From the NCBI RefSeq assembly GCF_014695725.1, contig NZ_JACJOU010000027.1:1-64000 (forward strand): a DNA stretch of 64,000 bases. Reading direction: 5' to 3'. Position 1 is the first letter of the stretch, and every line of letters begins with the position of its first letter. This document shows, piece after piece, positions 1 to 64,000 of the stretch. This DNA is from Microcoleus sp. FACHB-672. GTDB lineage: Bacteria > Cyanobacteriota > Cyanobacteriia > Cyanobacteriales > Oscillatoriaceae. The position numbers and the translations under genes were made by a program. The notes under the pieces were generated by a model. The model was not told the DNA's origin, searched no databases, and saw only the letters and a list, made by a program, of their open reading frames with translations.

Positions 1-140
1 CTTTCTCTCTACTGTTTTATTAACTTTTGAATGAAGCTTTTGGCTACACAAAATCGTTTCGCCAATTCCCGTTGCGATATTTCTTCATTCTCATACACTT
101 GGATTATTTTTTCCCGCAAGTCCAGTGAGTAGGCTTTCAT
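1..140 (-). pseudogene. IS630-family transposase N-terminus, broken by an in-frame stop, running off the window edge
   Basis: Reading leftward from an ATG at 140, the frame encodes a 43-residue peptide starting MKAYSLDLREKII and ending in FIQKLIKQ. This is the helix-turn-helix DNA-binding start of IS630/Tc1-type transposases, which normally continue KxYRExG. Here the codon after KQ is TAG (positions 11-9) where a tyrosine codon would be expected. The next codons (AGA GAA) still read R-E in the same frame, so this looks like a point nonsense mutation and not a deletion. A ribosome-binding-like GAGGG lies upstream of the ATG. The rest of the element is outside the window. The AT-rich DNA near 184-200 (cgagaaacgctatatta) may be its terminal repeat, but that is a guess. 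Confidence 0.72.
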
Positions 141-260
141 CTTTACACCCTCAACAGCTCCCCATTACTGTACCTCTGTTATTCGAGAAACGCTATATTA
201 GTAATTTTTTAAATTTATTTTATTTAATTTTATTCAAAATACTGTAATAGATTTTAACTC

Positions 261-836
261 TTACCAAACTAATTCAAGATTTAGCACAAATCCAGAAAGA
301 ATCGGCTCTCCTTCTAACCTCTCAGGATTGTCAAGCACCTCAACTTCTTCACCGGGACGGTAAATTTCTACTTGCCGAGATTTGCGGTTAATTAACCAAC
401 CCAAACAAGCGCCATTGTCCATATACTCTTTCATCTTATTCTGAGTATCTTTCAAGCTATCACTCGGAGAAAGTAACTCAACGACAAAATCAGGACAAAT
501 GGGAGGGAATTTCTTTTGTTGTTCAGAAGTTAAAGCATTCCAACGTTCTAACTTAAACCAAGAAGCATCTGGGGAGCGATCTGCACCATTCGGTAATTTA
601 AACCCACCAGAGGAGTCGAAAGCAATGCCGGTGCCATCTGCATCTGTCCAATTCATTAACTGCTGGGTTAGTCTGCCATTACGGTTGCTCGTTTCTCCTC
701 CTGCCGGCGGCATGATAATTAATTCTTTTTTAGCATTGCGTTCAAATCTCAGCTCACTGTTATCCTGACAGAGTTGATAAAATTGCTCATCTGTCAATTT
801 AATAATCGAGTTGAAGTTAACGGTTAATGCGGTCAT
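261..836 (-). CDS. Uma2 family endonuclease-like protein (DUF820)
   Basis: This 191-residue protein matches the Uma2/DUF820 family, which is hugely expanded in cyanobacteria and has a restriction-endonuclease-like PD-(D/E)XK fold. The visible core is PDASWF, then PDFVVELLSPSDS, which carries the usual PD...E pair near residues 115-122, then an N-KMKEYMDNGA segment and GWLINRKSRQVEIYRP, the strand and helix that close the active site. Length is normal for the family (about 180-200). Biological roles of most members are unknown; association with transposons or DNA processing has been proposed. It stands alone, between an IS630 remnant and a GNAT gene on the same strand. The start ATG at 836 gives the expected family N-terminus. 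Confidence 0.88.
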   Translation of the reverse strand: MTALTVNFNSIIKLTDEQFYQLCQDNSELRFERNAKKELIIMPPAGGETSNRNGRLTQQLMNWTDADGTGIAFDSSGGFKLPNGADRSPDASWFKLERWNALTSEQQKKFPPICPDFVVELLSPSDSLKDTQNKMKEYMDNGACLGWLINRKSRQVEIYRPGEEVEVLDNPERLEGEPILSGFVLNLELVW

Positions 837-867
837 ATCAATTTAACTTTAGATTTTGAATTAAGAA

Positions 868-1335
868 TTAACTTGTCATTAAAGTTTCTGTTTCTATAAC
901 TCTACGTTTAATGAATTTAACTTGTCCATCAGGCTGTAGCTCTACAGGTATCCAACCGAGATGGATATAGAATCCATAAGCTCTTAAATTTGGATCGTTG
1001 CCTGTTAATAGCCAAATTTCTTCAACTCCTTGATGCCATAACCATTGTTCAGCCTCCTGCATCAAAGCACGTCCCGCACCACGGCCTTCAAAAGATGGGA
1101 GAACGAACATGGCAAATATCGTTTTTTCCGCTGCATTCGCCATTGAAAAAGCAATCGGTATTGCATCAATTTCAGCAATCCAAGCCCGACACTCCGTTTG
1201 CAACATACTAGCAATCGTCTCCGGAGTTACTCCCAGACTAGCTAACTCTTCAAGAGACTGATAATTTTCGATGACGCTAGTTCTAATATTGAAGAGTGTT
1301 TTAATATCTTCAAGTTGCGCTTCTCGAATATTCAT
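868..1335 (-). CDS. GNAT family N-acetyltransferase
   Basis: This is a 155-residue single-domain acyltransferase of the Gcn5-related fold. The N-terminal MNIREAQLEDIKTLFNIR is the usual first strand and helix. The acetyl-CoA-binding motif A is visible as VLPSFEGRGAGRALMQEAE (around residues 78-96), where the R-G-A-G loop holds the pyrophosphate. Motif B follows in IWLLTGNDPNLRAYGFYIHLGW, split here by the family's variable loop. The substrate cannot be predicted: related small cyanobacterial GNATs act on amines, amino acids or antibiotics. The gene lies 31 bp downstream of no obvious partner; the Uma2 gene follows on the same strand with a short AT-rich gap, so co-transcription is possible. 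Confidence 0.9.
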   Translation of the reverse strand: MNIREAQLEDIKTLFNIRTSVIENYQSLEELASLGVTPETIASMLQTECRAWIAEIDAIPIAFSMANAAEKTIFAMFVLPSFEGRGAGRALMQEAEQWLWHQGVEEIWLLTGNDPNLRAYGFYIHLGWIPVELQPDGQVKFIKRRVIETETLMTS

Positions 1336-1465
1336 AAAAAATCACACTCTAGAGTCTAGCAACACAGCTCAATAGAGAAATCCTAAGGACAATCAGAGTT
1401 GGATTATTATCCAACTTTGCTCTTCCTCTGCTTATATGATATCAAGCGCTGCAAATTTTGGTTCT

Positions 1466-1494
1466 CAATAAAAAGGCCGGCATCTTGCCGGCCT
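1466..1494 (-). terminator. Rho-independent terminator of chlH
   Basis: On the minus strand a perfect 9-bp stem AGGCCGGCA / TGCCGGCCT with a three-base loop is followed by TTTTATT. It begins 15 bases after the chlH stop codon, so it ends the chlH transcript before the GNAT gene. Confidence 0.85.
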
Positions 1495-1508
1495 CACAAA
1501 TCTTAGAA

Positions 1509-4500
1509 CTATTCTACCCCTTCAATTCGATCCTCAACCTCCTGATACAACTGGCGCAAGCGGTCTAAATTGCTCTCACTTGTCTCCCAGTAACCACGAC
1601 CGTTGACTTCTAAAAGTGTAGTCACCATCTTGCGGAATGAGTGAGGATTGAGATTCATCAAGCGTTGCTGCATCGCCTCATCTTTGATGAACGTCTCATT
1701 GGTTTCCTCATACACCCAGTTATCCACAGCGCCGGCAGTCGCAGACCACCCCATTGTATTAACCAGACGCTTCGAGAGTTCCCGCACCCCTTCATAGCCG
1801 TGAGAAAGCATTCCCTCATACCACTTAGGATTGAGCATCTTAGTCCGTGCATCTAGACGCACGGTTTCTGATAGCGTCCGCACCTGAGCGTTTGCCGTTG
1901 TAGTATCGGCAATAAACGAGGCCGGCTGCTTGCCATCTCCGCGCAACGTCGCCACAACCTTGGTGGGATCAGAGTCGAAATAGTGGGAAACGTCGGTCAG
2001 ACTAATTTCCGAAGAATCCAGATTTTGGAACGTCACTTCAGCCGTTTTCAACGTGGATTCAAAAATCTGCCGATCTTGTTCCATCGTACCGGGATTATCT
2101 GAAGAAAACGCAAAAGATTTGCGAGTCAGGTACATTTCCTGCAACTCAGATTCGCTTTCCCAAGTGCTATTTTCTACCGCCAAATTGACGTTAGAGGAAT
2201 AAGAACCCGACGCATTAGAAAATACTCGCGTTGCCGCTTGCCGCAGATTGATGCCCATTTCCTCAGCTTGCTTCATCGCGTGCTTGCGGATAAAGTTCAT
2301 CTCCACCGGCTCATTTGCTTCTGCTGCCATCTTCACGGCTTTATCTAACAGATTCATCTGGTTGATAAACAAGTCGCGGAAAACACCAGAACAATTGATC
2401 ACCACATCAATCCGAGGGCGTCCCAATTCTTCGAGGGAAAGCAATTCCAGCTTATTGATGCGTCCCAAAGCATCGGGAACCGGCTTTACGCCGACCATCC
2501 ACATAATTTGGGCGAGAGATTCCCCATAGGTCTTAATATTGTCGGTTCCCCAAAGCACACAAGCGATTGTTTCAGGGTAGTTTCCGCCATTATCCATCCG
2601 CTGCCGGTCTAACAGCCGGTCTACGACAATTTTTGCCGATTTTACCGCTGCGGCTGTGGGAATGGACTGGGGATCGAGGGCGTGCATATTCTTGCCGGTG
2701 GGCAAAACATCCGGGTTGCGAATCGGATCGCCGCCTGGGCCAGGTAAAATATATTCACCTTCCAAAGCCCGCAGCAGTGCGCCTAATTCGTTATCCGCAC
2801 ATACTTGCTGCAAGCAGAATTCCAAATACTCAAACAGCGGTTTAATCAGTTCAGGATCGACCTTTTTATAACCGGCTTCATGCAACGCTTCAATCCAAGG
2901 TTCCTTTTTGCCCATATTAAAGAAATTGAGCTTGGAAACCAAAGAAACACGTCCATCCGCATCGGTTTGCTCTTTCACCAAAGCCGCAACCGCCGCACGG
3001 CTTGCCATTGTGATGTTTTGCAATAACTCGACATCGGCGAGAATGCCTTTGTCGTTATTGTGGTAAATATCCTCAATCTTGCGCCCGATGCTATTAGCAA
3101 TAATTCGGGGCAGAGAAACGATTTCCTCGTCTTCGCGATCAAGGTTGGCAATATTCACCAGCGTGGCGATCGCTTCTTCTGCGGTTGGCGGCTTACCAAT
3201 CACGTGCAATCCACAGGGCAACAAGCGAGATTCAATTTCCATCAGCCGGCGATACACCTGACCGACAATATTATCCCGCTCCAGAGCCGTCATGTCTGCG
3301 GCTTCAATGTCAGGCAGGGCGATATCCTTATCCAAATTCACCAGCCGGCACTTATCCATGATCGTGCTGACAATCGGAATCCCGCGCCCCGTATCTTTCA
3401 GGGTTTGATAAGAGGCAATTAGCTCGCTCAACTCTTGCAAGCCTTTGTAAAGTCCTGCATTTTCTGCCGGCGGCGTCAGGTAAGAAATCGTCGCGGCATA
3501 GCTACGGCGCTTAGCAATCGTGGCTTCGCTGGGATTATTCGCTGCGTAGTAATACAAATTGGGGATTTTGCCAATCAAACTGTCGGGATAGCAATCCCCA
3601 GACATTCCCATTTGCTTACCGGGCATGAATTCCAGGGAACCGTGAGTGCCGAAATGCAGCACTGCATCCGCGCCCCAAATCCGCTCTAAATAGGTGTAAT
3701 AAGCGGCAAATCCATGATGAGGGCTGGCAGAACGCGAGAACAGCAAGCGCATCGGATCGCCTTCATAGCCAAAGGTTGGCTGAACGCCGATAAATACATT
3801 GCCGAATTGTTTGCCAAAAACGAGCAAGTTTTCCCCGTCGGTGTTGAGATGTCCCGGAGGTGGACCCCAGTTTTCGTGCAAGCGTTCGGAGTAGGGCGTT
3901 AGTTCTTCATATTCTGGAACGGACATCCGATAAGCAACATTTAGTTCGGGGCTGCTGTACTGTGCCGTGGCGTCGTGGATGACTTCTTGCATCAGCGCCT
4001 CGGCGGACTCTGGCAACCCTTGCACGTCATAGCCGTTGTGCTGCAAAGCTTCCAGGACTTTGTAGATGGAACCGAATACATCGAGATAAGCGGCGGTTCC
4101 CACGTTGCCTTTATCGGGCGGGAAGCTGAAGACGGTGATTGCAACTTTCTTGTCTAATTTAGGCTTGCGGCGCAGGTTCGCCCATTTCATGGCCCGTTGA
4201 GCAACGGCTTCAATCCGATCTTGCAATGCGATCGCTTTGCCGGTTGTGCCATCTCTGCCTGAGAGAATAATCGGTTCAATCGCGCCATCAAGTTCGGGAA
4301 TGGCAATTTGCAATGCCACTTGAATTGGGTGCAATCCTAAATCGCTATTTTCCCATTCTTCCGTGGTTTGGAATACCAAAGGCAGCGCTACCATGTAGGG
4401 CCGGTTTAAGCGCTTCAGGGAGTCGATGGCTTTGGGATGGTCTTGACGCGCCGGCCCTCCGACTAGGGCAAAGCCGGTGAGGGAAACCACTGCATCCACT

Positions 4501-5489
4501 AACGGTAAGGGTGCGACGCCTTTGGCCCCAACTTCCCAGAAATAAGCCTCCACCGGCTTGGAGAAGTCTAAGCCGCCGGCGAACACGGGGATCACTCGCG
4601 CCCCCATCGCTTCGAGTTCTTGCACCATTGCTACATAATGGGCATCGTCGCCGGTGACAAGGTGAGTGCGTTGTAGCACTAAACCCACACAAGGTGCTAA
4701 GGGGTCTTTTAGGTCAGTAGAGATGTCTGTACGGCTGTTGTACCAATTAAAGTAATCTCTGACTTCCTCAAACATCTTCGGTGCCAAGGGGTGCCAGATG
4801 CCCATATCTGGGTAAACCACCGGCTCCTGAAAGCTCAGCTTGTTGCCTTTGAAGACATACTTATCTGCCAGCATCAGCAGGAAGTTTTCCAAGTTCTCTG
4901 AAGAACCTCCCAACCAATATTGGAAGCTGAGCATGAAGTTGCGGGCGTCCTGCGCTTTGTCCATTGGCAGGTATTTCAAAACTTTCGGCAAGGTCTGCAA
5001 CAGCTTCAGCATTCCATCTTGGAAGGATGAGCCGGATTGCTCCTTGCGTTTTTTCATGAATTGTGCAATAGCACTCTTAGACTGACCCAGTTGAGCCATC
5101 GAGAAGCTGCCCATCTTGTTCAGGCGCATCACCTGCGGCATAGAGGGGAAGACTACAGCGACATCTAAGGCATCGCGGTAGGGTTCCACTGCCTCAACGA
5201 CTTTATCGGCCAAGTCTTCAATGAAGATCAGGGATGCGATAAAAACATTGGCACCGGCAAGATCCCGCTTCAGGTTTTCGTAGTTCTCAGGGTCACGCAA
5301 TTCTTCGATCAGATAGCCGCTGATTTCGATCGCTAAGTTGGGGTTGTTCTTATTAATCGAACGAACCGCCCCGGACAAAGCGCTCTGATACTGGGCTTCT
5401 AGCACGACATAGACCACCTTGAGTAAGGCTCGCCCTTGGAGGTTGTCAGGCGCAATGTGTCGAATGGTGGGCTTGACGTGAGTGAACAT
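1509..5489 (-). CDS. chlH: Magnesium chelatase subunit H
   Basis: The 1326-residue product is the large porphyrin-binding subunit of Mg-chelatase, which with ChlI and ChlD inserts Mg2+ into protoporphyrin IX at the first committed step of chlorophyll synthesis. The N-terminal DUF3479-type region begins [16 protein letters not shown]. The CobN/Mg-chelatase core follows, including [19 protein letters not shown], the conserved H-G-x-x-E signature of metal-chelating H subunits, and [18 protein letters not shown]. The length matches cyanobacterial ChlH (about 1330). A good AAAGGAG lies about nine bases before the ATG at 5489. It is transcribed alone, with a strong terminator downstream and a 300-bp upstream region containing a heptamer repeat. 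chlI and chlD are not in the window. Confidence 0.98.
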
Positions 5490-5792
5490 TCAGGTAGGCT
5501 CCTTTACGATGCGCGTTCTCTTCTCAGGACTGTGTGCTGATCACTTCATGCTGAGTCTTGAGGAACAGCGTCGGCAGGTGGGGCGGGTTGCTTGACACCT
5601 GACAACTTTGCTGACTCAGCACTCAGCACTCAGCACTTCAAAAAATGGCACATGAGTTTTTTTAGCAGAAAATGACCACCTGATGAGGGTTTTGGCCGTT
5701 ATCTGACACAATTCGACAAAAAACTCTCCATATTTATTTACATTTATTTACATACTTTGTAAATAACCACTCACATTTTTCTTTACAAAAGT
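5490..5792. other. Upstream region of chlH (303 bp), no gene
   Basis: This gap lies between the ankyrin gene end and the chlH start and must hold the chlH promoter. It contains three ACTCAGC heptamers (5614-5634). Farther out, two tandem 10-mers of ATTTATTTAC (5732-5751) are followed by an inverted GTAAATAA at 5759-5766. No reading frame of note is visible. Confidence 0.6.
5614..5634. repeat. STRR heptamer array, 3 x ACTCAGC
   Basis: Three perfect consecutive copies of the heptamer ACTCAGC lie about 130 bp upstream of chlH. Related ACTCAGC/ACTTAGC units recur singly near 11967-11980. This is the class of short tandemly repeated repetitive sequences known from filamentous cyanobacteria. Confidence 0.8.
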
Positions 5793-6275
5793 TTAGGTGG
5801 ACTGGCGCTCACGAGCTTGTTTGAGGATCTGGATCACTTCCGGATGGCCTTCTTGGGAGGCCCAAACAAGGGCAGTCATGGTGTTGTTGTCTTTGGCCTT
5901 GAGATCGGCACCGGCTTCTAGTAAAATTTCCACGATTTGGGCGTGTCCGCTACCGGCAGCACTCATCAAGGCGGTTAAGCCAAAGCTGGTTTTGGCATTG
6001 ACTTCAGCACCGGCTTCTAGCAGATGCTGGACTATATCAAGATGGCCGGCAGCCGCCGCACTCATCAGTGCTGTCCAGCCATCGGTATCGCCGGCTTTCA
6101 CATCTGCACCAGCAGCGATTAAGGTTTGCACAATTTCAGTATTGCCGGCTTCCGCTGCGGCAGTTAACGCATTTAATCCTTCTGCATCTGTGCCATTTAT
6201 CTTCACTCCCCCATCTATCAGCGCTTTTACGGCCATTGCGTCACCGCTTTTTGCTGCTTCGATTAAATCTGTCAT
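5793..6275 (-). CDS. Ankyrin repeat protein
   Basis: The 160-residue protein is built almost wholly of ankyrin repeats. Four to five 33-residue units are visible, each with the G-x-TALxxAAxxGHxxIVxxLLxAGA pattern, for example GWTALMSAAAAGHLDIVQHL and FGLTALMSAAGSGHAQIVEI. It has no signal peptide and no membrane segment, so a cytoplasmic protein-binding role is likely, but the partner cannot be inferred. The repeats are close to consensus, which suggests a stable, evolutionarily recent array. A GAGGAG sits upstream of the ATG. It is on the same strand as chlH but 300 bp upstream of it, so a shared transcript is possible and not shown. Confidence 0.93.
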   Translation of the reverse strand: MTDLIEAAKSGDAMAVKALIDGGVKINGTDAEGLNALTAAAEAGNTEIVQTLIAAGADVKAGDTDGWTALMSAAAAGHLDIVQHLLEAGAEVNAKTSFGLTALMSAAGSGHAQIVEILLEAGADLKAKDNNTMTALVWASQEGHPEVIQILKQARERQST

Positions 6276-6776
6276 AGCTTTACACGCTCCTCAAAACCCA
6301 GTGCCGATTGAACAAGTTTGTGCCAAAAACGTATTTTCGCATCTTGTTGGGTCACTCGATCTGTCTAGCAAATTTAACAATTGGGGAACTCGACTGGGAA
6401 CAAAGCGATCTTCTACCGGCAGCAAAACAGCCAAAACTCAGGATTGTAATGGGTGCATCGCCCTTGATATTTTCAGCGTCTCGATTAATCCTGAAGAGTT
6501 AGCGAGTGCCGGTTGGCCGGTCTAGGGATTTGCTCACTTAAAGAATGCGACTGCCTCTGTCCGCTTAAGCTGAAGGCATACTGATTGCGGTAGAGTAACT
6601 TCGGGCGTTGCCGCATGAAAGCGCTGATTACGGGCAGATCCTCTGCGTAACGCTGCTAGCTAACCACATCCCAACAAAGAGAACACGATCACAATCCAGT
6701 TAGCAGAGGTAAAGCGGGTATATCTGAGCAGATACAGTAACCAAAATCCCTTTATTTTATCTAAAAGCTTGAGTTT
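6276..6776. other. Intergenic region (501 bp), no convincing gene
   Basis: This divergent region separates the ankyrin gene (minus) from the barrel protein (plus). Open frames on the plus strand here are only extensions of frames antisense to the ankyrin repeats and show no family features. It should carry both promoters. No tRNA, strong hairpin or tandem repeat was seen. Confidence 0.5.
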
Positions 6777-8795
6777 ATGACATTCGCTCGATTAATTTCA
6801 TGCTCTGTTTCCTTATGGCTAGGAGTTATGTCTAGCGCTGTACTCGCAGATACCGAAGATGCGGGTCAGATTCCTAAAAAAACAGCATTAAACGATCAAG
6901 ATGTTAGGGTAAATCGTGCTGTTTTGCCTGAGCTATCAGCTCAGTTAATTCCTACCGTACAACCTCTCCCTCCTGAGAAAAAATTTGAACTAGAAACTTT
7001 ACCCATTAACCGGGCCGGCGAGGAAGCCGTTTCTCTTGAACCTGCCCCACAGCCAGGGTTACGCGGAGATGTTTTAAGAAGTCGCCCCACCGTTTTAACC
7101 ACAGCGCATCACTTACAGCGAGGAGAAATCCTCACCAATTTCCGCTACCGGCAATCGTTTCCTTCTGGTTCAGCCAGTGATGTTGGATTGACGGGACAAC
7201 CAACTTTCGCAATTAGTTGGGGCGCAACGGATAACTTAGAAATTACCCTAGACGCCCAGACTGTTGACAATGCTGGGCCGGGTGAGCAAGGAGACTTAAC
7301 AGCTAGCAGAACAACTGCCGAGGGTAGTGGTAATTTCTTTCAAGAATTGACGCTACAAGCAAAACAGCGAATTTGGGAAAATCTAGAAGAAAATTTTGCT
7401 TTAAGTGGCGTACTAGCTGTTTCTAGAGGAATTCGATCTTACCAATTTTTTAATGAAAATGGTCAGTTGGATAGCGGAAGCAATACGGAAGAACTTGTTG
7501 TTTCTTTAGAGTTACCTTTTACCGTCAAAACAGATGACCGCTGGCAATTCACCCTATCTCCAAAAGTTGCTTTTTTGCCAGAAGATAATGCTTTGTATTT
7601 TCGCCGGCTGCCAGACAATGACGATGATTCTTTTGGCACAACTTTAGGATTAGCCGGCGCAGTCAGCTATCAAGTCAATCCCCGCCTAATCCTCTGGGGA
7701 GATACATTTATTCCCTTTACGGGAAATAACAGCCTTAATCAAGATACAGGACGTCCCGCGCGTAGTATTGCTTTTAACACCGGCTTGAGGTATTTAGTCA
7801 ATCCCCGGCTGGCAACAGATTTATTTATTTCTAACACGCTAGGTAACACCGGCGCTTTATCAGCGATTGCAGATCGAGAGTCTATTTCTCTCGGTTTAGG
7901 GGTCACCTTTTTACCCGCTTTTACCGCTGCAAATCGCCAGTATCCCCAGCATTTTGGGGACACACAAAACCCCCCTCCTTTTATTCCGGCTGGATTTGGC
8001 TTTTTGGATGGGGGAACGATTGCCAATCAGCAATTGCTGACGACGCTACAAGGGGGTAGCCAAGGGCTATTAGCATCGATTCAGTACGGACTTTTAGATG
8101 ATTTTGAAATTGGGGGATTTATAGATTCTATTTCTGGAGATACAGACGAATCAGAAATAGGACTGAGTGGAAAAATTCGCTTTTTGCATCAAGCAGATGG
8201 TGATCCGTTTACCTTAAGCGGGTTGGTGACGGTTTCCAAGTCAAATAATGTGTTACTCAACTTCTTAAGTGGAAATAGCAATGAATTAGAAAATCGAGGA
8301 TTGGAGGAAGAGGGTTTTGTTTTCAGCAGTGAAGTCTGTTCGGATAACGGCGGAGTTAGCAAGAACGACGGGGAATGTTTAATGATTACCCTCTCTGCAC
8401 CCATGCACTATCAGTTAGAAAATGGTAGCGCAGTTTGGTTAACGCCTACTTTGGGATATGTGCAGCGAAATGGATTAGAAATTGCCGGCTTTAATTTAGG
8501 AGGATCGGTTCCCTTGGGTCAAAATATTACGGCAATTGCGGAAGCCGGTTTCAATTTAACAGGCGATGGCAACGCTTTAGTCGATGATGATCGCAAAAAT
8601 CTTATTCCTTGGGCTTTAGGGGTGCGTTGGAATGCTGCATCTTTATTTAACTGGCCGGTAACCAAGAATCTTGGGCCTCAAGTTGAGTTGTACCTAACAA
8701 ATCGGGTCGGTTCCTCACCGTTTCAGACTCTGCGAGTTCGCGAAGATAATGATATAGCGGTAGGGGCTGGTATTCTATTTCCTCTCCAATTTTAA
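6777..8795 (+). CDS. Predicted outer-membrane beta-barrel protein of unknown function
   Basis: This 672-residue protein begins with a signal peptide (MTFARLISCSVSLWLG..., cleavage probably after VLA near residue 24). A polar, proline-rich stretch to about residue 100 is followed by alternating polar/hydrophobic strands throughout (for example LEITLDAQTVDN, LILWGDTFIPFTG, FEIGGFIDSISGD). It ends in ...GAGILFPLQF; a terminal aromatic residue is the usual insertion signal for outer-membrane barrels. No porin S-layer-homology domain or TonB box was recognised, so it is not a typical cyanobacterial SomA-type porin. The LpxB-like gene starts only 33 bp downstream, suggesting co-transcription and an envelope role. 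Function is not assigned. Confidence 0.8.
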   Translation: MTFARLISCSVSLWLGVMSSAVLADTEDAGQIPKKTALNDQDVRVNRAVLPELSAQLIPTVQPLPPEKKFELETLPINRAGEEAVSLEPAPQPGLRGDVLRSRPTVLTTAHHLQRGEILTNFRYRQSFPSGSASDVGLTGQPTFAISWGATDNLEITLDAQTVDNAGPGEQGDLTASRTTAEGSGNFFQELTLQAKQRIWENLEENFALSGVLAVSRGIRSYQFFNENGQLDSGSNTEELVVSLELPFTVKTDDRWQFTLSPKVAFLPEDNALYFRRLPDNDDDSFGTTLGLAGAVSYQVNPRLILWGDTFIPFTGNNSLNQDTGRPARSIAFNTGLRYLVNPRLATDLFISNTLGNTGALSAIADRESISLGLGVTFLPAFTAANRQYPQHFGDTQNPPPFIPAGFGFLDGGTIANQQLLTTLQGGSQGLLASIQYGLLDDFEIGGFIDSISGDTDESEIGLSGKIRFLHQADGDPFTLSGLVTVSKSNNVLLNFLSGNSNELENRGLEEEGFVFSSEVCSDNGGVSKNDGECLMITLSAPMHYQLENGSAVWLTPTLGYVQRNGLEIAGFNLGGSVPLGQNITAIAEAGFNLTGDGNALVDDDRKNLIPWALGVRWNAASLFNWPVTKNLGPQVELYLTNRVGSSPFQTLRVREDNDIAVGAGILFPLQF

Positions 8796-8828
8796 TTAGA
8801 TAATTGAGTGGTAAAAGGAGGATTATTA

Positions 8829-10082
8829 GTGCCGGCAGTTGATATTTTAATTCTCTCCAATGGGCCTGGAGAATTGATGACTTGGGTGCGACCTGTAGTG
8901 CAACAACTGCGGCAACAAATGGGCGAAGATCGCTCACAAATTCGCATTTCTCTAGTTCTGTCGCCCTGTCCTCATGCCACCGGCAAAGAGGTTGAAATTG
9001 CCCGTTCCTATCCGGAAATAGACCGCGTTCAAGGGTCAAAAGATTTCTGGAAGTTTTTAATTTCGGGAAAAACAGCAGAAAATTGGGATTGGCGAGAATC
9101 GGGCATTGTGATCTTTCTCGGCGGCGATCAAATCTTTCCGGTGATCATTGGTCGCCGGCTGGGTTATCGTACTGTTGTTTATGCTGAATGGGATGCTCGA
9201 TGGCATGGTTGGATAGACCGATTTGGGGTAATGAAGCCTGAAATTATTGCCGGCATCCCCGCAAAATACGTCCATAAATTCACCGTTGTTGGTGATTTAA
9301 TGGCAGAAGTCTCTAAAGAAATCGCAACAGAAAAAATTAAAGATTCTTCTCAGACTCTCGAACTAATCGGACTCCTTCCCGGATCGAAGCCGGCAAAACT
9401 CTCTCAAGGGGTACCGCTACTATTAGCAATTGCAGAAAAAATTCATGAGATAAACCCGAAAACTCGTTTTGTTATTCCCGTTGCGCCCACCTTGGATGTA
9501 GAAACCTTGGCGCGTTTTGGCGATCCTCAACAAAACCCCCTCATTCAGCAATTGGGATGGGCGTCTGCGGAATTAAAAAATCAGGATTCTTCATACTTTT
9601 TAATCACCGGCACCGGCCTACAAGTTGAACTGCACAGAACCGCACCGGCTTATGATTTGCTCTCTCAATGCCGGCTTTGTTTAACAACTGTCGGTGCCAA
9701 CACGGCTGAACTCGGTTCTCTTGCTGTACCCATGATTGTGTTAATTCCTACCCAAGAATTAGATGCCATGCGGGCTTGGGATGGCTTACCGGGGTTGTTA
9801 GCAAACTTGCCGGGAGTGGGTTCAGCTTTTGCTAAAGCAATTAACTGGATTGTATTGCGGCAAGGACGTTTATTTGCATGGCCGAATATTTGGGCAAAAA
9901 CGGAAATCGTGCCGGAATTAGTAGGGCAATTGCAGCCGGCAACTGTTGCAGAAATGGTCATAGATTTCCTCAACCATCCGGAAAAATTGGACGCGATGCG
10001 AGATCGTCTGCGTAGTGTCAGAGGGGAAGCCGGTGCGGCACAAAAACTCGCTCAACTTGTAGGTGAAGAAATTTCTAATTGA
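8829..10082 (+). CDS. Lipid-A-disaccharide synthase-related glycosyltransferase-like protein
   Basis: The 417-residue product resembles the LpxB-related family conserved in cyanobacteria (separate from true LpxB). Features are VDILILSNGPGELMTWVRPV at the start, IVIFLGGDQIFPVIIGRRLG, and a GT-B style C-terminal half with IGLLPGSKPAKLSQGVPLL and CLTTVGANTAELGSLAVPMI, which correspond to the nucleotide-sugar-binding region. The substrate is unknown. The frame is open from a GTG at 8808, but AAAGGAGG at 8814-8821 lies seven bases before a second GTG at 8829, which gives the start chosen here. The barrel protein gene ends 33 bp upstream. A role in outer-membrane glycolipid synthesis is an inference from family and neighbour. 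Confidence 0.83.
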   Translation: MPAVDILILSNGPGELMTWVRPVVQQLRQQMGEDRSQIRISLVLSPCPHATGKEVEIARSYPEIDRVQGSKDFWKFLISGKTAENWDWRESGIVIFLGGDQIFPVIIGRRLGYRTVVYAEWDARWHGWIDRFGVMKPEIIAGIPAKYVHKFTVVGDLMAEVSKEIATEKIKDSSQTLELIGLLPGSKPAKLSQGVPLLLAIAEKIHEINPKTRFVIPVAPTLDVETLARFGDPQQNPLIQQLGWASAELKNQDSSYFLITGTGLQVELHRTAPAYDLLSQCRLCLTTVGANTAELGSLAVPMIVLIPTQELDAMRAWDGLPGLLANLPGVGSAFAKAINWIVLRQGRLFAWPNIWAKTEIVPELVGQLQPATVAEMVIDFLNHPEKLDAMRDRLRSVRGEAGAAQKLAQLVGEEISN

Positions 10083-10246
10083 GTCGAAAGGTTAAAAGAT
10101 TTCGGCAATTTGTCATCCCGGTATTCTCGAACCTTGCTAAACTGGGTTGAGTTCCAGCCGATAGAAAATCAAGGTCGCATCACGATTGCGCCTCGATCCA
10201 TGCCATCAGGGTGCCAAATATCGCCGGCCTTTCTCTTCCTGAGTCA

Positions 10247-11911
10247 ATGAATTTATCACCAGCTCAAGACATCTCCCTCTACGAACTAGCCCTCAGCGCC
10301 CAGCAGCCGCCCCATGCCTTGCAAGTCAGTCCGGCGACGCTGAAATCTATGGTGGATGCGCTGATTGATTTGTTGCTTGACCGAGAGATACCGGCAACTC
10401 TGTTAGTGAAGCTACCGCGCGGGAATGCGTGGCAATCTGAGCTTGAGCGTTACCGGCAAAGTGGAGTTTGTCAGGGAATTTATGTCTGCAACCTTTCTGG
10501 GCGCAATGCAGCTAGTCTGACAGATGGAGATAATTCAGGGGAACTCGAATCGCCGCCAGCAAAGCAAAGACACTCGCGCCCGACATCTGAATTCCAGACA
10601 CACAGACAGTCTGCGCCAATCACTGACAGCGAGACATCTCTGATTCAGGATAAGGCGAGACAAAGTATACCGGCACCAGCAACCTCAACAAGTTTTGAAC
10701 TGAATGTGCCGGCTGAATCTTCTTTAAGACGGGAATATTTTATCTTTGTCCTCTCAGAGCAATTTTGTAGCTTGATCGTGGCCCATCGGCCTCGATCTAT
10801 CCGGCTGCCGGTGGAAGCCACAGAGACCAATTCTGAACGTAAACAACCACTTTTAGCAATTTGTTCCGCAGACGCACCGGCAGTTGAACACGTATTAGCC
10901 GGCTTACGACAGATCGTTGGCATTAGCCAGTCCAAAACCCTCCAAACGGATAAGTCAAGCGTAGGAACAATCCCTCAACAGCAAAGCCCCGCCTCGGCTT
11001 CTATAGCCACTGACGAACTCTTAAAAAATTGGAATTCCCTGTTTCTGCGTTTCCCCTCCTCTGACTTGACAAAAACTTCTTTGTTCGCATCTCATGCCGG
11101 TCACTTATGGGCCAAACAAATTCAGCAGCAAGAAGAAGTTTGGCGCAGTATCACCAACTACCGGCAGCACGCAGTCGATGCAGAAGCCTTGCAACTGCAA
11201 AACCAAGAGTTGCTGGAAGCAATGCACCTGAAAGACGAATTTCTCAGCAATGTGGGTCAGGCATTGCGGACACCCTTAACCAATATGAAAACCGCACTCA
11301 CCCTGCTGGGTTCCGCCAACCTCAAGCCGGCCCAGCGTGAGCGGTATATGCAACTGCTCAATACCGAGTGTGATCGCCAGACTTCGCTGATCAACGGTTT
11401 GCTAGAACTGGTGCGGCTCGATCATCTGGTAGATCACGCAGCCATGCAATCTTTGTATTTGGCGGAAATCGTGCCTGGGGTTGTCAGTACCTACCAGCCA
11501 CTAGCCCAAGAAAAAGGCGTGATGCTGGCTTACACAATCCCAGACAACTTGCCCCCCGTTTCCTGCTTGCGTCCCTGGCTGAAGCAGATCGCGATCAACT
11601 TGCTGCATAATGGCATCAAGTTTACCCCCACCGGCGGTCAAGTTTGGGTGCAGGCAAAGCAGCAGGGAGATTATATCCAATTAGAATTTCGCGACACCGG
11701 CATCGGCATTCCGGCTAGCGAACTTCACAAAATTTTTGAGCGATTCTATCGAGTTCGCCAAGCTGTTGATGACGATCCCGGCGGTGCCGGCTTAGGTTTA
11801 ACAATTGTGCAACAATTACTATTGCGCTGTGGTGGTTCAATTTCTGTTAAAAGCCAACTTGGTCAGGGTTCGACTTTTAACGTTTTGCTGCCGATTTATC
11901 ATAAAGAATAG
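10247..11911 (+). CDS. Histidine-kinase-like protein with intact ATPase domain but no phospho-acceptor histidine
   Basis: This 554-residue protein has an N-terminal sensory region (to about 270) that looks like a DICT-type domain (SLYELALSAQQPPHALQVSP, VKLPRGNAWQSELERYRQSG). A coiled region, a dimerisation helix and a full HATPase domain follow, with N-box NLLHNGIKFTP, G1 DTGIGIP, F-box FERFYR and G2 GGAGLGLTIV. In the H-box the expected S-H-E-L-R-T-P reads G-Q-A-L-R-T-P: the codon at 11258-11260 is CAG (Gln338), so the phospho-accepting histidine is absent. It is soluble, with no membrane segment. The frame extends to a GTG at 10211; the ATG at 10247 is preferred because it begins the domain, although neither has a good ribosome binding site. 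It faces another kinase-like gene, which keeps the histidine. Confidence 0.85.
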   Translation: MNLSPAQDISLYELALSAQQPPHALQVSPATLKSMVDALIDLLLDREIPATLLVKLPRGNAWQSELERYRQSGVCQGIYVCNLSGRNAASLTDGDNSGELESPPAKQRHSRPTSEFQTHRQSAPITDSETSLIQDKARQSIPAPATSTSFELNVPAESSLRREYFIFVLSEQFCSLIVAHRPRSIRLPVEATETNSERKQPLLAICSADAPAVEHVLAGLRQIVGISQSKTLQTDKSSVGTIPQQQSPASASIATDELLKNWNSLFLRFPSSDLTKTSLFASHAGHLWAKQIQQQEEVWRSITNYRQHAVDAEALQLQNQELLEAMHLKDEFLSNVGQALRTPLTNMKTALTLLGSANLKPAQRERYMQLLNTECDRQTSLINGLLELVRLDHLVDHAAMQSLYLAEIVPGVVSTYQPLAQEKGVMLAYTIPDNLPPVSCLRPWLKQIAINLLHNGIKFTPTGGQVWVQAKQQGDYIQLEFRDTGIGIPASELHKIFERFYRVRQAVDDDPGGAGLGLTIVQQLLLRCGGSISVKSQLGQGSTFNVLLPIYHKE

Positions 11912-11918
11912 GGGGATT

Positions 11919-11938
11919 GGGCATAGGGCATGGGGCAT
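11919..11938. repeat. STRR heptamer array (GGGCATA/GGGCATG)
   Basis: Two full heptamers and a partial one, of the form GGGCATR, lie in the 72-bp gap between the two convergent kinase genes. The same unit occurs in four copies at 48513-48540. Confidence 0.75.
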
Positions 11939-11983
11939 TTTTAGCCACTTTCTCAATCTTTTCCACTCAGCACTTAGCACTCC

Positions 11984-13738
11984 CTACTCCAGGGGAAGGA
12001 AAATCGTTAGAACTTCGCCTTGTTCAGGTTTTTGTCGCACGATTAGTTTTGCGCCTAGGGCTTGGAAGAGATTTTTTGTAACCGAGAGATTGAGTGTGAG
12101 ATTGCCGGTTTCTGGCTGAAATACCAACAATTGACCAATCGATTTCAGTGGTGAAGTTGAGGCATTTGCCGGCAATTTTTCGCTGCCGGTTTGACATTGC
12201 AACTGCACTTTTAATTGATCACCGGCTAGCATCACTTGCACTTCCACATGACCCCCTGCCGGCTGACTGGCGGTGAAATTTTCAATCACGCCGGTGAGTA
12301 CCTGATCCAACATTGTCGGATCGCTCACTACCGAAGGCATCTTCTGTGGCAAAACGACATCTAGGGTTAGATTGCGCCGGCTTGCCTGTTTTTGCCACCG
12401 GGGAATGCAACTGTCAAAAACTTGCGTCAGGGGAGTAGAGGTTAAATGAACCGGCGCTCGTTTGGTTTCAGAAGTTTCCAATTCCACAGCGCGGAAAATT
12501 AAACCAAAGCGATCAATCTGCTCGCTACACTCGCGATCAATCATTTCCAAACGCTTAATCACTTCTGGCTCTAAGTTCCGGCGTTTTAGCAGCAGGCGAG
12601 TTAAGGTGCGAATGGTTGCCAAAGGTGTGCGGACTTCATGGGCCATCGCTTGCAGCAATTCCACATCATAAGCTTGAGATCGCTCATTCGATGCCGTGCC
12701 GGTTCCACCAGCCAGATGCTCTAGACGCTGCTCAAGGGTTTCTCGATTTAAGTTTGTTTTCACTGCAGCCGGCCTCTTGGTACGCTCATTCACGCAACCG
12801 TCAGAGTCGGAATGGCTGCGATTAACATTGCGCGAACGCCAAGCCGATTTGCTGGATGCACCGGCTGCCTGTGGCGAGTCGTGGACTGCCGCCGATAACA
12901 AACGCACTGGGGCGTCTGAGCGACTGTTTTCCCACTCAACCGGCTCCGGCATATACTTCAGAAGCAGCCGGCTAAACTGCATCACAGTTTTGTAATCTGG
13001 AGCTGCCGGCGCAAACCGCTCAATGCAATTATCCAGCTGGCTTAGCTGGGCGGTACTGCCGGCGAGTAACACACGGGGACGTAGCGAATGCCAAGCTTGT
13101 GCAACCACTTCCGGGTCAAAAGAAAACTGAAAGGCCGGTTGCCCATTGCTATCTGTGCCCAGAACCATCACCAGGCTCAATTTGTGAGTTAATACCACAC
13201 AAAACTGTTCATCTGACAAGGGGTCATCTGAAAGCAAGGGAACCAGTGAGCGGGGCATAGAAGCCGGTGCGGTGCATCCTTCCGGGAGGGGCAGCAGGGG
13301 CATACTGTGCCGATTGCGTTCTCCCAGTAACCAAAGGGCTGGGTTGAGGGGATCGGAAGTGAATGTGCAAGACGCCACACGGGAAACAAGGGCTGGGTGA
13401 GTCAACACCGGCATCGGCCCGGATAAGATCAAGCCGTGTGAGGGGTCAAAATCTTGGGCATGGCTTTCTTCTTGGCCAACCGCAGGATATTTGAGGGTGG
13501 CCGGCACCGTTAAGGAAAATTGTTGTTGCAAAAGACAGTTAAGCGCGGCAACGGCACCACACCATTCCCGTTCCGCCTTGAGGCGTTGCTGAGCAGCCTC
13601 AGCGGCAGAACGGTGCCGGTTGCGATTTAAAGAGACATTGCCGACAACATCTCTACCACCCGCCACCGCTTCAAATCCACACTCTGCCTCGGCAAGGGAT
13701 AAAACCTCACTGAGGGCCGGTAAAAACCATTGATCCAT
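11984..13738 (-). CDS. Histidine-kinase-like protein with intact H-box but degenerate ATP-binding domain
   Basis: This 584-residue protein has a long N-terminal sensor region. One segment (EQFCVVLTHKLSLVMVLG) is also recognisable in the neighbouring kinase. A linker with many Ser/Arg residues is followed by a HisKA domain with a good H-box, MAHEVRTPLATIRT, where His367 is encoded at 12638-12640. The C-terminal part should be the HATPase domain but lacks its motifs: the N-box region reads VLTGVIENFTASQPAGG, there is no D-x-G-x-G box, no F-box and no G-x-G-L-G box. ATP binding is therefore doubtful. The frame opens at 13789, but AAGAGGG lies about nine bases before the ATG at 13738 (MDQWFLPAL), which is preferred. 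It is soluble and convergent with the preceding gene. Confidence 0.83.
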   Translation of the reverse strand: MDQWFLPALSEVLSLAEAECGFEAVAGGRDVVGNVSLNRNRHRSAAEAAQQRLKAEREWCGAVAALNCLLQQQFSLTVPATLKYPAVGQEESHAQDFDPSHGLILSGPMPVLTHPALVSRVASCTFTSDPLNPALWLLGERNRHSMPLLPLPEGCTAPASMPRSLVPLLSDDPLSDEQFCVVLTHKLSLVMVLGTDSNGQPAFQFSFDPEVVAQAWHSLRPRVLLAGSTAQLSQLDNCIERFAPAAPDYKTVMQFSRLLLKYMPEPVEWENSRSDAPVRLLSAAVHDSPQAAGASSKSAWRSRNVNRSHSDSDGCVNERTKRPAAVKTNLNRETLEQRLEHLAGGTGTASNERSQAYDVELLQAMAHEVRTPLATIRTLTRLLLKRRNLEPEVIKRLEMIDRECSEQIDRFGLIFRAVELETSETKRAPVHLTSTPLTQVFDSCIPRWQKQASRRNLTLDVVLPQKMPSVVSDPTMLDQVLTGVIENFTASQPAGGHVEVQVMLAGDQLKVQLQCQTGSEKLPANASTSPLKSIGQLLVFQPETGNLTLNLSVTKNLFQALGAKLIVRQKPEQGEVLTIFLPLE

Positions 13739-14005
13739 AGCAGTAAACCCTCTTGGCAGATTGCAATTAGTAGCAGAACCGCTCTTCAAAATCGTAAAAC
13801 CGATAACTCAATTACTTCTGTAGGGCAAGGGGGCAGAACCCTTCTCCTTCAGAGTATCGGTATTTTTCGGTTAATGACAGTCGAAGAACCGAACCAATTA
13901 GTCGCAATCTCCGTGCATGGGCAAATATGCTCCTCCCTGCAAATCAGGACAATCTCCCTTGCGCTGTAGCAAAATGAAGGCAGTTCATTTAACTGGCCGT
14001 CGCTC

Positions 14006-15406
14006 ATGTCTACTTTGCTAAATGACGCTAAAAATTTGCTATCAGACTTGATGGCTCGCTTCTCACCTCATGTGGATTATTTGGCGATTCGATTGGAGGA
14101 ATCTGAAGGCACTGATATTTTTTTGCGGGGAGAGAAGATCGAAACCCTCAGTGAAGGGGTGTCGATTGGGGGGCAAGTCCGGGCTTGCCATAAGGGTGGT
14201 TGGGGCTTTGCCAGCTTCAATCAGTTAGGGACGTTGGCAGAACGAATTGAGGAAGCGATCGCAGCCGCCCGGTTGGTGGGGGATGAAGAAACTCTGCTGG
14301 CGGAGGTGATGCCGGTGCAAGCGATTTGCCAACTGCCGATGACCGGCACTGATCCTCGCCGGATTTCTTTAACCCAAAAGAAAGCATTGTGCGATCACTA
14401 TGGGGAAATTCTTCGCAGTGTTGACCAGCGCATCACCACCACCTCTGTACGCTATAGCGATAGCGCCCAGAAAATCATCCTAGTGACCTCAGACGGCACA
14501 ATTTTGGAACAATCTTGGGTGGATATGGAAATGCGGTTTGCGGCCACTGCCAGAGCCGGCAGCACGGTGCAAACAGGCCGGGAAACGACGGGATCGCGCA
14601 AGGCTTATGAAGATATGACCACCCTAGACGCTCAAGTGCTTGGGGCGGCAGAACGGGCTGTGCAGGCGCTCTCTTTGCCGCCAGTGAAGGGAAATACTTA
14701 CACCGTGGTGATTGACCCGATTCTCAGTGGTTTATTTGTTCATGAGGCTTTTGGGCATTTGTCGGAAGCGGACATGACGTATGAGAATCCGGATTTGCTG
14801 GAGGTGATGACCTTGGGCCGCCGGTTTGGGCCAAAAGAGTTGCAAATTTTTGATGGTGCGGCTCCAGAAGGTCATCGCGGGAGTTACTTTTATGATGATG
14901 AAGGAACGCCGGCAAGCACAACCCAGCTCATTGAAGATGGGGTTTTAGTAGGCCGGTTGCACTCCCGCGAGACGGCTGGAAAGTTAGGAGAAGCAGCCAC
15001 CGGCAACGCTCGTTGTTTGAGTTATCACTACCCTCCCATTGTCCGCATGACTAATACCTGGATTGAGCGCGGCAATACTGCGGTGCCAGATTTGTTTACA
15101 GATATTCAAGAGGGTGTTTATGCCCGGAACTGGCTGGGAGGAATGACCAATGGGGAGATGTTTACCTTTAGTGCCGGTGAAGCGTGGATGATTCGCAATG
15201 GCGAATTAGCAGAGCCGGTGCGCGATGTAACGCTTTCTGGAAATGTGTTTACCACTTTGGCAGATATTGAAGCCATCGGGGATGATTTCTACTGGGATGA
15301 GTCCGGCGGTTGCGGCAAAGGCGGTCAAAGTGGCTTGTCAGTCGGCTGCGGCGGGCCAAGTTTGCGCCTCCGCAATGTTGTTGTCGGTGGGGATGCGGCT
15401 GAGTAA
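14006..15406 (+). CDS. tldD: TldD family metallopeptidase
   Basis: The 466-residue protein belongs to the TldD/PmbA (TldE) family, zinc peptidases that act as a heterodimer on unfolded peptides and in maturation of some modified peptides and toxins. The TldD-type zinc motif H-E-A-F-G-H is present in LFVHEAFGHLSEAD (around residues 246-259), so this is the catalytic TldD subunit and not the inactive TldE. Other family features are the N-terminal ASFNQLGTLAERIEEAI and the C-terminal glycine-rich GGCGKGGQSGLSVGCGGP. Length is normal (450-480). No tldE lies nearby; in cyanobacteria the two genes are often apart. The start ATG at 14006 follows a short upstream region shared with the divergent kinase-like gene. 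Confidence 0.93.
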   Translation: MSTLLNDAKNLLSDLMARFSPHVDYLAIRLEESEGTDIFLRGEKIETLSEGVSIGGQVRACHKGGWGFASFNQLGTLAERIEEAIAAARLVGDEETLLAEVMPVQAICQLPMTGTDPRRISLTQKKALCDHYGEILRSVDQRITTTSVRYSDSAQKIILVTSDGTILEQSWVDMEMRFAATARAGSTVQTGRETTGSRKAYEDMTTLDAQVLGAAERAVQALSLPPVKGNTYTVVIDPILSGLFVHEAFGHLSEADMTYENPDLLEVMTLGRRFGPKELQIFDGAAPEGHRGSYFYDDEGTPASTTQLIEDGVLVGRLHSRETAGKLGEAATGNARCLSYHYPPIVRMTNTWIERGNTAVPDLFTDIQEGVYARNWLGGMTNGEMFTFSAGEAWMIRNGELAEPVRDVTLSGNVFTTLADIEAIGDDFYWDESGGCGKGGQSGLSVGCGGPSLRLRNVVVGGDAAE

Positions 15407-15559
15407 AGCAGGAAGAATTGAGGGGTTTAGTTTTGAAGGTTGAAAATAGCTTTTATCCTTAATCCCTTATTTGGAAAACTTGAATAACTGGTAGAGATGC
15501 GATTCATCGTGTCTCTACCGGCACACTCACCCTTAAATCTAAGGAGAATCTGTTTAAAA

Positions 15560-16432
15560 TTGACTGTTGATAATATCTGCAAATATTTAGCTGAGCAGGA
15601 ACCGGGAGCTTTTGTTCGCTGGTTACTCTCAAAAGAAGTGAACGAAATTCAGATTCTTAAAACTGAATTAAGCGTGGAACCAATTCGCGCGGATGCTATT
15701 ATTTTGCTACAAATTGATGACCAAATTTTGCATCTAGAATTTCAAACTTTGCCCGAATCAAAGCCGGCAATTCCTTTCCGAATGCTGGACTATTGGGTGA
15801 GGCTGCGCCGGCAGTATGGAACTGATATTGAGCAAGTGGTGATTTTTCTAAAAGCCACAACCTCTGAAATTGTGTTTACAGAGCAATTTGAAGCACCCAA
15901 TACTAGACACCGCTATCGAGTGATCCGGTTGTGGGAGCAAGATCCCGATCCACTGTTAGCAAATCCGGCTTTATTGCCACTAGCTTGTTTAGCGAGAAGC
16001 GAATCGCCCAATGCTTTATTAGAGCGCGTTGCACTACAGGTTGCTAGAATTGAAGAACCCCAACAGCGGCAAAATTTATCAGCGAGTGTGACGGTACTAG
16101 CCGGCTTGCGTTTTGATGAAGCGTTGATTGACCAACTGTTTGGAGAGAGGTATATGCAAGAATCTGTAATTTATCAAAGAATTCTGCGGCAAGGGTTAGA
16201 ACAAGGAAGACAAGAAGGCCGAGAAGAAGGCCGGGAAGAAGGCCGGCAGGAGGGAGAATTAGCGCTAATTATGCGTTTGCTTACTCGTCGGCTGGGTGCA
16301 ATTCAACCGGCTGTGCAAGACCGGCTTCAGAAATTATCGATTTCTCAATTAGAAGAGTTGGGTGAAGCACTCTTGGATTTTCAAGAAAATCAGGATTTAA
16401 TGGCTTGGTTGGATAGCAGGGGCAAACAGTAA
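15560..16432 (+). CDS. Rpn-family/DUF4351 putative nuclease
   Basis: The 290-residue protein fits the cyanobacterial proteins annotated as Rpn family recombination-promoting nuclease/putative transposase with a DUF4351 tail. The N-terminal half is a PD-(D/E)XK-like domain: ADAIILLQIDDQILHLEFQT contains the D...E-x-Q catalytic pattern. The C-terminal half contains an array of QEGREEGREEGRQEGE (residues about 215-235), then a helical DUF4351 segment (LLTRRLGAIQPAVQDRL). The charged array is a family hallmark. The frame is open from 15497, but homologous proteins start TVDNICKYLAEQ; the TTG at 15560, preceded by AAGGAG 13 bases upstream, is chosen. It is a single gene, probably of mobile origin, with many paralogues expected elsewhere. 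Confidence 0.85.
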   Translation: MTVDNICKYLAEQEPGAFVRWLLSKEVNEIQILKTELSVEPIRADAIILLQIDDQILHLEFQTLPESKPAIPFRMLDYWVRLRRQYGTDIEQVVIFLKATTSEIVFTEQFEAPNTRHRYRVIRLWEQDPDPLLANPALLPLACLARSESPNALLERVALQVARIEEPQQRQNLSASVTVLAGLRFDEALIDQLFGERYMQESVIYQRILRQGLEQGRQEGREEGREEGRQEGELALIMRLLTRRLGAIQPAVQDRLQKLSISQLEELGEALLDFQENQDLMAWLDSRGKQ

Positions 16433-16577
16433 AATTTTGGGGAAATTTGGGGTAAAAAGGGAAATGGATTCAACTTTACCCCCTTGTCAGTTCGTTACTT
16501 TTCCCTCAATTAACGATAATTTCCTGGCTAATATTGACGGAAATGCAACGGATTTTTTATCAAGTCCTTGCAGGTTT

Positions 16578-19541
16578 TTAAACATAATCTAAAACCCACC
16601 GGCGAAACAGTTCCACAATGATCCGCCACCGGCTCTCCTTTTCCTCAACGACATCATGGCGTGTGAGAGTCTTGAGGGCTTCGCCTAATGTTGTTTCATC
16701 AATACCGGCAGTCTCAGCTAAAGCTTCTAGGCTCAACCCTTCCGGGTGAGGGGCGAGTGCTTTTAGGATTGCCTGCTGATGGACTGCACCCTGCGCGGCT
16801 TGACCCCAAACGCCCGTGAAGTAGTAGCGTCCTCGGCTAAAGAATTCAGGGTCAATAATCACCGTTTCCACATCATCTACGGTGAAAACAGGCTCACGGG
16901 GGCGTCCGATTTCAAATACTTGGTCGTTGTAGCGGCGAACGAGTCCGAATCCGATTAGCTGGACGAGATAAGGTTGGCCGGCAGTCAGTTCATAAATCAA
17001 ATCTAGCGCTTCTGGTTTGTAGCCGAGGGGGAAATCTTCATTTGGGTTAGCGAGGAGGTAGCCGGTTGCGGCAGGTTCCATGAAGCCAACTTTGATGGGG
17101 AGGACACTCGCAAAGAAGGGTTGGAAGTAATCTGCCGTCATTTCTTCGAGGGTATGAAGGCCGGCAAATGCAAAAGCAATTCGCGGACTCATTTGCACCA
17201 TCCCCCGCAGAACTCCCATAAAATCTTTAGGGATTTTGCCTGCTTCTATGAGTTCCTCAATTTTCTCGAATTCATCTAAGGCAATAATTAACCCGCCGTT
17301 TAGATTTGCCTCAACTTGTTTCAAATAGCGCTTAAACGTGGGATAGGGAAGATTGACCAACTCCTCATCCGCAGGGGGTGGGAGGTTGACCGTCTGAAAA
17401 ATTTCATCGCTAATTGCCATCAGCACTTCCCCAGCTCCCTGAGAGATATCTCCCAAATTTAACAGGTTGATGTAGGCCACTTTTACCCCAGATCCGAGAC
17501 GGCTTACCACATTCTTGAGGATAGAAGTTTTGCCCATCCGCCTATGACCGAAAAGAACGACAGACTGCAGTTGATTGCCCGATACCCACAATTCCTTTAG
17601 CTGTCTGAGGACATCCTCCCGTCCGGCAAAAAGCTGCCCATGCACTGGATCGCCCACAACATAAGGATTTCGGACAGGTTCAGTGATGGATATTTCCCCA
17701 ACTTCAGTAGCTTTCTTCTGTAGCAATTTTTGCAAATTTTTAGCTATGCTAAGGATTAGCCTTCGCTCTGCTTGAGGCAAGTGGTCGCCTGTGTCTAAAA
17801 TGCTTTTAAGCTCTCCTAACGCTTGGCTAAGAGCGAAAGAGCGGGTCGAGCGAGACACACTACGCCCAACAGCCCGGCAATCCTCAGCAACTCGACGTAA
17901 GCTAGCAATAGCTTTCCAAGTAACTGGACGTAGTAGCGGTTCCTGGGGAGGATCGGGCAATTCGATCAGCGCCAGAGCGTTTAGAAACTCAATGTTGTAA
18001 AAGGCTGTTAAAGTCTCAGATAAGGTTAATAGTTCGGCTCCGTAAGGGAGAGACCGCACAACAGCAAAAGCCTCGGCTGCTTTTGCTGGCTTGAATTTGT
18101 ATAAGTGCCAAAAACCAGCCGCCGCCGCGCGCGCCGGGGTGTCTACGCGGAGTTCTGTTAAAAGATGAGTCTGGATCTGCCACTTCCAGGAAGGCGGAAG
18201 TAGGAAGGAACCTTCCACAGCTTTTGACTTTATATTTTCATTCAAAGAAGCAGAGGCAAAATACACTAAGCCCCAATCATAGGGAGCTTCAGCCAGTTGA
18301 GTGACACGAAAGATAACTTGATCGGGGGGTGTTTCGGCCAGTAAGCAGTTAACTGCCTTGATAACAGGGATGAACTGAAGCGTATATTTCAGCAGTTGAT
18401 TGACATTATGCAACCCCTTTTCCCAATCCTGCCGTAGCCACTTTTTTAAATAGAAGGAGAGGTGAATTAGAGGAAGTGGGGTGATACGGGAAAATCGCCA
18501 GCATTCGTTCTGGGGTTGTAACAGCAAGAGCGGTAGATTCAAAAGCCAATTTTCAGGACGGAGTGTCGCCACGGCTAACGCCACGGCTAACGCCACGGCT
18601 AACGCCACGGCTAACGCCACGTCTAACGCCACGGCTAACGCCACGCCAAACCCCATGCTTATCACCCCCCCTGACAGTATGAACAGTATGAAATACACTA
18701 TCGCCGTTATGACCTCCGCCGTGTCGAACACCATGCTAAAGACCACGACTAACGCCATGCTAAAGGCCACGACTAACGCCATGCTAAAGACCACGCTCTT
18801 CGCCACCCCAAGCGCTACGCTAAAGGCTATGATCTCCGCCACGCCAAACGCCACGCCAAACGCAACGACTAACACCACGCAGTCCGACAGAACCTCCTTC
18901 GCGCCCCCCGCCACGCCAAACGCCACGCCTCCCGCCACAGCCTCCGCCACGCCCCCCGCCACGCCAAACGCCACGCCAAACGCCACGCCAAACATCACGC
19001 TTTTCGCCACGCCAAACGCCACGGCCTCCTTCACGCCCCCCGCCACGACTAAGGCCACGCCATCCGTCACGACTAAGGACACGCCCCCCGCCACACCAAA
19101 CGCCACGCCCCCCGCTATGCCTAAGGCCACGCCAAAGGCCACGCTCTTCGCCACGCCAAACGCCGCGCCAAACGCCGCCACGCCAAACGTCACACCTAAC
19201 GCCACCCCTAACGCCAAGGATGACCAAAGAACGGGGATGCCTATTTCTTGAAGTGCTAAACCCACAATTAATGGCGTTACAACAGTTAGCACTAACCCTT
19301 GTAAAAGCAAGTGAAGCAGGATGGGATTCTGGCGCAGCCACTCCCATCGCTTTTGCCACCTCATTTCGCCCTTGTGAACAAACTTATTCCCGAAGGTTCC
19401 CACATACCACTGCAACGCCTGGGGGAAGAAAAACACCCAGTACAGCAACCGCAGGTAATCTAGGAGATTCCACAACGAGAGGGGGCGTTTTAGTTTAGGA
19501 GCCAAATCTAACCGGGGAACGGGAGTTTGATCTTGGCTCAT
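16578..19541 (-). CDS. Membrane-repeat AAA/STAND-type ATPase, second gene of a coupled pair
   Basis: This 987-residue protein has three parts. Residues 1-100 include two hydrophobic segments. Residues about 100-330 are a low-complexity hydrophobic region made of tetrapeptide steps of the form G-V-A-F / G-V-A-G / A-L-A-V, probably several packed membrane helices. A helical middle part is followed by an ATPase from about 640, with Walker A VVLFGHRRMGKTSIL, Walker B GLIIALDEFE and a C-terminal winged-helix-like segment (LAETAGIDETTLGEALKTL...). This is the arrangement of Orc/STAND-like NTPases. Its ATG overlaps the stop of the upstream gene by four bases (ATGA, 19541-19538), so the two are translationally coupled. 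No known function; a membrane-tethered signalling or conflict protein is inferred from architecture. Confidence 0.82.
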   Translation of the reverse strand: MSQDQTPVPRLDLAPKLKRPLSLWNLLDYLRLLYWVFFFPQALQWYVGTFGNKFVHKGEMRWQKRWEWLRQNPILLHLLLQGLVLTVVTPLIVGLALQEIGIPVLWSSLALGVALGVTFGVAAFGAAFGVAKSVAFGVALGIAGGVAFGVAGGVSLVVTDGVALVVAGGVKEAVAFGVAKSVMFGVAFGVAFGVAGGVAEAVAGGVAFGVAGGAKEVLSDCVVLVVAFGVAFGVAEIIAFSVALGVAKSVVFSMALVVAFSMALVVVFSMVFDTAEVITAIVYFILFILSGGVISMGFGVALAVALDVALAVALAVALAVALAVATLRPENWLLNLPLLLLQPQNECWRFSRITPLPLIHLSFYLKKWLRQDWEKGLHNVNQLLKYTLQFIPVIKAVNCLLAETPPDQVIFRVTQLAEAPYDWGLVYFASASLNENIKSKAVEGSFLLPPSWKWQIQTHLLTELRVDTPARAAAAGFWHLYKFKPAKAAEAFAVVRSLPYGAELLTLSETLTAFYNIEFLNALALIELPDPPQEPLLRPVTWKAIASLRRVAEDCRAVGRSVSRSTRSFALSQALGELKSILDTGDHLPQAERRLILSIAKNLQKLLQKKATEVGEISITEPVRNPYVVGDPVHGQLFAGREDVLRQLKELWVSGNQLQSVVLFGHRRMGKTSILKNVVSRLGSGVKVAYINLLNLGDISQGAGEVLMAISDEIFQTVNLPPPADEELVNLPYPTFKRYLKQVEANLNGGLIIALDEFEKIEELIEAGKIPKDFMGVLRGMVQMSPRIAFAFAGLHTLEEMTADYFQPFFASVLPIKVGFMEPAATGYLLANPNEDFPLGYKPEALDLIYELTAGQPYLVQLIGFGLVRRYNDQVFEIGRPREPVFTVDDVETVIIDPEFFSRGRYYFTGVWGQAAQGAVHQQAILKALAPHPEGLSLEALAETAGIDETTLGEALKTLTRHDVVEEKESRWRIIVELFRRWVLDYV
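18568..19220. repeat. 12-bp tandem repeat and diverged copies inside the membrane-ATPase gene
   Basis: Seven near-identical 12-mers (gccacggctaac on the plus strand) run from 18568 to 18651, then more diverged units of the same period continue to about 19220, interrupted by unrelated DNA near 18650-18730. In the coding (minus) strand each unit gives a tetrapeptide such as A-L-A-V or G-V-A-F, so expansion or loss of units keeps the frame. Confidence 0.9.
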
Positions 19542-20644
19542 TGCACTTGTTCCATGTATCGCGCATAAGTTTTATAGCACAGTTGCATCAGTCGCCGGGG
19601 ATGGCCGGCGCTTTTTTGCACTAACTGAGTTATTTCTTCTTCAGTAAAACGCACAGAAGTTGTCTCTAGCCGGCTTTTAATAAATTCACGAACAGTCACT
19701 TCATCCCAAGGTTTTATGTATTCCTGCTGAAAAAGACCGTGAAAAGGTGATGTTTTACTTTCATTCTGATTATCTTTAAAAAGCTGATCAAGGGGTTCGC
19801 CAACAGCTAAAATTAGGCGCAGAGGTGCATCACTTCCCTGAGATAAACCCTGCAAATGCTCGCGGAGGTTACGAGTAAACCCTTCCCGTGTCATCTTTCC
19901 CGCATTGTCGAGAGCTAGCAAAAATCGATTTGGATGCTGTCGCAAAACGCGAGTTAGTAGATATCCTTTGCTTTCGGGGATATCAATCTTATCACACAAA
20001 GCGATGTAGAATAGATCATCATTATTAACTCCATCTAGTAGCTCTATGTAAACCGGCTTGCGCGGTAATGACAGGCGATATTCCGACTGTCGGCAAATTT
20101 CCCCTAGTAGAGAAGATTTACCGATCCCTTCTTCTCCAATCAAGGCAACACTACTATTGCTGTTAAGATGCTCAAATACCTTCTTGATCTCACGATGTCG
20201 GTTGAAAAACTGTCCTGGGTCGTCAATTATGCTATTCCGTGGAATGAAGGGGTTGCTGAGCATATTTTCAGCAATTAAATTTGCTTGTGGCTGTGATGGG
20301 GAAGCTGGAGGTAGTATGTCTTCAACGGCTGGATTAGTGAGTTCCGTAAGTGTTCTTTGAGAAATTTGGCTTTTTTCAGAGTGCTGTTTCCAGAGTTGCT
20401 CTATGGCCGGTTGTAAATTTTTTTTATTTATGTTTATTCCAAAAATATCTGTAATCTTTTTAAATAACTTTGAAGCCGTTCCTCTTATGTATTGTTCGTC
20501 ATAGGCAATTTTGCCTACCATTTTTCGGTAAGATAAATTTTCATAACTCGCAACAAAAATATCTTGTTCCAACTTACTTAAGCTGGTTTGTGTTTTCTCT
20601 ACAAATAACCTATTGACAAACTCAAATGCTTCTTCAGGGTTCAT
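19538..20644 (-). CDS. HTH_VMAP-like ATPase, first gene of a coupled pair
   Basis: The 368-residue protein has an N-terminal helical domain (MNPEEAFEFVNRLF ... LSKLEQDIFVASYENLSYRKM, residues 1-90) like the helix-turn-helix found at the start of vWA-MoxR-associated proteins (VMAP) and other cyanobacterial conflict-system proteins. A P-loop ATPase follows from about 150: FFNRHREIKKVFEHL, Walker A VALIGEEGIGKSSLL, Walker B RFLLALDNAG, and a sensor-like R at LRLILAVGEPL. It ends in a short helical segment without an obvious effector. Its stop codon overlaps the start of the membrane-repeat ATPase, so both proteins are probably made in fixed ratio. DNA binding, or homotypic docking of the HTH domain, is known of the family; function here is unknown. 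Confidence 0.8.
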   Translation of the reverse strand: MNPEEAFEFVNRLFVEKTQTSLSKLEQDIFVASYENLSYRKMVGKIAYDEQYIRGTASKLFKKITDIFGININKKNLQPAIEQLWKQHSEKSQISQRTLTELTNPAVEDILPPASPSQPQANLIAENMLSNPFIPRNSIIDDPGQFFNRHREIKKVFEHLNSNSSVALIGEEGIGKSSLLGEICRQSEYRLSLPRKPVYIELLDGVNNDDLFYIALCDKIDIPESKGYLLTRVLRQHPNRFLLALDNAGKMTREGFTRNLREHLQGLSQGSDAPLRLILAVGEPLDQLFKDNQNESKTSPFHGLFQQEYIKPWDEVTVREFIKSRLETTSVRFTEEEITQLVQKSAGHPRRLMQLCYKTYARYMEQVQ

Positions 20645-20693
20645 GATTCAACTTTATTTAACTATATTTTTTTCAAGCTTCTGCGAGCAAAAG

Positions 20694-20738
20694 CCTACAT
20701 TTTCATACAAACCTACATAAACATACTTTTTCATACAA
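20694..20738. promoter_or_regulatory. Candidate operator: direct repeats upstream of the coupled ATPase pair
   Basis: TTTTCATACAA occurs at 20700-20710 and again at 20728-20738, exactly 28 bp apart, with CCTACAT elements at 20694 and 20712. The repeats lie 50-95 bp upstream of the HTH-containing ATPase gene. Autoregulation is only a suggestion. Confidence 0.35.
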
Positions 20739-20833
20739 TAATTTTGGGGCTATTTTTCCTACTTTTTTGTACTGAAAATTTATGGTTAACAAATTATGCT
20801 TTGGTTAGCAAACACAATCGAGTTAAAAGCATT

Positions 20834-21319
20834 ATGAAGCAACAATCTACTGAAGGAAAAATTTGGTTGGATAAAACCTTACCCAACTATGAAGCAAAAT
20901 CCCTACGGGAAAATGGCATCGATTGTCTTGCCGATAGCCGTGGCAACCAGCTTCCCAGTTATACCTCATTTAATGATTCTAGAGAAGTGAGCAAATTTAT
21001 GACATACTCTCCGGCGTTTAACCCTGTTGAACCGCAAGCACAAAGCTCTATGTTGCCATACAGCCAGACGTCGCTAGCCAAAACCGAAAAATCGGTTGCT
21101 ACAACTGAAGCTGCCATGCTTGCACCACTCCCGCAATTTAACCTGGCTACATTACTGCAATATGGAGGCGTTACCAGCGCAACAATTTTATCACTGTCTA
21201 TTTTTGTTCTGGCAATGGCTGAACTTCTTAAGGTGTTTGTGCCGGCGCTTCAAAAACAAGACCAAATTCCCGAACCCAAAACCCGCCAAAATAAAGGGGT
21301 GAGAACCCGACGAAAATAA
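20834..21319 (+). CDS. Hypothetical protein with one C-terminal membrane segment
   Basis: This 161-residue protein was not recognised. The first hundred residues are polar and Ser/Thr/Gln-rich. A single hydrophobic helix (YGGVTSATILSLSIFVLAM, about residues 112-130) is followed by a short basic tail (KTRQNKGVRTRRK), which suggests a membrane-anchored protein with a cytoplasmic basic end. The frame is open from 20744, giving a hydrophobic but unlikely extra N-terminus; the ATG at 20834 (MKQQSTEGKIW) is preferred, although no clear ribosome binding site is visible. It is divergent from the coupled ATPase pair, 190 bp away, so a shared regulatory region is possible. Confidence 0.55.
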   Translation: MKQQSTEGKIWLDKTLPNYEAKSLRENGIDCLADSRGNQLPSYTSFNDSREVSKFMTYSPAFNPVEPQAQSSMLPYSQTSLAKTEKSVATTEAAMLAPLPQFNLATLLQYGGVTSATILSLSIFVLAMAELLKVFVPALQKQDQIPEPKTRQNKGVRTRRK

Positions 21320-21504
21320 GAAATTTCTGAACAGCGGAATGATTCGGTAATGAATCTCTGGGATAAACATTGCCTAATCATTTCGTCATTCATCTTGCTG
21401 CAAAGATAATTAAGAGTGAGAGAAGCATCCAGACAATTTTTTATGGAAACAAGCGAGAATTTACAAGCCGGCTGCTTCCCCCCTTTTGGTTATCTCCAGG
21501 AATT

Positions 21505-23877
21505 CTAAAAAATATCCTTACGCTTCTGCATCCACCACGTCACCCCTAAATAAACCGCTGTATGCAAACATAGCAACCCCCAATTTAAACCCAAGTTTTC
21601 CCACGTTGGATCATAAACAGCACTCGGCTCAAATGGCTGGGGAATTGTACTGCCATCGGGCAACTTAGTGGGTTCAGGAACCATCCCATTCACATTCACC
21701 AACGCCCCATAAGCGCCCACAGACCACCGGCTTAACATCAGCCAAGAAAGCTTACTGGCTAAACCTTCCATTTTAAACAAAACCCCAGAAAAAATAATCT
21801 GAGGCAGTAATAACAGCGGTAGGGCGCTATTCGCCTGACTGCCATTTTTAACGATAGCTGAAACCATTAATCCCAGACTCATACTCGTTAATAAAGTCAG
21901 GAACGTTGTGATTCCCAAACCCACCGGCCACAAAATTAAATCCGGTTGGGGAGATTTAAACCCAATTAGAATTACCCCAACCATTAACAGCGTTTGCAGC
22001 AGTGCCAAGCCGCCTAAAATTAAGACTTTAGAACCTAAATAAGGAAACAACCCTAAATTTACCAGCCGTTCCCGCAAATAAATTGCCGATTCTTTAACAA
22101 TCTCTTGTAGAGAAGTCGAAAGTCCCACCCAAATGGCGGCACAGGTAAAGACAAATAACACTCGTAACGCTAAAGGCGCTAAAGTCGGATCGGGTTCATC
22201 TCCCAGAATTAAAGGATTTTTATATCGAATGGCTAGGGTAATTAAACTAATCCCAATCGGAGCAGTTAAAAGCGCTAAACTTAAATTCACCGGGTCGCGC
22301 CCAGTTAGCTTAAAATAGCGTTGAGCGAGGAGCGATAACTGCTTGAATGGAGAAGGATTTACCTGTTTTGCAACCACACCGGCAGGCTGTTGCGGCTGAC
22401 CGGCAGGCCGGCTAAGGTGATTCTCTACATACTGCTTATAATAAGGCGATTGGCCGAACCGGCTCGCAAATGTCAGCGGTGCTTTGTCGTTTTCTTCTAA
22501 CTTGTTATAAATATCCGCAAAATCCTCAGTTTTGACCTCGAAAAAGTCAAACGCTTCTTTCGGAGGGCCAAAAAAGCAGAGGTGTCCGCCACGACCTAGA
22601 AAAACCACGCGATCACAAAGTTTAATATTCGCAGTTGCATGAGTAACCAGAACAATGGTGCGTCCCTGATCTGCGAGTTTTCGTAACAGCAACATCATCT
22701 TTTTATCCAACCCCGGATCGAGTCCCGAAGTCGGTTCATCTAAGAAGAAAAGCTTCGGATCAGCTAACAATTCCACCCCAATACTCACCCGTTTGCGCTG
22801 ACCGCCGCTGAGATCGCTTACTAAAGCGCTGCGGCGATGGGACATTTCAATGTCTGCTAACGTCTTTTCCACAACCGTTTCGACATCCAAATCCGGCGGC
22901 AGCCGCAACTGTGCGGCGTAAGTCAGTACCTCTGCCACCGTCAATTCTCGGTGAATGATGTCGTCCTGTGGCACATAGCCAATTTGCGTGCGATAGATGT
23001 TGAAGTTGGTTCGCAGATCATCTCCGTTTAAATACACCTTGCCAGCAGTCGTCTGCTCAATTCCCAGTAGCGTTCGCATCAAGGTTGATTTACCGGCACC
23101 ACTACCGCCGACTAAAGCCACAAACTGACCAGGTTCAATCGCTAAGGAGATGTTATCCAGTCGCTTATGGATCGCCAAACCTTCAGCATCCAAGCGGATT
23201 TGATTGCCTTGATCCAGTACCTCTAGCCGATCACCCCGCAAAACTAGGGTAAAAGGCCCGATCCGAACCGTTGCGCCTTCTGCCAGATGCGCTGAATTGG
23301 TTACCTTTTGCCCGTTTACGAAGACGCCATTGGCGCTGTAGTCTTGCAGCTGGTAGCCTCCCTGAGCGACGGGTTCAATCGTGGCGTGCCGGCGCGATAC
23401 AGTCGGGGCGTCTAGTTGCAATGTCGCACTCGGATCGCGACCGAGCAAGACCGAGCGATTTTTGAGAAACACAAATTGCTCTCGCGGTGGGGTGAGAGGC
23501 TGCCGGCTGAAGGGATTAAAATAAGTTAGCAAAATTTGGTTGCGCGGATCTTGACCAATGCGGATCTCGGTGCCATCCCTCAGATGATGCCCTTCTGACG
23601 GGGTTATGCGTGTACGATCAAGAAACAATCCATTTGTACTGGGATTTTGCGTGTCACCGTCATAAATACAATAGTCATCACCGGCTTTGCGAAGTACCGC
23701 GTGAGAAGCAGAAATCACTCGCCAATCTGGAGGAACCACGAGATCCGCCTGTTCTGGCGCACGTCCCAAAATATGCCGGTCTTGCTTCAGTTCCAGTTTT
23801 ATCAGATGCCCCTGATTGTTGAGCTGTAAGTATGGATACTTGCTAATAATGGTTGACTGTTCTGTGTTGCCGGTCAT
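21505..23877 (-). CDS. FHA-FHA-ABC transporter fusion (ABCG-like half transporter)
   Basis: The 790-residue protein begins with two forkhead-associated (FHA) domains: HILGRAPEQADLVVP...SASHAVL (residues 30-60) and VLLGRDPSATLQLDAPTVSR plus YSANGVFVNG (about 140-190). FHA domains bind phosphothreonine. An ABC ATPase domain follows with Walker A GGSGAGKST, signature LSGGQRKR, Walker B LFFLDEPTSGLDPG and the H-loop VTHAT. The last 300 residues are an ABC2-type membrane domain with six hydrophobic segments (for example VLILGGLALLQTLLMVGVIL). The order ATPase-then-membrane matches ABCG/White-type exporters. The substrate is unknown. It is divergent from a Ser/Thr protein kinase gene, a plausible source of the phosphothreonine ligand. 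Confidence 0.93.
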   Translation of the reverse strand: MTGNTEQSTIISKYPYLQLNNQGHLIKLELKQDRHILGRAPEQADLVVPPDWRVISASHAVLRKAGDDYCIYDGDTQNPSTNGLFLDRTRITPSEGHHLRDGTEIRIGQDPRNQILLTYFNPFSRQPLTPPREQFVFLKNRSVLLGRDPSATLQLDAPTVSRRHATIEPVAQGGYQLQDYSANGVFVNGQKVTNSAHLAEGATVRIGPFTLVLRGDRLEVLDQGNQIRLDAEGLAIHKRLDNISLAIEPGQFVALVGGSGAGKSTLMRTLLGIEQTTAGKVYLNGDDLRTNFNIYRTQIGYVPQDDIIHRELTVAEVLTYAAQLRLPPDLDVETVVEKTLADIEMSHRRSALVSDLSGGQRKRVSIGVELLADPKLFFLDEPTSGLDPGLDKKMMLLLRKLADQGRTIVLVTHATANIKLCDRVVFLGRGGHLCFFGPPKEAFDFFEVKTEDFADIYNKLEENDKAPLTFASRFGQSPYYKQYVENHLSRPAGQPQQPAGVVAKQVNPSPFKQLSLLAQRYFKLTGRDPVNLSLALLTAPIGISLITLAIRYKNPLILGDEPDPTLAPLALRVLFVFTCAAIWVGLSTSLQEIVKESAIYLRERLVNLGLFPYLGSKVLILGGLALLQTLLMVGVILIGFKSPQPDLILWPVGLGITTFLTLLTSMSLGLMVSAIVKNGSQANSALPLLLLPQIIFSGVLFKMEGLASKLSWLMLSRWSVGAYGALVNVNGMVPEPTKLPDGSTIPQPFEPSAVYDPTWENLGLNWGLLCLHTAVYLGVTWWMQKRKDIF

Positions 23878-24256
23878 ATTGATTCTAAATTTTTTATATT
23901 TTTGATCTTAAATGAGATGCTTACCGCTCAAAGCTATAATTTTATAAAAGTTTGAAGTTTGGCAAGTTTTTGATAAATTAATAACAACCAACTGAATTTT
24001 AATCCATTTAATTATAAAAAAATAAATTTGCTTAAGACAAGACTTTCAGCAATTTAACTTTTTAAGATAGCTCAAAGCGACTCACATTTTTTAATCCCGG
24101 CTTTCCTCAGAAAAATTTACAGAAGACATTTTTTTATATTTGTAAATATTAAATTTTTAGGCAGTTTACGAAATATGTTAACTTTGCCCTTGACGGGTAG
24201 CTGTTTCTTATACAGAATGCTATCTTCAAAGGAAAACTTTTACCCCAAAAACTGCG
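23878..24256. other. AT-rich divergent promoter region (379 bp), no gene
   Basis: This region lies between the FHA-ABC gene and the Ser/Thr kinase gene and is strongly AT-rich with A/T runs (23900-24170). It probably carries both promoters. No open frame, tRNA or strong hairpin was seen. Confidence 0.6.
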
Positions 24257-25855
24257 ATGATCGCACCGGCACTGTTAAACAATCGCTACCAAATCCTACA
24301 AACAGTAGGAAGCGGCGGGTTTGGCGAAACCTTTCTAGCAGAAGACACCCAAATGCCATCAGCACGTCGGTGTGCAATTAAACAACTCAAGCCGGTGACG
24401 AATAACCCCCAAATCAACCAAATTGTTCAAGAGCGTTTCCAGCGAGAAGCCGCAATTTTAGAAGAATTGGGTGATAGCAACCCTCAGATTCCCCGGTTGT
24501 ATGCTTATTTTTCAGAATCCGCTCAATTTTACTTGGTGCAAGAGTGGGTTGAAGGCGAAACTTTGACAAAAAAGCTAAAAACCGCTGGATTACTCAGCGA
24601 AAGTTCGGTGAGGGCGCTTCTCACTAATATTCTACCGGTGCTCGATTATGTTCACAGTAAAAGAATTGTTCACCGGGATATCAAGCCAGATAATATTATT
24701 TGGCGACAGCGGGATGGCTTGCCGGTGCTGATTGATTTTGGCGCGGTGAAGGAAACCATGAATACAGAGGTGAATTCTCAAGAAAATTCTAGCCGTTCGA
24801 TTGCGATTGGAACGCCCGGTTTCATGCCGGGTGAGCAAGCAGCCGGTAAGCCGGTGTATTCTAGTGATTTGTACGCGCTGGGTTTAACGGCGATTTATTT
24901 ACTCACCGGCAGACTTCCGCAACAATTGGATTCAGACGCGCACACCGGCGAAATTCTGTGGCACCGGCACGCTTTAAATCTCAGTCCGGCGCTAGTTGGA
25001 GTGTTAGATAAGGCGATTCAATCCCATCCCCAGCAGCGCTATCCCACAGCCAGGGAAATGCTCAATGCTTTGCACTATTCCGCAACAGCGGTGACGTTAC
25101 CGCCGGCACCGCCTCAAGCAACAATTCCTTCCCCAGTGCCTACCGTACCGCCCCAAACAGTACAGCCGGTTAGTAATATTCCCCAAACAGGAGGTAGGCT
25201 AAAAAATGCCATCGTTGCCGGCTTGCTGGTGGGTGCGTCAGTGATAACGGGCGTTTTTTTAGCAAAAAGTCAGCAGCCGGCGGTGGTTGTGCAACCGGCA
25301 GCATCCCCATCATCGGCACCACAATCTGAAGAGGCGATAGAATCAACTCCAGTTGATGCTGCACCGGCTGCGTCTCCAGATCCAACTCCAGTAATTCCCA
25401 CGCCGATTCCCTCTCCAGATCCACCGATGATGCCGGCAGTCGCAGCTATCGATAGAGTGCCGGTTACTACTGCAAATCCCGCGCCGGTTCCTTCTCCAGA
25501 GATTACGCCCGCCAATCCCGCGCCGGTTGCCACTGCAAACCCCACTGTAATGCCGGCACCACCCGTCACACCCACTGCAAATCCTCCCGTGCCGGCGGTG
25601 CCAACTTCCAAAGAATTAGATAATATAGCAGACAGAATTTTTTCCGAAAGATATCCTGAGTTAGCAGGGAGAAAAATCCAGCCAAATGAAACAAATTTAG
25701 CACAACAATGGGCGCAAATCAGACAATGCGAGGCGGTCGTTGATTATATCTTTTATCAAAGACATCCTGAGTTAGGAGGAAGAAAAATTCTTCCAACTGA
25801 AACTGATCTGCAGCAACAATGGTTGAATATCAGAGAAGGTGTTGATGGCTGTTAA
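24257..25855 (+). CDS. Serine/threonine protein kinase (Hanks type) with extracytoplasmic repeat tail
   Basis: The 532-residue protein has a complete N-terminal kinase domain: glycine loop GSGGFGET, catalytic Lys in CAIKQLK, HRDIKPDN catalytic loop, DFGAV, and an APE-equivalent GTPGFMPGEQ. A proline-rich stretch follows, then one membrane helix (NAIVAGLLVGASVITGVFLA, about residue 315-335), a long Pro/Ala-rich linker and a C-terminal region with two copies of a 35-45-residue motif: ERYPELAGRKIQPNETNLAQ and RHPELGGRKILPTETDLQQQ. The tail should lie outside the cytoplasmic membrane and may be a sensor. The architecture is that of the cyanobacterial Spk/PknN2 kinases. Its last 11 bases overlap the next gene. 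It is divergent from an FHA-domain transporter. Confidence 0.93.
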   Translation: MIAPALLNNRYQILQTVGSGGFGETFLAEDTQMPSARRCAIKQLKPVTNNPQINQIVQERFQREAAILEELGDSNPQIPRLYAYFSESAQFYLVQEWVEGETLTKKLKTAGLLSESSVRALLTNILPVLDYVHSKRIVHRDIKPDNIIWRQRDGLPVLIDFGAVKETMNTEVNSQENSSRSIAIGTPGFMPGEQAAGKPVYSSDLYALGLTAIYLLTGRLPQQLDSDAHTGEILWHRHALNLSPALVGVLDKAIQSHPQQRYPTAREMLNALHYSATAVTLPPAPPQATIPSPVPTVPPQTVQPVSNIPQTGGRLKNAIVAGLLVGASVITGVFLAKSQQPAVVVQPAASPSSAPQSEEAIESTPVDAAPAASPDPTPVIPTPIPSPDPPMMPAVAAIDRVPVTTANPAPVPSPEITPANPAPVATANPTVMPAPPVTPTANPPVPAVPTSKELDNIADRIFSERYPELAGRKIQPNETNLAQQWAQIRQCEAVVDYIFYQRHPELGGRKILPTETDLQQQWLNIREGVDGC

Positions 25856-27257
25856 AGTTTTTCTTTCTGTTTTGTCTAAATCCCAAGAAACAATGCTAAA
25901 AATCGGATCTTTGACGGCGGTACTATCGTTAGGAATCTTAGCGCTTGTGGCTGGATGCTCTCCCTCTAATTCATCCAACGCTAGTTCGATATCTGTTCAA
26001 TCTGGTGCTGCTCAACCGCGAGAAAATCAAGCAGAGAATATCGAGTCACAGCCGATTAGTAAGACGGAACCTGTAAATCAGGCTTTATCTCCAGAAAATC
26101 CAGATTCCGTGACAAACAAAAAAATTGAACAATACGTCAATAAACTAGCCGCGCAAGGATTTTCTAAACAAAAGCAAGGCGTGTGGATTGAGGCAAATAA
26201 AGTGCTTTTAGCGAATCATCAAGGCACCGTTCCTTTACCGGCAGCTTCCGTCACAAAGGCGGCAACAACCCTGGCGACGCTGCAAACTTTCGGCCCAGAA
26301 CATCAGTTTGTAACGTTGATTGGGGCAACCGGCCCGATTGAAAATGGGGTATTAAAAGGCGATTTGGTCATTCAAGGCGGAGAAGATCCTTTCTTTGTTT
26401 GGGAAGAAGCAATTGCTTTAGGTAATACCTTAAATCAGATAGGTATTAAGCGAGTGACCGGCAATTTGGTGATCGCCGGCAATTTTTACATGAACTTTGA
26501 GCCGAAACCGCAGACGTCTGGGAATTTCCTCAAGCAAGGATTGAATTCTAAAGAGTGGCCGGCGGAAGCGGAAGATCAATATTTAACGTTACCTCAAGGA
26601 ACCCCTCGACCGGAAGTTGTGATAAATGGTTCGGTGCAAGTTGTATCTTCTCCGCCTGAGTCATTCAAACCTTTAGTGCGGCATCTTTCTTTTCCAGTGG
26701 CAGAACTGCTGAAAAAGATGAATATGTACAGTAACAACTTGATGGCTGAAATGTTAGCAAATTCTGCCGGCGGCGCAAAAGCCGTTGCCCAAAAAGCAGC
26801 GGAAGCCGCAGGAGTGCCGGCGGAAGAAATTCAACTAATCAATGGTTCTGGATTGGGTGAAGAAAATCGAATTTCTCCTCGCGCAGCCGTGGCAATGTTT
26901 CAGGCAATTGAGCGGTATTTGCAGCCTTATCAGATGACCATAGCCGATGTATTTGCGATTGCCGGTAAAGATTTAGGCGTCTTAGAAGCTCGCAAAATTC
27001 CTGCCTATACTGTACTCAAAACCGGCACGCTTAACCAGGTGAGTTCTTTAGCCGGTGCCATGCCAACTCAAAAGCTCGGTTCTGTCTGGGTGGCTATTAT
27101 CAATGGCGGAGAAAATCCGGATGAATTTCGCAATCAGCAAGAAATTCTTCTCAATCAGTTGTTAATTGATTGGGAGGCGGTTAAATCACCCCCAGCAGAG
27201 TTAACTCCCAACCCTAGTAAGACCAGCAAAACCTCTAGTAATGAAATTGTGAAGTAG
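25845..27257 (+). CDS. dacB: D-alanyl-D-alanine carboxypeptidase/endopeptidase, S13 family lipoprotein
   Basis: The 470-residue protein is a penicillin-binding protein 4 (DacB) type enzyme that trims or cleaves peptidoglycan cross-links. All three active-site motifs are visible: S-V-T-K in PAASVTKAATTLATL, S-N-N in MYSNNLMAEML and K-T-G in VLKTGTLNQVSSLAG. The space between the first two is about 150 residues, shorter than in Escherichia coli PBP4, so the inserted domain is reduced. The N-terminus ends in the lipobox LVAGC, so it is likely lipid-anchored in the outer or inner membrane. AGAGAAGG precedes the ATG at 25845 by six bases; an internal ATG at 25893 would give a tidier signal peptide. 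The start overlaps the kinase gene, so the two are co-transcribed. Confidence 0.9.
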   Translation: MAVKVFLSVLSKSQETMLKIGSLTAVLSLGILALVAGCSPSNSSNASSISVQSGAAQPRENQAENIESQPISKTEPVNQALSPENPDSVTNKKIEQYVNKLAAQGFSKQKQGVWIEANKVLLANHQGTVPLPAASVTKAATTLATLQTFGPEHQFVTLIGATGPIENGVLKGDLVIQGGEDPFFVWEEAIALGNTLNQIGIKRVTGNLVIAGNFYMNFEPKPQTSGNFLKQGLNSKEWPAEAEDQYLTLPQGTPRPEVVINGSVQVVSSPPESFKPLVRHLSFPVAELLKKMNMYSNNLMAEMLANSAGGAKAVAQKAAEAAGVPAEEIQLINGSGLGEENRISPRAAVAMFQAIERYLQPYQMTIADVFAIAGKDLGVLEARKIPAYTVLKTGTLNQVSSLAGAMPTQKLGSVWVAIINGGENPDEFRNQQEILLNQLLIDWEAVKSPPAELTPNPSKTSKTSSNEIVK

Positions 27258-27287
27258 GGCGTAACGCGTTAGAGTGAAATTAGAGCC

Positions 27288-27326
27288 TAGATGTACAGTG
27301 TTCAGTAATTTGTCACTGTACATCTA
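27288..27326 (+). terminator. Hairpin after dacB
   Basis: A perfect 13-bp inverted repeat (TAGATGTACAGTG ... CACTGTACATCTA) encloses a 13-base loop 31 bases after the dacB stop. There is no clear U-run, so it may be a terminator or a stabilising 3' hairpin. Confidence 0.55.
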
Positions 27327-27398
27327 AAGCCGGTAAATACAATGATTAGGTGTGTCTGTTTCTCCTCATTTGAGGAATATTTTAATTGAGAACTGCTT

Positions 27399-27911
27399 AT
27401 GCCTTCGTCTAAGACTGAGTTCCCCGAATCCGTTGAAGTGACGACTCAAACCCAATCATGGCAGATTGAACTACTGTACGACGGTCAATGTCCTTTGTGT
27501 TTGCGAGAAGTCAATTTCTTGCAGAGACGGGATGCCGGTAGAGGGTTGGTGGCGTTTGTAGACATTGCTGACGATGGCTACACCCCAGAAGCGCATAGCG
27601 GGGTTGATTTTGAAACAGCGATGGGGCGAATTCATGCGGTGCTTCCTGATGGGACGGTTATTAAGAATGTGGAAGTCTTCCGTCGCGTCTATGAGATCCT
27701 GGGGATGGGTTGGATTTATGCCGCTACCAAATTGCCGGTTATTGGGCCAATCGTTGATAAATTATATGAAATTTGGGCAGATTACCGGCTGAGTCTGACT
27801 GGGCGACCAAATTTAGCAACGATTGTTCAAGATCGCCAAAAGCGGATGGAGTGCGAGACACAGGGGCGTTGCCGGCTATATGAGGAGGAAGAATCATCCC
27901 AAATTGATTAA
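27399..27911 (+). CDS. DCC family thiol-disulfide oxidoreductase (DUF393)
   Basis: The 170-residue protein shows the DCC/DUF393 signature D-G-x-C-P-L-C in ELLYDGQCPLCLREVNFL (residues about 27-44), followed by the second family motif MGRIHAVLPDGTVIKNVEVF and the hydrophobic helix GWIYAATKLPVIGPIVDKL. Members have a thioredoxin-like fold and occur in the cytoplasm or near the thylakoid membrane; substrates are not established. Length is slightly above the usual 130-150 because of an N-terminal polar extension and a C-terminal Cys-containing tail (CETQGRCRLYEEEE). The gene stands alone, 140 bp after dacB and separated from it by a hairpin. Confidence 0.9.
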   Translation: MPSSKTEFPESVEVTTQTQSWQIELLYDGQCPLCLREVNFLQRRDAGRGLVAFVDIADDGYTPEAHSGVDFETAMGRIHAVLPDGTVIKNVEVFRRVYEILGMGWIYAATKLPVIGPIVDKLYEIWADYRLSLTGRPNLATIVQDRQKRMECETQGRCRLYEEEESSQID

Positions 27912-28216
27912 CCGGCTCTTAAGCGCACTATAGCCCTGCTGATCACTCAGGCACACTTCTTTGGCAATCAACCGCTAAAGCAGTGAGCGCTTTAAAAGCA
28001 ACGCTTCAACTTTTAATAGTAAATATTAATATTTGTAAGCTTTTTAAGTTAACTGCCAAAAACTGAGGTTATAACTTTTGTTCAGCTCGGTTTAATTAGG
28101 CTAAAATAGTTTTGATTGATAGCGTTTTCTCAAAAAATTTGGCTGCACTTTAAGCAAGTACAGCCGTCCAATCCAAAGATATTAAGAAAAATCCTTCTGG
28201 TGGCATAGACGTCTGC
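27912..28216. other. Convergent intergenic region (305 bp), no gene
   Basis: The DNA between the DCC gene and the small minus-strand gene at 28217 is AT-rich with no open frame, no recognised RNA and no clear terminator. Confidence 0.5.
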
Positions 28217-28411
28217 TTACTCGAAGCTGCCGCCTGTTTCGTTTGGAGCTTGAAGATTGTCTGGGTCAACATAATGGCAAACTGCGTCATCAATGCAAAT
28301 TAATGCCCAACCGGAGTCATCAATGCCCATAAGCTTGTAAGCAGCTTCTTGAATGAAGAATCCTTTGTGGTTGCGGGTTTCTGGCTTGATTTCAACGTTT
28401 TCATTAGTCAT
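28217..28411 (-). CDS. Small conserved-looking hypothetical protein
   Basis: This 64-residue acidic protein begins MTNENVEIKPETRNHKGFF and contains two cysteines in ALICIDDAVCHYVDPDN. I did not recognise a family. Its composition is that of a folded small protein, not a random frame, and a GGAG lies upstream of the ATG at 28411. It is an isolated gene between the DCC oxidoreductase and the TPR gene. No function is offered. Confidence 0.6.
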   Translation of the reverse strand: MTNENVEIKPETRNHKGFFIQEAAYKLMGIDDSGWALICIDDAVCHYVDPDNLQAPNETGGSFE

Positions 28412-28606
28412 GGTAGTCTAAGCTCCGGATGATGTGCAAAATGTTTGTAAGACGAGATAAAAGAATGTTTTATCCTTCAGTTCATAAAATCTTATCATTA
28501 GATTTCACTTTTTTTACGTGTATTTAAGTAAGGAATTATTACAATTCCTACACAATAGAATAAGTTTAGGGATAAATACCGGCACTGGGCTAAGATTTCT
28601 GCCGGC

Positions 28607-29029
28607 CTAATCCTCAAATAGCCACGCTTTGACGCGCTTTAAGCTATCCCAATCCGCTTTTCTACTTAATCCTTCTTCAAGATTGTCTTTAACTTCATCC
28701 CGCAATTCTGCGGAAACCATGATTAATTGCTGCGCCATATCAATGTGTTGGCGCACACCTTTTTGGTTACTTTCGAGCATTGCAATCGCGAGATTGACTC
28801 TAGATTGAGCGTCATGCGGATTTAACTTGACAGACTTCTGAGCAGCCTTGCAAGCCTGAGCCGCCTTATTATCCAACAGATAAAGCCACGCCAAGCACGT
28901 CCAAGCGGGGCTATTTTTAGGGGCGCGTTCGCAAATATCTTTAAAAACCGGAATCAGCGTATCTGGGCCTTCTCCGGCTTTATAGCGGTCTATTCCTTCA
29001 GTAAAAAGAGTTTCAGCAGTTTGAGTCAT
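28607..29029 (-). CDS. Tetratricopeptide-repeat protein
   Basis: The 140-residue soluble protein consists of about three helical TPR-like hairpins. The clearest unit reads SPAWTCLAWLYLLDNKAAQA followed by CKAAQKSVKLNPHDAQSRVN, which has the W-L-G-Y-A-F-A-P pattern of TPRs. It is a probable protein-interaction adaptor; no partner can be named. The frame is open from 29095 with a hydrophobic leader (MFYIFSARFFIVF), but homologous small TPR proteins begin near MTQTAETLFTEG, so the ATG at 29029 is chosen. Neither start has a good ribosome binding site. The SufA-like gene lies just upstream on the same strand, 126 bp away. Confidence 0.85.
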   Translation of the reverse strand: MTQTAETLFTEGIDRYKAGEGPDTLIPVFKDICERAPKNSPAWTCLAWLYLLDNKAAQACKAAQKSVKLNPHDAQSRVNLAIAMLESNQKGVRQHIDMAQQLIMVSAELRDEVKDNLEEGLSRKADWDSLKRVKAWLFED

Positions 29030-29154
29030 AGGAAAATAAAGAGAGAGAGGGAGAGGGAAAACGATGAAGAATCGAGCAGAGAAAATATAGAACAATTCTC
29101 AATGCTCAATTCCCCAAACCTTATGCTCCAATTCCAAGGAGGCTGGGTTTCAAT

Positions 29155-29511
29155 TTAAGCAGAAAAGGACTTGCCACAGCCACAAGTCTGATTGGCATTC
29201 GGGTTGGTGAACTGAAAGCCACCGCCAATCATAGCATTGCTGTAGTCAAGCACTAGACCGTAGAGATATAGAAGGCTGCGCCGGTCGCTGACAACTTTAA
29301 AGCCATCGTAGTCAAAAACCTCATCATCCTCGCGGACATTACTGAGATTCTCAAAATCCATCGTATAGGACATACCTGAGCAGCCACCTTGGCGCACTCC
29401 CACACGCAGACAGAGTTCCTTCCCTTGGCTCTGCTGCAGTGACTTAACCTGCTGCAAGGCGGTTTCAGTAATCTGGATACCGCGTTGTTGAGACTGAGTT
29501 GCTTGTGTCAT
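29155..29511 (-). CDS. Iron-sulfur cluster assembly A-type carrier
   Basis: The 118-residue protein is an A-type carrier (SufA/IscA/ErpA family), which receives Fe-S clusters from a scaffold and passes them to apoproteins. The three invariant cysteines are present: one in [15 protein letters not shown] and two in the C-terminal [11 protein letters not shown]. Length is typical. The N-terminal [20 protein letters not shown] fits cyanobacterial members. It lies outside any suf cluster, as is usual for SufA/IscA in cyanobacteria. Sequence alone does not separate SufA from IscA or ErpA, so no symbol is given. Confidence 0.93.
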
Positions 29512-29826
29512 TGGTTTACACGACTCCTTGTGCCGAGATGATACAGGCTGCTAGAGCTTGTCCATCTATTTTATCGAGAACTCGCAGATTGTAGACTTTT
29601 GGCAGACTGCAGGGGCAAAAAACTCTCTATGCTGGTAATAGTAAGTTGAAGTCTATCCAGTTGCTTAAAGTCTTCAACCGTAAGGAAAGAGGGTAGTGCC
29701 GGCAGGCAAGTTGAAAGCTATCGCATCAACTTCAAAAGTGCCTGTAGCAGGAAGTGACTTATCAAAAACTGCGGCTTCTCGCCACTCCCTCATGTATGAT
29801 TGTTCCCTCATCAGTTGACTGAGTCT
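29512..29826. other. Divergent promoter region (315 bp)
   Basis: This region separates the A-type carrier (minus) from the DUF6930-like gene (plus). A short minus-strand frame at 29674-29865 crosses the start of the plus-strand gene and is not accepted as real. No RNA gene or strong hairpin was seen. Confidence 0.45.
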
Positions 29827-31485
29827 ATGACAGCTCTCAATCACTCTACCCGTCGTCGCCTGCAAAATCTACCGCAAATTCCCAGCGTGTGGGAGGGTGA
29901 TCGTCGCCCCTTATCGGCTGAAGATGCTATGAGCCAAGAGTGGGCTGACCCAATTTCTGCGCCAACCGGCACCAGTGAGTGCATTCTTTGGGTAGATGGT
30001 TCACAAGGATTTGTCCGGGCGATGGATATGGTGACACTCGATACCGGCCCTGAAGCCATTGTTCGGACATTGTTGCGGGCGATGGAACACCCCCACAGTC
30101 CTGCACAGCCGGCTCGACCTCAAAAAATTGTTGTCAACGACCGAGAACTGAAGTTTTACCTACGGGGCGTCTTGCAAACGCTGGATATTACGATTGAGTA
30201 TGTACCGGAATTGCCCCTAATTGACGAAATCTTCAGAGGATTTCAAGACGTTGTTAGCACCAAACCGCCCCATCTGCCGCCTCAGTATGCTGAAGTTTTA
30301 ACCCAGAAAGCTTATGATATTTGGCGCGACGCGCCTTGGGAACTGCTGGGCGATCACCAAATTCTATCGGTCGAACTTAACCAGTGGGACGTTGAAACCC
30401 TATATCTCTGCGTTTTGGGAATGCTGGGCGTCGATTATGGAATTTTGCTCTATCGTTCAATCGATTCGCTCAAGCGGTTTCGGCAGCGGGTTTTGGCGAA
30501 TGATTCTATCAACCAGCTTGAAGAAGCTTTCCTCGGTCAAGACTGCCTGTTTCTGAGCTTTGAAAGTATTGGCGATGTCGCAGATGAGTATGAAGACGAC
30601 TTCGATTTAGCCGATCTGCCCCTGTCTGAAATTCAACCAACCTTTGGCAACCTTCACCCACTCGAAGGGCTGCGCTCGTTTCTTTACGAGGAAGAGGCGC
30701 TGACGGCTTGGGTGGCACTTGAAGCCCTACATCGGTTTTTGCGGTCTTCACGTCAAAAACTGGGAGGAGAGGGGGAGGCGTTGCCGAAGTTAAACAGTCG
30801 CTATCGCATTCCTCTGCCAACAGTCGATGATGCCAAACCCTCAATCATCTCCGTTAAAGTTGCCACCCAGCCTGAGTTGGAAAGCGAACTGTTGGAAATG
30901 GCCAACGCTGCAGACGAAGAAGATGATGAGGAGTTTGATGGTGGCCAACCCCTGCTGCGGGATGACTTGGTGCCGGCAAATTCATTTCTGAGTTTAGGTG
31001 TAGTGCCTTGGGAAACCGTGGAATTTCTTCGCACCGGCGTTGATTGCTATCAATCTGGCCCAGTCACTGCTGCCGGCGAAGGGTTGCCGGTGGTTTTGAT
31101 TCAAACCTCGCGCCCCAAAGCCAAAGCGATGATTCAAGAATTGCAAGAGGCCGGCGGGTTAAAGGCAATTTGCTTTAATCGCGGAGAAGACTCGTTTGAC
31201 GAGGTTGTCTACGATCTAGGAATATTACAGACTGACGACGGTCAGTTGCATCTGTTTGGTGAATTTATTGAAGATGATCCGGTTCACGTTGCTGCCCGCA
31301 AAAAGTGGGATCAGCGCTGTAAAAAAACAAAGGGTTACTGTGGTTTAATCATCGCCCAAGGACTAACAGGTGCTTCCCGTGGTAATCCCAAGCTTAAAGA
31401 TATGCTCGCTTTATTTGAGGTGAGATCACTCTCAGCCAAAGACCTCGGACTCGGCCCGTTGCAACTGATTCCCCAATTGGAATAG
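29827..31485 (+). CDS. DUF6930-domain-like cyanobacterial conserved protein
   Basis: This 552-residue soluble protein is of a type conserved in cyanobacteria and annotated with DUF6930. The N-terminal half includes the segments CILWVDGSQGFVRAMDMV and PQKIVVNDRELKFYLRGVLQ and the following EYVPELPLIDEIFRGFQ. The middle is highly acidic (ESIGDVADEYEDDFDLADLP and EEDDEEFDGGQPLL). The C-terminal third (VVLIQTSRPKAKAMIQELQE ...) looks like a second globular domain. There is no membrane segment, signal peptide or catalytic motif that I recognise. The frame opens at 29800, but the ATG at 29827 (MTALNHSTRRRL) begins the conserved part. It is monocistronic. Confidence 0.8.
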   Translation: MTALNHSTRRRLQNLPQIPSVWEGDRRPLSAEDAMSQEWADPISAPTGTSECILWVDGSQGFVRAMDMVTLDTGPEAIVRTLLRAMEHPHSPAQPARPQKIVVNDRELKFYLRGVLQTLDITIEYVPELPLIDEIFRGFQDVVSTKPPHLPPQYAEVLTQKAYDIWRDAPWELLGDHQILSVELNQWDVETLYLCVLGMLGVDYGILLYRSIDSLKRFRQRVLANDSINQLEEAFLGQDCLFLSFESIGDVADEYEDDFDLADLPLSEIQPTFGNLHPLEGLRSFLYEEEALTAWVALEALHRFLRSSRQKLGGEGEALPKLNSRYRIPLPTVDDAKPSIISVKVATQPELESELLEMANAADEEDDEEFDGGQPLLRDDLVPANSFLSLGVVPWETVEFLRTGVDCYQSGPVTAAGEGLPVVLIQTSRPKAKAMIQELQEAGGLKAICFNRGEDSFDEVVYDLGILQTDDGQLHLFGEFIEDDPVHVAARKKWDQRCKKTKGYCGLIIAQGLTGASRGNPKLKDMLALFEVRSLSAKDLGLGPLQLIPQLE

Positions 31486-31713
31486 CAGTAGCAAACACTA
31501 GGCGAAACGCTGAGAACCTGCTTTGCACCGAGTTATTTGAGAGCAGTCCTAACTGAATCAGAATTCTTAAACCGCATCTGTTAGAGGCTGCGGTTGCGAG
31601 ATTCCAGCTTGCCTAACGCCTTAACGCTAAAAAGCAGACACAACAGATTTAGAGAAGCATTGCCACGCGCCCCTAAACTTAAGATTAGGCAAAAATAATC
31701 ATTTAGGGCGTCC

Positions 31714-32709
31714 ATGAGCCAGATTTCTTCTCAAAAATCTCCAACTTCACAAGCTGAGTCTTCCAAACCTGGCTTTTTACAGCAATCTGTTTCCTCGCTT
31801 TATGCCTTCTGGAAGTTCTCTCGCCCCCACACAATTGTTGGCACGAGTCTGAGTGTTTTGGCGTTGTTTGCAGTCACTTATGCTGAAAGCACCGGCACTG
31901 GCTTCACCGGCATCCCGTGGGTGCAACTCTTCGGTACTTGGATTGCCTGTCTGTGTGGCAATGTTTACATTGTCGGGCTAAACCAGCTGGAAGATGTGGA
32001 AATTGACAAAATTAATAAGCCACATTTGCCAATAGCTGCCGGTGAATTTTCGCGCCGGCAAGCCCAGCTCATTGTGGCAATTACCGGCATTCTAGCCTTG
32101 CTGCTGGCGCTGTTACTAGGGCCGTGGTTATTGGGGATGGTAAGTATCAGTTTAGCCCTAGGAACGGCTTATTCCCTACCGCCGGTGCGCTTAAAACGCT
32201 TTCCCTTTTGGGCTTCTTTTTGTATCTTTACCGTCCGGGGAGTGGTTGTTAATTTAGGCTTGTTCCTTCATTTTAACTGGGTGTTTTTGCAGTTAGAAAA
32301 GCTTAGCGTCCCTATCATTCCACCTACTATCTGGGCGCTGACGCTGTTTATTTTGGTCTTTACGTTTGCAATTGCCATCTTTAAAGATATTCCCGATATG
32401 GAAGGTGATCGGCAATACAACATCACCACTTTTACCCTGCAAATGGGTGCGCCGGCAGTCTTTAATCTTGCCCGATGGGTGTTAACCGTATGCTACCTTT
32501 CTCTGACGCTTGCCGGTTGGCTTTGGCTGCCGACCGTTAATCCTTTATTCTTAGCCATTACTCATCTGATTGCCTTGAGTTTGATGTGGTGGCGCAGCAA
32601 GCAGGTAGATTTGCGGAATAAAGCCGAAATTGCACAGTTTTATCAATTTATTTGGAAACTCTTTTTCTTAGAATATCTGCTCTTTCCTGCTGCCTGTTTT
32701 TTAGGTTAA
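31714..32709 (+). CDS. hpt: Homogentisate phytyltransferase
   Basis: The 331-residue integral membrane protein belongs to the UbiA prenyltransferase family, and its closest remembered relatives are cyanobacterial homogentisate phytyltransferases (slr1736/VTE2 type), which join phytyl diphosphate to homogentisate in the first committed step of tocopherol synthesis. Both aspartate motifs are present: NQLEDVEIDKINKPHLPIA (N-x-x-x-D-x-x-x-D) and FKDIPDMEGDRQYNITTF. Eight to nine hydrophobic helices are visible. The first 25 residues are polar and Ser-rich. It could instead be another aromatic prenyltransferase (for example homogentisate solanesyltransferase in plants), but that is less likely. 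An AGGG lies before the ATG. It is monocistronic. Confidence 0.88.
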   Translation: MSQISSQKSPTSQAESSKPGFLQQSVSSLYAFWKFSRPHTIVGTSLSVLALFAVTYAESTGTGFTGIPWVQLFGTWIACLCGNVYIVGLNQLEDVEIDKINKPHLPIAAGEFSRRQAQLIVAITGILALLLALLLGPWLLGMVSISLALGTAYSLPPVRLKRFPFWASFCIFTVRGVVVNLGLFLHFNWVFLQLEKLSVPIIPPTIWALTLFILVFTFAIAIFKDIPDMEGDRQYNITTFTLQMGAPAVFNLARWVLTVCYLSLTLAGWLWLPTVNPLFLAITHLIALSLMWWRSKQVDLRNKAEIAQFYQFIWKLFFLEYLLFPAACFLG

Positions 32710-33381
32710 AAATGTGGTGCTTTTCAGAGGGTTTGCCAACGTTAAATTTTAGGTTTGAAAACCTGCCGGTGTAAAAAATCCGTCATCCCGTTTTTGCAAA
32801 TATCCCAGGAGGGGCGCAATTCTCAGCGTGCCCTCCCGGCATAGCATTCGGCTAATAAATGCTTTGTTTAACCCCTAACTTATCGCGTTGCCAATGCTTC
32901 ATCCTGAGTGAGAAAGTTAGTCTGCTCCTGATAAGCTTCGATAAATCAGTCGTCAATATTAGTTTTCGCAATTTTTTAAGGTTAATAAAACCCAAATTAA
33001 AATAAGCTGGATTATTCCTATAAATACTTTTACTTTTATTTTAGATAAGTTTCTACTAACTTATTAAATTTCAATTTAAAAGCTTAAGTTATAAAAAAAT
33101 ATTTGTACAAACGAACTCAGCCTTAAGGCTGACATATTCCTCATGGATGAAATATCAAATAGCAGTTCTGCCTATAGCGGGATGGAATGACCGGCAAAGT
33201 CGAGGAATATGAAGTGGAACCGGAAGTGCTGCACCTGCGCTGTTGTCGGGAATCAGCAAATTCTTTAGGTTTATATCTGAAGAATTAATATTCAATCGAA
33301 ACACGGTTTTGCAACAGCGCTGGTTCATTAAGATCCCGCCTAAACATGGCGTCCCGTAACGTACAGTCAATACGAGATCCA
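32710..33381. other. Non-coding region (672 bp) with palindromes and possible element remnant
   Basis: No credible gene was found. The second half holds a perfect 16-bp palindrome TCAGCCTTAAGGCTGA (33118-33133), directly followed by a 10-bp inverted repeat CATATTCCTC (33133-33142) / GAGGAATATG (33202-33211). Downstream of that a short frame reads ...YEVEPEVLHLRCCRESANSL, which could be the end of a decayed mobile gene. The first half is AT-rich. Confidence 0.45.
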
Positions 33382-33873
33382 ATGAACATAACATATCCAC
33401 AGGGCAGAAAATTTATACGTCCGCTAGCGCTGTTGCTGACAGCTTTACTAGGTCTTCCACTGTTTACAGCTTGCTCTTCGCAAACCGCCGCACCGCCACC
33501 ACCCATTGACAATACCCGTGGTGGGTCAGCCCCTTACAATTCTCCACAACAACCTAGGGCACGGCAGGGACTGTCAAATACCCAGAAAGTGGCAATTTTG
33601 GCCGGCGCAGCGGGTCTTTACTATCTCTACAACCAGCAAAAGAACGCCAAAGGCCAAGGGCCGCAGGGACAGTATTACCTTTCTAAAAACGGGCGCGTTT
33701 ACTACCGCGACGCCCAAAATCGCCCCCACTGGGTAACGCCGCCTCAGGGTGGAATTCAAGTTCCAGAGTCAGAGGCGCAACAGTATCGGGACTTCCAAGG
33801 CTATAACAACCAGCCTACAGGCCGTGATCTCACCGGCTTAGGTTCTGCCCCAGTTCCAGCGCAACAGTATTAG
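33382..33873 (+). CDS. Predicted lipoprotein with glycine/glutamine-rich C-terminus
   Basis: The 163-residue protein starts with a typical lipoprotein signal: a basic n-region (MNITYPQGRKFIRP), a hydrophobic core, then the lipobox FTAC (LLGLPLFTACSSQ). A proline-rich linker (APPPPID) leads to a hydrophobic AILAGAAGLYYLYNQQ segment and a region with YYLSKNGRVYYRDAQNRPHW, which looks like a small beta-structured domain. No function was recognised. The frame is open from 33346, but the ATG at 33382 gives the correct signal peptide. The gene precedes the acidic repeat protein with a strong hairpin between them. Confidence 0.75.
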   Translation: MNITYPQGRKFIRPLALLLTALLGLPLFTACSSQTAAPPPPIDNTRGGSAPYNSPQQPRARQGLSNTQKVAILAGAAGLYYLYNQQKNAKGQGPQGQYYLSKNGRVYYRDAQNRPHWVTPPQGGIQVPESEAQQYRDFQGYNNQPTGRDLTGLGSAPVPAQQY

Positions 33874-33918
33874 TTTTGACAGCAAGCGCCCGAACCGGGA
33901 CGAAAAACACAGGAAAGA

Positions 33919-33962
33919 AAACGGCTATTTACCAGAGGGATATATCCCTCAAATAGCCGTTT
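33919..33962. other. Long bulged hairpin upstream of the acidic repeat gene
   Basis: A 12-bp perfect outer stem (AAACGGCTATTT at 33919-33930 / AAATAGCCGTTT at 33951-33962) encloses a second self-complementary block GAGGGATATATCCCTC (33935-33950). Four unpaired bases ACCA lie on the 5' side only. It ends 34 bases before the repeat gene's start and could terminate the lipoprotein transcript or form the 5' untranslated region of the next one. Confidence 0.7.
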
Positions 33963-33996
33963 CACAACACTTTAAAAACAAAAACGGAGATAAATC

Positions 33997-34407
33997 ATGG
34001 TAGACGGATTTTTGCGATTGATGAAGGATGCCCTCGGCAATGGCGATCAGCAATCTGATCAAGATGGCTATGATGATCGGCAGGTACGCCCAGCCAGTCA
34101 AGATCCATACGGCGATCCCGCTGATTCCGGAAACTATGACAACGTCATCCCCGCCAGCCAAGATCCTTATGGCGACCCAGGAGATCAATACGGTGGGCAA
34201 TTCGGCAATGTGATCCCGGCTAGCCAAGATCCTTATGGCGACCCAGGAGATCAATACGGCGGGCAATACGGTAACGTGATCCCCGCCAGCCAAGATCCTT
34301 ATGGCGATCCAGCGGATAGCGGCTATGTTGACGATGGATTCGGTAACGTGATCCCAGCTAGCCAAGATCCTTACGGCGACCCCGCTGATCAGGAAGGCCG
34401 CTGGTAA
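33997..34407 (+). CDS. Acidic five-repeat protein of unknown function
   Basis: This 136-residue protein opens with MVDGFLRLMKDALGNGD. It then carries five copies of PASQDPYGDP, four of them preceded by N/V-I or V-I, separated by 8-14 residues rich in Gly, Tyr, Asp and Gln (for example DQYGGQYGN). The two central units are almost identical in DNA as well as protein (about 66-bp period). It is very acidic, with no cysteine, signal peptide or membrane segment, and is probably disordered or an unusual extended fold. Similar proteins have been labelled 'translation initiation factor' in some cyanobacterial genomes; nothing here supports that. CGGAG precedes the ATG. It is flanked by a bulged hairpin and a strong terminator, so it forms its own transcript. 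Confidence 0.78.
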   Translation: MVDGFLRLMKDALGNGDQQSDQDGYDDRQVRPASQDPYGDPADSGNYDNVIPASQDPYGDPGDQYGGQFGNVIPASQDPYGDPGDQYGGQYGNVIPASQDPYGDPADSGYVDDGFGNVIPASQDPYGDPADQEGRW

Positions 34408-34472
34408 GCCATCGCTGATTTACCGGCTAAGTTATAAGCCGGCAGTCTTAGAGATAGCCCGTTAAAACAAAT

Positions 34473-34514
34473 AAGAGGCAGTAGCGTATCACGTTGCTGC
34501 CTCTTGTTTTTTTT
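34473..34514 (+). terminator. Rho-independent terminator of the acidic repeat gene
   Basis: A 14-bp stem (AAGAGGCAGTAGCG / CGTTGCTGCCTCTT, two G-U pairs) with a five-base loop is followed by G and eight T residues. It lies 65 bases after the stop codon. Confidence 0.88.
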
Positions 34515-34664
34515 AAGGGTAGATACCAGGCACGATGCCTGCGACTCGGTAGTTAAGCTGGAACTTGATTTAGCAGGTGTTTGCTTACCGGCAGTTAAAG
34601 ACTGATAATTTTGTTTGATCTGACACCGTTCGGCTGCCGGTTGAACAAAATTCAAAAAAATGAT

Positions 34665-34946
34665 ATGCGTTTAATTTTGTACAGTAAGCCCGGTTGCCAT
34701 TTGTGCGAGGGGTTGCAAGAAAAGCTCGAACAAATACAAGGCATCGATTTTGAGCTGGAAATCCGCGATATTACGACCCGTGAGGATTGGTTCCAGGCGT
34801 ATCAGTATGAGATTCCTGTACTGTGCAGAACTGCCGCTGCAAGCGAAGTGCCGACAGCCGAAGAACCACTTCCCCGCCCTTCTCCCCGGGCTTCATTACA
34901 GCAGTTGGCACAAATGTTACAGAAATATTTCCCGAATAATCGTTAA
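34665..34946 (+). CDS. Glutaredoxin-like protein (DUF836 type)
   Basis: The 93-residue protein has the thioredoxin-fold start MRLILYSKPGCHLCEGLQEK, with the redox motif C-H-L-C, followed by the acidic strand IDFELEIRDITTREDWFQAY and the cis-proline region YEIPVL. This is the pattern of the small glutaredoxin-like/DUF836 proteins, presumably cytoplasmic redox carriers. The frame is open from 34611, but the first 18 residues do not belong to the fold; the ATG at 34665 is chosen. The gene ends 39 bp before murE on the same strand, so they probably form an operon, a pairing I have seen in other cyanobacteria but cannot check here. Confidence 0.85.
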   Translation: MRLILYSKPGCHLCEGLQEKLEQIQGIDFELEIRDITTREDWFQAYQYEIPVLCRTAAASEVPTAEEPLPRPSPRASLQQLAQMLQKYFPNNR

Positions 34947-34985
34947 CAATAGGCAAAATATGAAGTGGTGTGAGGAATCACGGAT

Positions 34986-36485
34986 ATGAAACTGCAAGAA
35001 TTATTAGCGACTGTTCCGAATGTTCTGCAATTCCCGACAGAAACGCTTCCCGACGTTGAAGTAACGGGTTTAGCGACCAATTCTCACGCTTGTAAGCCGG
35101 GAGATTTGTTCATTGGGATGCCGGGAACGCGCGTGGATGGCGGAGATTTTTGGCCAAGTGCCCTGGCTGCCGGCGCTGTGGCTGCCCTCGTTTCGCCCCA
35201 AGCCGCCCAGAAAAACGGGCCGGTGAATGGTGCTTGTGTGATCCCTGTAACGGATATGACGCAAGCCTGTGCTTATGTAGCGGCTGCGTTTTATGGACAG
35301 CCGGCGCAACAGTTGAAAATGGTGGGCGTCACCGGCACCAATGGCAAAACCACAACCACCCATCTGATAGAATTTTTAACCACCCAACTTCAGTTGCCCA
35401 CAGCCTTATTCGGCACGCTGTACGCCCGTTGGCCGGGTTTTGTGCAAACAGCGGTTCATACTACGCCTTTTGCCGTGGAATTGCAGCAACAACTGGCATC
35501 AGCAGCAAAAGCCGGTGCTCAAGTTGGGGTGATGGAAGTCAGTTCTCACGCATTGGCACAAGGGCGGGTGATGGGTTGCCCGTTTGAAGTCGCGGTGTTT
35601 ACCAACCTGACTCAGGATCACTTGGATTTTCACCGCGATATGGAAGATTATTTTGAGGCAAAGGCGCTGCTATTTAGCCCGAATTATCTTCAAAAACGCG
35701 CTGTAATTAACGCAGATGATGCTTATGGCAAGCGGTTAATTGCTCAGTTGCCGGCAGAAAAAGTTTGGAGCTACAGCACCTCCGATTCTACTGCTGATTT
35801 GTGGGCAAGCGATTTAAAATACTCTCCCACCGGCGTTAAGGGAATTTTGCATACGCCGGCTGGAGATGCTGAATTTTACTTGCCTTTGGTGGGTCAGTAC
35901 AATTTAGCGAATATGCTGGCTGCGGTGGGTGCCGGCTTGCATCTCGGTTTAGACTTGCAACAAATGGTTAAGGCACTGCTACAGTTTCCAGGAGTGCCGG
36001 GACGGATGGAACGGGTGCATATCCAAGCGGATCAAGATATCAGCGTGATTGTAGATTATGCCCACACGCCCGATAGTTTAGAAAATTTGCTCAAAGCAGC
36101 ACGGCCTTTTATTCCAGGTAATATGATTTGTGTGTTTGGTTGCGGGGGAGATCGTGACCGCACCAAGCGTCCGTTGATGGGTAAGATTGTTGCAGAATTG
36201 GCTGATAAAGTTGTGGTGACTTCAGATAACCCACGCACTGAAGATCCTGAACGAATTTTGCAAGATATTTTAGCCGGCATTCCTGAATCTGCTCAGCCGG
36301 CAGTCTTAGGTGATCGCGCAACTGCTATTCGTGCGGCGATCTTACTCGCTAAGCCTGGGGACGGTGTTTTAATTGCCGGTAAAGGGCATGAAGACTATCA
36401 AATTCTAGGAACTGAAAAAATTCACTTCGATGATCGCGAACACGCCCGATCTGCTTTAATGGAGCGTTTATCTGTTATTGCCTGA
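34986..36485 (+). CDS. murE: UDP-N-acetylmuramyl-tripeptide synthetase (meso-diaminopimelate-adding)
   Basis: The 499-residue Mur ligase adds the third residue of the peptidoglycan stem peptide in the cytoplasm. The ATP-binding loop GTNGKTTTTHLIEF is at about residue 115-128, the central domain holds the carbamylated-lysine region, and the C-terminal domain carries DNPRTEDPE. D-N-P-R is the signature for meso-diaminopimelate; lysine-adding enzymes have a different motif there. Length is typical. GAGG lies about 10 bases before the ATG. It follows the glutaredoxin-like gene by 39 bp and ends at a clear terminator. Confidence 0.97.
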   Translation: MKLQELLATVPNVLQFPTETLPDVEVTGLATNSHACKPGDLFIGMPGTRVDGGDFWPSALAAGAVAALVSPQAAQKNGPVNGACVIPVTDMTQACAYVAAAFYGQPAQQLKMVGVTGTNGKTTTTHLIEFLTTQLQLPTALFGTLYARWPGFVQTAVHTTPFAVELQQQLASAAKAGAQVGVMEVSSHALAQGRVMGCPFEVAVFTNLTQDHLDFHRDMEDYFEAKALLFSPNYLQKRAVINADDAYGKRLIAQLPAEKVWSYSTSDSTADLWASDLKYSPTGVKGILHTPAGDAEFYLPLVGQYNLANMLAAVGAGLHLGLDLQQMVKALLQFPGVPGRMERVHIQADQDISVIVDYAHTPDSLENLLKAARPFIPGNMICVFGCGGDRDRTKRPLMGKIVAELADKVVVTSDNPRTEDPERILQDILAGIPESAQPAVLGDRATAIRAAILLAKPGDGVLIAGKGHEDYQILGTEKIHFDDREHARSALMERLSVIA

Positions 36486-36528
36486 CAGCATTCTAAGCTG
36501 TGTTTTAAGCAAGTTTAAACATCCAATA

Positions 36529-36556
36529 AGCGGGCTAACAACCCGCTTTTCTTTTT
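36529..36556 (+). terminator. Rho-independent terminator of murE
   Basis: A 6-bp stem AGCGGG / CCCGCT with loop CTAACAA is followed by TTTTCTTTTT, 43 bases after the murE stop. Confidence 0.85.
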
Positions 36557-36673
36557 GTTAAAATTTATTAAATTTTGAAGATTGGATGAATCCAAGAATA
36601 AGCCTTTTATCAAAATTTTGTCTAAAATAGGATATTGATTGACAACGGAAATTGAGAAAATAAAGATAAGTTT

Positions 36674-37456
36674 ATGCTAGAAATCGCCCTACTTGAAAAA
36701 ATCTCACAAAACTTTCAGAAGACGAAAGATTTGATTACAGAGACTACTGACAAAGCGAAGACATCTTTATCTGAAACTGCCGGCAGCACAAAAGACACGA
36801 TCACCCAAACAAGCAACCAAGCCTTTAGTAATTTCACTGAATCCACAAATAAAGCAATAGAAGGCGTTACTGGCATACAAGAAAAAGCCAAAGGCGCTTT
36901 TTCTGAAACGACAACGAAAGCGGCTACTACTTTGACCGATACAGCTAACAAAGTAGTTAATAGTGCTACCGAAGTTGCCGGCAAAGCCAAAGCATTTAAA
37001 GAAAACACATTTCAACAAGCAGAATCTCTCAATCGTTCTCTTTCTGAAGGCATTCAATCAACTATCAGTTCATCCCTGAATGTTTGGATTGCCGATCACC
37101 CCAGACTTATTTGGTTAGTAAATCATCCCTTGCAAACAGCGGGTATTTTACTTTTAATCATATTCCTTTTTTCAGGATTGCTCAAAGCAATTTCCAGTTA
37201 CACAGAAAAACTTTGGTTATTTTTACTGCAAGCTCCATTTAAACTGATTCAGTTCATTTTTGGTTTGGGTTCTAAATCTCTAGGGAAAGTAACAGCGAGT
37301 GGATTAGTTGCAACAAAATCAAACGAAATTTATACCTCTAGTGATCGTCAGGCGCGAATGACAAATATTGTAAGCCGGCTCACTCAAATTAAACAGGAAC
37401 AAGATTTACTTTTACAGGAATTAGCAACATTGATAAAATCAGATAAAGCCAGTTAA
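36674..37456 (+). CDS. LEA-like/coiled-coil protein with membrane anchor
   Basis: The 260-residue protein starts with about 110 residues of repetitive, Thr/Ala/Lys-rich amphipathic helix with an 11-residue-like rhythm (TKDLITETTDKAKTSLSETA, then similar units with TTTKAATTLTDTANK), resembling late-embryogenesis-abundant or apolipoprotein-type repeats. A middle segment (WIADHPRLIWLVNHPLQTAG) leads to a membrane helix (ILLLIIFLFSGLLKA) and a hydrophobic stretch (LWLFLLQAPFKLIQFIFG). The C-terminus (VSRLTQIKQEQDLLLQELAT) is a short coiled coil. A membrane-associated stress-type or membrane-shaping protein is an inference; no family was identified. It is monocistronic between murE and the methyltransferase. 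Confidence 0.72.
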   Translation: MLEIALLEKISQNFQKTKDLITETTDKAKTSLSETAGSTKDTITQTSNQAFSNFTESTNKAIEGVTGIQEKAKGAFSETTTKAATTLTDTANKVVNSATEVAGKAKAFKENTFQQAESLNRSLSEGIQSTISSSLNVWIADHPRLIWLVNHPLQTAGILLLIIFLFSGLLKAISSYTEKLWLFLLQAPFKLIQFIFGLGSKSLGKVTASGLVATKSNEIYTSSDRQARMTNIVSRLTQIKQEQDLLLQELATLIKSDKAS

Positions 37457-37688
37457 ATAGGTGCATCCCAGATTTTCCAAAATCTAGAGAGTAAGAGCAT
37501 TTTGCTCCCTAAAATACCGGCGAGGGGGCAAGATGCCGACTCTACAAATTGACAAAAATGAATGTTCCCAGTTAAGTACATTTATATAAATCCTAAATTG
37601 CTTGTCATAACCTGATCAGCCAAGATACCCATAAAGCAAGCTTTTAGGTTCTTTGCTTGTTCATAAATCATTTAGGTTTGCTATTTCT

Positions 37689-38669
37689 TTATAAAGAAAA
37701 CTGCAAGGAAAGTGGAAGATTGATCGTTTCTTGCATTTGAATTAATTTATTAAATAAGTTTAAAGTAGCCTCAATATTTTGAGTGTGATCTATAAATCGA
37801 AACGCTGAGGCAGCTAGGTAAGAAGGGTTCTGCTCAAAAGCAATCCATTGTCGTTTTAAAGTTTCAGCAACATATCCAGTGGTATTCGAGCCGGCAAAGA
37901 TATCAATAACGGTATCTCCGGGATCTGTTAAAAAGTTAATAAAAAATAGCGGTAGTTTTTCAGGAAACCGCGCCGGATGTGCAGTCACACCAATTGCCTT
38001 ACACATCTGAATGTATTGAGAGTTGCTTTCAGTATTAGGAATTTGTAATAAATTAGAAGGAATTGCACCGCCATTATCTATAGCAAAGCCGGCACTGATA
38101 TCATGCCCTGAAGGTCGTTCCTTCGGCTTATAATATTTAGCAGGATTTTGCTGCAGTTTTTTCATGCGCTCTGAATAAGGAACCAAAACATTCTTCACAT
38201 TAGCTTTAGGGTAATCAGTTTTTGACAGCCACCAAACCGTATTGACAGCATCCTTAACCCGAATTTTCCGCTTATTAACCCATTCAATCGGCGACGGTAA
38301 CTTAGAAGGGTTATGCCAAAAAAACTCCTCAGCTAGGCGAAAATCTAACTCATCGCATAACTTAATCAAAATTCGGTAATTGTAGAGTGATCGAACTGGA
38401 CGTTTACTTTGATAAGCGCCACCCAAATCAAGAACAAAACTGCCATCCGGTGCTAATACCCGATACACCTTTTTACAAAAAGCAAAAAGCCAATCTATAT
38501 AAGCATCCTGATCAACATTTCCATAACGCTTCTCACGTTGCAGAGCAAAGGGAGGGGAAGTCATGACTAAGTTTATCGAATCGCTTTCAAGCTCATCGAG
38601 TAATTCTAGGGAGTTGCCGGCATAGGCAGCACCGCAATTTGTCGTATATAAAGCTTTTACAAGAACCAT
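37689..38669 (-). CDS. DNA methyltransferase, beta class, probably N4-cytosine, orphan
   Basis: The 326-residue protein is a DNA amino-methyltransferase in the beta order: the catalytic motif IV TSPPF (near residue 39) comes first and the S-adenosylmethionine motif I (DIFAGSNTTGYVAE, an FxGxxTT variant) is near residue 260. T-S-P-P-F is more usual for N4-cytosine than for N6-adenine enzymes. No restriction endonuclease lies next to it, so it is an orphan methylase. Cyanobacteria often carry an orphan m4C enzyme for GGCC; this could be one, but the target cannot be read from the sequence. The ATG at 38669 is the only sensible start. Confidence 0.87.
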   Translation of the reverse strand: MVLVKALYTTNCGAAYAGNSLELLDELESDSINLVMTSPPFALQREKRYGNVDQDAYIDWLFAFCKKVYRVLAPDGSFVLDLGGAYQSKRPVRSLYNYRILIKLCDELDFRLAEEFFWHNPSKLPSPIEWVNKRKIRVKDAVNTVWWLSKTDYPKANVKNVLVPYSERMKKLQQNPAKYYKPKERPSGHDISAGFAIDNGGAIPSNLLQIPNTESNSQYIQMCKAIGVTAHPARFPEKLPLFFINFLTDPGDTVIDIFAGSNTTGYVAETLKRQWIAFEQNPSYLAASAFRFIDHTQNIEATLNLFNKLIQMQETINLPLSLQFSL

Positions 38670-38955
38670 GCTTGATGCCCAATTCAGTTATGATAAGCTC
38701 CTAACAAGTTAACAATAGTTCAATGATGAATACCATGCTAGTAGCCATCATTGAGATTCTTAAATTGTTGTGCGGTTGCCACCCTCTCTCTTCTTCTTGT
38801 CTGGGCTGAATTGGTTTCGTGATCGCCCACCGGCATCATCAAAAGCAGTCAAGTATTAAACCAGATAATAGAGTAGGCGATCGCGGTTTTAGCCGCATGA
38901 GCCATTACATTTTGTGAAATAGTCAAGGGCCGATCTAGCACACTCATTTCCTAAT

Positions 38956-39285
38956 TTAAGCACTACGCTGCTCAGTGTGATTTTCATTAGGGGCGATTGG
39001 AATTAAATGAACCTCTAATCGCTGGTTGAGTGCACGCGCAATTTTTTGTAGCATTGAAAGCGAGTGCCCCTCATACTCAGCATCTTCAAGCCGAGCAATC
39101 ACCGACTGTTTTGTGCCAATGCGATCAGCAAGTTGCTGCTGGGTCAATCCTGCTTGCGTTCGAGTACGATAAATCAGTTGTGCAAGTTCTGCATTTAACG
39201 AAGATTCCTTGATCATTTCCTCCATTTCAGGATCTTCAGAAGTCATTTGTTGAAGGATCTTCAGTGCGTCATTTGTCTTCGCCAT
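38956..39285 (-). CDS. HigA-type antitoxin, XRE helix-turn-helix
   Basis: The 109-residue protein has a clear Xre/Cro helix-turn-helix: RTRTQAGLTQQQLADRIGTK followed by QSVIARLEDAEYEGHSLSML. The N-terminal 40 acidic residues probably wrap the toxin. It overlaps the 3' end of the RelE/HigB-like gene by 17 bases, with toxin first and antitoxin second, the HigBA order. It should bind its own promoter and neutralise the toxin. Confidence 0.88.
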   Translation of the reverse strand: MAKTNDALKILQQMTSEDPEMEEMIKESSLNAELAQLIYRTRTQAGLTQQQLADRIGTKQSVIARLEDAEYEGHSLSMLQKIARALNQRLEVHLIPIAPNENHTEQRSA

Positions 39286-39670
39286 CTTCTATTTCCTCAA
39301 CGTAGGTATGAACTGCTGGATTGGCTTCAAATTGCACCTTTCGCTGAATTGCTCGCTCAATCTCTGTATTAGGGACTTGATCCTCATCTTTTGTGATGGC
39401 ATGAGCCAAAATCGCCACATTCTGTCCAGAAAAGAAATACAAAATACGATACTGCACCCGGATATGCTTTGCTCGTAATTCATAAATTCCATCACGCAGA
39501 TAATCTGCCGCAGGTCTTCGCAATTCGTAACCTGTATTTGCCAGCTGTTGAATTCGAGCAACACAGTTGGCATAGCCTTTGCGATCTTGCTTCAGAAGAG
39601 TCTTGAGCCATTCTAGAACCGGGGCCGCGCTATCTTGATCCTGATAAAAAATAACTTTTGTTTCAGGCAC
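39269..39670 (-). CDS. HigB/RelE-type toxin (phage Gp49-like)
   Basis: The 133-residue protein matches the RelE-superfamily HigB/Gp49 group of mRNA-cleaving toxins that act on the ribosome. Characteristic segments are APVLEWLKTL, LRRPAADYLRDGIYELRAKH and IRVQYRILYFFSGQNVAILA. The start is GTG (39670-39668) preceded by GAGGG. A C-terminal extension (VHTYVEEIEDGEDK) is longer than in the smallest HigB proteins. Together with the overlapping antitoxin it forms one operon placed downstream of groL but separate from it. Confidence 0.87.
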   Translation of the reverse strand: MPETKVIFYQDQDSAAPVLEWLKTLLKQDRKGYANCVARIQQLANTGYELRRPAADYLRDGIYELRAKHIRVQYRILYFFSGQNVAILAHAITKDEDQVPNTEIERAIQRKVQFEANPAVHTYVEEIEDGEDK

Positions 39671-39776
39671 AGTCTTCGACCCTCGTAATCCATATCCAGT
39701 TTATCACAATATTGCTATAAGCGGGATACGATCATTCCTCACAGTAGACTGGGTTCAGGTTCCGCATCCTACTGAT

Positions 39777-39808
39777 AATAAAAAAGCCGCCTCTGTGTAG
39801 AAGCGGCT
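39777..39808 (-). terminator. Rho-independent terminator of groL
   Basis: On the minus strand a stem AGCCGCTTCT / AGAGGCGGCT (one G-U pair, loop ACAC) is followed by TTTTTATT. It lies about 75 bases after the groL stop. Confidence 0.88.
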
Positions 39809-39883
39809 AAAGAAATTCGCAAATTTAGATTGCAGCAACGATTTTGGGGTGCCGGCATATAGCCGGCATCCCAACTCTCTCGA

Positions 39884-41572
<1,689 letters not shown>

Positions 41573-41621
41573 TCAGAGGTCATTTGCCATCAGTCATTTG
41601 ACTGCCGGCATTTAACAAAAG

Positions 41622-41933
41622 CTATGAAACGATAGCAAGAATATCTTTTTCCGAGAGCAGAACGTATTCTTCGGTTCCCAGTTTGATATCGGTGCCGGCA
41701 TACTTCGAGTAGAGAACCTTGTCTCCTGGTTTGACTTCCATCTCTTGACGGGAGCCATCCTCGTTCCGCTTGCCAGGGCCAACTTGCACCACTTCACCAA
41801 CTTGGGGCTTTTCTTTGGCGGTGTCGGGCAGAAGAATGCCACCAGCGGTTTTCTCTTCCGAGGCAGTCACTTTAACAAAGACGCGGTCGGCTAGAGGTTT
41901 AACTGTGGAAACGCTCAGAGATACAGCTGCCAT
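41622..41933 (-). CDS. groS: Co-chaperonin GroES
   Basis: The 103-residue lid subunit shows the mobile-loop region [20 protein letters not shown] and the closing [13 protein letters not shown]. Length is normal. It is the first gene of the groES-groL operon. TAGGAG lies about 11 bases before the ATG at 41933. About 430 bp upstream hold the promoter, CIRCE and K-box. Confidence 0.98.
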
Positions 41934-42120
41934 AAAAAATTCGCTCCTACTACAGGTTAAATTGAATTAAATTGAGAACGCACCTTTCTCAGAAGTCAGC
42001 CCGATATTTCCTTAAAGGCTGGCACTCGATTTTACCGACTCGCCGCTGATATATCCATCAGGGCTTCTCGATTTGTCAATCCTTCCGGGGTTGCGACTTT
42101 TTCTGAGCTGGTGTCTTGAG

Positions 42121-42147
42121 TTAGCACTCTCAACTCCTGAGTGCTAA
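42121..42147 (-). promoter_or_regulatory. CIRCE operator (HrcA binding site)
   Basis: The sequence is the perfect consensus TTAGCACTC, nine spacer bases, GAGTGCTAA. It lies 188-214 bp before the groES start. CIRCE is the known binding site of the repressor HrcA in cyanobacterial and other bacterial groESL promoters. Confidence 0.97.
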
Positions 42148-42175
42148 TTTACCTGAGTGAGCGCCCAAAGCGCAA
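42146..42175 (-). promoter_or_regulatory. Probable groESL promoter
   Basis: On the minus strand TTGCGC (42175-42170) and TAAATT (42151-42146) are separated by 18 bases, a sigma-70-like pair. The -10 element touches the edge of CIRCE, so HrcA binding would cover the transcription start. Confidence 0.6.
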
Positions 42176-42186
42176 CTAATTTTTCT

Positions 42187-42202
42187 GTACGGGTTCCCGA
42201 AC
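42187..42202 (-). promoter_or_regulatory. K-box upstream of groESL
   Basis: On the minus strand the 16 bases GTTCGGGAACCCGTAC fit the cyanobacterial K-box pattern GTTCGG-NNAN-CCNNAC in full. The K-box is a positive element reported for light and heat induction of groESL in Synechocystis. It lies just upstream of the predicted -35, the usual place for an activator. Confidence 0.75.
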
Positions 42203-42363
42203 TAACCTGTTATGTAGGCAATACAGTAGAAATACTTAATGTTTGCAGCCACTGTCAGGGCGATCTGCCGCTTGCCTCTAAGTCGCGGCAGGTTTAAACA
42301 AAACTTTTCTCTTAACCCTAGAGAGTCCTCTAACAAGATCCTCCTAACCTTTAAACGCTTAAT

Positions 42364-42888
42364 ATGACTTCGTCTGTCACTCAACCACCCCAGAGCGATG
42401 AATCTTTCAATAACCAAGCCTTAGCAGCTTGTGTCCAAAGCCTGGGACTGCCGCAAATTCAGCGACACATCTTTATCTGCGCCGATCAAACCAATGCCAA
42501 GTGCTGCACAAAGGAAGCCGGTTTGGAATCCTGGGACTATTTGAAAAAACGCCTAAAGCAGTTAAAACTTGATCAACCTACTGAAACTCGCCCCAGCTGC
42601 ATCTTTCGTACGAAAGCCAACTGCCTGCGAGTTTGCGCGTGTGGGCCAATTCTTGTGGTCTATCCGGATGGCGTCTGGTATCGCAATGTCACTCCTGAAG
42701 TGATCGAGCGAATTATTCAAGAACATTTAATCGGGAATCAGGTGGTTAATGAATATGCGTTCTTAACCCATCCTTTGCCACAACCCCTTGAGGTGCCGGC
42801 AGATTTAGCGCCGCCTATTGAACAAAAACCGGCACATGGCGAGACGCTAGAGCCGGTGATCCCAGAACAGCCGGCACCTAAACTTTGA
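42364..42888 (+). CDS. Thioredoxin-like [2Fe-2S] ferredoxin-domain protein
   Basis: The 174-residue protein has the thioredoxin-like 2Fe-2S fold: [12 protein letters not shown] near residue 38-50, then [20 protein letters not shown] near 86-105, which supply the cluster cysteines. The last 35 residues are a Pro-rich tail. Such proteins are common in cyanobacteria and resemble the NuoE-type domain; the electron partner is unknown. It is divergent from groESL and shares its upstream region. The start ATG at 42364 follows the sequence directly; no strong ribosome binding site is visible. Confidence 0.88.
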
Positions 42889-43144
42889 CAGTCGCCGGTT
42901 GAATCACAACGCGATAAAGGCGCAAAACTCTGAGATTTTTCCTCTCTCTTCCCGTATTCCCATATCCTGGCAGCCACACTGCCTTAATCCTAATTTCCTT
43001 AAAAGTAGCCAAGCACCGCCAAATCTTATATAATAGCACCATAGTAAAGTGTATGACCTCCGTATCTCTACGGTTGTTCTAAATTTAAAGGGGCATAATC
43101 TAAAAGAAATAGAGGCTTTTTCCTGATACAGAAAGGAAAAGCAA

Positions 43145-43882
43145 GTGCAGCCGCAGAGACATGAAATCGTATATTCTACTTATGAGAAAATCGCTCACAC
43201 AAACCCTAAATTTAGGCAATACGAGTTGCACAGTATGAAGGAAACCAGCATACGAGATCAACGTAGACTTTTACTGATTGATGATGACCCAAACCTAATT
43301 TTGCTCGTCAAGGATTACCTTGAATTTCGAGGGTATGAAGTCATCACAGCAGAAAACGGTCGGGAAGCGCTGGAGATTCTGGAACAAGAAAATCCAGATA
43401 TGATTATTTGTGATGTGATGATGCCAGAAATGGACGGCTATTCATTTGTACAGCACGTCCGGCAAGATCCCAAAACAAATTGGATTCCAGTGTTATTCCT
43501 TTCGGCAAAAGGACAAAGCCAAGATCGGGTGAAAGGCTTAAACACAGGGGCGGATGTTTATATGGTTAAGCCGTTTGAGCCAGAAGAACTCGTCGCGCAA
43601 GTAGAATCTTCCCTCAAACAAACAAACCGCCTGATCAATCATCAAAACAAAGCAGGAGATAATGGGCCTAAAATTCAGGTGCCCTTCGATGTGGAATTAA
43701 CTCCTACCGAACTAAAAGTCGTTCAGTTAGTGGCGCGGGGCATGGCAAACCGTGAAATTGCTGAAGTGATGAATGTCAGCCAACGGACAATCGAAAGCCA
43801 TGTCTCCAATATGCTAGGTAAAACCAGTCTTCACAACCGCACCGAGTTGGCGCGTTGGGCGATTGAAACCAACATGGCTTGA
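43145..43882 (+). CDS. NarL/FixJ-type response regulator
   Basis: The 245-residue protein has a receiver domain (LLLIDDDPNLILLVKDYLE; phospho-Asp in DMIICDVMMPEMDGY; Thr/Ser and Lys in VLFLSAKG and VYMVKPFEPEE). A LuxR-type helix-turn-helix follows (LTPTELKVVQLVARGMANRE, then VSQRTIESHVSNML). It is a DNA-binding transcription factor whose partner kinase is not adjacent. It resembles the Ycf29/Rre1 group in layout, but I cannot separate it from other cyanobacterial NarL-type regulators. The GTG at 43145 has AAGGA at good spacing; the ATG at 43235 would give a shorter 215-residue form that begins close to the receiver domain. It lies near groESL, which may be coincidence. Confidence 0.88.
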   Translation: MQPQRHEIVYSTYEKIAHTNPKFRQYELHSMKETSIRDQRRLLLIDDDPNLILLVKDYLEFRGYEVITAENGREALEILEQENPDMIICDVMMPEMDGYSFVQHVRQDPKTNWIPVLFLSAKGQSQDRVKGLNTGADVYMVKPFEPEELVAQVESSLKQTNRLINHQNKAGDNGPKIQVPFDVELTPTELKVVQLVARGMANREIAEVMNVSQRTIESHVSNMLGKTSLHNRTELARWAIETNMA

Positions 43883-44953
43883 GGCTGAGTCCGTGTATTT
43901 CAGGGGTGCAAGGGAGCAATTTGACGGTGTTCAAATCTGTGGGGTGAAGCACCGGCACTCACTCCACGAAATTACAAACGCTGCGGGTTACACCAAGCAA
44001 GTTCATTCAGTGTAATCTTCAGCGCCCACAATAGCGACAAGCTGACGCCAGTATGCGCTTATAGCCGGCAAACATAAAAAACACACTGCGCCGGTTACAG
44101 GCATCAGCATCAGGTTAGTTATCAGGTTTTTCGCCCTCCAATCCCCACCTTGGCTTCATTTTTGACGCGAGAAAGCTGGCGGTTGAGTGTTGCAACCGGC
44201 ACTTTTGCAAGAACTCGCCGATAAGACAAAGTATGAGAAAATAAATAGAAGGTTTTCGCCGGCTGTAACCTGTGGATGCCATAAAAACTGGCAGATTGGA
44301 CGTTCTGCTGTCATACACAGTACACCCATTGCCAACCAGTGCAACCCCACGGTTAACCTTGCAACAGGGGAAAATCGCCGCAGCCAAAGTAACCTGTAAC
44401 TCTTGGGCAAATACACTCTTGCGCCGCTATGCGCCGGCAAAAGCGCCCTCGGCTAGCATTTCGTCTGGCTAGTGTTTGACACACTCGCATACTCAGACAA
44501 AATTCTTACCCTGGCTTTCTCCAAGTTAGAGCGTGTCAATTAGAGGTAAAGTTGAAAGGTGGTGATGACGCAGTTCTGCGAAATCTCTCGCCTCGCTAAG
44601 CATCTATGTTGCTCAAAGGGTTACAAAATTATCATCCTAAAGGTGCTACTTAAATTAAAATCTGAAATATCTAGGAGAATTGCACTCTGTTACATTCAAT
44701 TAGCAGCCGATAACGTCTTACCATGATTAGCTAAGTGTTCATCCGCTTAACCAAAAGCGAGTGATCCGCGAGTCTAGGAAAAGCAAAAATCCCCGATAAG
44801 TACGATTAACAGGCAGTTTTGCCCAAATCGAACTGGCCGGTTAAACATCTAGTCCCTAAAAACTTATTAATAAGTACCAATTTTGAAAGGGAATTGCTAG
44901 AATAGGCTATTCTGCTTAATGTAGTTTTCTACAAATTTTAGACCTAACTTTCT
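43883..44953. other. 1.07-kb region without a convincing gene
   Basis: Both strands were read. Short frames (for example minus 44115-44440) have random composition and no ribosome binding site. I looked for tmRNA, RNase P RNA and the Yfr1 core and saw none. The region includes GCCGGC motifs and an AT-rich last 200 bp that probably serves as promoter for the LabA-like gene. It could host an unannotated RNA or a decayed gene. Confidence 0.4.
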
Positions 44954-45475
44954 ATGAATTATTCAATGAACCGTCTGTCTATTTTTGTAGACGGAAACAA
45001 TATGTTCTACGCTCAACAAAAAAATGGGTGGTTTTTCGATCCCAGAAGAGTGTTGGAATATTTCAGAAGTGAACAGCCAGAAGTGCGGCTAATCAATGCT
45101 TTTTGGTATACAGGTCTTAAAGATCCCCAAGATCAGCGCGGATTCCGAGACGCATTAATTAGTTTGGGCTACACCGTCCGCACAAAAATTCTGAAAGAAT
45201 ATTACGATGACTCCTCCGGACGCTACTCGCAAAAAGCAAATTTAGACATAGAAATTGTTGTTGATATGTTTAATACGGTTGACCAATATGATCGAGTAGT
45301 TTTATTTAGTGGGGATGGAGATTTTGAACGAGCAATAGAGCTGCTGCGTTCTAAAAATACTCATATCACCGTAGTGTCTACAGAAGGAATGATTGCTAGG
45401 GAACTGCGGAATGCGACAGATCGGTATATCGATCTCAATGAAATTCGCGACCATATAGAAAAGATAGATTATTAA
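44954..45475 (+). CDS. LabA-like NYN domain protein
   Basis: The 173-residue protein is a single NYN (PIN-like ribonuclease fold) domain of the DUF88/LabA group. The acidic active-site residues are visible in [23 protein letters not shown] and [17 protein letters not shown]. LabA in Synechococcus elongatus takes part in the output of the circadian clock through KaiC-dependent repression; most paralogues are of unknown role, and cyanobacteria carry several. The family predicts RNA binding or cleavage. It stands alone 101 bp before leuA; a second Met at 44966 is an alternative start. Confidence 0.9.
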
Positions 45476-45576
45476 ATTCTTCTCCTCATTCCTTTGTTAA
45501 GGGTAAAGGATACAAGATTCCAGACAAAATAGACAATACACAAGAGAAAAAACTCAAGCTAGAAGAGGTACTTGAA

Positions 45577-47193
45577 ATGAAACCGATCCAAGACCGAATT
45601 ATCATTTTTGACACCACACTCCGGGATGGGGAGCAGTCCCCTGGAGCCACCTTAAATGTAGATGAAAAGCTCACCATTGCCCGACAATTAGCCAGATTGG
45701 GTGTGGATGTGATTGAAGCCGGCTTCCCCTTTACCAGTCCTGGTGATTTTGAAGCCGTACAGAAAATCGCGCAACTCGTGGGAACAGAAGATGGGCCGAT
45801 TATTTGTGGCCTCGCTAGAGCCACCAAAAAAGATATTGAAGCCGCTGGAAACGCTTTGAAACCAGCAGCCCATGCGCGGATTCACACGTTTATCGCCACG
45901 TCTGATATTCACTTAGAATACAAGCTCAAGAAAACCCGCGCAGAAGTGCTGGCAATCGCAGAAGAAATGGTTGCCTACGCCAAAACTTTTGTAGAAGATG
46001 TGGAATTTTCGCCAGAAGATGCCGGCAGATCTGATCCAGAATTTTTGTATCAGGTATTAGAACGAGCAATTGCTGCCGGTGCAACAACGGTGAATATTCC
46101 AGATACCGTGGGTTACACCACTCCCTCGGAATTTGGGGCGATCATTCGGGGAATTAAAGAAAATGTCCCCAACATCGACCAAGCAATTATTTCCGTTCAC
46201 GGACATAATGACTTAGGTTTAGCGGTTGCCAACTTCCTAGAAGCCGTAAAGAACGGTGCAAGGCAGTTAGAATGCACCATCAACGGCATTGGCGAACGAG
46301 CCGGTAATGCGGCGATGGAAGAATTGGTGATGGCTTTACACGTCCGGCGTCAGTATTTTAATCCCTTCTTAGGGCGTCCGGCTGATTCTGAAGCGCCTCT
46401 CACGAATATTGACACGCGGCAAATTTATAAAACCTCCCGCTTGGTTTCTAGCCTCACCGGGATGTTGGTGCAGCCGAATAAAGCAATTGTGGGGGCAAAT
46501 GCTTTTTCTCATGAGTCAGGGATTCACCAAGATGGCATTCTCAAAAACAAATTGACTTATGAAATCATGGACGCCCAATCTATTGGGCTGACCCAGAATC
46601 AAATTGTTTTGGGTAAACTTTCTGGCCGGCACGCCTTCCAAACCCGCCTCAAAGAATTGGGCTTTGAACTGTCAGAAACCGAGCTAAATAACGCGTTTAT
46701 CAAGTTTAAGACCGTTGCAGATAAAAAGAAAGAGATTACCGATTGGGATCTCGAATCGATTGTTAATGATGAAATTCAACAACCCCCTGAAATGTTCCGT
46801 CTGGAATTGGTTCAGGTTTCCTGCGGGGATCGTGCTCGTCCTACGGCAACCGTAACGCTGCGGACACCGGCAGGCGAAGAATTAACCGATGCAGCCATTG
46901 GCACAGGGCCGGTGGATGCTGTGTATAAAGCAATTAACCGCGTGGTGAATGTGCCGAATCAGTTGATTGAGTTTTCAGTGCAGTCTGTAACTGCCGGCAT
47001 TGACGCCCTTGGAGAAGTGACAATTCGTCTAAAGCACGGAGAGCGCGTGTTCTCTGGGCGCTCAGCCAACACTGATATTATCGTCGCTTCTGCCCACGCT
47101 TATGTAAACGCCCTAAACCGGCTTTACGTCGCATTGCAGCCGGCACCGGCTGCCGGTGAGGCATCACAGAGAGCAACCGCAACTCACTCCTAA
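45577..47193 (+). CDS. leuA: 2-isopropylmalate synthase
   Basis: The 538-residue enzyme condenses acetyl-CoA with 2-oxoisovalerate, the first step of leucine synthesis. The catalytic barrel begins [14 protein letters not shown]; metal-binding H-x-H is in [14 protein letters not shown]; the second signature is [17 protein letters not shown]. The C-terminal region from about 390 is the LeuA regulatory dimer domain, which binds leucine for feedback inhibition. The short linker and length match bacterial LeuA and not citramalate synthase. GAGGT lies before the ATG. It ends at a strong terminator. Confidence 0.97.
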
Positions 47194-47226
47194 AACTCAC
47201 TTAGACTGACAAAACAACACTGACTG

Positions 47227-47251
47227 GGGCGCAATTGACTGCGCCCTTTTT
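47227..47251 (+). terminator. Rho-independent terminator of leuA
   Basis: A 7-bp stem GGGCGCA / TGCGCCC with six-base loop is followed by five T residues, 34 bases after the leuA stop. Confidence 0.88.
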
Positions 47252-47350
47252 GCTTTCTCCTCAAAGCCGGTGGGCCAACGTCAAGCTTAAATCTGATAAC
47301 AAACGCTAAAACCCTATTAGACAGAGGATTCTACTGGGTTTGACATTTTC

Positions 47351-47371
47351 TAAAATCTAAAATCTAAAATT
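47351..47371. repeat. STRR heptamer array, TAAAATC x2 + TAAAATT
   Basis: Three consecutive heptamers (TAAAATC, TAAAATC, TAAAATT) are followed by GAT. The same array occurs just upstream of the sugar-kinase gene at 58641-58661, so this is a dispersed repeat. Confidence 0.75.
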
Positions 47372-47465
47372 GATTAAAGGCCGGTAGCTTTTGGGTAGAG
47401 TTCCGTTTAGTTCTTTAAAATTAAAAATTGCTGGAAGCTGACCTTGAACACTGAAAGTTTGACAA

Positions 47466-48509
47466 ATGAAAGTATCCAAAGAGGATTTTCAATGGGCTGC
47501 CTCCCAGGAACTTATAAACCCTGAACAGGCAGAAGCTCTCTGGGAGGCACTCTCAGAGCGCAGCAAGAGCCGCTCACAATTCGGCATGGCTAATGCAGCC
47601 TACTCTTTTGGTGCCGCCATCGTCATTTGTGCAATGGGTTGGTTCATGCTTTTGGCTGAAGAAGCTTTTGGCAGTCGTGGGGTTTGTCTGACCACAAGTT
47701 TCTACATCCTCTGCTTTTTCCTGGCCGGCACCATTCTTTGGTACAAAAAAAACCTGAAAGTTCTGGGCGGCTTACTGGTGACAATTGCCGTTTGCCTCGC
47801 CCCCCTAGCTACCTACAGCCTGCAAAGATGGGTAGGAATTTGGCCACTAGGCAATCCAGACAATTACCAAGATTACTACATTTGGGTTAAAGGCAGCCGG
47901 TTCCTTCTAGAACTGGCAACCATCCTAGCCGGCGCAGTTGCTCTCAAAGCCATCCCATTTCCCTTTCTGAGCGCTCCCATTACCTTCTCCCTCTGGTATA
48001 TGTCGATGGATTTAACGCCCCTGCTATTTGGGCAGATAGCGTTTACTTGGGAACAACAACTGCTGGTTGGATTATGGTTTGGATTAGCGTGTTTAGTTGT
48101 GGCTTACTGGGTCGATCTCCATACCAAAAGAGGTCAAGAAGATTATGCTTTTTGGCTATATTTATTTGGGTTACTTTCTTTCTGGATTGCGCTATCGCTT
48201 ATGGGAGGAGACAGCGATTTACAGCGATTCCTTTATTGCTTAATTAATGGGGGATTAATCGTCCTCTCAGCACTATTAAAACGGCGAGTGTTTTTGCTGT
48301 TTGGGGGGATGGGCGTTTTGGGATATCTCAGCAATTTAGCCTATCAAATTTTTCAAGACGCGGTCTTCTCTCCTCTTACCCTGACAGTTGTGGGTATTGC
48401 CATTATCTCTTTGGGACTTTTGTCTCAATGCCGACGTCCCAAGATCGAGCGTTTTCTCCTACGCTTGCTGCCACAACGCCTGCGGCAAATTCTGCTCAAA
48501 GATAATTAA
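47466..48509 (+). CDS. DUF2157 family membrane protein
   Basis: The 347-residue protein begins with a soluble segment (MKVSKEDFQWAASQELINPE, then QAEALWEALSER), the conserved DUF2157 N-terminus. Eight or so hydrophobic helices follow, such as AAIVICAMGWFMLLAEEAF and LLVGLWFGLACLVVAYWV. No catalytic motif is known for the family and its function is unknown. The ATG at 47466 begins the family's start exactly. It converges with ilvD, with a repeat-rich bidirectional terminator between them. Confidence 0.85.
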   Translation: MKVSKEDFQWAASQELINPEQAEALWEALSERSKSRSQFGMANAAYSFGAAIVICAMGWFMLLAEEAFGSRGVCLTTSFYILCFFLAGTILWYKKNLKVLGGLLVTIAVCLAPLATYSLQRWVGIWPLGNPDNYQDYYIWVKGSRFLLELATILAGAVALKAIPFPFLSAPITFSLWYMSMDLTPLLFGQIAFTWEQQLLVGLWFGLACLVVAYWVDLHTKRGQEDYAFWLYLFGLLSFWIALSLMGGDSDLQRFLYCLINGGLIVLSALLKRRVFLLFGGMGVLGYLSNLAYQIFQDAVFSPLTLTVVGIAIISLGLLSQCRRPKIERFLLRLLPQRLRQILLKDN

Positions 48510-48512
48510 ATA

Positions 48513-48578
48513 GGGCATGGGGCATGGGGCATAGGGCATAGCAGATTTCTGCTACTCTCCCCAATGCCCAATGCCCAA
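48513..48578. repeat. Convergent STRR heptamers forming a two-sided hairpin
   Basis: Four heptamers GGGCATG/GGGCATA run from 48513 to 48540, and copies of the reverse complement (ATGCCCA units) follow at 48563-48578. Between them TAGCAG ... CTGCTA forms its own stem. The block sits between the convergent ends of the DUF2157 gene and ilvD and could terminate both. Confidence 0.75.
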
Positions 48579-48590
48579 TCCTCTATGTCC

Positions 48591-50276
48591 CTACAAACCC
48601 AAATCCGTAACTGCCCCAACACTGCTTGAAGAAACCAACTTAGCGTATTTAGCCAACACACCGGCTGTATAGCGAGGCTTTGGCGGCTGCCAAGCACTGC
48701 GCCGGCGCTCTAATTCTTCATCAGGTACATGGAGGTGTAACGAACGGGTACGGGCGTCAATGGTGATGCTATCGTTTTCCTGAACCAGGGCGATTGTCCC
48801 CCCAACGGCGGCTTCGGGTGCGACATGACCCACCACCATGCCATAAGTGCCCCCAGAAAACCGGCCATCCGTAATTAAGCCCACCTGATCTCCCAAGCCG
48901 GCACCGATCAGCGCAGAGGTGGGAGCCAGCATTTCTCGCATTCCGGGGCCACCTTTTGGCCCTTCATAGCGAATAATCAGCACATCACCGGCTTGAATTT
49001 TGCCGGCCATAATTGCTTTCAAGCACTCCTCTTCTGATTCAAACACCCGTGCCGGGCCGGTAATACCGGGTGTTTTGACGCCGCTAATTTTCGCAACTGC
49101 GCCTTCTGTGGCCAGATTTCCTCTGAGAATTGCCAAGTGTCCTTGAGCGTAAAGTGGATTATTCCAAGGACGGATCACATCTTGATCGGCTGCCGGTTCA
49201 GAGGGGACATCTGCCAACTGTTCTGCAATCGTCTTGCCGGTGACAGTTAGGGCATCTCCGTGCAGCAAGCCCTTCTCTAGCAGCATTTTCATCACCAACG
49301 GAATCCCGCCGGCTTTATGCAAATCAGTTGCCACATATCGGCCACTCGGCTTGAGATCGCACAACACCGGCACCTTGGCGCGAATTGTTTCAAAATCATC
49401 AAGTTTTAATTCGACACCCACAGCATGGGCAATTGCTAGCAAATGCAGCACAGCATTCGTAGAGCCACCCACTGCCATGATCACCGAAATCGCATTTTCA
49501 AATGCCTTGCGAGTCAAGATTTGACGAGGCAAAATCTGATTTTTGATTGCCTCTACCAGAACAAATGCCGACTTTTCTGCACTATCCGCTTTTTCTGCAT
49601 CCTCAGCCGCCATAGTGGAAGAGTACATTAAACTCATTCCCATTGCCTCAAATGCAGAAGACATCGTATTAGCCGTATACATACCGCCGCAGGAACCGGC
49701 ACCGGGGCAAGCCTTCCGCTCAACCGCCATCAGTTCTTCTTCGTCAATTTTGCCGGCGCTGTATTCACCCACGGCTTCAAAAGGGCTGACAACTGTCAGA
49801 TCTCGCCCGTTGTGATGGCCTGGTTTAATCGTGCCGCCGTAGACAAAAACTGCTGGGATATTCATCCGAGCGATCGCAATCATCGCCCCCGGCATATTTT
49901 TATCGCAGCCACCAACCGCGAGTACCCCATCCATACTTTGGCCATTACAAACTGTTTCAATCGAGTCTGCAATTACCTCGCGCGACACCAGAGAATATTT
50001 CATCCCTTCCGTTCCCATCGAGATGCCATCACTGATCGTAATCGTGCCGAACAACTGGGGCATGGCACCGGCAGCCCGTGCCCCAGCCTCAGCCCGCAGC
50101 GCCAACTGGTTCAATCCCATATTGCACGGTGTGATCGTGCTGTAACCATTGGCAATTCCCACAATCGCTTTCGTGAAATCTCCGTCACCAAACCCAACGG
50201 CACGCAGCATTGCCCGGTTCGGCGAACGCTGCACACCTTGGGTCACAACGCTGCTTCTCAAATTGTCATTTGTCAT
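48591..50276 (-). CDS. ilvD: Dihydroxy-acid dehydratase
   Basis: The 561-residue Fe-S enzyme dehydrates dihydroxy acids in valine and isoleucine synthesis. Cluster-binding cysteines are visible in [20 protein letters not shown] and [16 protein letters not shown]; the family also shows [17 protein letters not shown]. Length is normal. The start ATG (50276-50274) lies inside a heptamer array so that the first codons (M-T-N-D-N) are made by AATGACA units; homologous proteins start M-S-D-N-L/R-R-S, which supports this start. It is monocistronic, with no leader peptide or T-box seen. Confidence 0.96.
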
Positions 50277-50413
50277 TTGTCAGTTGCAAGCTTGCTAATT
50301 TCTAATTGTTCATTGTTCATTGTTCATTGATGATTGCTGGCATGAACGATGAACCGTCAATCATCAGTCATTCACTCAAGACTGATGACCAATAACCAAT
50401 GACCAATGACCAT
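50264..50413. repeat. Three STRR heptamer arrays at and upstream of the ilvD start
   Basis: TGTCATT/TGTCAGT occurs three times at 50264-50284, TGTTCAT three times at 50307-50327, and TGACCAA-type units four times at 50386-50413. The first array includes the ilvD start codon on the minus strand, and the rest covers its promoter region. Confidence 0.85.
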
Positions 50414-50630
50414 GACAACTCTGATTGTCTCAGAATCTATGATTGTTTGCGCGGTTTGTGCCAGCGAAAGGAGACAATTTGTAGACAACTTTGGGGCGGT
50501 TGCTATGGAGCGACACTTATGGGGCAGACTGAAAAAAGGTTAGAACTAAAATCTTATGTCATCTGAGACGATAAATTAAAACCACGCCTCAGTAGATTGT
50601 GTAAGTTATATAACTTGTGAGATACAGGAC

Positions 50631-51470
50631 ATGGATGTCAACGAACTTCTGAAGCGATATGCAGCCGGTGAACGAGATTTTCGCGATCTAAAAATGAGCG
50701 GGTGCCACCTACAGGGAGTAGATTTGAGTGGAGTTAACTTTCGGGATGCGGATCTGAGCGGGGCGTATTTGCAAGAAGCTAAGCTCAGCCGAGCCAATTT
50801 GCGGGAAGTTAAACTTCAGGGTGCAGACTTGAGTGGGGCTATTCTAAGTGAGATGAACTTAATCGGAGCCGATCTCAGCCGAGCCAATTTAGAAAAAGCA
50901 AATTTAAGTGAGACAAACCTGAGTCGGGCAAATTTGAGTGAGGTCAATCTCCAGGGAGCAACACTCAGTGAGGTGATTGCCAGTGAGGTAAAACTGACCA
51001 AAGCCAATCTTAAATCAGCCAATCTCAGTGACGCCAATTTGAGTCGGGCTATCCTGACTGAAGCCGATCTGAGCCGCGCCAACTTAGAAGGAATTAATCT
51101 CACAATTGCGATTTTGATTAACTGTATCCTGGAAGGCGTAAACTTGACGAATGCGATTTTGACTGGGGCAAACCTGACAGGTGCAGACTTGAGCCGGGCA
51201 AATTTGAGCAAAGCCAAGCTGAGTGGCTCTAACTTAGCGGGGGCGAATATGAGTAAGGCGCAGTTGCGCGGAACCAATGTGAGTTGGTCAACTTTACGGG
51301 AAGTCAATCTCACTGGAGCAACGCTGTATCGGGCTAAACTGAGTTGGTCAAACCTCACCGGCGCAAATTTGCGGGATGCTATCCTGATTGACACCAATCT
51401 GGTTCGGGTTAATTTGCGCGATGCCGATCTCAGAGGGGCGATTATGCCGGATGGGACAACCCACGAATAA
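50631..51470 (+). CDS. Pentapeptide-repeat protein
   Basis: The 279-residue protein is almost entirely A(D/N)LXX pentapeptide repeats, for example ADLSRANLEKANLSETNLSR, which fold as a right-handed quadrilateral beta-helix. The N-terminal cap is MDVNELLKRYAAGERDFRD. At least 45 units are visible, with no signal peptide or membrane segment, so it is cytoplasmic. Such proteins are common in cyanobacteria; functions are mostly unknown, and DNA-gyrase protection or protein binding has been shown for a few. The gene is followed by a deacetylase on the other strand. Confidence 0.95.
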   Translation: MDVNELLKRYAAGERDFRDLKMSGCHLQGVDLSGVNFRDADLSGAYLQEAKLSRANLREVKLQGADLSGAILSEMNLIGADLSRANLEKANLSETNLSRANLSEVNLQGATLSEVIASEVKLTKANLKSANLSDANLSRAILTEADLSRANLEGINLTIAILINCILEGVNLTNAILTGANLTGADLSRANLSKAKLSGSNLAGANMSKAQLRGTNVSWSTLREVNLTGATLYRAKLSWSNLTGANLRDAILIDTNLVRVNLRDADLRGAIMPDGTTHE

Positions 51471-51628
51471 AGTTGCCGTGCGGAAGATTCGGCGGCTGCC
51501 GGCAGTGAAGGGTTTCGATCCGTAATCTCAAAAAAGGATTTAACTGACTTTGCTATGAAATCGCACTGTTTTTATGCTTAAAAAGCCTGTGAGCTTTTTG
51601 GGTCAAACTAAAATCTAGACTTTAAAAT

Positions 51629-52315
51629 CTAAAGTTGATTTGCCTTCCACAGCTGGTTGATGCTAACAAATTGATAGCCTTGCTCTAGTAACAGGGGAAT
51701 CAGTTGGGCGGTTGTCTGCGCTACGTCTTGTCCGCCAAAGTATCCGTCATGTAAAACTATCACCGAACCGGGTTTAACTTGCCGCATCACCCGCTGCACC
51801 ACAAGTTCCACTCCGGGACGCACCCAATCTTCTGGAACCACACTCCACATAACAGGCCGGTAGTTCCATTGGCGCAACAACTGCAAGGTTTGAGGGGTAA
51901 AGATACCATTAGGCGGGCGCACGTCTCGCACAGACTGCTGGACATACTGCAGATCCAGTTCGCAAGCATTGGCGATCGCAATTTGGGTTTGTTTTAAGCT
52001 TTGTTTGAGAGCTTCTTCGCTAAGCTGGGGAAAGGCGCGATGCTCGTATCCATGCAAGCCAACCCAATGACCCCGTTGATAAACTTGTTTGGCGACTGCC
52101 GGCACTCGGTTAACGCACACGCCTAACCAAAAAAAACTGGCGACAATGCCATAGCGATCTAAAACTTCTAGCAGTTGAGGGGTGTGTTCTAGATGAGGGC
52201 CATCATCAAAGGTCAGGGCAATGGCAGGGGAAGTATTTGGCCCCGTCCACAGGCAGCTAGGAAAGGCCGGCTTGAGAAGTTGATAGACAATCGGAAATAG
52301 GGGCGCTAATTGCAC
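51629..52315 (-). CDS. Polysaccharide deacetylase (NodB domain, CE4)
   Basis: The 228-residue protein has the five CE4 motifs: TFDDGPH (catalytic Asp and metal Asp), the HGYEH histidines in WVGLHGYEHRAFP, RPPNG, and the catalytic C-terminal VLHDGYFG. The deacetylation of chitin-like or peptidoglycan N-acetyl groups is the family reaction. The short hydrophobic N-terminus (MQLAPLFPIVYQLL) may be an uncleaved anchor. The ATG at 52315 begins it; no operon partner is present. Confidence 0.92.
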   Translation of the reverse strand: MQLAPLFPIVYQLLKPAFPSCLWTGPNTSPAIALTFDDGPHLEHTPQLLEVLDRYGIVASFFWLGVCVNRVPAVAKQVYQRGHWVGLHGYEHRAFPQLSEEALKQSLKQTQIAIANACELDLQYVQQSVRDVRPPNGIFTPQTLQLLRQWNYRPVMWSVVPEDWVRPGVELVVQRVMRQVKPGSVIVLHDGYFGGQDVAQTTAQLIPLLLEQGYQFVSINQLWKANQL

Positions 52316-52526
52316 GATTTTAATTGCTGTAGTAACTTCTTAATCAATTTTAAACGTTGAATTTTGAATTGAAATATATTGATGGGACTCTGCTATCTAT
52401 TGCAGCTACAGCCTGGGAATTTTGTTTAATCGTTTTTATATAACAAATAAAATTGATATGTTTGTCAAGACAAACCGTTGCAATTGTCTGAATGCTAGGG
52501 CCAGAGGCGAAAGAGTGCCGGCTCAG

Positions 52527-53045
52527 ATGGAAGGAATGGGCAAGGGTGCGCTGCGGCTTTGGGCAGGGACTATTTTGGCGATAACGGTTGCAGGCTGCAA
52601 CACTATAACTGCACAGCGATATGAAGCAACGGCTCTAACAACCTATACGTGGCAAGTGGAATATTCAATTAATCCTGCCGGGGATAAAATGCCCCGCCGC
52701 GAAAGCTTTGGCTCAACCTTTCTACTGAACCGTAATGGCGAAAAGCCGGAAGGGGCTGTCACCGGCCCTGATGACAAAGGTTTGTGGTGGCCGGCACTCC
52801 CGCCACGCCCCACAGTGGATGACATTGAAAAACGACTACAGAAACCGCTGGAAAAAGCCAGTTCCCCACAGCTTCAGAAAACTGTGGAGTACAACCTGAG
52901 TTATCAAGAGGGCGTACAAACCGTTACACTGCCGACGAACTACCAAGTCTATCGGCAGGCAATTAAGGCACACGCTTCGGGCACACCGTTAGAACTAACC
53001 CTCGGTGTCAACGATGGATCTGTGGAAAAAGCGGAGCCGCAATAG
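52527..53045 (+). CDS. Predicted lipoprotein of unknown function
   Basis: The 172-residue protein has a lipoprotein signal: MEGMGKGALRLWAGTILAIT followed by the lipobox VAGC. The mature part is polar with short strands (TYTWQVEYSINPAGDK, VEYNLSYQEGVQTVTL). No family was recognised. The frame is open from 52422 with a long cysteine-containing N-terminus (NRCNCLNARARGER), which is unlikely to be translated because it would bury the signal. AAGGA occurs too close to the next Met. Start is uncertain. It lies alone between the deacetylase and a small minus-strand gene. Confidence 0.65.
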   Translation: MEGMGKGALRLWAGTILAITVAGCNTITAQRYEATALTTYTWQVEYSINPAGDKMPRRESFGSTFLLNRNGEKPEGAVTGPDDKGLWWPALPPRPTVDDIEKRLQKPLEKASSPQLQKTVEYNLSYQEGVQTVTLPTNYQVYRQAIKAHASGTPLELTLGVNDGSVEKAEPQ

Positions 53046-53197
53046 CAACAAACTACAGGCTGATAACCTTGCCCTTGGTGGCTAGCGATGAAGGCACGAA
53101 TGGGCGTTTGATGTGCAGTCTATGGCGAGTGGGTGCCGGTGGCCGGCAGCGGAACTCGCAGTCAAAACGCCGAAACGCTTCCTTGGGCAAAGGCTTA

Positions 53198-53443
53198 TCA
53201 GCACAGAGAGCCGTGTCCGAACAGTTCTGTCAGCTGCCGCTCCTGAGCCAGGTCACGGATCAGGGACAGTTTAGATCGGATGTAGGAATTTAAAACATTC
53301 ACTTCATCATGATTGAGCGAGCGATCTTGTTTTAACTGCTTGAGCAACCACTGCTCTAAGCTGGCATCATCAAGATTTAACAGAAAGTTTGCTTGGGCCT
53401 TTTCAATCACAACCCATAGCTGGCGAAGCATTGAGGGAGTCAT
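53198..53443 (-). CDS. Small hypothetical helical protein
   Basis: This 81-residue protein begins MTPSMLRQLWVVIEKAQANF and is all-helical in character (LEQWLLKQLKQDRSLNHDEV). I believe similar proteins are conserved in cyanobacteria, but cannot confirm it. It has no signal peptide. A ribosome-binding-like GGAGG lies directly before the ATG at 53443. Function is unknown. Confidence 0.68.
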   Translation of the reverse strand: MTPSMLRQLWVVIEKAQANFLLNLDDASLEQWLLKQLKQDRSLNHDEVNVLNSYIRSKLSLIRDLAQERQLTELFGHGSLC

Positions 53444-54078
53444 ACAACCTCCTTCTATCGTTTACCCATCTCGGTTGGAGATGGTGTGGAACCCGTTTTT
53501 AAATTGGCAGGCTGAAGGATCAGCCAGACCCGTCTTTATATTTGCTTAATTATTCAGCATCCTTACTACCATACCTGAATCTAGAAAAAGCGACAGGACT
53601 ACCACACAAGTTGCAACAACACTTAGAAATTGCTTAATAAAAGACTAAGTATTTTGAGATAGGTGAGGGTTAGGGGTAGTGATCTGAAGCTAAGCCATCT
53701 AATTTCATAACCTGTATTGCGCTCAGGGAAGGGAAGATCGGGATCGAGGCCAGATGATATTTAAATTGTTACTCTTGTTTATCCTCTCACCGGCTGATGG
53801 GCGAAAGGGCTGTTATGCAGGGAACTTTGAATTGTCTCTATAAAGTGACCGTATCCCTTTAAGCCTGATTATTAGAGCAAAATTTAGAAAAATTTACGAT
53901 AAGGAAGTTACAAATGCCAGGGTTATTTGAAGAAATGGTGACTTTCCCAAAAATGTGTGCGCCTTAAACTAAGTGTGCGCCCTCCCAAAGCTGTCCCTAC
54001 CGGCTTCCTGGCTTTTAAGCCCTCTCGCTCGCCAGAAAGGAGGGGTTAAAAAAAGTTCTCAGAAAAATATAAAAGTTC
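53444..54078. other. Non-coding region (635 bp) upstream of tRNA-Gln
   Basis: No gene of normal length was found. A 17-codon frame at 53914-53967 (M-P-G-L-F-E-E ...) has AAGGAAG at good spacing and may be a small peptide or chance. The remainder is AT-rich with no strong structure. Confidence 0.45.
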
Positions 54079-54109
54079 TTGACAACTTCTAGGGATGGGG
54101 TGTTAGTAT
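54079..54109 (+). promoter_or_regulatory. Probable promoter of tRNA-Gln
   Basis: TTGACA (54079-54084) and TAGTAT (54104-54109) are 19 bases apart, and the tRNA begins 17 bases after the -10. The spacer is two longer than ideal. Confidence 0.6.
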
Positions 54110-54126
54110 ATTCAAGGTGACAGCAA

Positions 54127-54198
54127 TGGGGTGTCGCCAAGTGGTAAGGCAGCTGGTTTTGGTCCAGCCATTCCGAGGTTCGAATCCTTGCACCCCAG
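54127..54198 (+). tRNA. trnQ: tRNA-Gln (anticodon TTG)
   Basis: The 72-base gene folds as a cloverleaf. The acceptor stem is TGGGGTG paired with CACCCCA and discriminator G. The D arm contains GCCAAGTGGTAAGGC, the anticodon loop is TTTTGGT with anticodon TTG, and the T arm is CGAGGTTCGAATCCTTG. The CCA end is not encoded, as usual in cyanobacteria. A minus-strand frame across it is an artefact. Confidence 0.97.
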
Positions 54199-54304
54199 TT
54201 AAACATTAATAATAATTAAAGCCGGTCTCACCACAAGACATTATGTGGACTGAGTTACCGCGAATTCGCCTTGGGACAAACAGGCTTGCGCCCTCTGAAA
54301 TCTT

Positions 54305-55204
54305 ATGATGGATATTTTCAATTTTCCCTTAGCCTTTCAATTTGCTTCTCCCGGCCCTATTATCTTCAGCCTCGGGCCGCTTAGCGTGCGCTGGTATGGC
54401 CTGTTGATCGCCTCGGCAGTATTGATAGGATTGACACTTTCCCAGTATTTGGCCAAGTACCGTAACGTTCACCCAGACTTAATCGGAGACTTAGCCATCT
54501 GGTTGGTTTTAGCGGCCATTCCTTGTGCCCGAATTTACTATGTGCTGTTTCAGTGGCCGCAATACGCAAAAGATCCAGGCGATATCATTGCGATTTGGAA
54601 AGGCGGAATTGCTATTCACGGCGCGATTATAGGCGGCATCGTCGCAGCTCTAATCTTTGCGCGACTGAAAAAAATTTCCTTTTGGCAATTGGCAGATATT
54701 GTAGCGCCCTCTGTAATTTTGGGTCAGGCAATAGGCCGGTGGGGAAATTTTTTCAACTCAGAAGCATTTGGCCGGCCAACCGATCTGCCGTGGAAACTCT
54801 ACATTCCTCCAGCACAGCGTCCTTCAGGCTACATCAATTTTGAATACTTCCATCCCACCTTTCTTTACGAATCTTTGTGGAATTTGGCGGTATTTGGCTT
54901 ATTAATTACGTTATTTTTCCGAAGCCTGAAGGGCAAGCCACATCTGAAATTGGGCACCTTGTTTCTCGTTTACTTTGCAACTTATAGTGCCGGTCGAGTC
55001 TGGATTGAGGGCTTGCGTACAGATAGCTTAATGCTTGGCCCGGTGCGGATCGCTCAACTGGTGAGTGTTGGGGGGATGCTTTTGGGGTTAGCCGGCTTAG
55101 CGTGGCTTTACATTGCAGGCCGGTCTTTACCTGATGTTGTCCCATCTGAGCCGCCGTTAAATTCTAGCGCCCAGTCTGCCAATCCTCCAAACAAAACTCC
55201 CTAA
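54305..55204 (+). CDS. lgt: Prolipoprotein diacylglyceryl transferase
   Basis: The 299-residue inner-membrane enzyme transfers diacylglycerol to the lipobox cysteine, the first step of lipoprotein maturation. Family features are [33 protein letters not shown] (essential HGA region) and the signature [13 protein letters not shown]. Seven hydrophobic helices are visible. The C-terminal tail (residues 275-299) is polar and Pro-rich. Several predicted lipoproteins in this window (S13 carboxypeptidase, 33382 and 52527) would be its substrates. It lies 106 bp after tRNA-Gln and converges with the sigma factor gene. Confidence 0.97.
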
Positions 55205-55301
55205 TTTTATCTTGAGAACTCAAGCGACCTCCGGTGGGAGAGAAAAGGAAAAAAGCAAATAAAATATCTTTTAGGCTGACTTGTTACTTTTTACCTTTCT
55301 T

Positions 55302-56072
55302 TCAGGCAATTTGAGGCCGCAACAGCGATACCAATTCTTCAACCCCTCTTTGAATGCGCCGAGTTACGGTCATCGGGCTAACGCCAATTTGCTTGGCAAC
55401 ATCCTTGCGGGAGATATCATTCAAAAATACAAATTCAATGACTTCGCGGGTTTTTTCTTCCAACTCGCCCAAAGCGCTGTGTAGTTGTTGACGTTCCTCT
55501 TCAGCCCGCTGGAGTGATTGGTAATTCACATCAAGCAAGGTATCACCCAATGTCATCGGCGTATCAATTTGTGGGCCAACTGCAGCATCTAGGCTGAGGG
55601 GGGTGCAATTTTGTGTGGCTAACTGGCTATCGCGCCATTCTTGTACAGAAACTCCGAGTTGCTGGGCAATTTCAGCCTCACTAGGAGAACGGCGCTGATT
55701 GTTGGTAAATTCTTCGCGCACTTTCTGCCCTTCTCTTTGCAGTTCTTGCCACCGGCGGGGAATTCTAACAGAACTGCCCTTGTCACGGAGAAAATGCAGC
55801 ATTTCGCCGCGAATGTAGGGAACGGCAAAGGAGCTAAAGGCGCATCCTTGTGTCGGATCGAATCGCTCAATCGCCCGGATTAAGCCAAGATAACCGATTT
55901 GTTCAAGATCTTCGTAAGGTTCTGCGCACTGATGGCTAACGCGATGAGCGATTTTGCGTACTAAGCCAATATTCAACCGCACTAGCTGATTGCGAATTTC
56001 GACAGAGGGATTGTGTTTGTAAGAAATCAACAGTTCCATGCCGCGAGAGCGGACAGAGGATTGAGTTGCCAT
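55302..56072 (-). CDS. sigF: Group 3 RNA polymerase sigma factor, SigF-like
   Basis: The 256-residue sigma factor has regions 2 to 4: region 2 in EDLEQIGYLGLIRAIERFDP and AFSSFAVPYIRGEMLHFLRD, region 3 in RSPSEAEIAQQLGVSVQEWR, and the region 4 helix-turn-helix in ISRKDVAKQIGVSPMTVTRR. It belongs to the SigB/SigF-type alternative factors; in cyanobacteria SigF controls pili, motility and, in filamentous forms, hormogonium genes. SigF and SigJ can be hard to separate by eye. No anti-sigma factor lies next to it. It converges with lgt. Confidence 0.88.
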   Translation of the reverse strand: MATQSSVRSRGMELLISYKHNPSVEIRNQLVRLNIGLVRKIAHRVSHQCAEPYEDLEQIGYLGLIRAIERFDPTQGCAFSSFAVPYIRGEMLHFLRDKGSSVRIPRRWQELQREGQKVREEFTNNQRRSPSEAEIAQQLGVSVQEWRDSQLATQNCTPLSLDAAVGPQIDTPMTLGDTLLDVNYQSLQRAEEERQQLHSALGELEEKTREVIEFVFLNDISRKDVAKQIGVSPMTVTRRIQRGVEELVSLLRPQIA

Positions 56073-56417
56073 GCTTAGAAAATCCTCAAAGGTAGAAACC
56101 CTTTGCTTCAGTGAATTGGGCTGGTTAAGAAACTGACGTTTTTTTACATCCCATCTGAATCAAAGCTGAGCTTATTGTGCGCGAGAACCCAATGAGAAAC
56201 TATCGTTCATTTACTGAATTGCCAGGGGCACTCAAATCCAGTCTCAGCAGAAACACGTATAGTTTTGGCCCAATAGCTCGATTGGTTTTAGCTTTTCTTT
56301 AGGAATACACCTGAGACCGTTGGGATCTGTCCATCGTTCAGGGCCGGCCATTTAAGTAAAAATAAGTAAAAATAAGCATAGTAGTGATATTTCTGCTTGC
56401 CCATCCGAGGAAAGTTT

Positions 56418-57146
56418 ATGAGTAGTACCAGTAACTTCCGAGCAGCGATTCGGGATGCCAAACACCAAACACTGGTGGGTCCCAACGTCATTGCTAACGC
56501 GTTGCCCTTTGTGGGAGGTGGCCTGGTTTTAACGGCTTTGGGCACCTATGGTGGTTTGAGGGTGATGAGCGCCAACCCAGAACTGTTTATGCCGACCTTC
56601 TGGGGGGCATTTGTGCTGGAGTTGATTCTGTTTTTTGTGGCGCGTGGCGTTGCAGAAAAAGGAAATAACGGTGTTGCGCTGCCTCTGCTAGCCACCTACA
56701 GTTTACTGTCGGGTTATACCCTCAGCGGTTTAGTCTTCTTGGCGCTGAGAACTGCCGGTGTCGGGTTGCCTGGAATTGGGTTTGCTGCTTTAGGTTGTGG
56801 CGTTACCTTTATTGCAGCGCGACAAATTGGCTCGAATTTGTCTGAAAAAGACGGTATGGCTGTTACTAAAACAGTCCAGCTAGGGGTGATTGCCCTGCTG
56901 GTTGTGATAGTTGGCCAAGTATTGCTGTCGTTTTTTGGGATTTACACTCCGACTTGGTTAGATATTGCCATTTCTGGAATTGGCGTGTTTCTGTTTGCCG
57001 GCGCTGCAGTGGTTGATTTTTTCATCTTGCCTCGCGCCTACCGCGATGAGCAGTACCTGAGTGCGGCTTTGTCAATGTACTTGACTTACATCAACTTGTT
57101 TGTTTTCATCCTGCGTTTGCTGCTTGCTTTAAATAGCAGAGATTGA
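56418..57146 (+). CDS. Bax inhibitor-1-like membrane protein
   Basis: The 242-residue protein has seven hydrophobic helices and the BI-1/YccA pattern, with the typical last segment LSMYLTYINLFVFILRLLL and the earlier LLATYSLLSGYTLSGLVFLA. These proteins are proposed Ca2+-leak or membrane-stress channels; bacterial roles are uncertain. GAGGAAA lies before the ATG at 56418 and gives M-S-S-T-S-N-F; a longer start at 56397 has no ribosome binding site. It ends at a strong terminator. Confidence 0.85.
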   Translation: MSSTSNFRAAIRDAKHQTLVGPNVIANALPFVGGGLVLTALGTYGGLRVMSANPELFMPTFWGAFVLELILFFVARGVAEKGNNGVALPLLATYSLLSGYTLSGLVFLALRTAGVGLPGIGFAALGCGVTFIAARQIGSNLSEKDGMAVTKTVQLGVIALLVVIVGQVLLSFFGIYTPTWLDIAISGIGVFLFAGAAVVDFFILPRAYRDEQYLSAALSMYLTYINLFVFILRLLLALNSRD

Positions 57147-57174
57147 AACCGTTTTAGACATTTAGAAGTATAAG

Positions 57175-57198
57175 GGCACGGTGGTCGTGCCTTTTTTT
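57175..57198 (+). terminator. Rho-independent terminator after the Bax-inhibitor-like gene
   Basis: A stem GGCACG / CGTGCC with a five-base loop, extended by a G-U and two A-T pairs, is followed by seven T residues, 29 bases after the stop. Confidence 0.88.
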
Positions 57199-57349
57199 GT
57201 GTGAAAGCACCGTTTAGCTTACTCAACACTCAGGACTTTGAAACTCCCCACCCATCAGCTTTTCAAAATTTAAGCATCTAAAATTTAAACGGTAAAATGG
57301 TACTAGGATTGATGAAGTAAGCAACTATATTCTCTAGAAAGCTCTGACT

Positions 57350-58472
57350 ATGGAAGTCTCAGACATAAAACGTGAAGTCGAAACGCTGTCTCAACGCCTG
57401 GGTGTAACCCAGGACTATCTTTGACATCCCTGCACTGACGGCTAAAATTCAAGATTTGGAGCAGTTGGCGGGGCAACCGGCCTTTTGGGATGACCAAGCT
57501 ACAGCCCAAAAAATCCTGCAAGAACTTAATGATTTGAAATCTCACTTGCAGCAATATGACCGATGGCGAACGAGTTTGGAAGACGCCAAGGCGGTTTTAG
57601 AGTTGCTGGAGTTAGAAGCAGATGAGGCTTTACTGCAAGAAGCGCAAACGAATGTTACCAAGCTGAACCAAGAACTGGATCGCTGGGAGTTGCAACAACT
57701 GCTTTCTGGACTTTATGACGAAAGCGGTGCGGTACTAACGATCAATGCCGGCGCTGGCGGGACTGACGCGCAAGATTGGGCGGAAAAGTTGATGCGGATG
57801 TATACTCGCTGGGGTGAGAACCACGGCTATCAGGTGCATCTGGCGGAAATATCTGAAGGTGATGAAGCCGGCATTAAATCGGTGACGCTGGAAATTGAAG
57901 GGCGTTATGCCTATGGTTATTTGAAGGCAGAAAAGGGAACGCACCGGCTGGTGCGAATTTCGCCGTTTAATGCCAATGGCAAGCGACAAACGAGTTTTGC
58001 CGGTGTGGAAGTGATGCCGGTGTTGGATAAATCCGTAAAGCTTGATATTCCAGACAAGGATTTAGATATTTCCACCTCTCGTGCCGGCGGTAAAGGTGGC
58101 CAGAACGTTAACAAGGTGGAAACGGCTGTACGAATTGTTCATATCCCCACTGGCCTTGCTGTACGCTGTACCGAGGAACGCTCCCAGCTGCAAAATAAGG
58201 AAAAAGCAATGGCTATTCTTACGGCGAAGTTGCTGATTATCGCCCAAGAGCAACGCGCCAAGGAAATTGCCGAGATTCGGGGGGATATGGTAGAAGCAGC
58301 TTGGGGTAACCAAATCCGCAACTATGTATTTCATCCCTATCAGATGGTCAAGGATCTGCGTACCGGCGTTGAAACCACTGATATTGCGGATGTAATGGAC
58401 GGAAATCTTGATCCGTATATCGAGGCGTATCTGCGCCAAGAAAACCAGCTAGGTGAAAGCCGGCCTGCATAA
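57350..58472 (+). CDS. prfB: Peptide chain release factor 2, made by programmed +1 frameshift
   Basis: RF2 releases the chain at UGA and UAA codons. It starts at ATG 57350 with M-E-V-S-D-I-K-R. After 24 codons comes an in-frame TGA at 57422, inside the classic shift site TAT-CTT-TGA-C. A +1 slip on CTT resumes the frame at GAC 57423 (D-I-P-A-L-T-A-K), giving a 373-residue protein. The catalytic GGQ is in [16 protein letters not shown] and the stop-codon-reading S-P-F in [13 protein letters not shown]. Any annotation that starts at 57456 loses the first domain. The shift autoregulates RF2: when RF2 is low, UGA is read slowly and shifting rises. Confidence 0.96.
57419..57425 (+). other. Programmed +1 frameshift site of prfB
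   Basis: CTT TGA C is the conserved slip site, preceded by TAT. An AGG lies at 57411-57413, in the place of the internal Shine-Dalgarno sequence of Escherichia coli prfB, although the match to a strong AGGGGG is weaker here. Confidence 0.93.
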
Positions 58473-58501
58473 TCTGCTCATTTTGCGAAATTTCTGACAT
58501 G

Positions 58502-58530
58502 AGGGAACCCTCTTGACGAGAGGGTTCCCT
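58502..58530 (+). terminator. Hairpin after prfB
   Basis: A perfect 12-bp stem AGGGAACCCTCT / AGAGGGTTCCCT with loop TGACG lies 30 bases after the prfB stop. The following run is only TATTA, so termination may be partial. Confidence 0.7.
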
Positions 58531-58640
58531 TATTAGATCGTGAAAGGTGGAAAGTAGGGCGGGTTTAGCTGACGCATTTGGCTTTTAACACATAGCCTGA
58601 GCGCAAAACCTACTCCTACTAACTGCTTTCATAAACCATG

Positions 58641-58661
58641 TAAAATCTAAAATTTAAAATT
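58641..58661. repeat. STRR heptamer array upstream of the sugar kinase
   Basis: TAAAATC, TAAAATT and TAAAATT are consecutive and end three bases before the start codon of the PfkB gene, in the place of a ribosome binding site. The same array is found at 47351-47371. Confidence 0.75.
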
Positions 58662-58664
58662 GAT

Positions 58665-59639
58665 ATGTCTCATCCTCGCGTCCTCTGCCTCGGTGAAATC
58701 CTGTTCGATGTTCTGGCTGATCAACCAGGGCGAGCACTCGAAGAAGTTGAATCGTGGACACCTTATCCGGGAGGTGCGCCGGCGAATGTTGCTTGCGCTT
58801 TGGTTAAGTTAGGGACACCGGCTGGTTTTATTGGCTGTGTGGGACAGGATGAACCGGGGGACACGCTGGTGAAGTTGCTAGAAGACGTGGGGGTAAATAG
58901 TGCCGGTGTGCAGCGCCATGAGACGGCACCCACACGGCAAGTTTATGTGGTGAGATCGCAAGCCGGCGAACGGGAGTTTGCTGGTTTTGGAGAGTTGGAA
59001 ACAACCGAATTTGCGGATACTTATTTGCAAGCGAAGCAGCTGCCGGTGCAATTATTTGAAACCGCTGAATTTTTGGTTTTGGGGACGTTGGAACTTGCCT
59101 ATCCTGACAGCCGGCAGGCAATTTATCAAGCTTTAAAGTTGGCAAATCAGTACGATATTAAGATTTTGGTGGATGTGAATTGGCGTGAAATGTTTTGGCC
59201 AGATCCAAGTCAAGCTCAGCCGATTATTCAAGAGTTAATCAAGCAAATCGATTTCTTAAAAATTGCAGAGGAAGAGGCTGAGTGGTTGTTTAATACGACG
59301 GATGCCGGTGCGATTAAGTATCGTCTGGACTCTTTAGAGGGCGTGTTGGTGACTGCTGGTGCCCAAGGGAGTGCTTACTGTTTGGGAGGTAATGAAGGCA
59401 AGTTGCCGGCTTTCTCGGTGGATGTGGTGGATACAACCGGCGCGGGAGATGGTTTTGTTGCCGGTTTTGTTGATCAATTGTGCCGGCATGGGATTCACAG
59501 TTTAGAAGATCCTGAAATAGCGAAAAAGGTCGTAACGTATGCAAGTGCGGTAGGAGGGCTAACTGCAACAAAACCAGGAGCAATCGCCGCACAGCCAACA
59601 GCAGATGAGGTGGATGCGTTTTTAGAAAGTAGCCGGTAG
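58665..59639 (+). CDS. PfkB family carbohydrate kinase (fructokinase-like)
   Basis: The 324-residue kinase has the PfkB N-terminal motif PYPGGAPANVACALVKLG and the C-terminal active-site motif VDTTGAGDGFVAGF with the catalytic Asp. Fructokinase is the usual annotation for this subgroup (LGEILFDVLADQPG), with fructose from sucrose breakdown as substrate; other sugars are possible. Length is typical. No clear ribosome binding site precedes the ATG at 58665: a heptamer repeat occupies the space. A hairpin with a T-run follows the gene. Confidence 0.9.
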   Translation: MSHPRVLCLGEILFDVLADQPGRALEEVESWTPYPGGAPANVACALVKLGTPAGFIGCVGQDEPGDTLVKLLEDVGVNSAGVQRHETAPTRQVYVVRSQAGEREFAGFGELETTEFADTYLQAKQLPVQLFETAEFLVLGTLELAYPDSRQAIYQALKLANQYDIKILVDVNWREMFWPDPSQAQPIIQELIKQIDFLKIAEEEAEWLFNTTDAGAIKYRLDSLEGVLVTAGAQGSAYCLGGNEGKLPAFSVDVVDTTGAGDGFVAGFVDQLCRHGIHSLEDPEIAKKVVTYASAVGGLTATKPGAIAAQPTADEVDAFLESSR

Positions 59640-59684
59640 CTTTTTGCAATCTTACTCAATAAATATTCATAATATTGATGACAA

Positions 59685-59716
59685 ACGTACTAATTTTACT
59701 AATTAGTGCGTTTTTT
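59685..59716 (+). terminator. Rho-independent terminator of the sugar kinase
   Basis: A stem ACGTACTAATT / AATTAGTGCGT (one G-U pair) with a five-base loop is followed by TTTTTT, 45 bases after the stop. Confidence 0.8.
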
Positions 59717-60101
59717 AATCATTAAGAAGATTGATAAAATGTAAAGACTTGGATCTTTTACAAAATTTAAACTTTTATAAATTAATAATTCAGATATTGA
59801 CTAGGAATCATCTCAAGTAATTGATCCGTTGATGAAACTTTCACCCCTAGAACGTAATCAAATGGATTATGCACTTATCGGGTGAGGAGCTACTCGCTAG
59901 ATTCGATGTGGGCAGATAAATGATCAAGGTATTAATGGAACTTGTCTAGGCTCAATAAAATTTTTATTGGTTTGTGTGGTTTTTATAGATTTTATAAAAA
60001 TATATAACAAAACCTTTTCGCTTTAACCGCTTAAAAGCTAAGTTTGCCTTAGTAATTCTTGTGCTGATTAACACTAATCTTTTATTAAACGTGAGGATAT
60101 C
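59717..60101. other. AT-rich intergenic region (385 bp), no gene
   Basis: This region precedes the WGR-domain gene and should contain its promoter. A minus-strand frame that overlaps the start of that gene (59964-60374) is rejected. No RNA or repeat was found. Confidence 0.5.
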
Positions 60102-61523
60102 ATGGCAGAAGAAAAGACTTATCTCGAGCTTTCGGAGACAGATGGCGCTACTCACAAATTTTATGAAGTCACTATCAATGAGGTTCAAGTAACTATCCGC
60201 TATGGTCGTATTGGCGATGCAGGACAAACTCAGGCCAAAACTTACCCCTCTGCTGAAAAAGCTAAGGCGGATGCAACTAAAAAGATTAACGAAAAGCTGA
60301 AAAAAGGTTATGAACCGGCCATTCTGGGAGTGCGTCAGAAACGTTCCGTAACCAGGCGGGAAGTTGCAAGCCAAACTTCAACGGCTAAACAAGCGCCGGT
60401 TATCTGGAAATTTGCCTCTGGTTCGTCTGCTTTTGGAATCTTTATTGATGGGGAACGGTGCTGGGTAGGAAATCAAAATGGGAAGGTGTTTGCTCTGGAT
60501 CAAAACGGTCAAGTTTTGAATCAATTTAAACTTCCCGATGGGGTTAAATGTTTGGTTGCTGATGATATCTGGATTTATGCCGGCTGCGATGATGGAAATG
60601 TTTACGATTTAACCGGCAAGATCCCGCGCATTGCCTATCAAATTGATGAAAATGTTGATATCTACTGGTTGGATATCAAAGATGGGTTTTTAGGAGTCTC
60701 CGACGCCAACGGCGGTGTGACAACGGTTGATCATGAGGACGAGTCTCAGTGGACTCGCCTAAGTCAGGGTTCGGATGGCTGGATGGTGCGCTGTGACAGC
60801 GCTGGTGTCTATCACGGCCACAGTAATGGGGTGACGATGTATGATGCGAAAGAGGGTCGAATGCTTTGGCATCAAAAAACTGCCGGCAGTGTGCTATTTG
60901 GCTGGCAAGAAGCATCGGCTGTTTATGCCGGCACCAGTGATAAAAAAGTTTATTCCTTTAGCAAACAAGGTGAAGTTGGCACGGTTTACAAGTGTGATGC
61001 TGGGGTTTACTCTTGTGCCACCGCTGAGGATGGCAAATATGTTTTTGCCGGCGATAACTCTTCCTCAATTTACTGTTTTAACCAAGCTGGAGAACGTCTG
61101 TGGAAGCTTGGCAGTGGTTGCGGATCAGCTTTATCGATGCAGTTTTTTGGTGATCGCATTTACATTGTCACAACAGATGGTTCTTTAGCCTGTATTGACG
61201 CCAGCGAAGCCGCGATAAAAGCTGCACAAGCCGGTACAATTCCGGAAGCGGTAACGATTAAAGCGCCAAAAACAGAAGGTGCAGCGCCTTCTAACACGTT
61301 GGAAACCACCTCCGATACCAACCAAGGCGTTATTGTGGAGTGCTTCCGGGAGGGAGGCAAGCTGCGAGTTCGTACGGTTTCTCCGGGATATGATTCGACA
61401 TGGAATGTGCAGTTTCCCAAAGATATTCGCAAAGAGGGTGAACGCTATCTTGTCCAAGAAGTACAGGAGTCTGCACACGGCGGCTTCTATCGTGCCTATG
61501 GCGATATTAAGAAGTTGGTTTAG
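60102..61523 (+). CDS. WGR domain fused to a PQQ-type beta-propeller
   Basis: The 473-residue soluble protein starts with a WGR domain (residues 1-80: TYLELSETDGATHKFYEV, then IRYGRIGDAGQTQAKTY), in which the first residue of W-G-R is Tyr. A basic linker (RQKRSVTRREVASQTSTAKQ) is followed by about seven short beta-propeller blades with the PQQ/WD-like pattern, e.g. CWVGNQNGKVFALDQNG and YAGTSDKKVYSFSKQG. The last 70 residues (QGVIVECFREGGKLRVRTVS) form a separate small domain. WGR domains bind nucleic acid or partner proteins in PARPs and MolR; the role of this fusion is unknown. No signal peptide, so the propeller is cytoplasmic. GAGG precedes the ATG. Confidence 0.87.
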   Translation: MAEEKTYLELSETDGATHKFYEVTINEVQVTIRYGRIGDAGQTQAKTYPSAEKAKADATKKINEKLKKGYEPAILGVRQKRSVTRREVASQTSTAKQAPVIWKFASGSSAFGIFIDGERCWVGNQNGKVFALDQNGQVLNQFKLPDGVKCLVADDIWIYAGCDDGNVYDLTGKIPRIAYQIDENVDIYWLDIKDGFLGVSDANGGVTTVDHEDESQWTRLSQGSDGWMVRCDSAGVYHGHSNGVTMYDAKEGRMLWHQKTAGSVLFGWQEASAVYAGTSDKKVYSFSKQGEVGTVYKCDAGVYSCATAEDGKYVFAGDNSSSIYCFNQAGERLWKLGSGCGSALSMQFFGDRIYIVTTDGSLACIDASEAAIKAAQAGTIPEAVTIKAPKTEGAAPSNTLETTSDTNQGVIVECFREGGKLRVRTVSPGYDSTWNVQFPKDIRKEGERYLVQEVQESAHGGFYRAYGDIKKLV

Positions 61524-61698
61524 ATATTAACCAAAGGTGCTATCGTTAATCGATCAAAGATTTACAAGCACTAATTGCATCCCCAACCTCTCTCAAAATA
61601 GAGAGAGTTTGGTAAATTGTTTATCGAGTAACAAGTCATTTTACTTGAATTCTTAAGCCATAAATATCCACTCACAGTGAACTATTAGAGACTCTAAT

Positions 61699-61896
61699 TT
61701 AAAAAGGTTCGTGTGCCGGCTTCAGCAATATCTTAAACTCTAAAAATAAAAAAAGGCGACCTGTTACGATCGCCAAAAGCAGAAGTAAAAATTTTTGCCA
61801 GCCGGCCTCTGCACTTAAAATTTCCCAGCATTGGAAGGGAGTGGCGAACACGGCTTTAAGCAAAAAAATCCAAAACAGTTGCCTTGTTGATGTCAA
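61699..61896 (-). CDS. Putative small membrane protein, coupled to upstream gene
   Basis: The 65-residue frame has two hydrophobic stretches (LFWIFLLKAVFATPFQCW and LLLLLAIVTGRLFLFL). Its TTG start directly follows the stop of the upstream gene (TGA-TTG), so termination-reinitiation could drive it. No ribosome binding site of its own and no family were recognised. It might be a chance frame. Confidence 0.4.
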   Translation of the reverse strand: MTSTRQLFWIFLLKAVFATPFQCWEILSAEAGWQKFLLLLLAIVTGRLFLFLEFKILLKPAHEPF

Positions 61897-62109
61897 TCAT
61901 TTAATCGAAAGTTTTTCCAGGTATTCACGGCGAATCAAGACAAGCTCTCCAGCTGCCCAAGCATCTAGCAGTTTCCCCAAAGCTGCTCCTTTGCCGTGAA
62001 TAAACCCCAATTTAATCGCTTCCCGTCGTAGGGCGGTAGGTGTTTCGGGGGCAACCCGTGCCATGATGACGGTCCGCTCTAGTCGTGGCCGGCCTCGCGG
62101 ATTGGGCAT
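61897..62109 (-). CDS. Small basic hypothetical protein
   Basis: The 70-residue protein begins MPNPRGRPRLERTVIMARVA and continues with PETPTALRREAIKLGFIHGK. The Arg/Pro-rich start and a strand-helix-helix pattern could suit a small DNA-binding protein of the ribbon-helix-helix kind, but I cannot confirm it. It has a near-perfect ribosome binding site: AAGGAGGT ends five bases before the ATG at 62109. It is followed directly by a hydrophobic 65-residue frame. It lies downstream of ilvB but is separated from it by a hairpin. Confidence 0.72.
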   Translation of the reverse strand: MPNPRGRPRLERTVIMARVAPETPTALRREAIKLGFIHGKGAALGKLLDAWAAGELVLIRREYLEKLSIK

Positions 62110-62386
62110 AGTACCTCCTTAAATTGCTTGACGTTTATTAAACTGATCTTGATTTTTTATATATAGCAATTATTGGTAATTATTGACCACTAACTTAGTA
62201 GGTATTTCTGCTAGAAAAATAAGGCAACCTGGTAAAGTTGCCATAATACAAAACCTAAAAATTTAACGTGTAGGGTATGACAATTTCAAATCAATTAAGT
62301 TTCTATTTAACACTGGCAGCGTGTAAAAATTTTTAACTGGTGCGTCGGCAGGCGACAAAGAGAAAAATAAACTAACTTCACCTCAT

Positions 62387-62422
62387 ACGAAAAGAGACGC
62401 GACTCCTCGCGCCTCTTTTCGT
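62387..62422 (-). terminator. Hairpin downstream of ilvB
   Basis: ACGAAAAGAG-A-CGCGA pairs with TCGCG-C-CTCTTTTCGT, fifteen base pairs with a single mismatch and a four-base loop, 22 bases after the ilvB stop. It lacks a separate U-run on the minus strand. The rest of the 62110-62444 gap holds nothing recognisable. Confidence 0.7.
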
Positions 62423-62444
62423 TAATCAACAAGCGGGTATTAAA

Positions 62445-64000
62445 CTAAAGCTTCGTGCCACATTCCGGACAGAAATTACTGCTAGAAATGTTCTTAGCAC
62501 CGCAGCTACTGCAATACAGAAGTTCTGCCGCTTTTTCTAACTTGCTACGTTCTGGCAAACCGATCATCTGCGCGTTGCTCTTGCCGGGGGCAACCATCGG
62601 GTAGCAATTTTCATTGCGCTTAACGTGGATATCCATCAAAACCGGCCCGTTATGAGCCAGCATTTCAGCAACCGCATCCTTCAGCTCATCCCGACTGTGA
62701 ACGCTCCTTCCCTTGATGCCATAAGCCTGAGCTAGCATCACGAAATCTGGCATCCCGACTTCCATGTTAGAAGACGAGTAACGCTCTTGATAGAACGTCT
62801 GCTGCCACTGGCGCACCATCCCCTGCCAGCCATTATTGACAATCACAATCTTGACATTAATGCCATACTGTGCAAGGGTTCCCAGCTCCTGAATATTCAT
62901 CTGGACACTGGCATCACCGGCAATACAAATCACCTGTTCCTCAGGAAGTGCCACCTTGACGCCCATCGCAGCCGGCACCCCAAAGCCCATCGTTCCCAAG
63001 CCGGCGCTAGAAATCCACTTGCGCGGGCCATTCTTCAAGAATTGCGCCGACCACATTTGGTGTTGGCCTACATCCGTCGTGTAGTAAGCGTGGGGAGCCT
63101 GAGTTGCCAATTCCACAATCACCTCTTGCGGCGACAAACTATCCGCATACCGAGGCACCACCAACGGATAATCCTCACGCCAGCGCTCAATCCGTTCCCG
63201 CCATACTTTCGTTTGGTTAGGATCGGCTGGCTCCTTCAGTTCCCGAATGCGACGCAGCAACTCCTGCAAAACTTTCCTGACATCCCCGACAATGGGAACC
63301 TCTGGTGCCCGGTTTTTCCCGACCTCAGCCGGGTCAATATCAATATGAATTACCTTAGCGCGGGAGGCAAACTCATCCAGCTTGCCGGTGACGCGATCAT
63401 CAAAACGCGCTCCAACTGCTAGCAACAGATCGCACTCACTCACGGCAAAATTTGCGTAAGCGGTGCCGTGCATTCCCAACATTCCCAAGGCTAGCGAATG
63501 ATTTTCATCAAACGAACCCTTGCCCATTAGTGTCGTTGTCACCGGAATGTTGAAGTATTCCGCTAATTCCTGAAGTTCCCCATGAGCACCAGCAGAAATC
63601 GCACCGCCTCCCACGTATAACAGTGGACGCTGTGATTGCCGAATCAGCGTGATCGCTTGATTAATTTGGCGGGGATTGCCCTTCACCGTTGGCCGGTATC
63701 CCGGTAACTTGACCGATCCCGGTTCCACCGGCACATAGTCAAATTGTTCTAGCGCCACATCTTTGGGCACATCCACCAACACTGGACCCGGACGCCCCGT
63801 GGAGGCGAGATGGAAAGCTTCTGCCACGATCCGCGACATATCTTTAGGCTCGCGCACCACATAAGAATGCTTAACAATTGGCAGCGTAATGCCCCAAATA
63901 TCCGTTTCCTGGAACGCATCCGTCCCAATTGCCACCCGACTCACCTGACCCGTGATAATCACCATCGGAATCGAGTCCATGTGGGCGTTAGCGATGCCGG
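62445..64000 (-). CDS. ilvB: Acetolactate synthase large subunit with C-terminal zinc ribbon (partial, 5' end outside window)
   Basis: At least 518 residues are visible; the frame continues unbroken past the right edge, where it reads ...[13 protein letters not shown], an internal motif of the family, so the true start lies outside. The enzyme uses thiamine diphosphate to form acetolactate and acetohydroxybutyrate in valine and isoleucine synthesis. The ThDP motif is [20 protein letters not shown] followed by [17 protein letters not shown]. The C-terminus adds a zinc ribbon, CSSCGAKN ... CPECGTKL, which is absent from the E. coli enzyme and apparently common in cyanobacteria. The regulatory subunit gene ilvN is not in this window. 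Confidence 0.96.

Follow-up and report, generated by a model that had tools for sequence, protein, structure and literature searches.

A near-core cyanobacterial HisKA protein predicted to have lost its ATP site, and an optional companion with the reverse defect

Two tail-to-tail genes in the window (the whole stretch of DNA that was analysed, 64,000 nucleotides) encode histidine-kinase-like proteins with complementary defects, and these defects are conserved beyond chance. As judged from sequence, the minus-strand gene, here called B, represents a near-core cyanobacterial family that has kept the putative phosphate-carrying histidine and lost the ATP site, and the plus-strand gene, A, is an optional companion with the reverse defect. 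We regard it as about an even bet (probability roughly 0.5) that B is an ATP-independent histidine phosphotransfer or phosphatase protein comparable to ChpT or Spo0B, and that A is an accessory, His-less ATP-binding partner. The reading frames and coordinates of both genes were re-derived and agree with those of a preliminary description of this DNA; they are listed with the domains in Table 1.

Table 1. Features of the A-B locus, in window coordinates
Feature	Position	Strand	Basis or detail
Gene A, DICT-HisKA-HATPase protein without phospho-acceptor His	10247..11911	+	Reading frame, Pfam
DICT sensor domain of A	10271..10789	+	Pfam PF10069, E 1.9e-30
DHp (HisKA) domain of A	11231..11425	+	Pfam PF00512, E 1.5e-10; H-box is NVGQALRTPL
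CAG (Gln) at the phospho-acceptor His position of A	11258..11260	+	Q34, R9, E2, H1 (n=46)
ATP-binding (CA) domain of A, intact	11573..11896	+	Pfam PF02518 (HATPase_c), E 1.2e-26
A-B intergenic stretch, tail-to-tail, 72 bp	11912..11983	.	
Gene B, protein with a DICT-like sensor half, an intact His-bearing DHp and a degenerate CA domain	11984..13738	-	
Degenerate CA domain of B	11987..12322	-	Without G1/F/G2; conserved QPETG...L.L motif in place
DHp (HisKA) domain of B	12524..12661	-	Pfam PF00512, E 1.7e-7, over cut-off
His367 codon of B, presumed phospho-acceptor	12638..12640	-	HExxT context, in MAHEVRTPL
B segment with homology to the DICT domain of A (C-terminal half)	13058..13267	-	hhalign 95.5%, E 1.5e-8, 70 columns

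The frame of A is open from a GTG at 10211; at the ATG at 10247, Met is the commonest residue in the alignment (85%), and this ATG is probably the start codon in preference to the GTG. A is a DICT protein by its match to PF10069. Measured against a HisKA-type histidine kinase, it has the HATPase_c domain with its boxes and lacks the phospho-acceptor histidine. The N, G1 (DTGIGI), F and G2 (GAGLGL) boxes are all found in the window's A, and all 46 A sequences carry N467 of the N box, D495, G497 and G499 of G1, F509 and F512 of F, and G527 and G529 of G2. (Both aligned sets, 46 for A and 122 for B, count the window's own sequence.) The H-box position is occupied by a residue other than His in 45 of 46, and the single A with His (genome G167) adjoins B in its genome. 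The Thr of the phosphatase motif is also often missing. The loss of the H-box His and the retained boxes, both noted in the preliminary description, are features of the family.

The same description credited B with a good H-box and no recognizable G1, F or G2 box, and the alignment bears this out. In the HExxT motif, His and Thr are present in 122 of 122 sequences and Glu in 120, and PF00512 is matched by all 83 B members searched at E up to 0.1. HATPase_c scores 17.6 bits (E 0.0055) on the window's B, below the cut-off of 26.4, and is matched by 46 of 83 members at E up to 0.1. In the C-terminal domain, a DxGxG string occurs in one of 122 sequences and GxG[LMI] in four. B therefore has the DHp with His of a HisKA-type kinase and lacks a HATPase_c domain with the N, G1, F and G2 boxes. 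The DHp is the best conserved part of the protein, with a mean pairwise identity of 0.657 (n=122); the DICT-like half has 0.401 and the N-terminus 0.314.

Two alternatives bear on these losses. In the first, B still phosphorylates itself with ATP that its altered domain holds by a non-standard mode of binding. In favour of this, a Bergerat-like fold is retained in the predicted model, the CA-like domain is itself well conserved (0.533, n=122), and the N-box Asn at 487 is kept in the window's B and in 60 of 122 sequences, though in no more than these. Against it, the G1 and G2 motifs are missing in nearly all 122; we consider this proposal improbable. In the second, A and B are both decaying kinases, as the motifs missing from each might suggest. 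One TGA lies within the matched stretch of two A matches (G076 and G093), and a TAG lies inside one extra B copy (G336). However, residues are invariant over the 122 and 46 sequences and the frames are open across the class, and decay, contradicted by this conservation, is scarcely credible.

The predicted fold of B comprises a DHp and the Bergerat-like domain. Its top structural matches are DivL (4q20_B; Z 16.8, rmsd 6.2, 212 aligned) and RetS (7n0e_B; Z 16.8, rmsd 3.8, 190 aligned), which are tied with ordinary kinases lying within 1 Z. The matches cover mainly residues 346-584 of B and 314-553 of A and carry no claim about the sensor folds. ChpT and Spo0B are absent among the matches listed for the B model, an absence that excludes neither.

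By profile comparison, the sensor halves of A and B are homologous. The N-terminal parts alone, profile against profile, give 95.2% with E 2.7e-8, and when the columns of that B profile are shuffled, the best of 20 controls reaches 0.4% with E 0.17; a trimmed B profile against A yields the 70-column segment in Table 1. The similar sensor segment reported in the preliminary description is thus real at this level. It is invisible to plain BLASTP of A versus B, in which the best sensor piece has E 2.1 and the kinase parts are 23% identical (E 8e-14). Pfam finds no DICT domain (PF10069) over cut-off in B: the window's B has no match at E up to 1, and weak matches occur in 8 of 83 members, the best at 0.016. 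In a kinase-core tree (77 sequences, FastTree, midpoint root), A and B form one clade each and the deeper nodes are weakly supported (0.568 around A), so that the tree neither proves nor excludes a duplication giving rise to A from B. A second DICT kinase with intact His is present in the four genomes in which DICT was found, of six searched, and could equally be the source of A.

B was detected in 184 of 186 class-level cyanobacterial genomes scanned, including those of 1.6-1.7 Mb, and the combination of a retained HExxT and missing ATP motifs extends over genomes from 1.7 to 9.4 Mb. A was detected in 46 of the 186, each of which also has B. The preliminary description had proposed an obligate heterodimer, with ATP supplied by A and the histidine by B, neither of which would work alone. 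Conserved complementary defects, homologous sensor halves and tail-to-tail pairing all fit such an arrangement. However, of the 184 genomes with B, 138 have no A, and in all 79 of these that were aligned B has its His; in 27 of the 46 A-bearing assemblies the two genes are not found together. We therefore abandon strict interdependence as very doubtful.

A survey of homologues for adjacency and co-occurrence, also proposed there, gave a divided answer. Adjacency was upheld: of the 46 genomes with A, at least 19, representing nine families, have A and B side by side and tail-to-tail. Co-occurrence is uninformative as a test of pairing because B is nearly universal. Among the 27 genomes with A and B apart, a contig end lies nearby in at least two (G008 and G133), which leaves adjacency open in these. 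No terminator-like match was found in the 72-bp intergenic stretch of the window.

The closeness of A and B could be inherited from a murE neighbourhood, because murE lies upstream of A in 14 of the 27 loci away from B. This gene also directly adjoins B in some genomes lacking A. Over 179 B loci, some of whose contigs may repeat genomes already counted, murE is downstream in 41 and rodA is directly upstream in 29, which hints at a linkage of B to cell-wall genes.

These synteny data also bear on another role for A, that of a pseudokinase in the manner of DivL or RetS. A would then control a histidine kinase other than B, and its position beside B would reflect inherited murE synteny. Candidate targets are many, with at least 150 HATPase matches in the window's genome among the matches listed (190 first-look candidates), and the structural matches of A include DivL (4q20_B; Z 22.7, rmsd 5.8, 224 aligned), tied with ordinary kinases. 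However, A is paired with B in nine families, and the full ATP motifs in 46 of 46 sequences exceed what a pure scaffold needs. Such a role for A is a serious candidate, although on balance unlikely.

Returning to the reading of B as a phosphotransfer protein with A as its accessory, we infer a possible scheme for phosphorylation, dimerization, direction of phosphate flow and partner regulator from the observed anatomy, conservation, distribution and gene order. B would derive from a histidine kinase and serve nearly all cyanobacteria as a phosphotransfer protein. With no ATP site left in its CA domain, B would have to obtain phosphate from elsewhere, either from a kinase partner acting in trans or from a phosphorylated receiver domain. 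It would then give phosphate to a response regulator, or take phosphate from one, as ChpT and Spo0B do. A, with a full ATP site, no His and often no phosphatase-motif Thr, would consequently need the DHp of another protein in order to act, most likely that of B. In such a non-obligate heterodimer or complex, the DICT sensor of A might control the phosphorylation or gating of B by A in trans.

HExxT is a phosphatase motif, and its presence would permit phosphatase action by B as well. B might even be mainly a phosphatase, or a sequestering brake on a core response regulator, rather than a phosphotransferase. This proposal draws on the retained motif, with its Thr in every aligned sequence. Phosphatase action often survives loss of His, and the nevertheless equally invariant His of B counts against the proposal; we view it as unlikely, if worth weighing.

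Gene order provides no fixed response-regulator neighbour of B in the 179 loci. Only 18 of these have a receiver-like frame within 3 kb of B, at scattered positions, and 12 of the 18 have one that lacks a kinase core. No response regulator is present among 20 Pfam-named neighbours, which comprise 10 genes of one pico-type locus and 10 cluster representatives drawn from the 45 largest listed neighbour clusters, the second largest being left out. Within one family (f6), B columns differ between 20 A-bearing and 16 A-less genomes (for example, position 533, p 7e-6, 229 tests), and about half of the top 12 columns are in the lid loop and two in the DHp hairpin loop; these differences say little either way because shared descent is still in the statistics.

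Five genomes of 1.6-1.7 Mb each encode 4-5 HisKA proteins that score over the cut-off, B among them, and B does not appear in their HATPase lists at E up to 1. These genomes have 3-4 proteins with both HisKA and HATPase (matched by position) versus 5-6 receiver proteins. If B carries phosphate, the smallest photosynthetic cells would run a relay or a dedicated phosphatase beyond simple kinase-regulator pairs.

The significance of B is that a nearly universal HisKA protein has, by its motifs, no usable ATP site. A word search of titles and abstract starts in the open-licence literature found no description of A or B, although either could have been described in a subscription journal or by its locus tag. 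We tentatively suggest, as a possibility somewhat short of even, that B is an undescribed phosphorelay node of nearly all cyanobacteria, similar to ChpT and Spo0B and evolved independently from a DICT-type histidine kinase. Such a near-core His-phosphotransfer component would have been missed, or miscalled as an ordinary kinase, in kinase counts, and in part of the class a His-less, ATP-bearing relative would be wired in.

Several known systems resemble A or B in part. In ChpT, His33 carries phosphate, the protein does not autophosphorylate and its crystals have no visible nucleotide (PMC3433190). ChpT resembles B in having a DHp-like dimer with a phosphate-carrying His and a C-terminal Bergerat-like domain, in which, for ChpT, no ATP was found (PMC3433190). 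In contrast to ChpT, B has a HisKA-type DHp detectable by Pfam and a DICT-like sensor half, and the ChpT family PF10090 is matched by one of 83 B members, at E 0.062. Spo0B, the Bacillus sporulation phosphotransferase, resembles B in its degenerate kinase-like C-terminal domain; B differs from it in having a sensor half and a class-wide distribution, and no Spo0B family is among the 23 Pfam families matched by B members (n=83, E up to 0.1).

Caulobacter DivL is like A in combining a DHp without His and a CA domain, and it is a structural match of A. The two differ at the H-box position, where DivL has Tyr and A has Gln, Arg or Glu; A also carries a DICT sensor, and its neighbour has the His but no ATP site. 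In Mycobacterium tuberculosis HK1/HK2 (Rv0600c/Rv0601c), the ATP and His parts are on two proteins, as in A and B, and phosphorylation occurs in trans. That system is one split kinase, whereas A and B are two full-length proteins with complementary losses, and B is widespread without A. The A-B pair offers a natural test case for trans-phosphorylation between kinase-like proteins with complementary losses. The chloroplast sensor kinase CSK is like A in that its H-box His is replaced: green algal CSK has Tyr at this position and plant CSK has Glu (PMC2677595). CSK is a Hik2 homologue with a putative GAF sensor (PMC2677595, PMC4751278), whereas A is a DICT protein adjoining B.

The two kinase-like genes examined here, A on the plus strand and B on the minus strand, carry the complementary defects claimed in the preliminary description; the table lists their H-box codons. 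In Pfam comparisons, DICT, HisKA and HATPase_c all exceed the cut-off in A, and B exceeds it for HisKA, with HATPase_c below it at 0.0055.

Coordinates of genes, codons and loci discussed in the text (window positions unless a genome or locus is named)
Feature	Position	Strand	Remark
Gene A	10247-11911	+	start ATG 10247; frame open from GTG 10211
A H-box codon	11258-11260	+	CAG
Gene B	11984-13738	-	read from 13738 down to 11984
B H-box codon	12638-12640	-	His
A-B spacing			72 bp between gene ends
TldD-like gene	14006-15406	+	named by eye; divergent from B
987-aa protein	16578-19541	-
Second DICT kinase	G000:C2:74131-74490		locus L390; also L387, L392, L393
Broken B copy	G336:C94:169124-169816		in-frame TAG; intact copy on C160
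B with receiver protein	L140:5945-7721; L141:5479-7271		genomes G332, G177; one family
Picocyanobacterial B locus	L268:4938-14927

We aligned 46 A sequences (every A found) and 122 B sequences (those fetched from 184 B-bearing genomes), one per genome and with the window included. The H-box position of A is occupied by Q in 34 sequences, R in 9, E in 2 and H in 1, so that 45/46 have no histidine there, yet the ATP-site residues N467, D495, G497, G499, G527 and G529 are each present in 46/46. The phosphatase-motif Thr is Thr in 28/46. Conversely, B retains His367 and Thr371 in 122/122 and Glu368 in 120/122, and G1 and G2 are lost: a DxGxG string occurs in 1/122 and GxG[LMI] in 4/122. The second N-box Asn is found in 60/122. 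In the place of G2, B has a conserved QPETG...L.L motif (P542, T544, G545, L549 and G562, each 122/122), and the DHp is its most conserved part. Both defects are thus conserved much as they had been described for the single pair. The sole His-bearing A, in genome G167 (locus L052), has the H-box LCHELRTPL; its histidine is perhaps a reversion, and a natural control of use.

In a sample of 386 genomes from the phylum, 184 contain B (threshold E up to 1e-20), all of them inside the window's class by the kinship listing. The only class-level genomes without it, as judged from the order of the no-match list, are G085 and G241, where the B profile finds nothing better than 1.3e-18. Three out-of-class genomes reach a comparable level (4.1e-19 to 2.2e-16); two B-bearing genomes give 3.5e-83 and 3.3e-76 in the same comparison. 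In a profile search of four genomes, one B stands out per genome (4.3e-103 or better; next match overall, 1.0e-22). Genome G336 carries an additional copy, which is broken. Five genomes of 1.6-1.7 Mb, with 5-6 receiver proteins, each contain 4-5 HisKA proteins that exceed the cut-off; B is among these but missing from the HATPase matches at E up to 1. Two papers give Prochlorococcus MED4 "five histidine kinases" (PMC2663038, PMC4751278), among which B may have been counted.

A is present in 46 of the 386 genomes, all of them B-bearing. The profile search separates A cleanly from other proteins: the weakest A scores 2.5e-134 and the best of the remaining matches 8.2e-61. In 19 of the 46 (18 genomes and the window), spanning nine families by their labels, A and B lie tail to tail in one locus, with 3 bp to 3.3 kb between frames. 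By our own arithmetic, chance would place two single genes that close in ~0.1% of genomes. The other 27 have no B within the fetched A loci; because some of these are short, with contig ends close in G008 and G133, 19 is a lower bound. Named contigs supplied another 15 loci in which A is close to B, tail to tail in 14. These were kept out of the total, as at least two of the contigs, 230,908 and 54,962 in length, appear to be already counted.

The preliminary description took the pair to be an obligate heterodimer, A giving ATP and B the histidine. This part is not supported: 138 of the 184 B-bearing genomes lack A, and B keeps its histidine in 79/79 aligned A-less genomes, as in 43/43 A-bearing ones. 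Phosphorylation by A therefore cannot be B's basic job. B carries an acceptor but no donor site, and A a donor site but no acceptor. In A-less genomes another kinase or receiver would have to serve B, in the mode of ChpT and Spo0B. ChpT, according to one study, has a phosphate-carrying His, does not autophosphorylate and showed no nucleotide in crystals (PMC3433190). Since B neither has the ATP site expected of a histidine kinase nor qualifies as a member of the ChpT or Spo0B family, it may work like the latter two without belonging with them. We favor this mode, or a phosphatase role in the same pathway, at a probability of roughly 0.6. Where the genes coexist, phosphorylation of B by A in trans would be the simplest use of the pair; that A acts directly on B falls slightly short of an even chance, and we give the joint statement of both parts even odds. 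A itself fails the phospho-acceptor test of histidine kinases. Replacement of the His in a sensor kinase has a precedent in CSK (PMC2677595). Literature word searches returned no paper on A or B.

No response regulator was found as a fixed neighbor in 179 B loci. In two loci (L140 and L141), B is followed by a same-strand short kinase-like frame and then a receiver protein of 265-270 aa, which is a lead to B's partner. Away from B, murE lies just upstream of A in 14/27 loci and a glutaredoxin-like gene occurs in 13/27; murE directly abuts B in some A-less genomes (at 46 bp in L088, 91 bp in L093 and 116 bp in L086). The picocyanobacterial order, with genes named in locus L268, is mrp-rodA-B-psaD-trpE-gshA-ppc, a mixture of cell shape, photosystem I and metabolism. 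rodA is upstream of B in 29/179 loci, and the picocyanobacterial B frame overlaps its end. A relative of the window's TldD-like gene is upstream of B in 9/179.

The sensor segment proposed to be common to A and B was recovered by profile comparison of the N-terminal parts (95.2%, E 2.7e-8; trimmed version, 95.5%, E 1.5e-8, 70 columns), against a best E of 0.17 in 20 shuffles; plain BLASTP missed it. The aligned stretch is residues 158-227 in B and, in A, the C-terminal half of the DICT domain; 8/83 B members weakly match Pfam DICT. B's sensor half is therefore DICT-related, though no recognized member. DICT was found in four of six genomes searched, and all four encode a second DICT kinase, a histidine kinase ~690 aa long whose H-box GHELRTPLSTIQV is intact; A may be related to it or derived from it.

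AlphaFold models of B (mean pLDDT 78.9, pTM 0.52) and A (81.3 and 0.60) were compared with solved structures. B is predicted with high confidence to have DHp helices at 349-384 and 391-422 and a Bergerat-like domain. Its DHp-CA ties among DivL, RetS, GacS and HK853 (Z about 16-17), and that of A among HK853, WalK and DivL (Z about 23); by sequence profile, the best solved relatives of B are ZraS (2e-19) and RetS (2.1e-16). These matches reflect a common fold and are no guide to function.

Elsewhere in the window, the translation of the 987-aa protein, read by eye, has a long run of GVAFGVA-like repeats in its N-terminal third, followed by a P-loop ATPase-like part (GHRRMGKTSIL).
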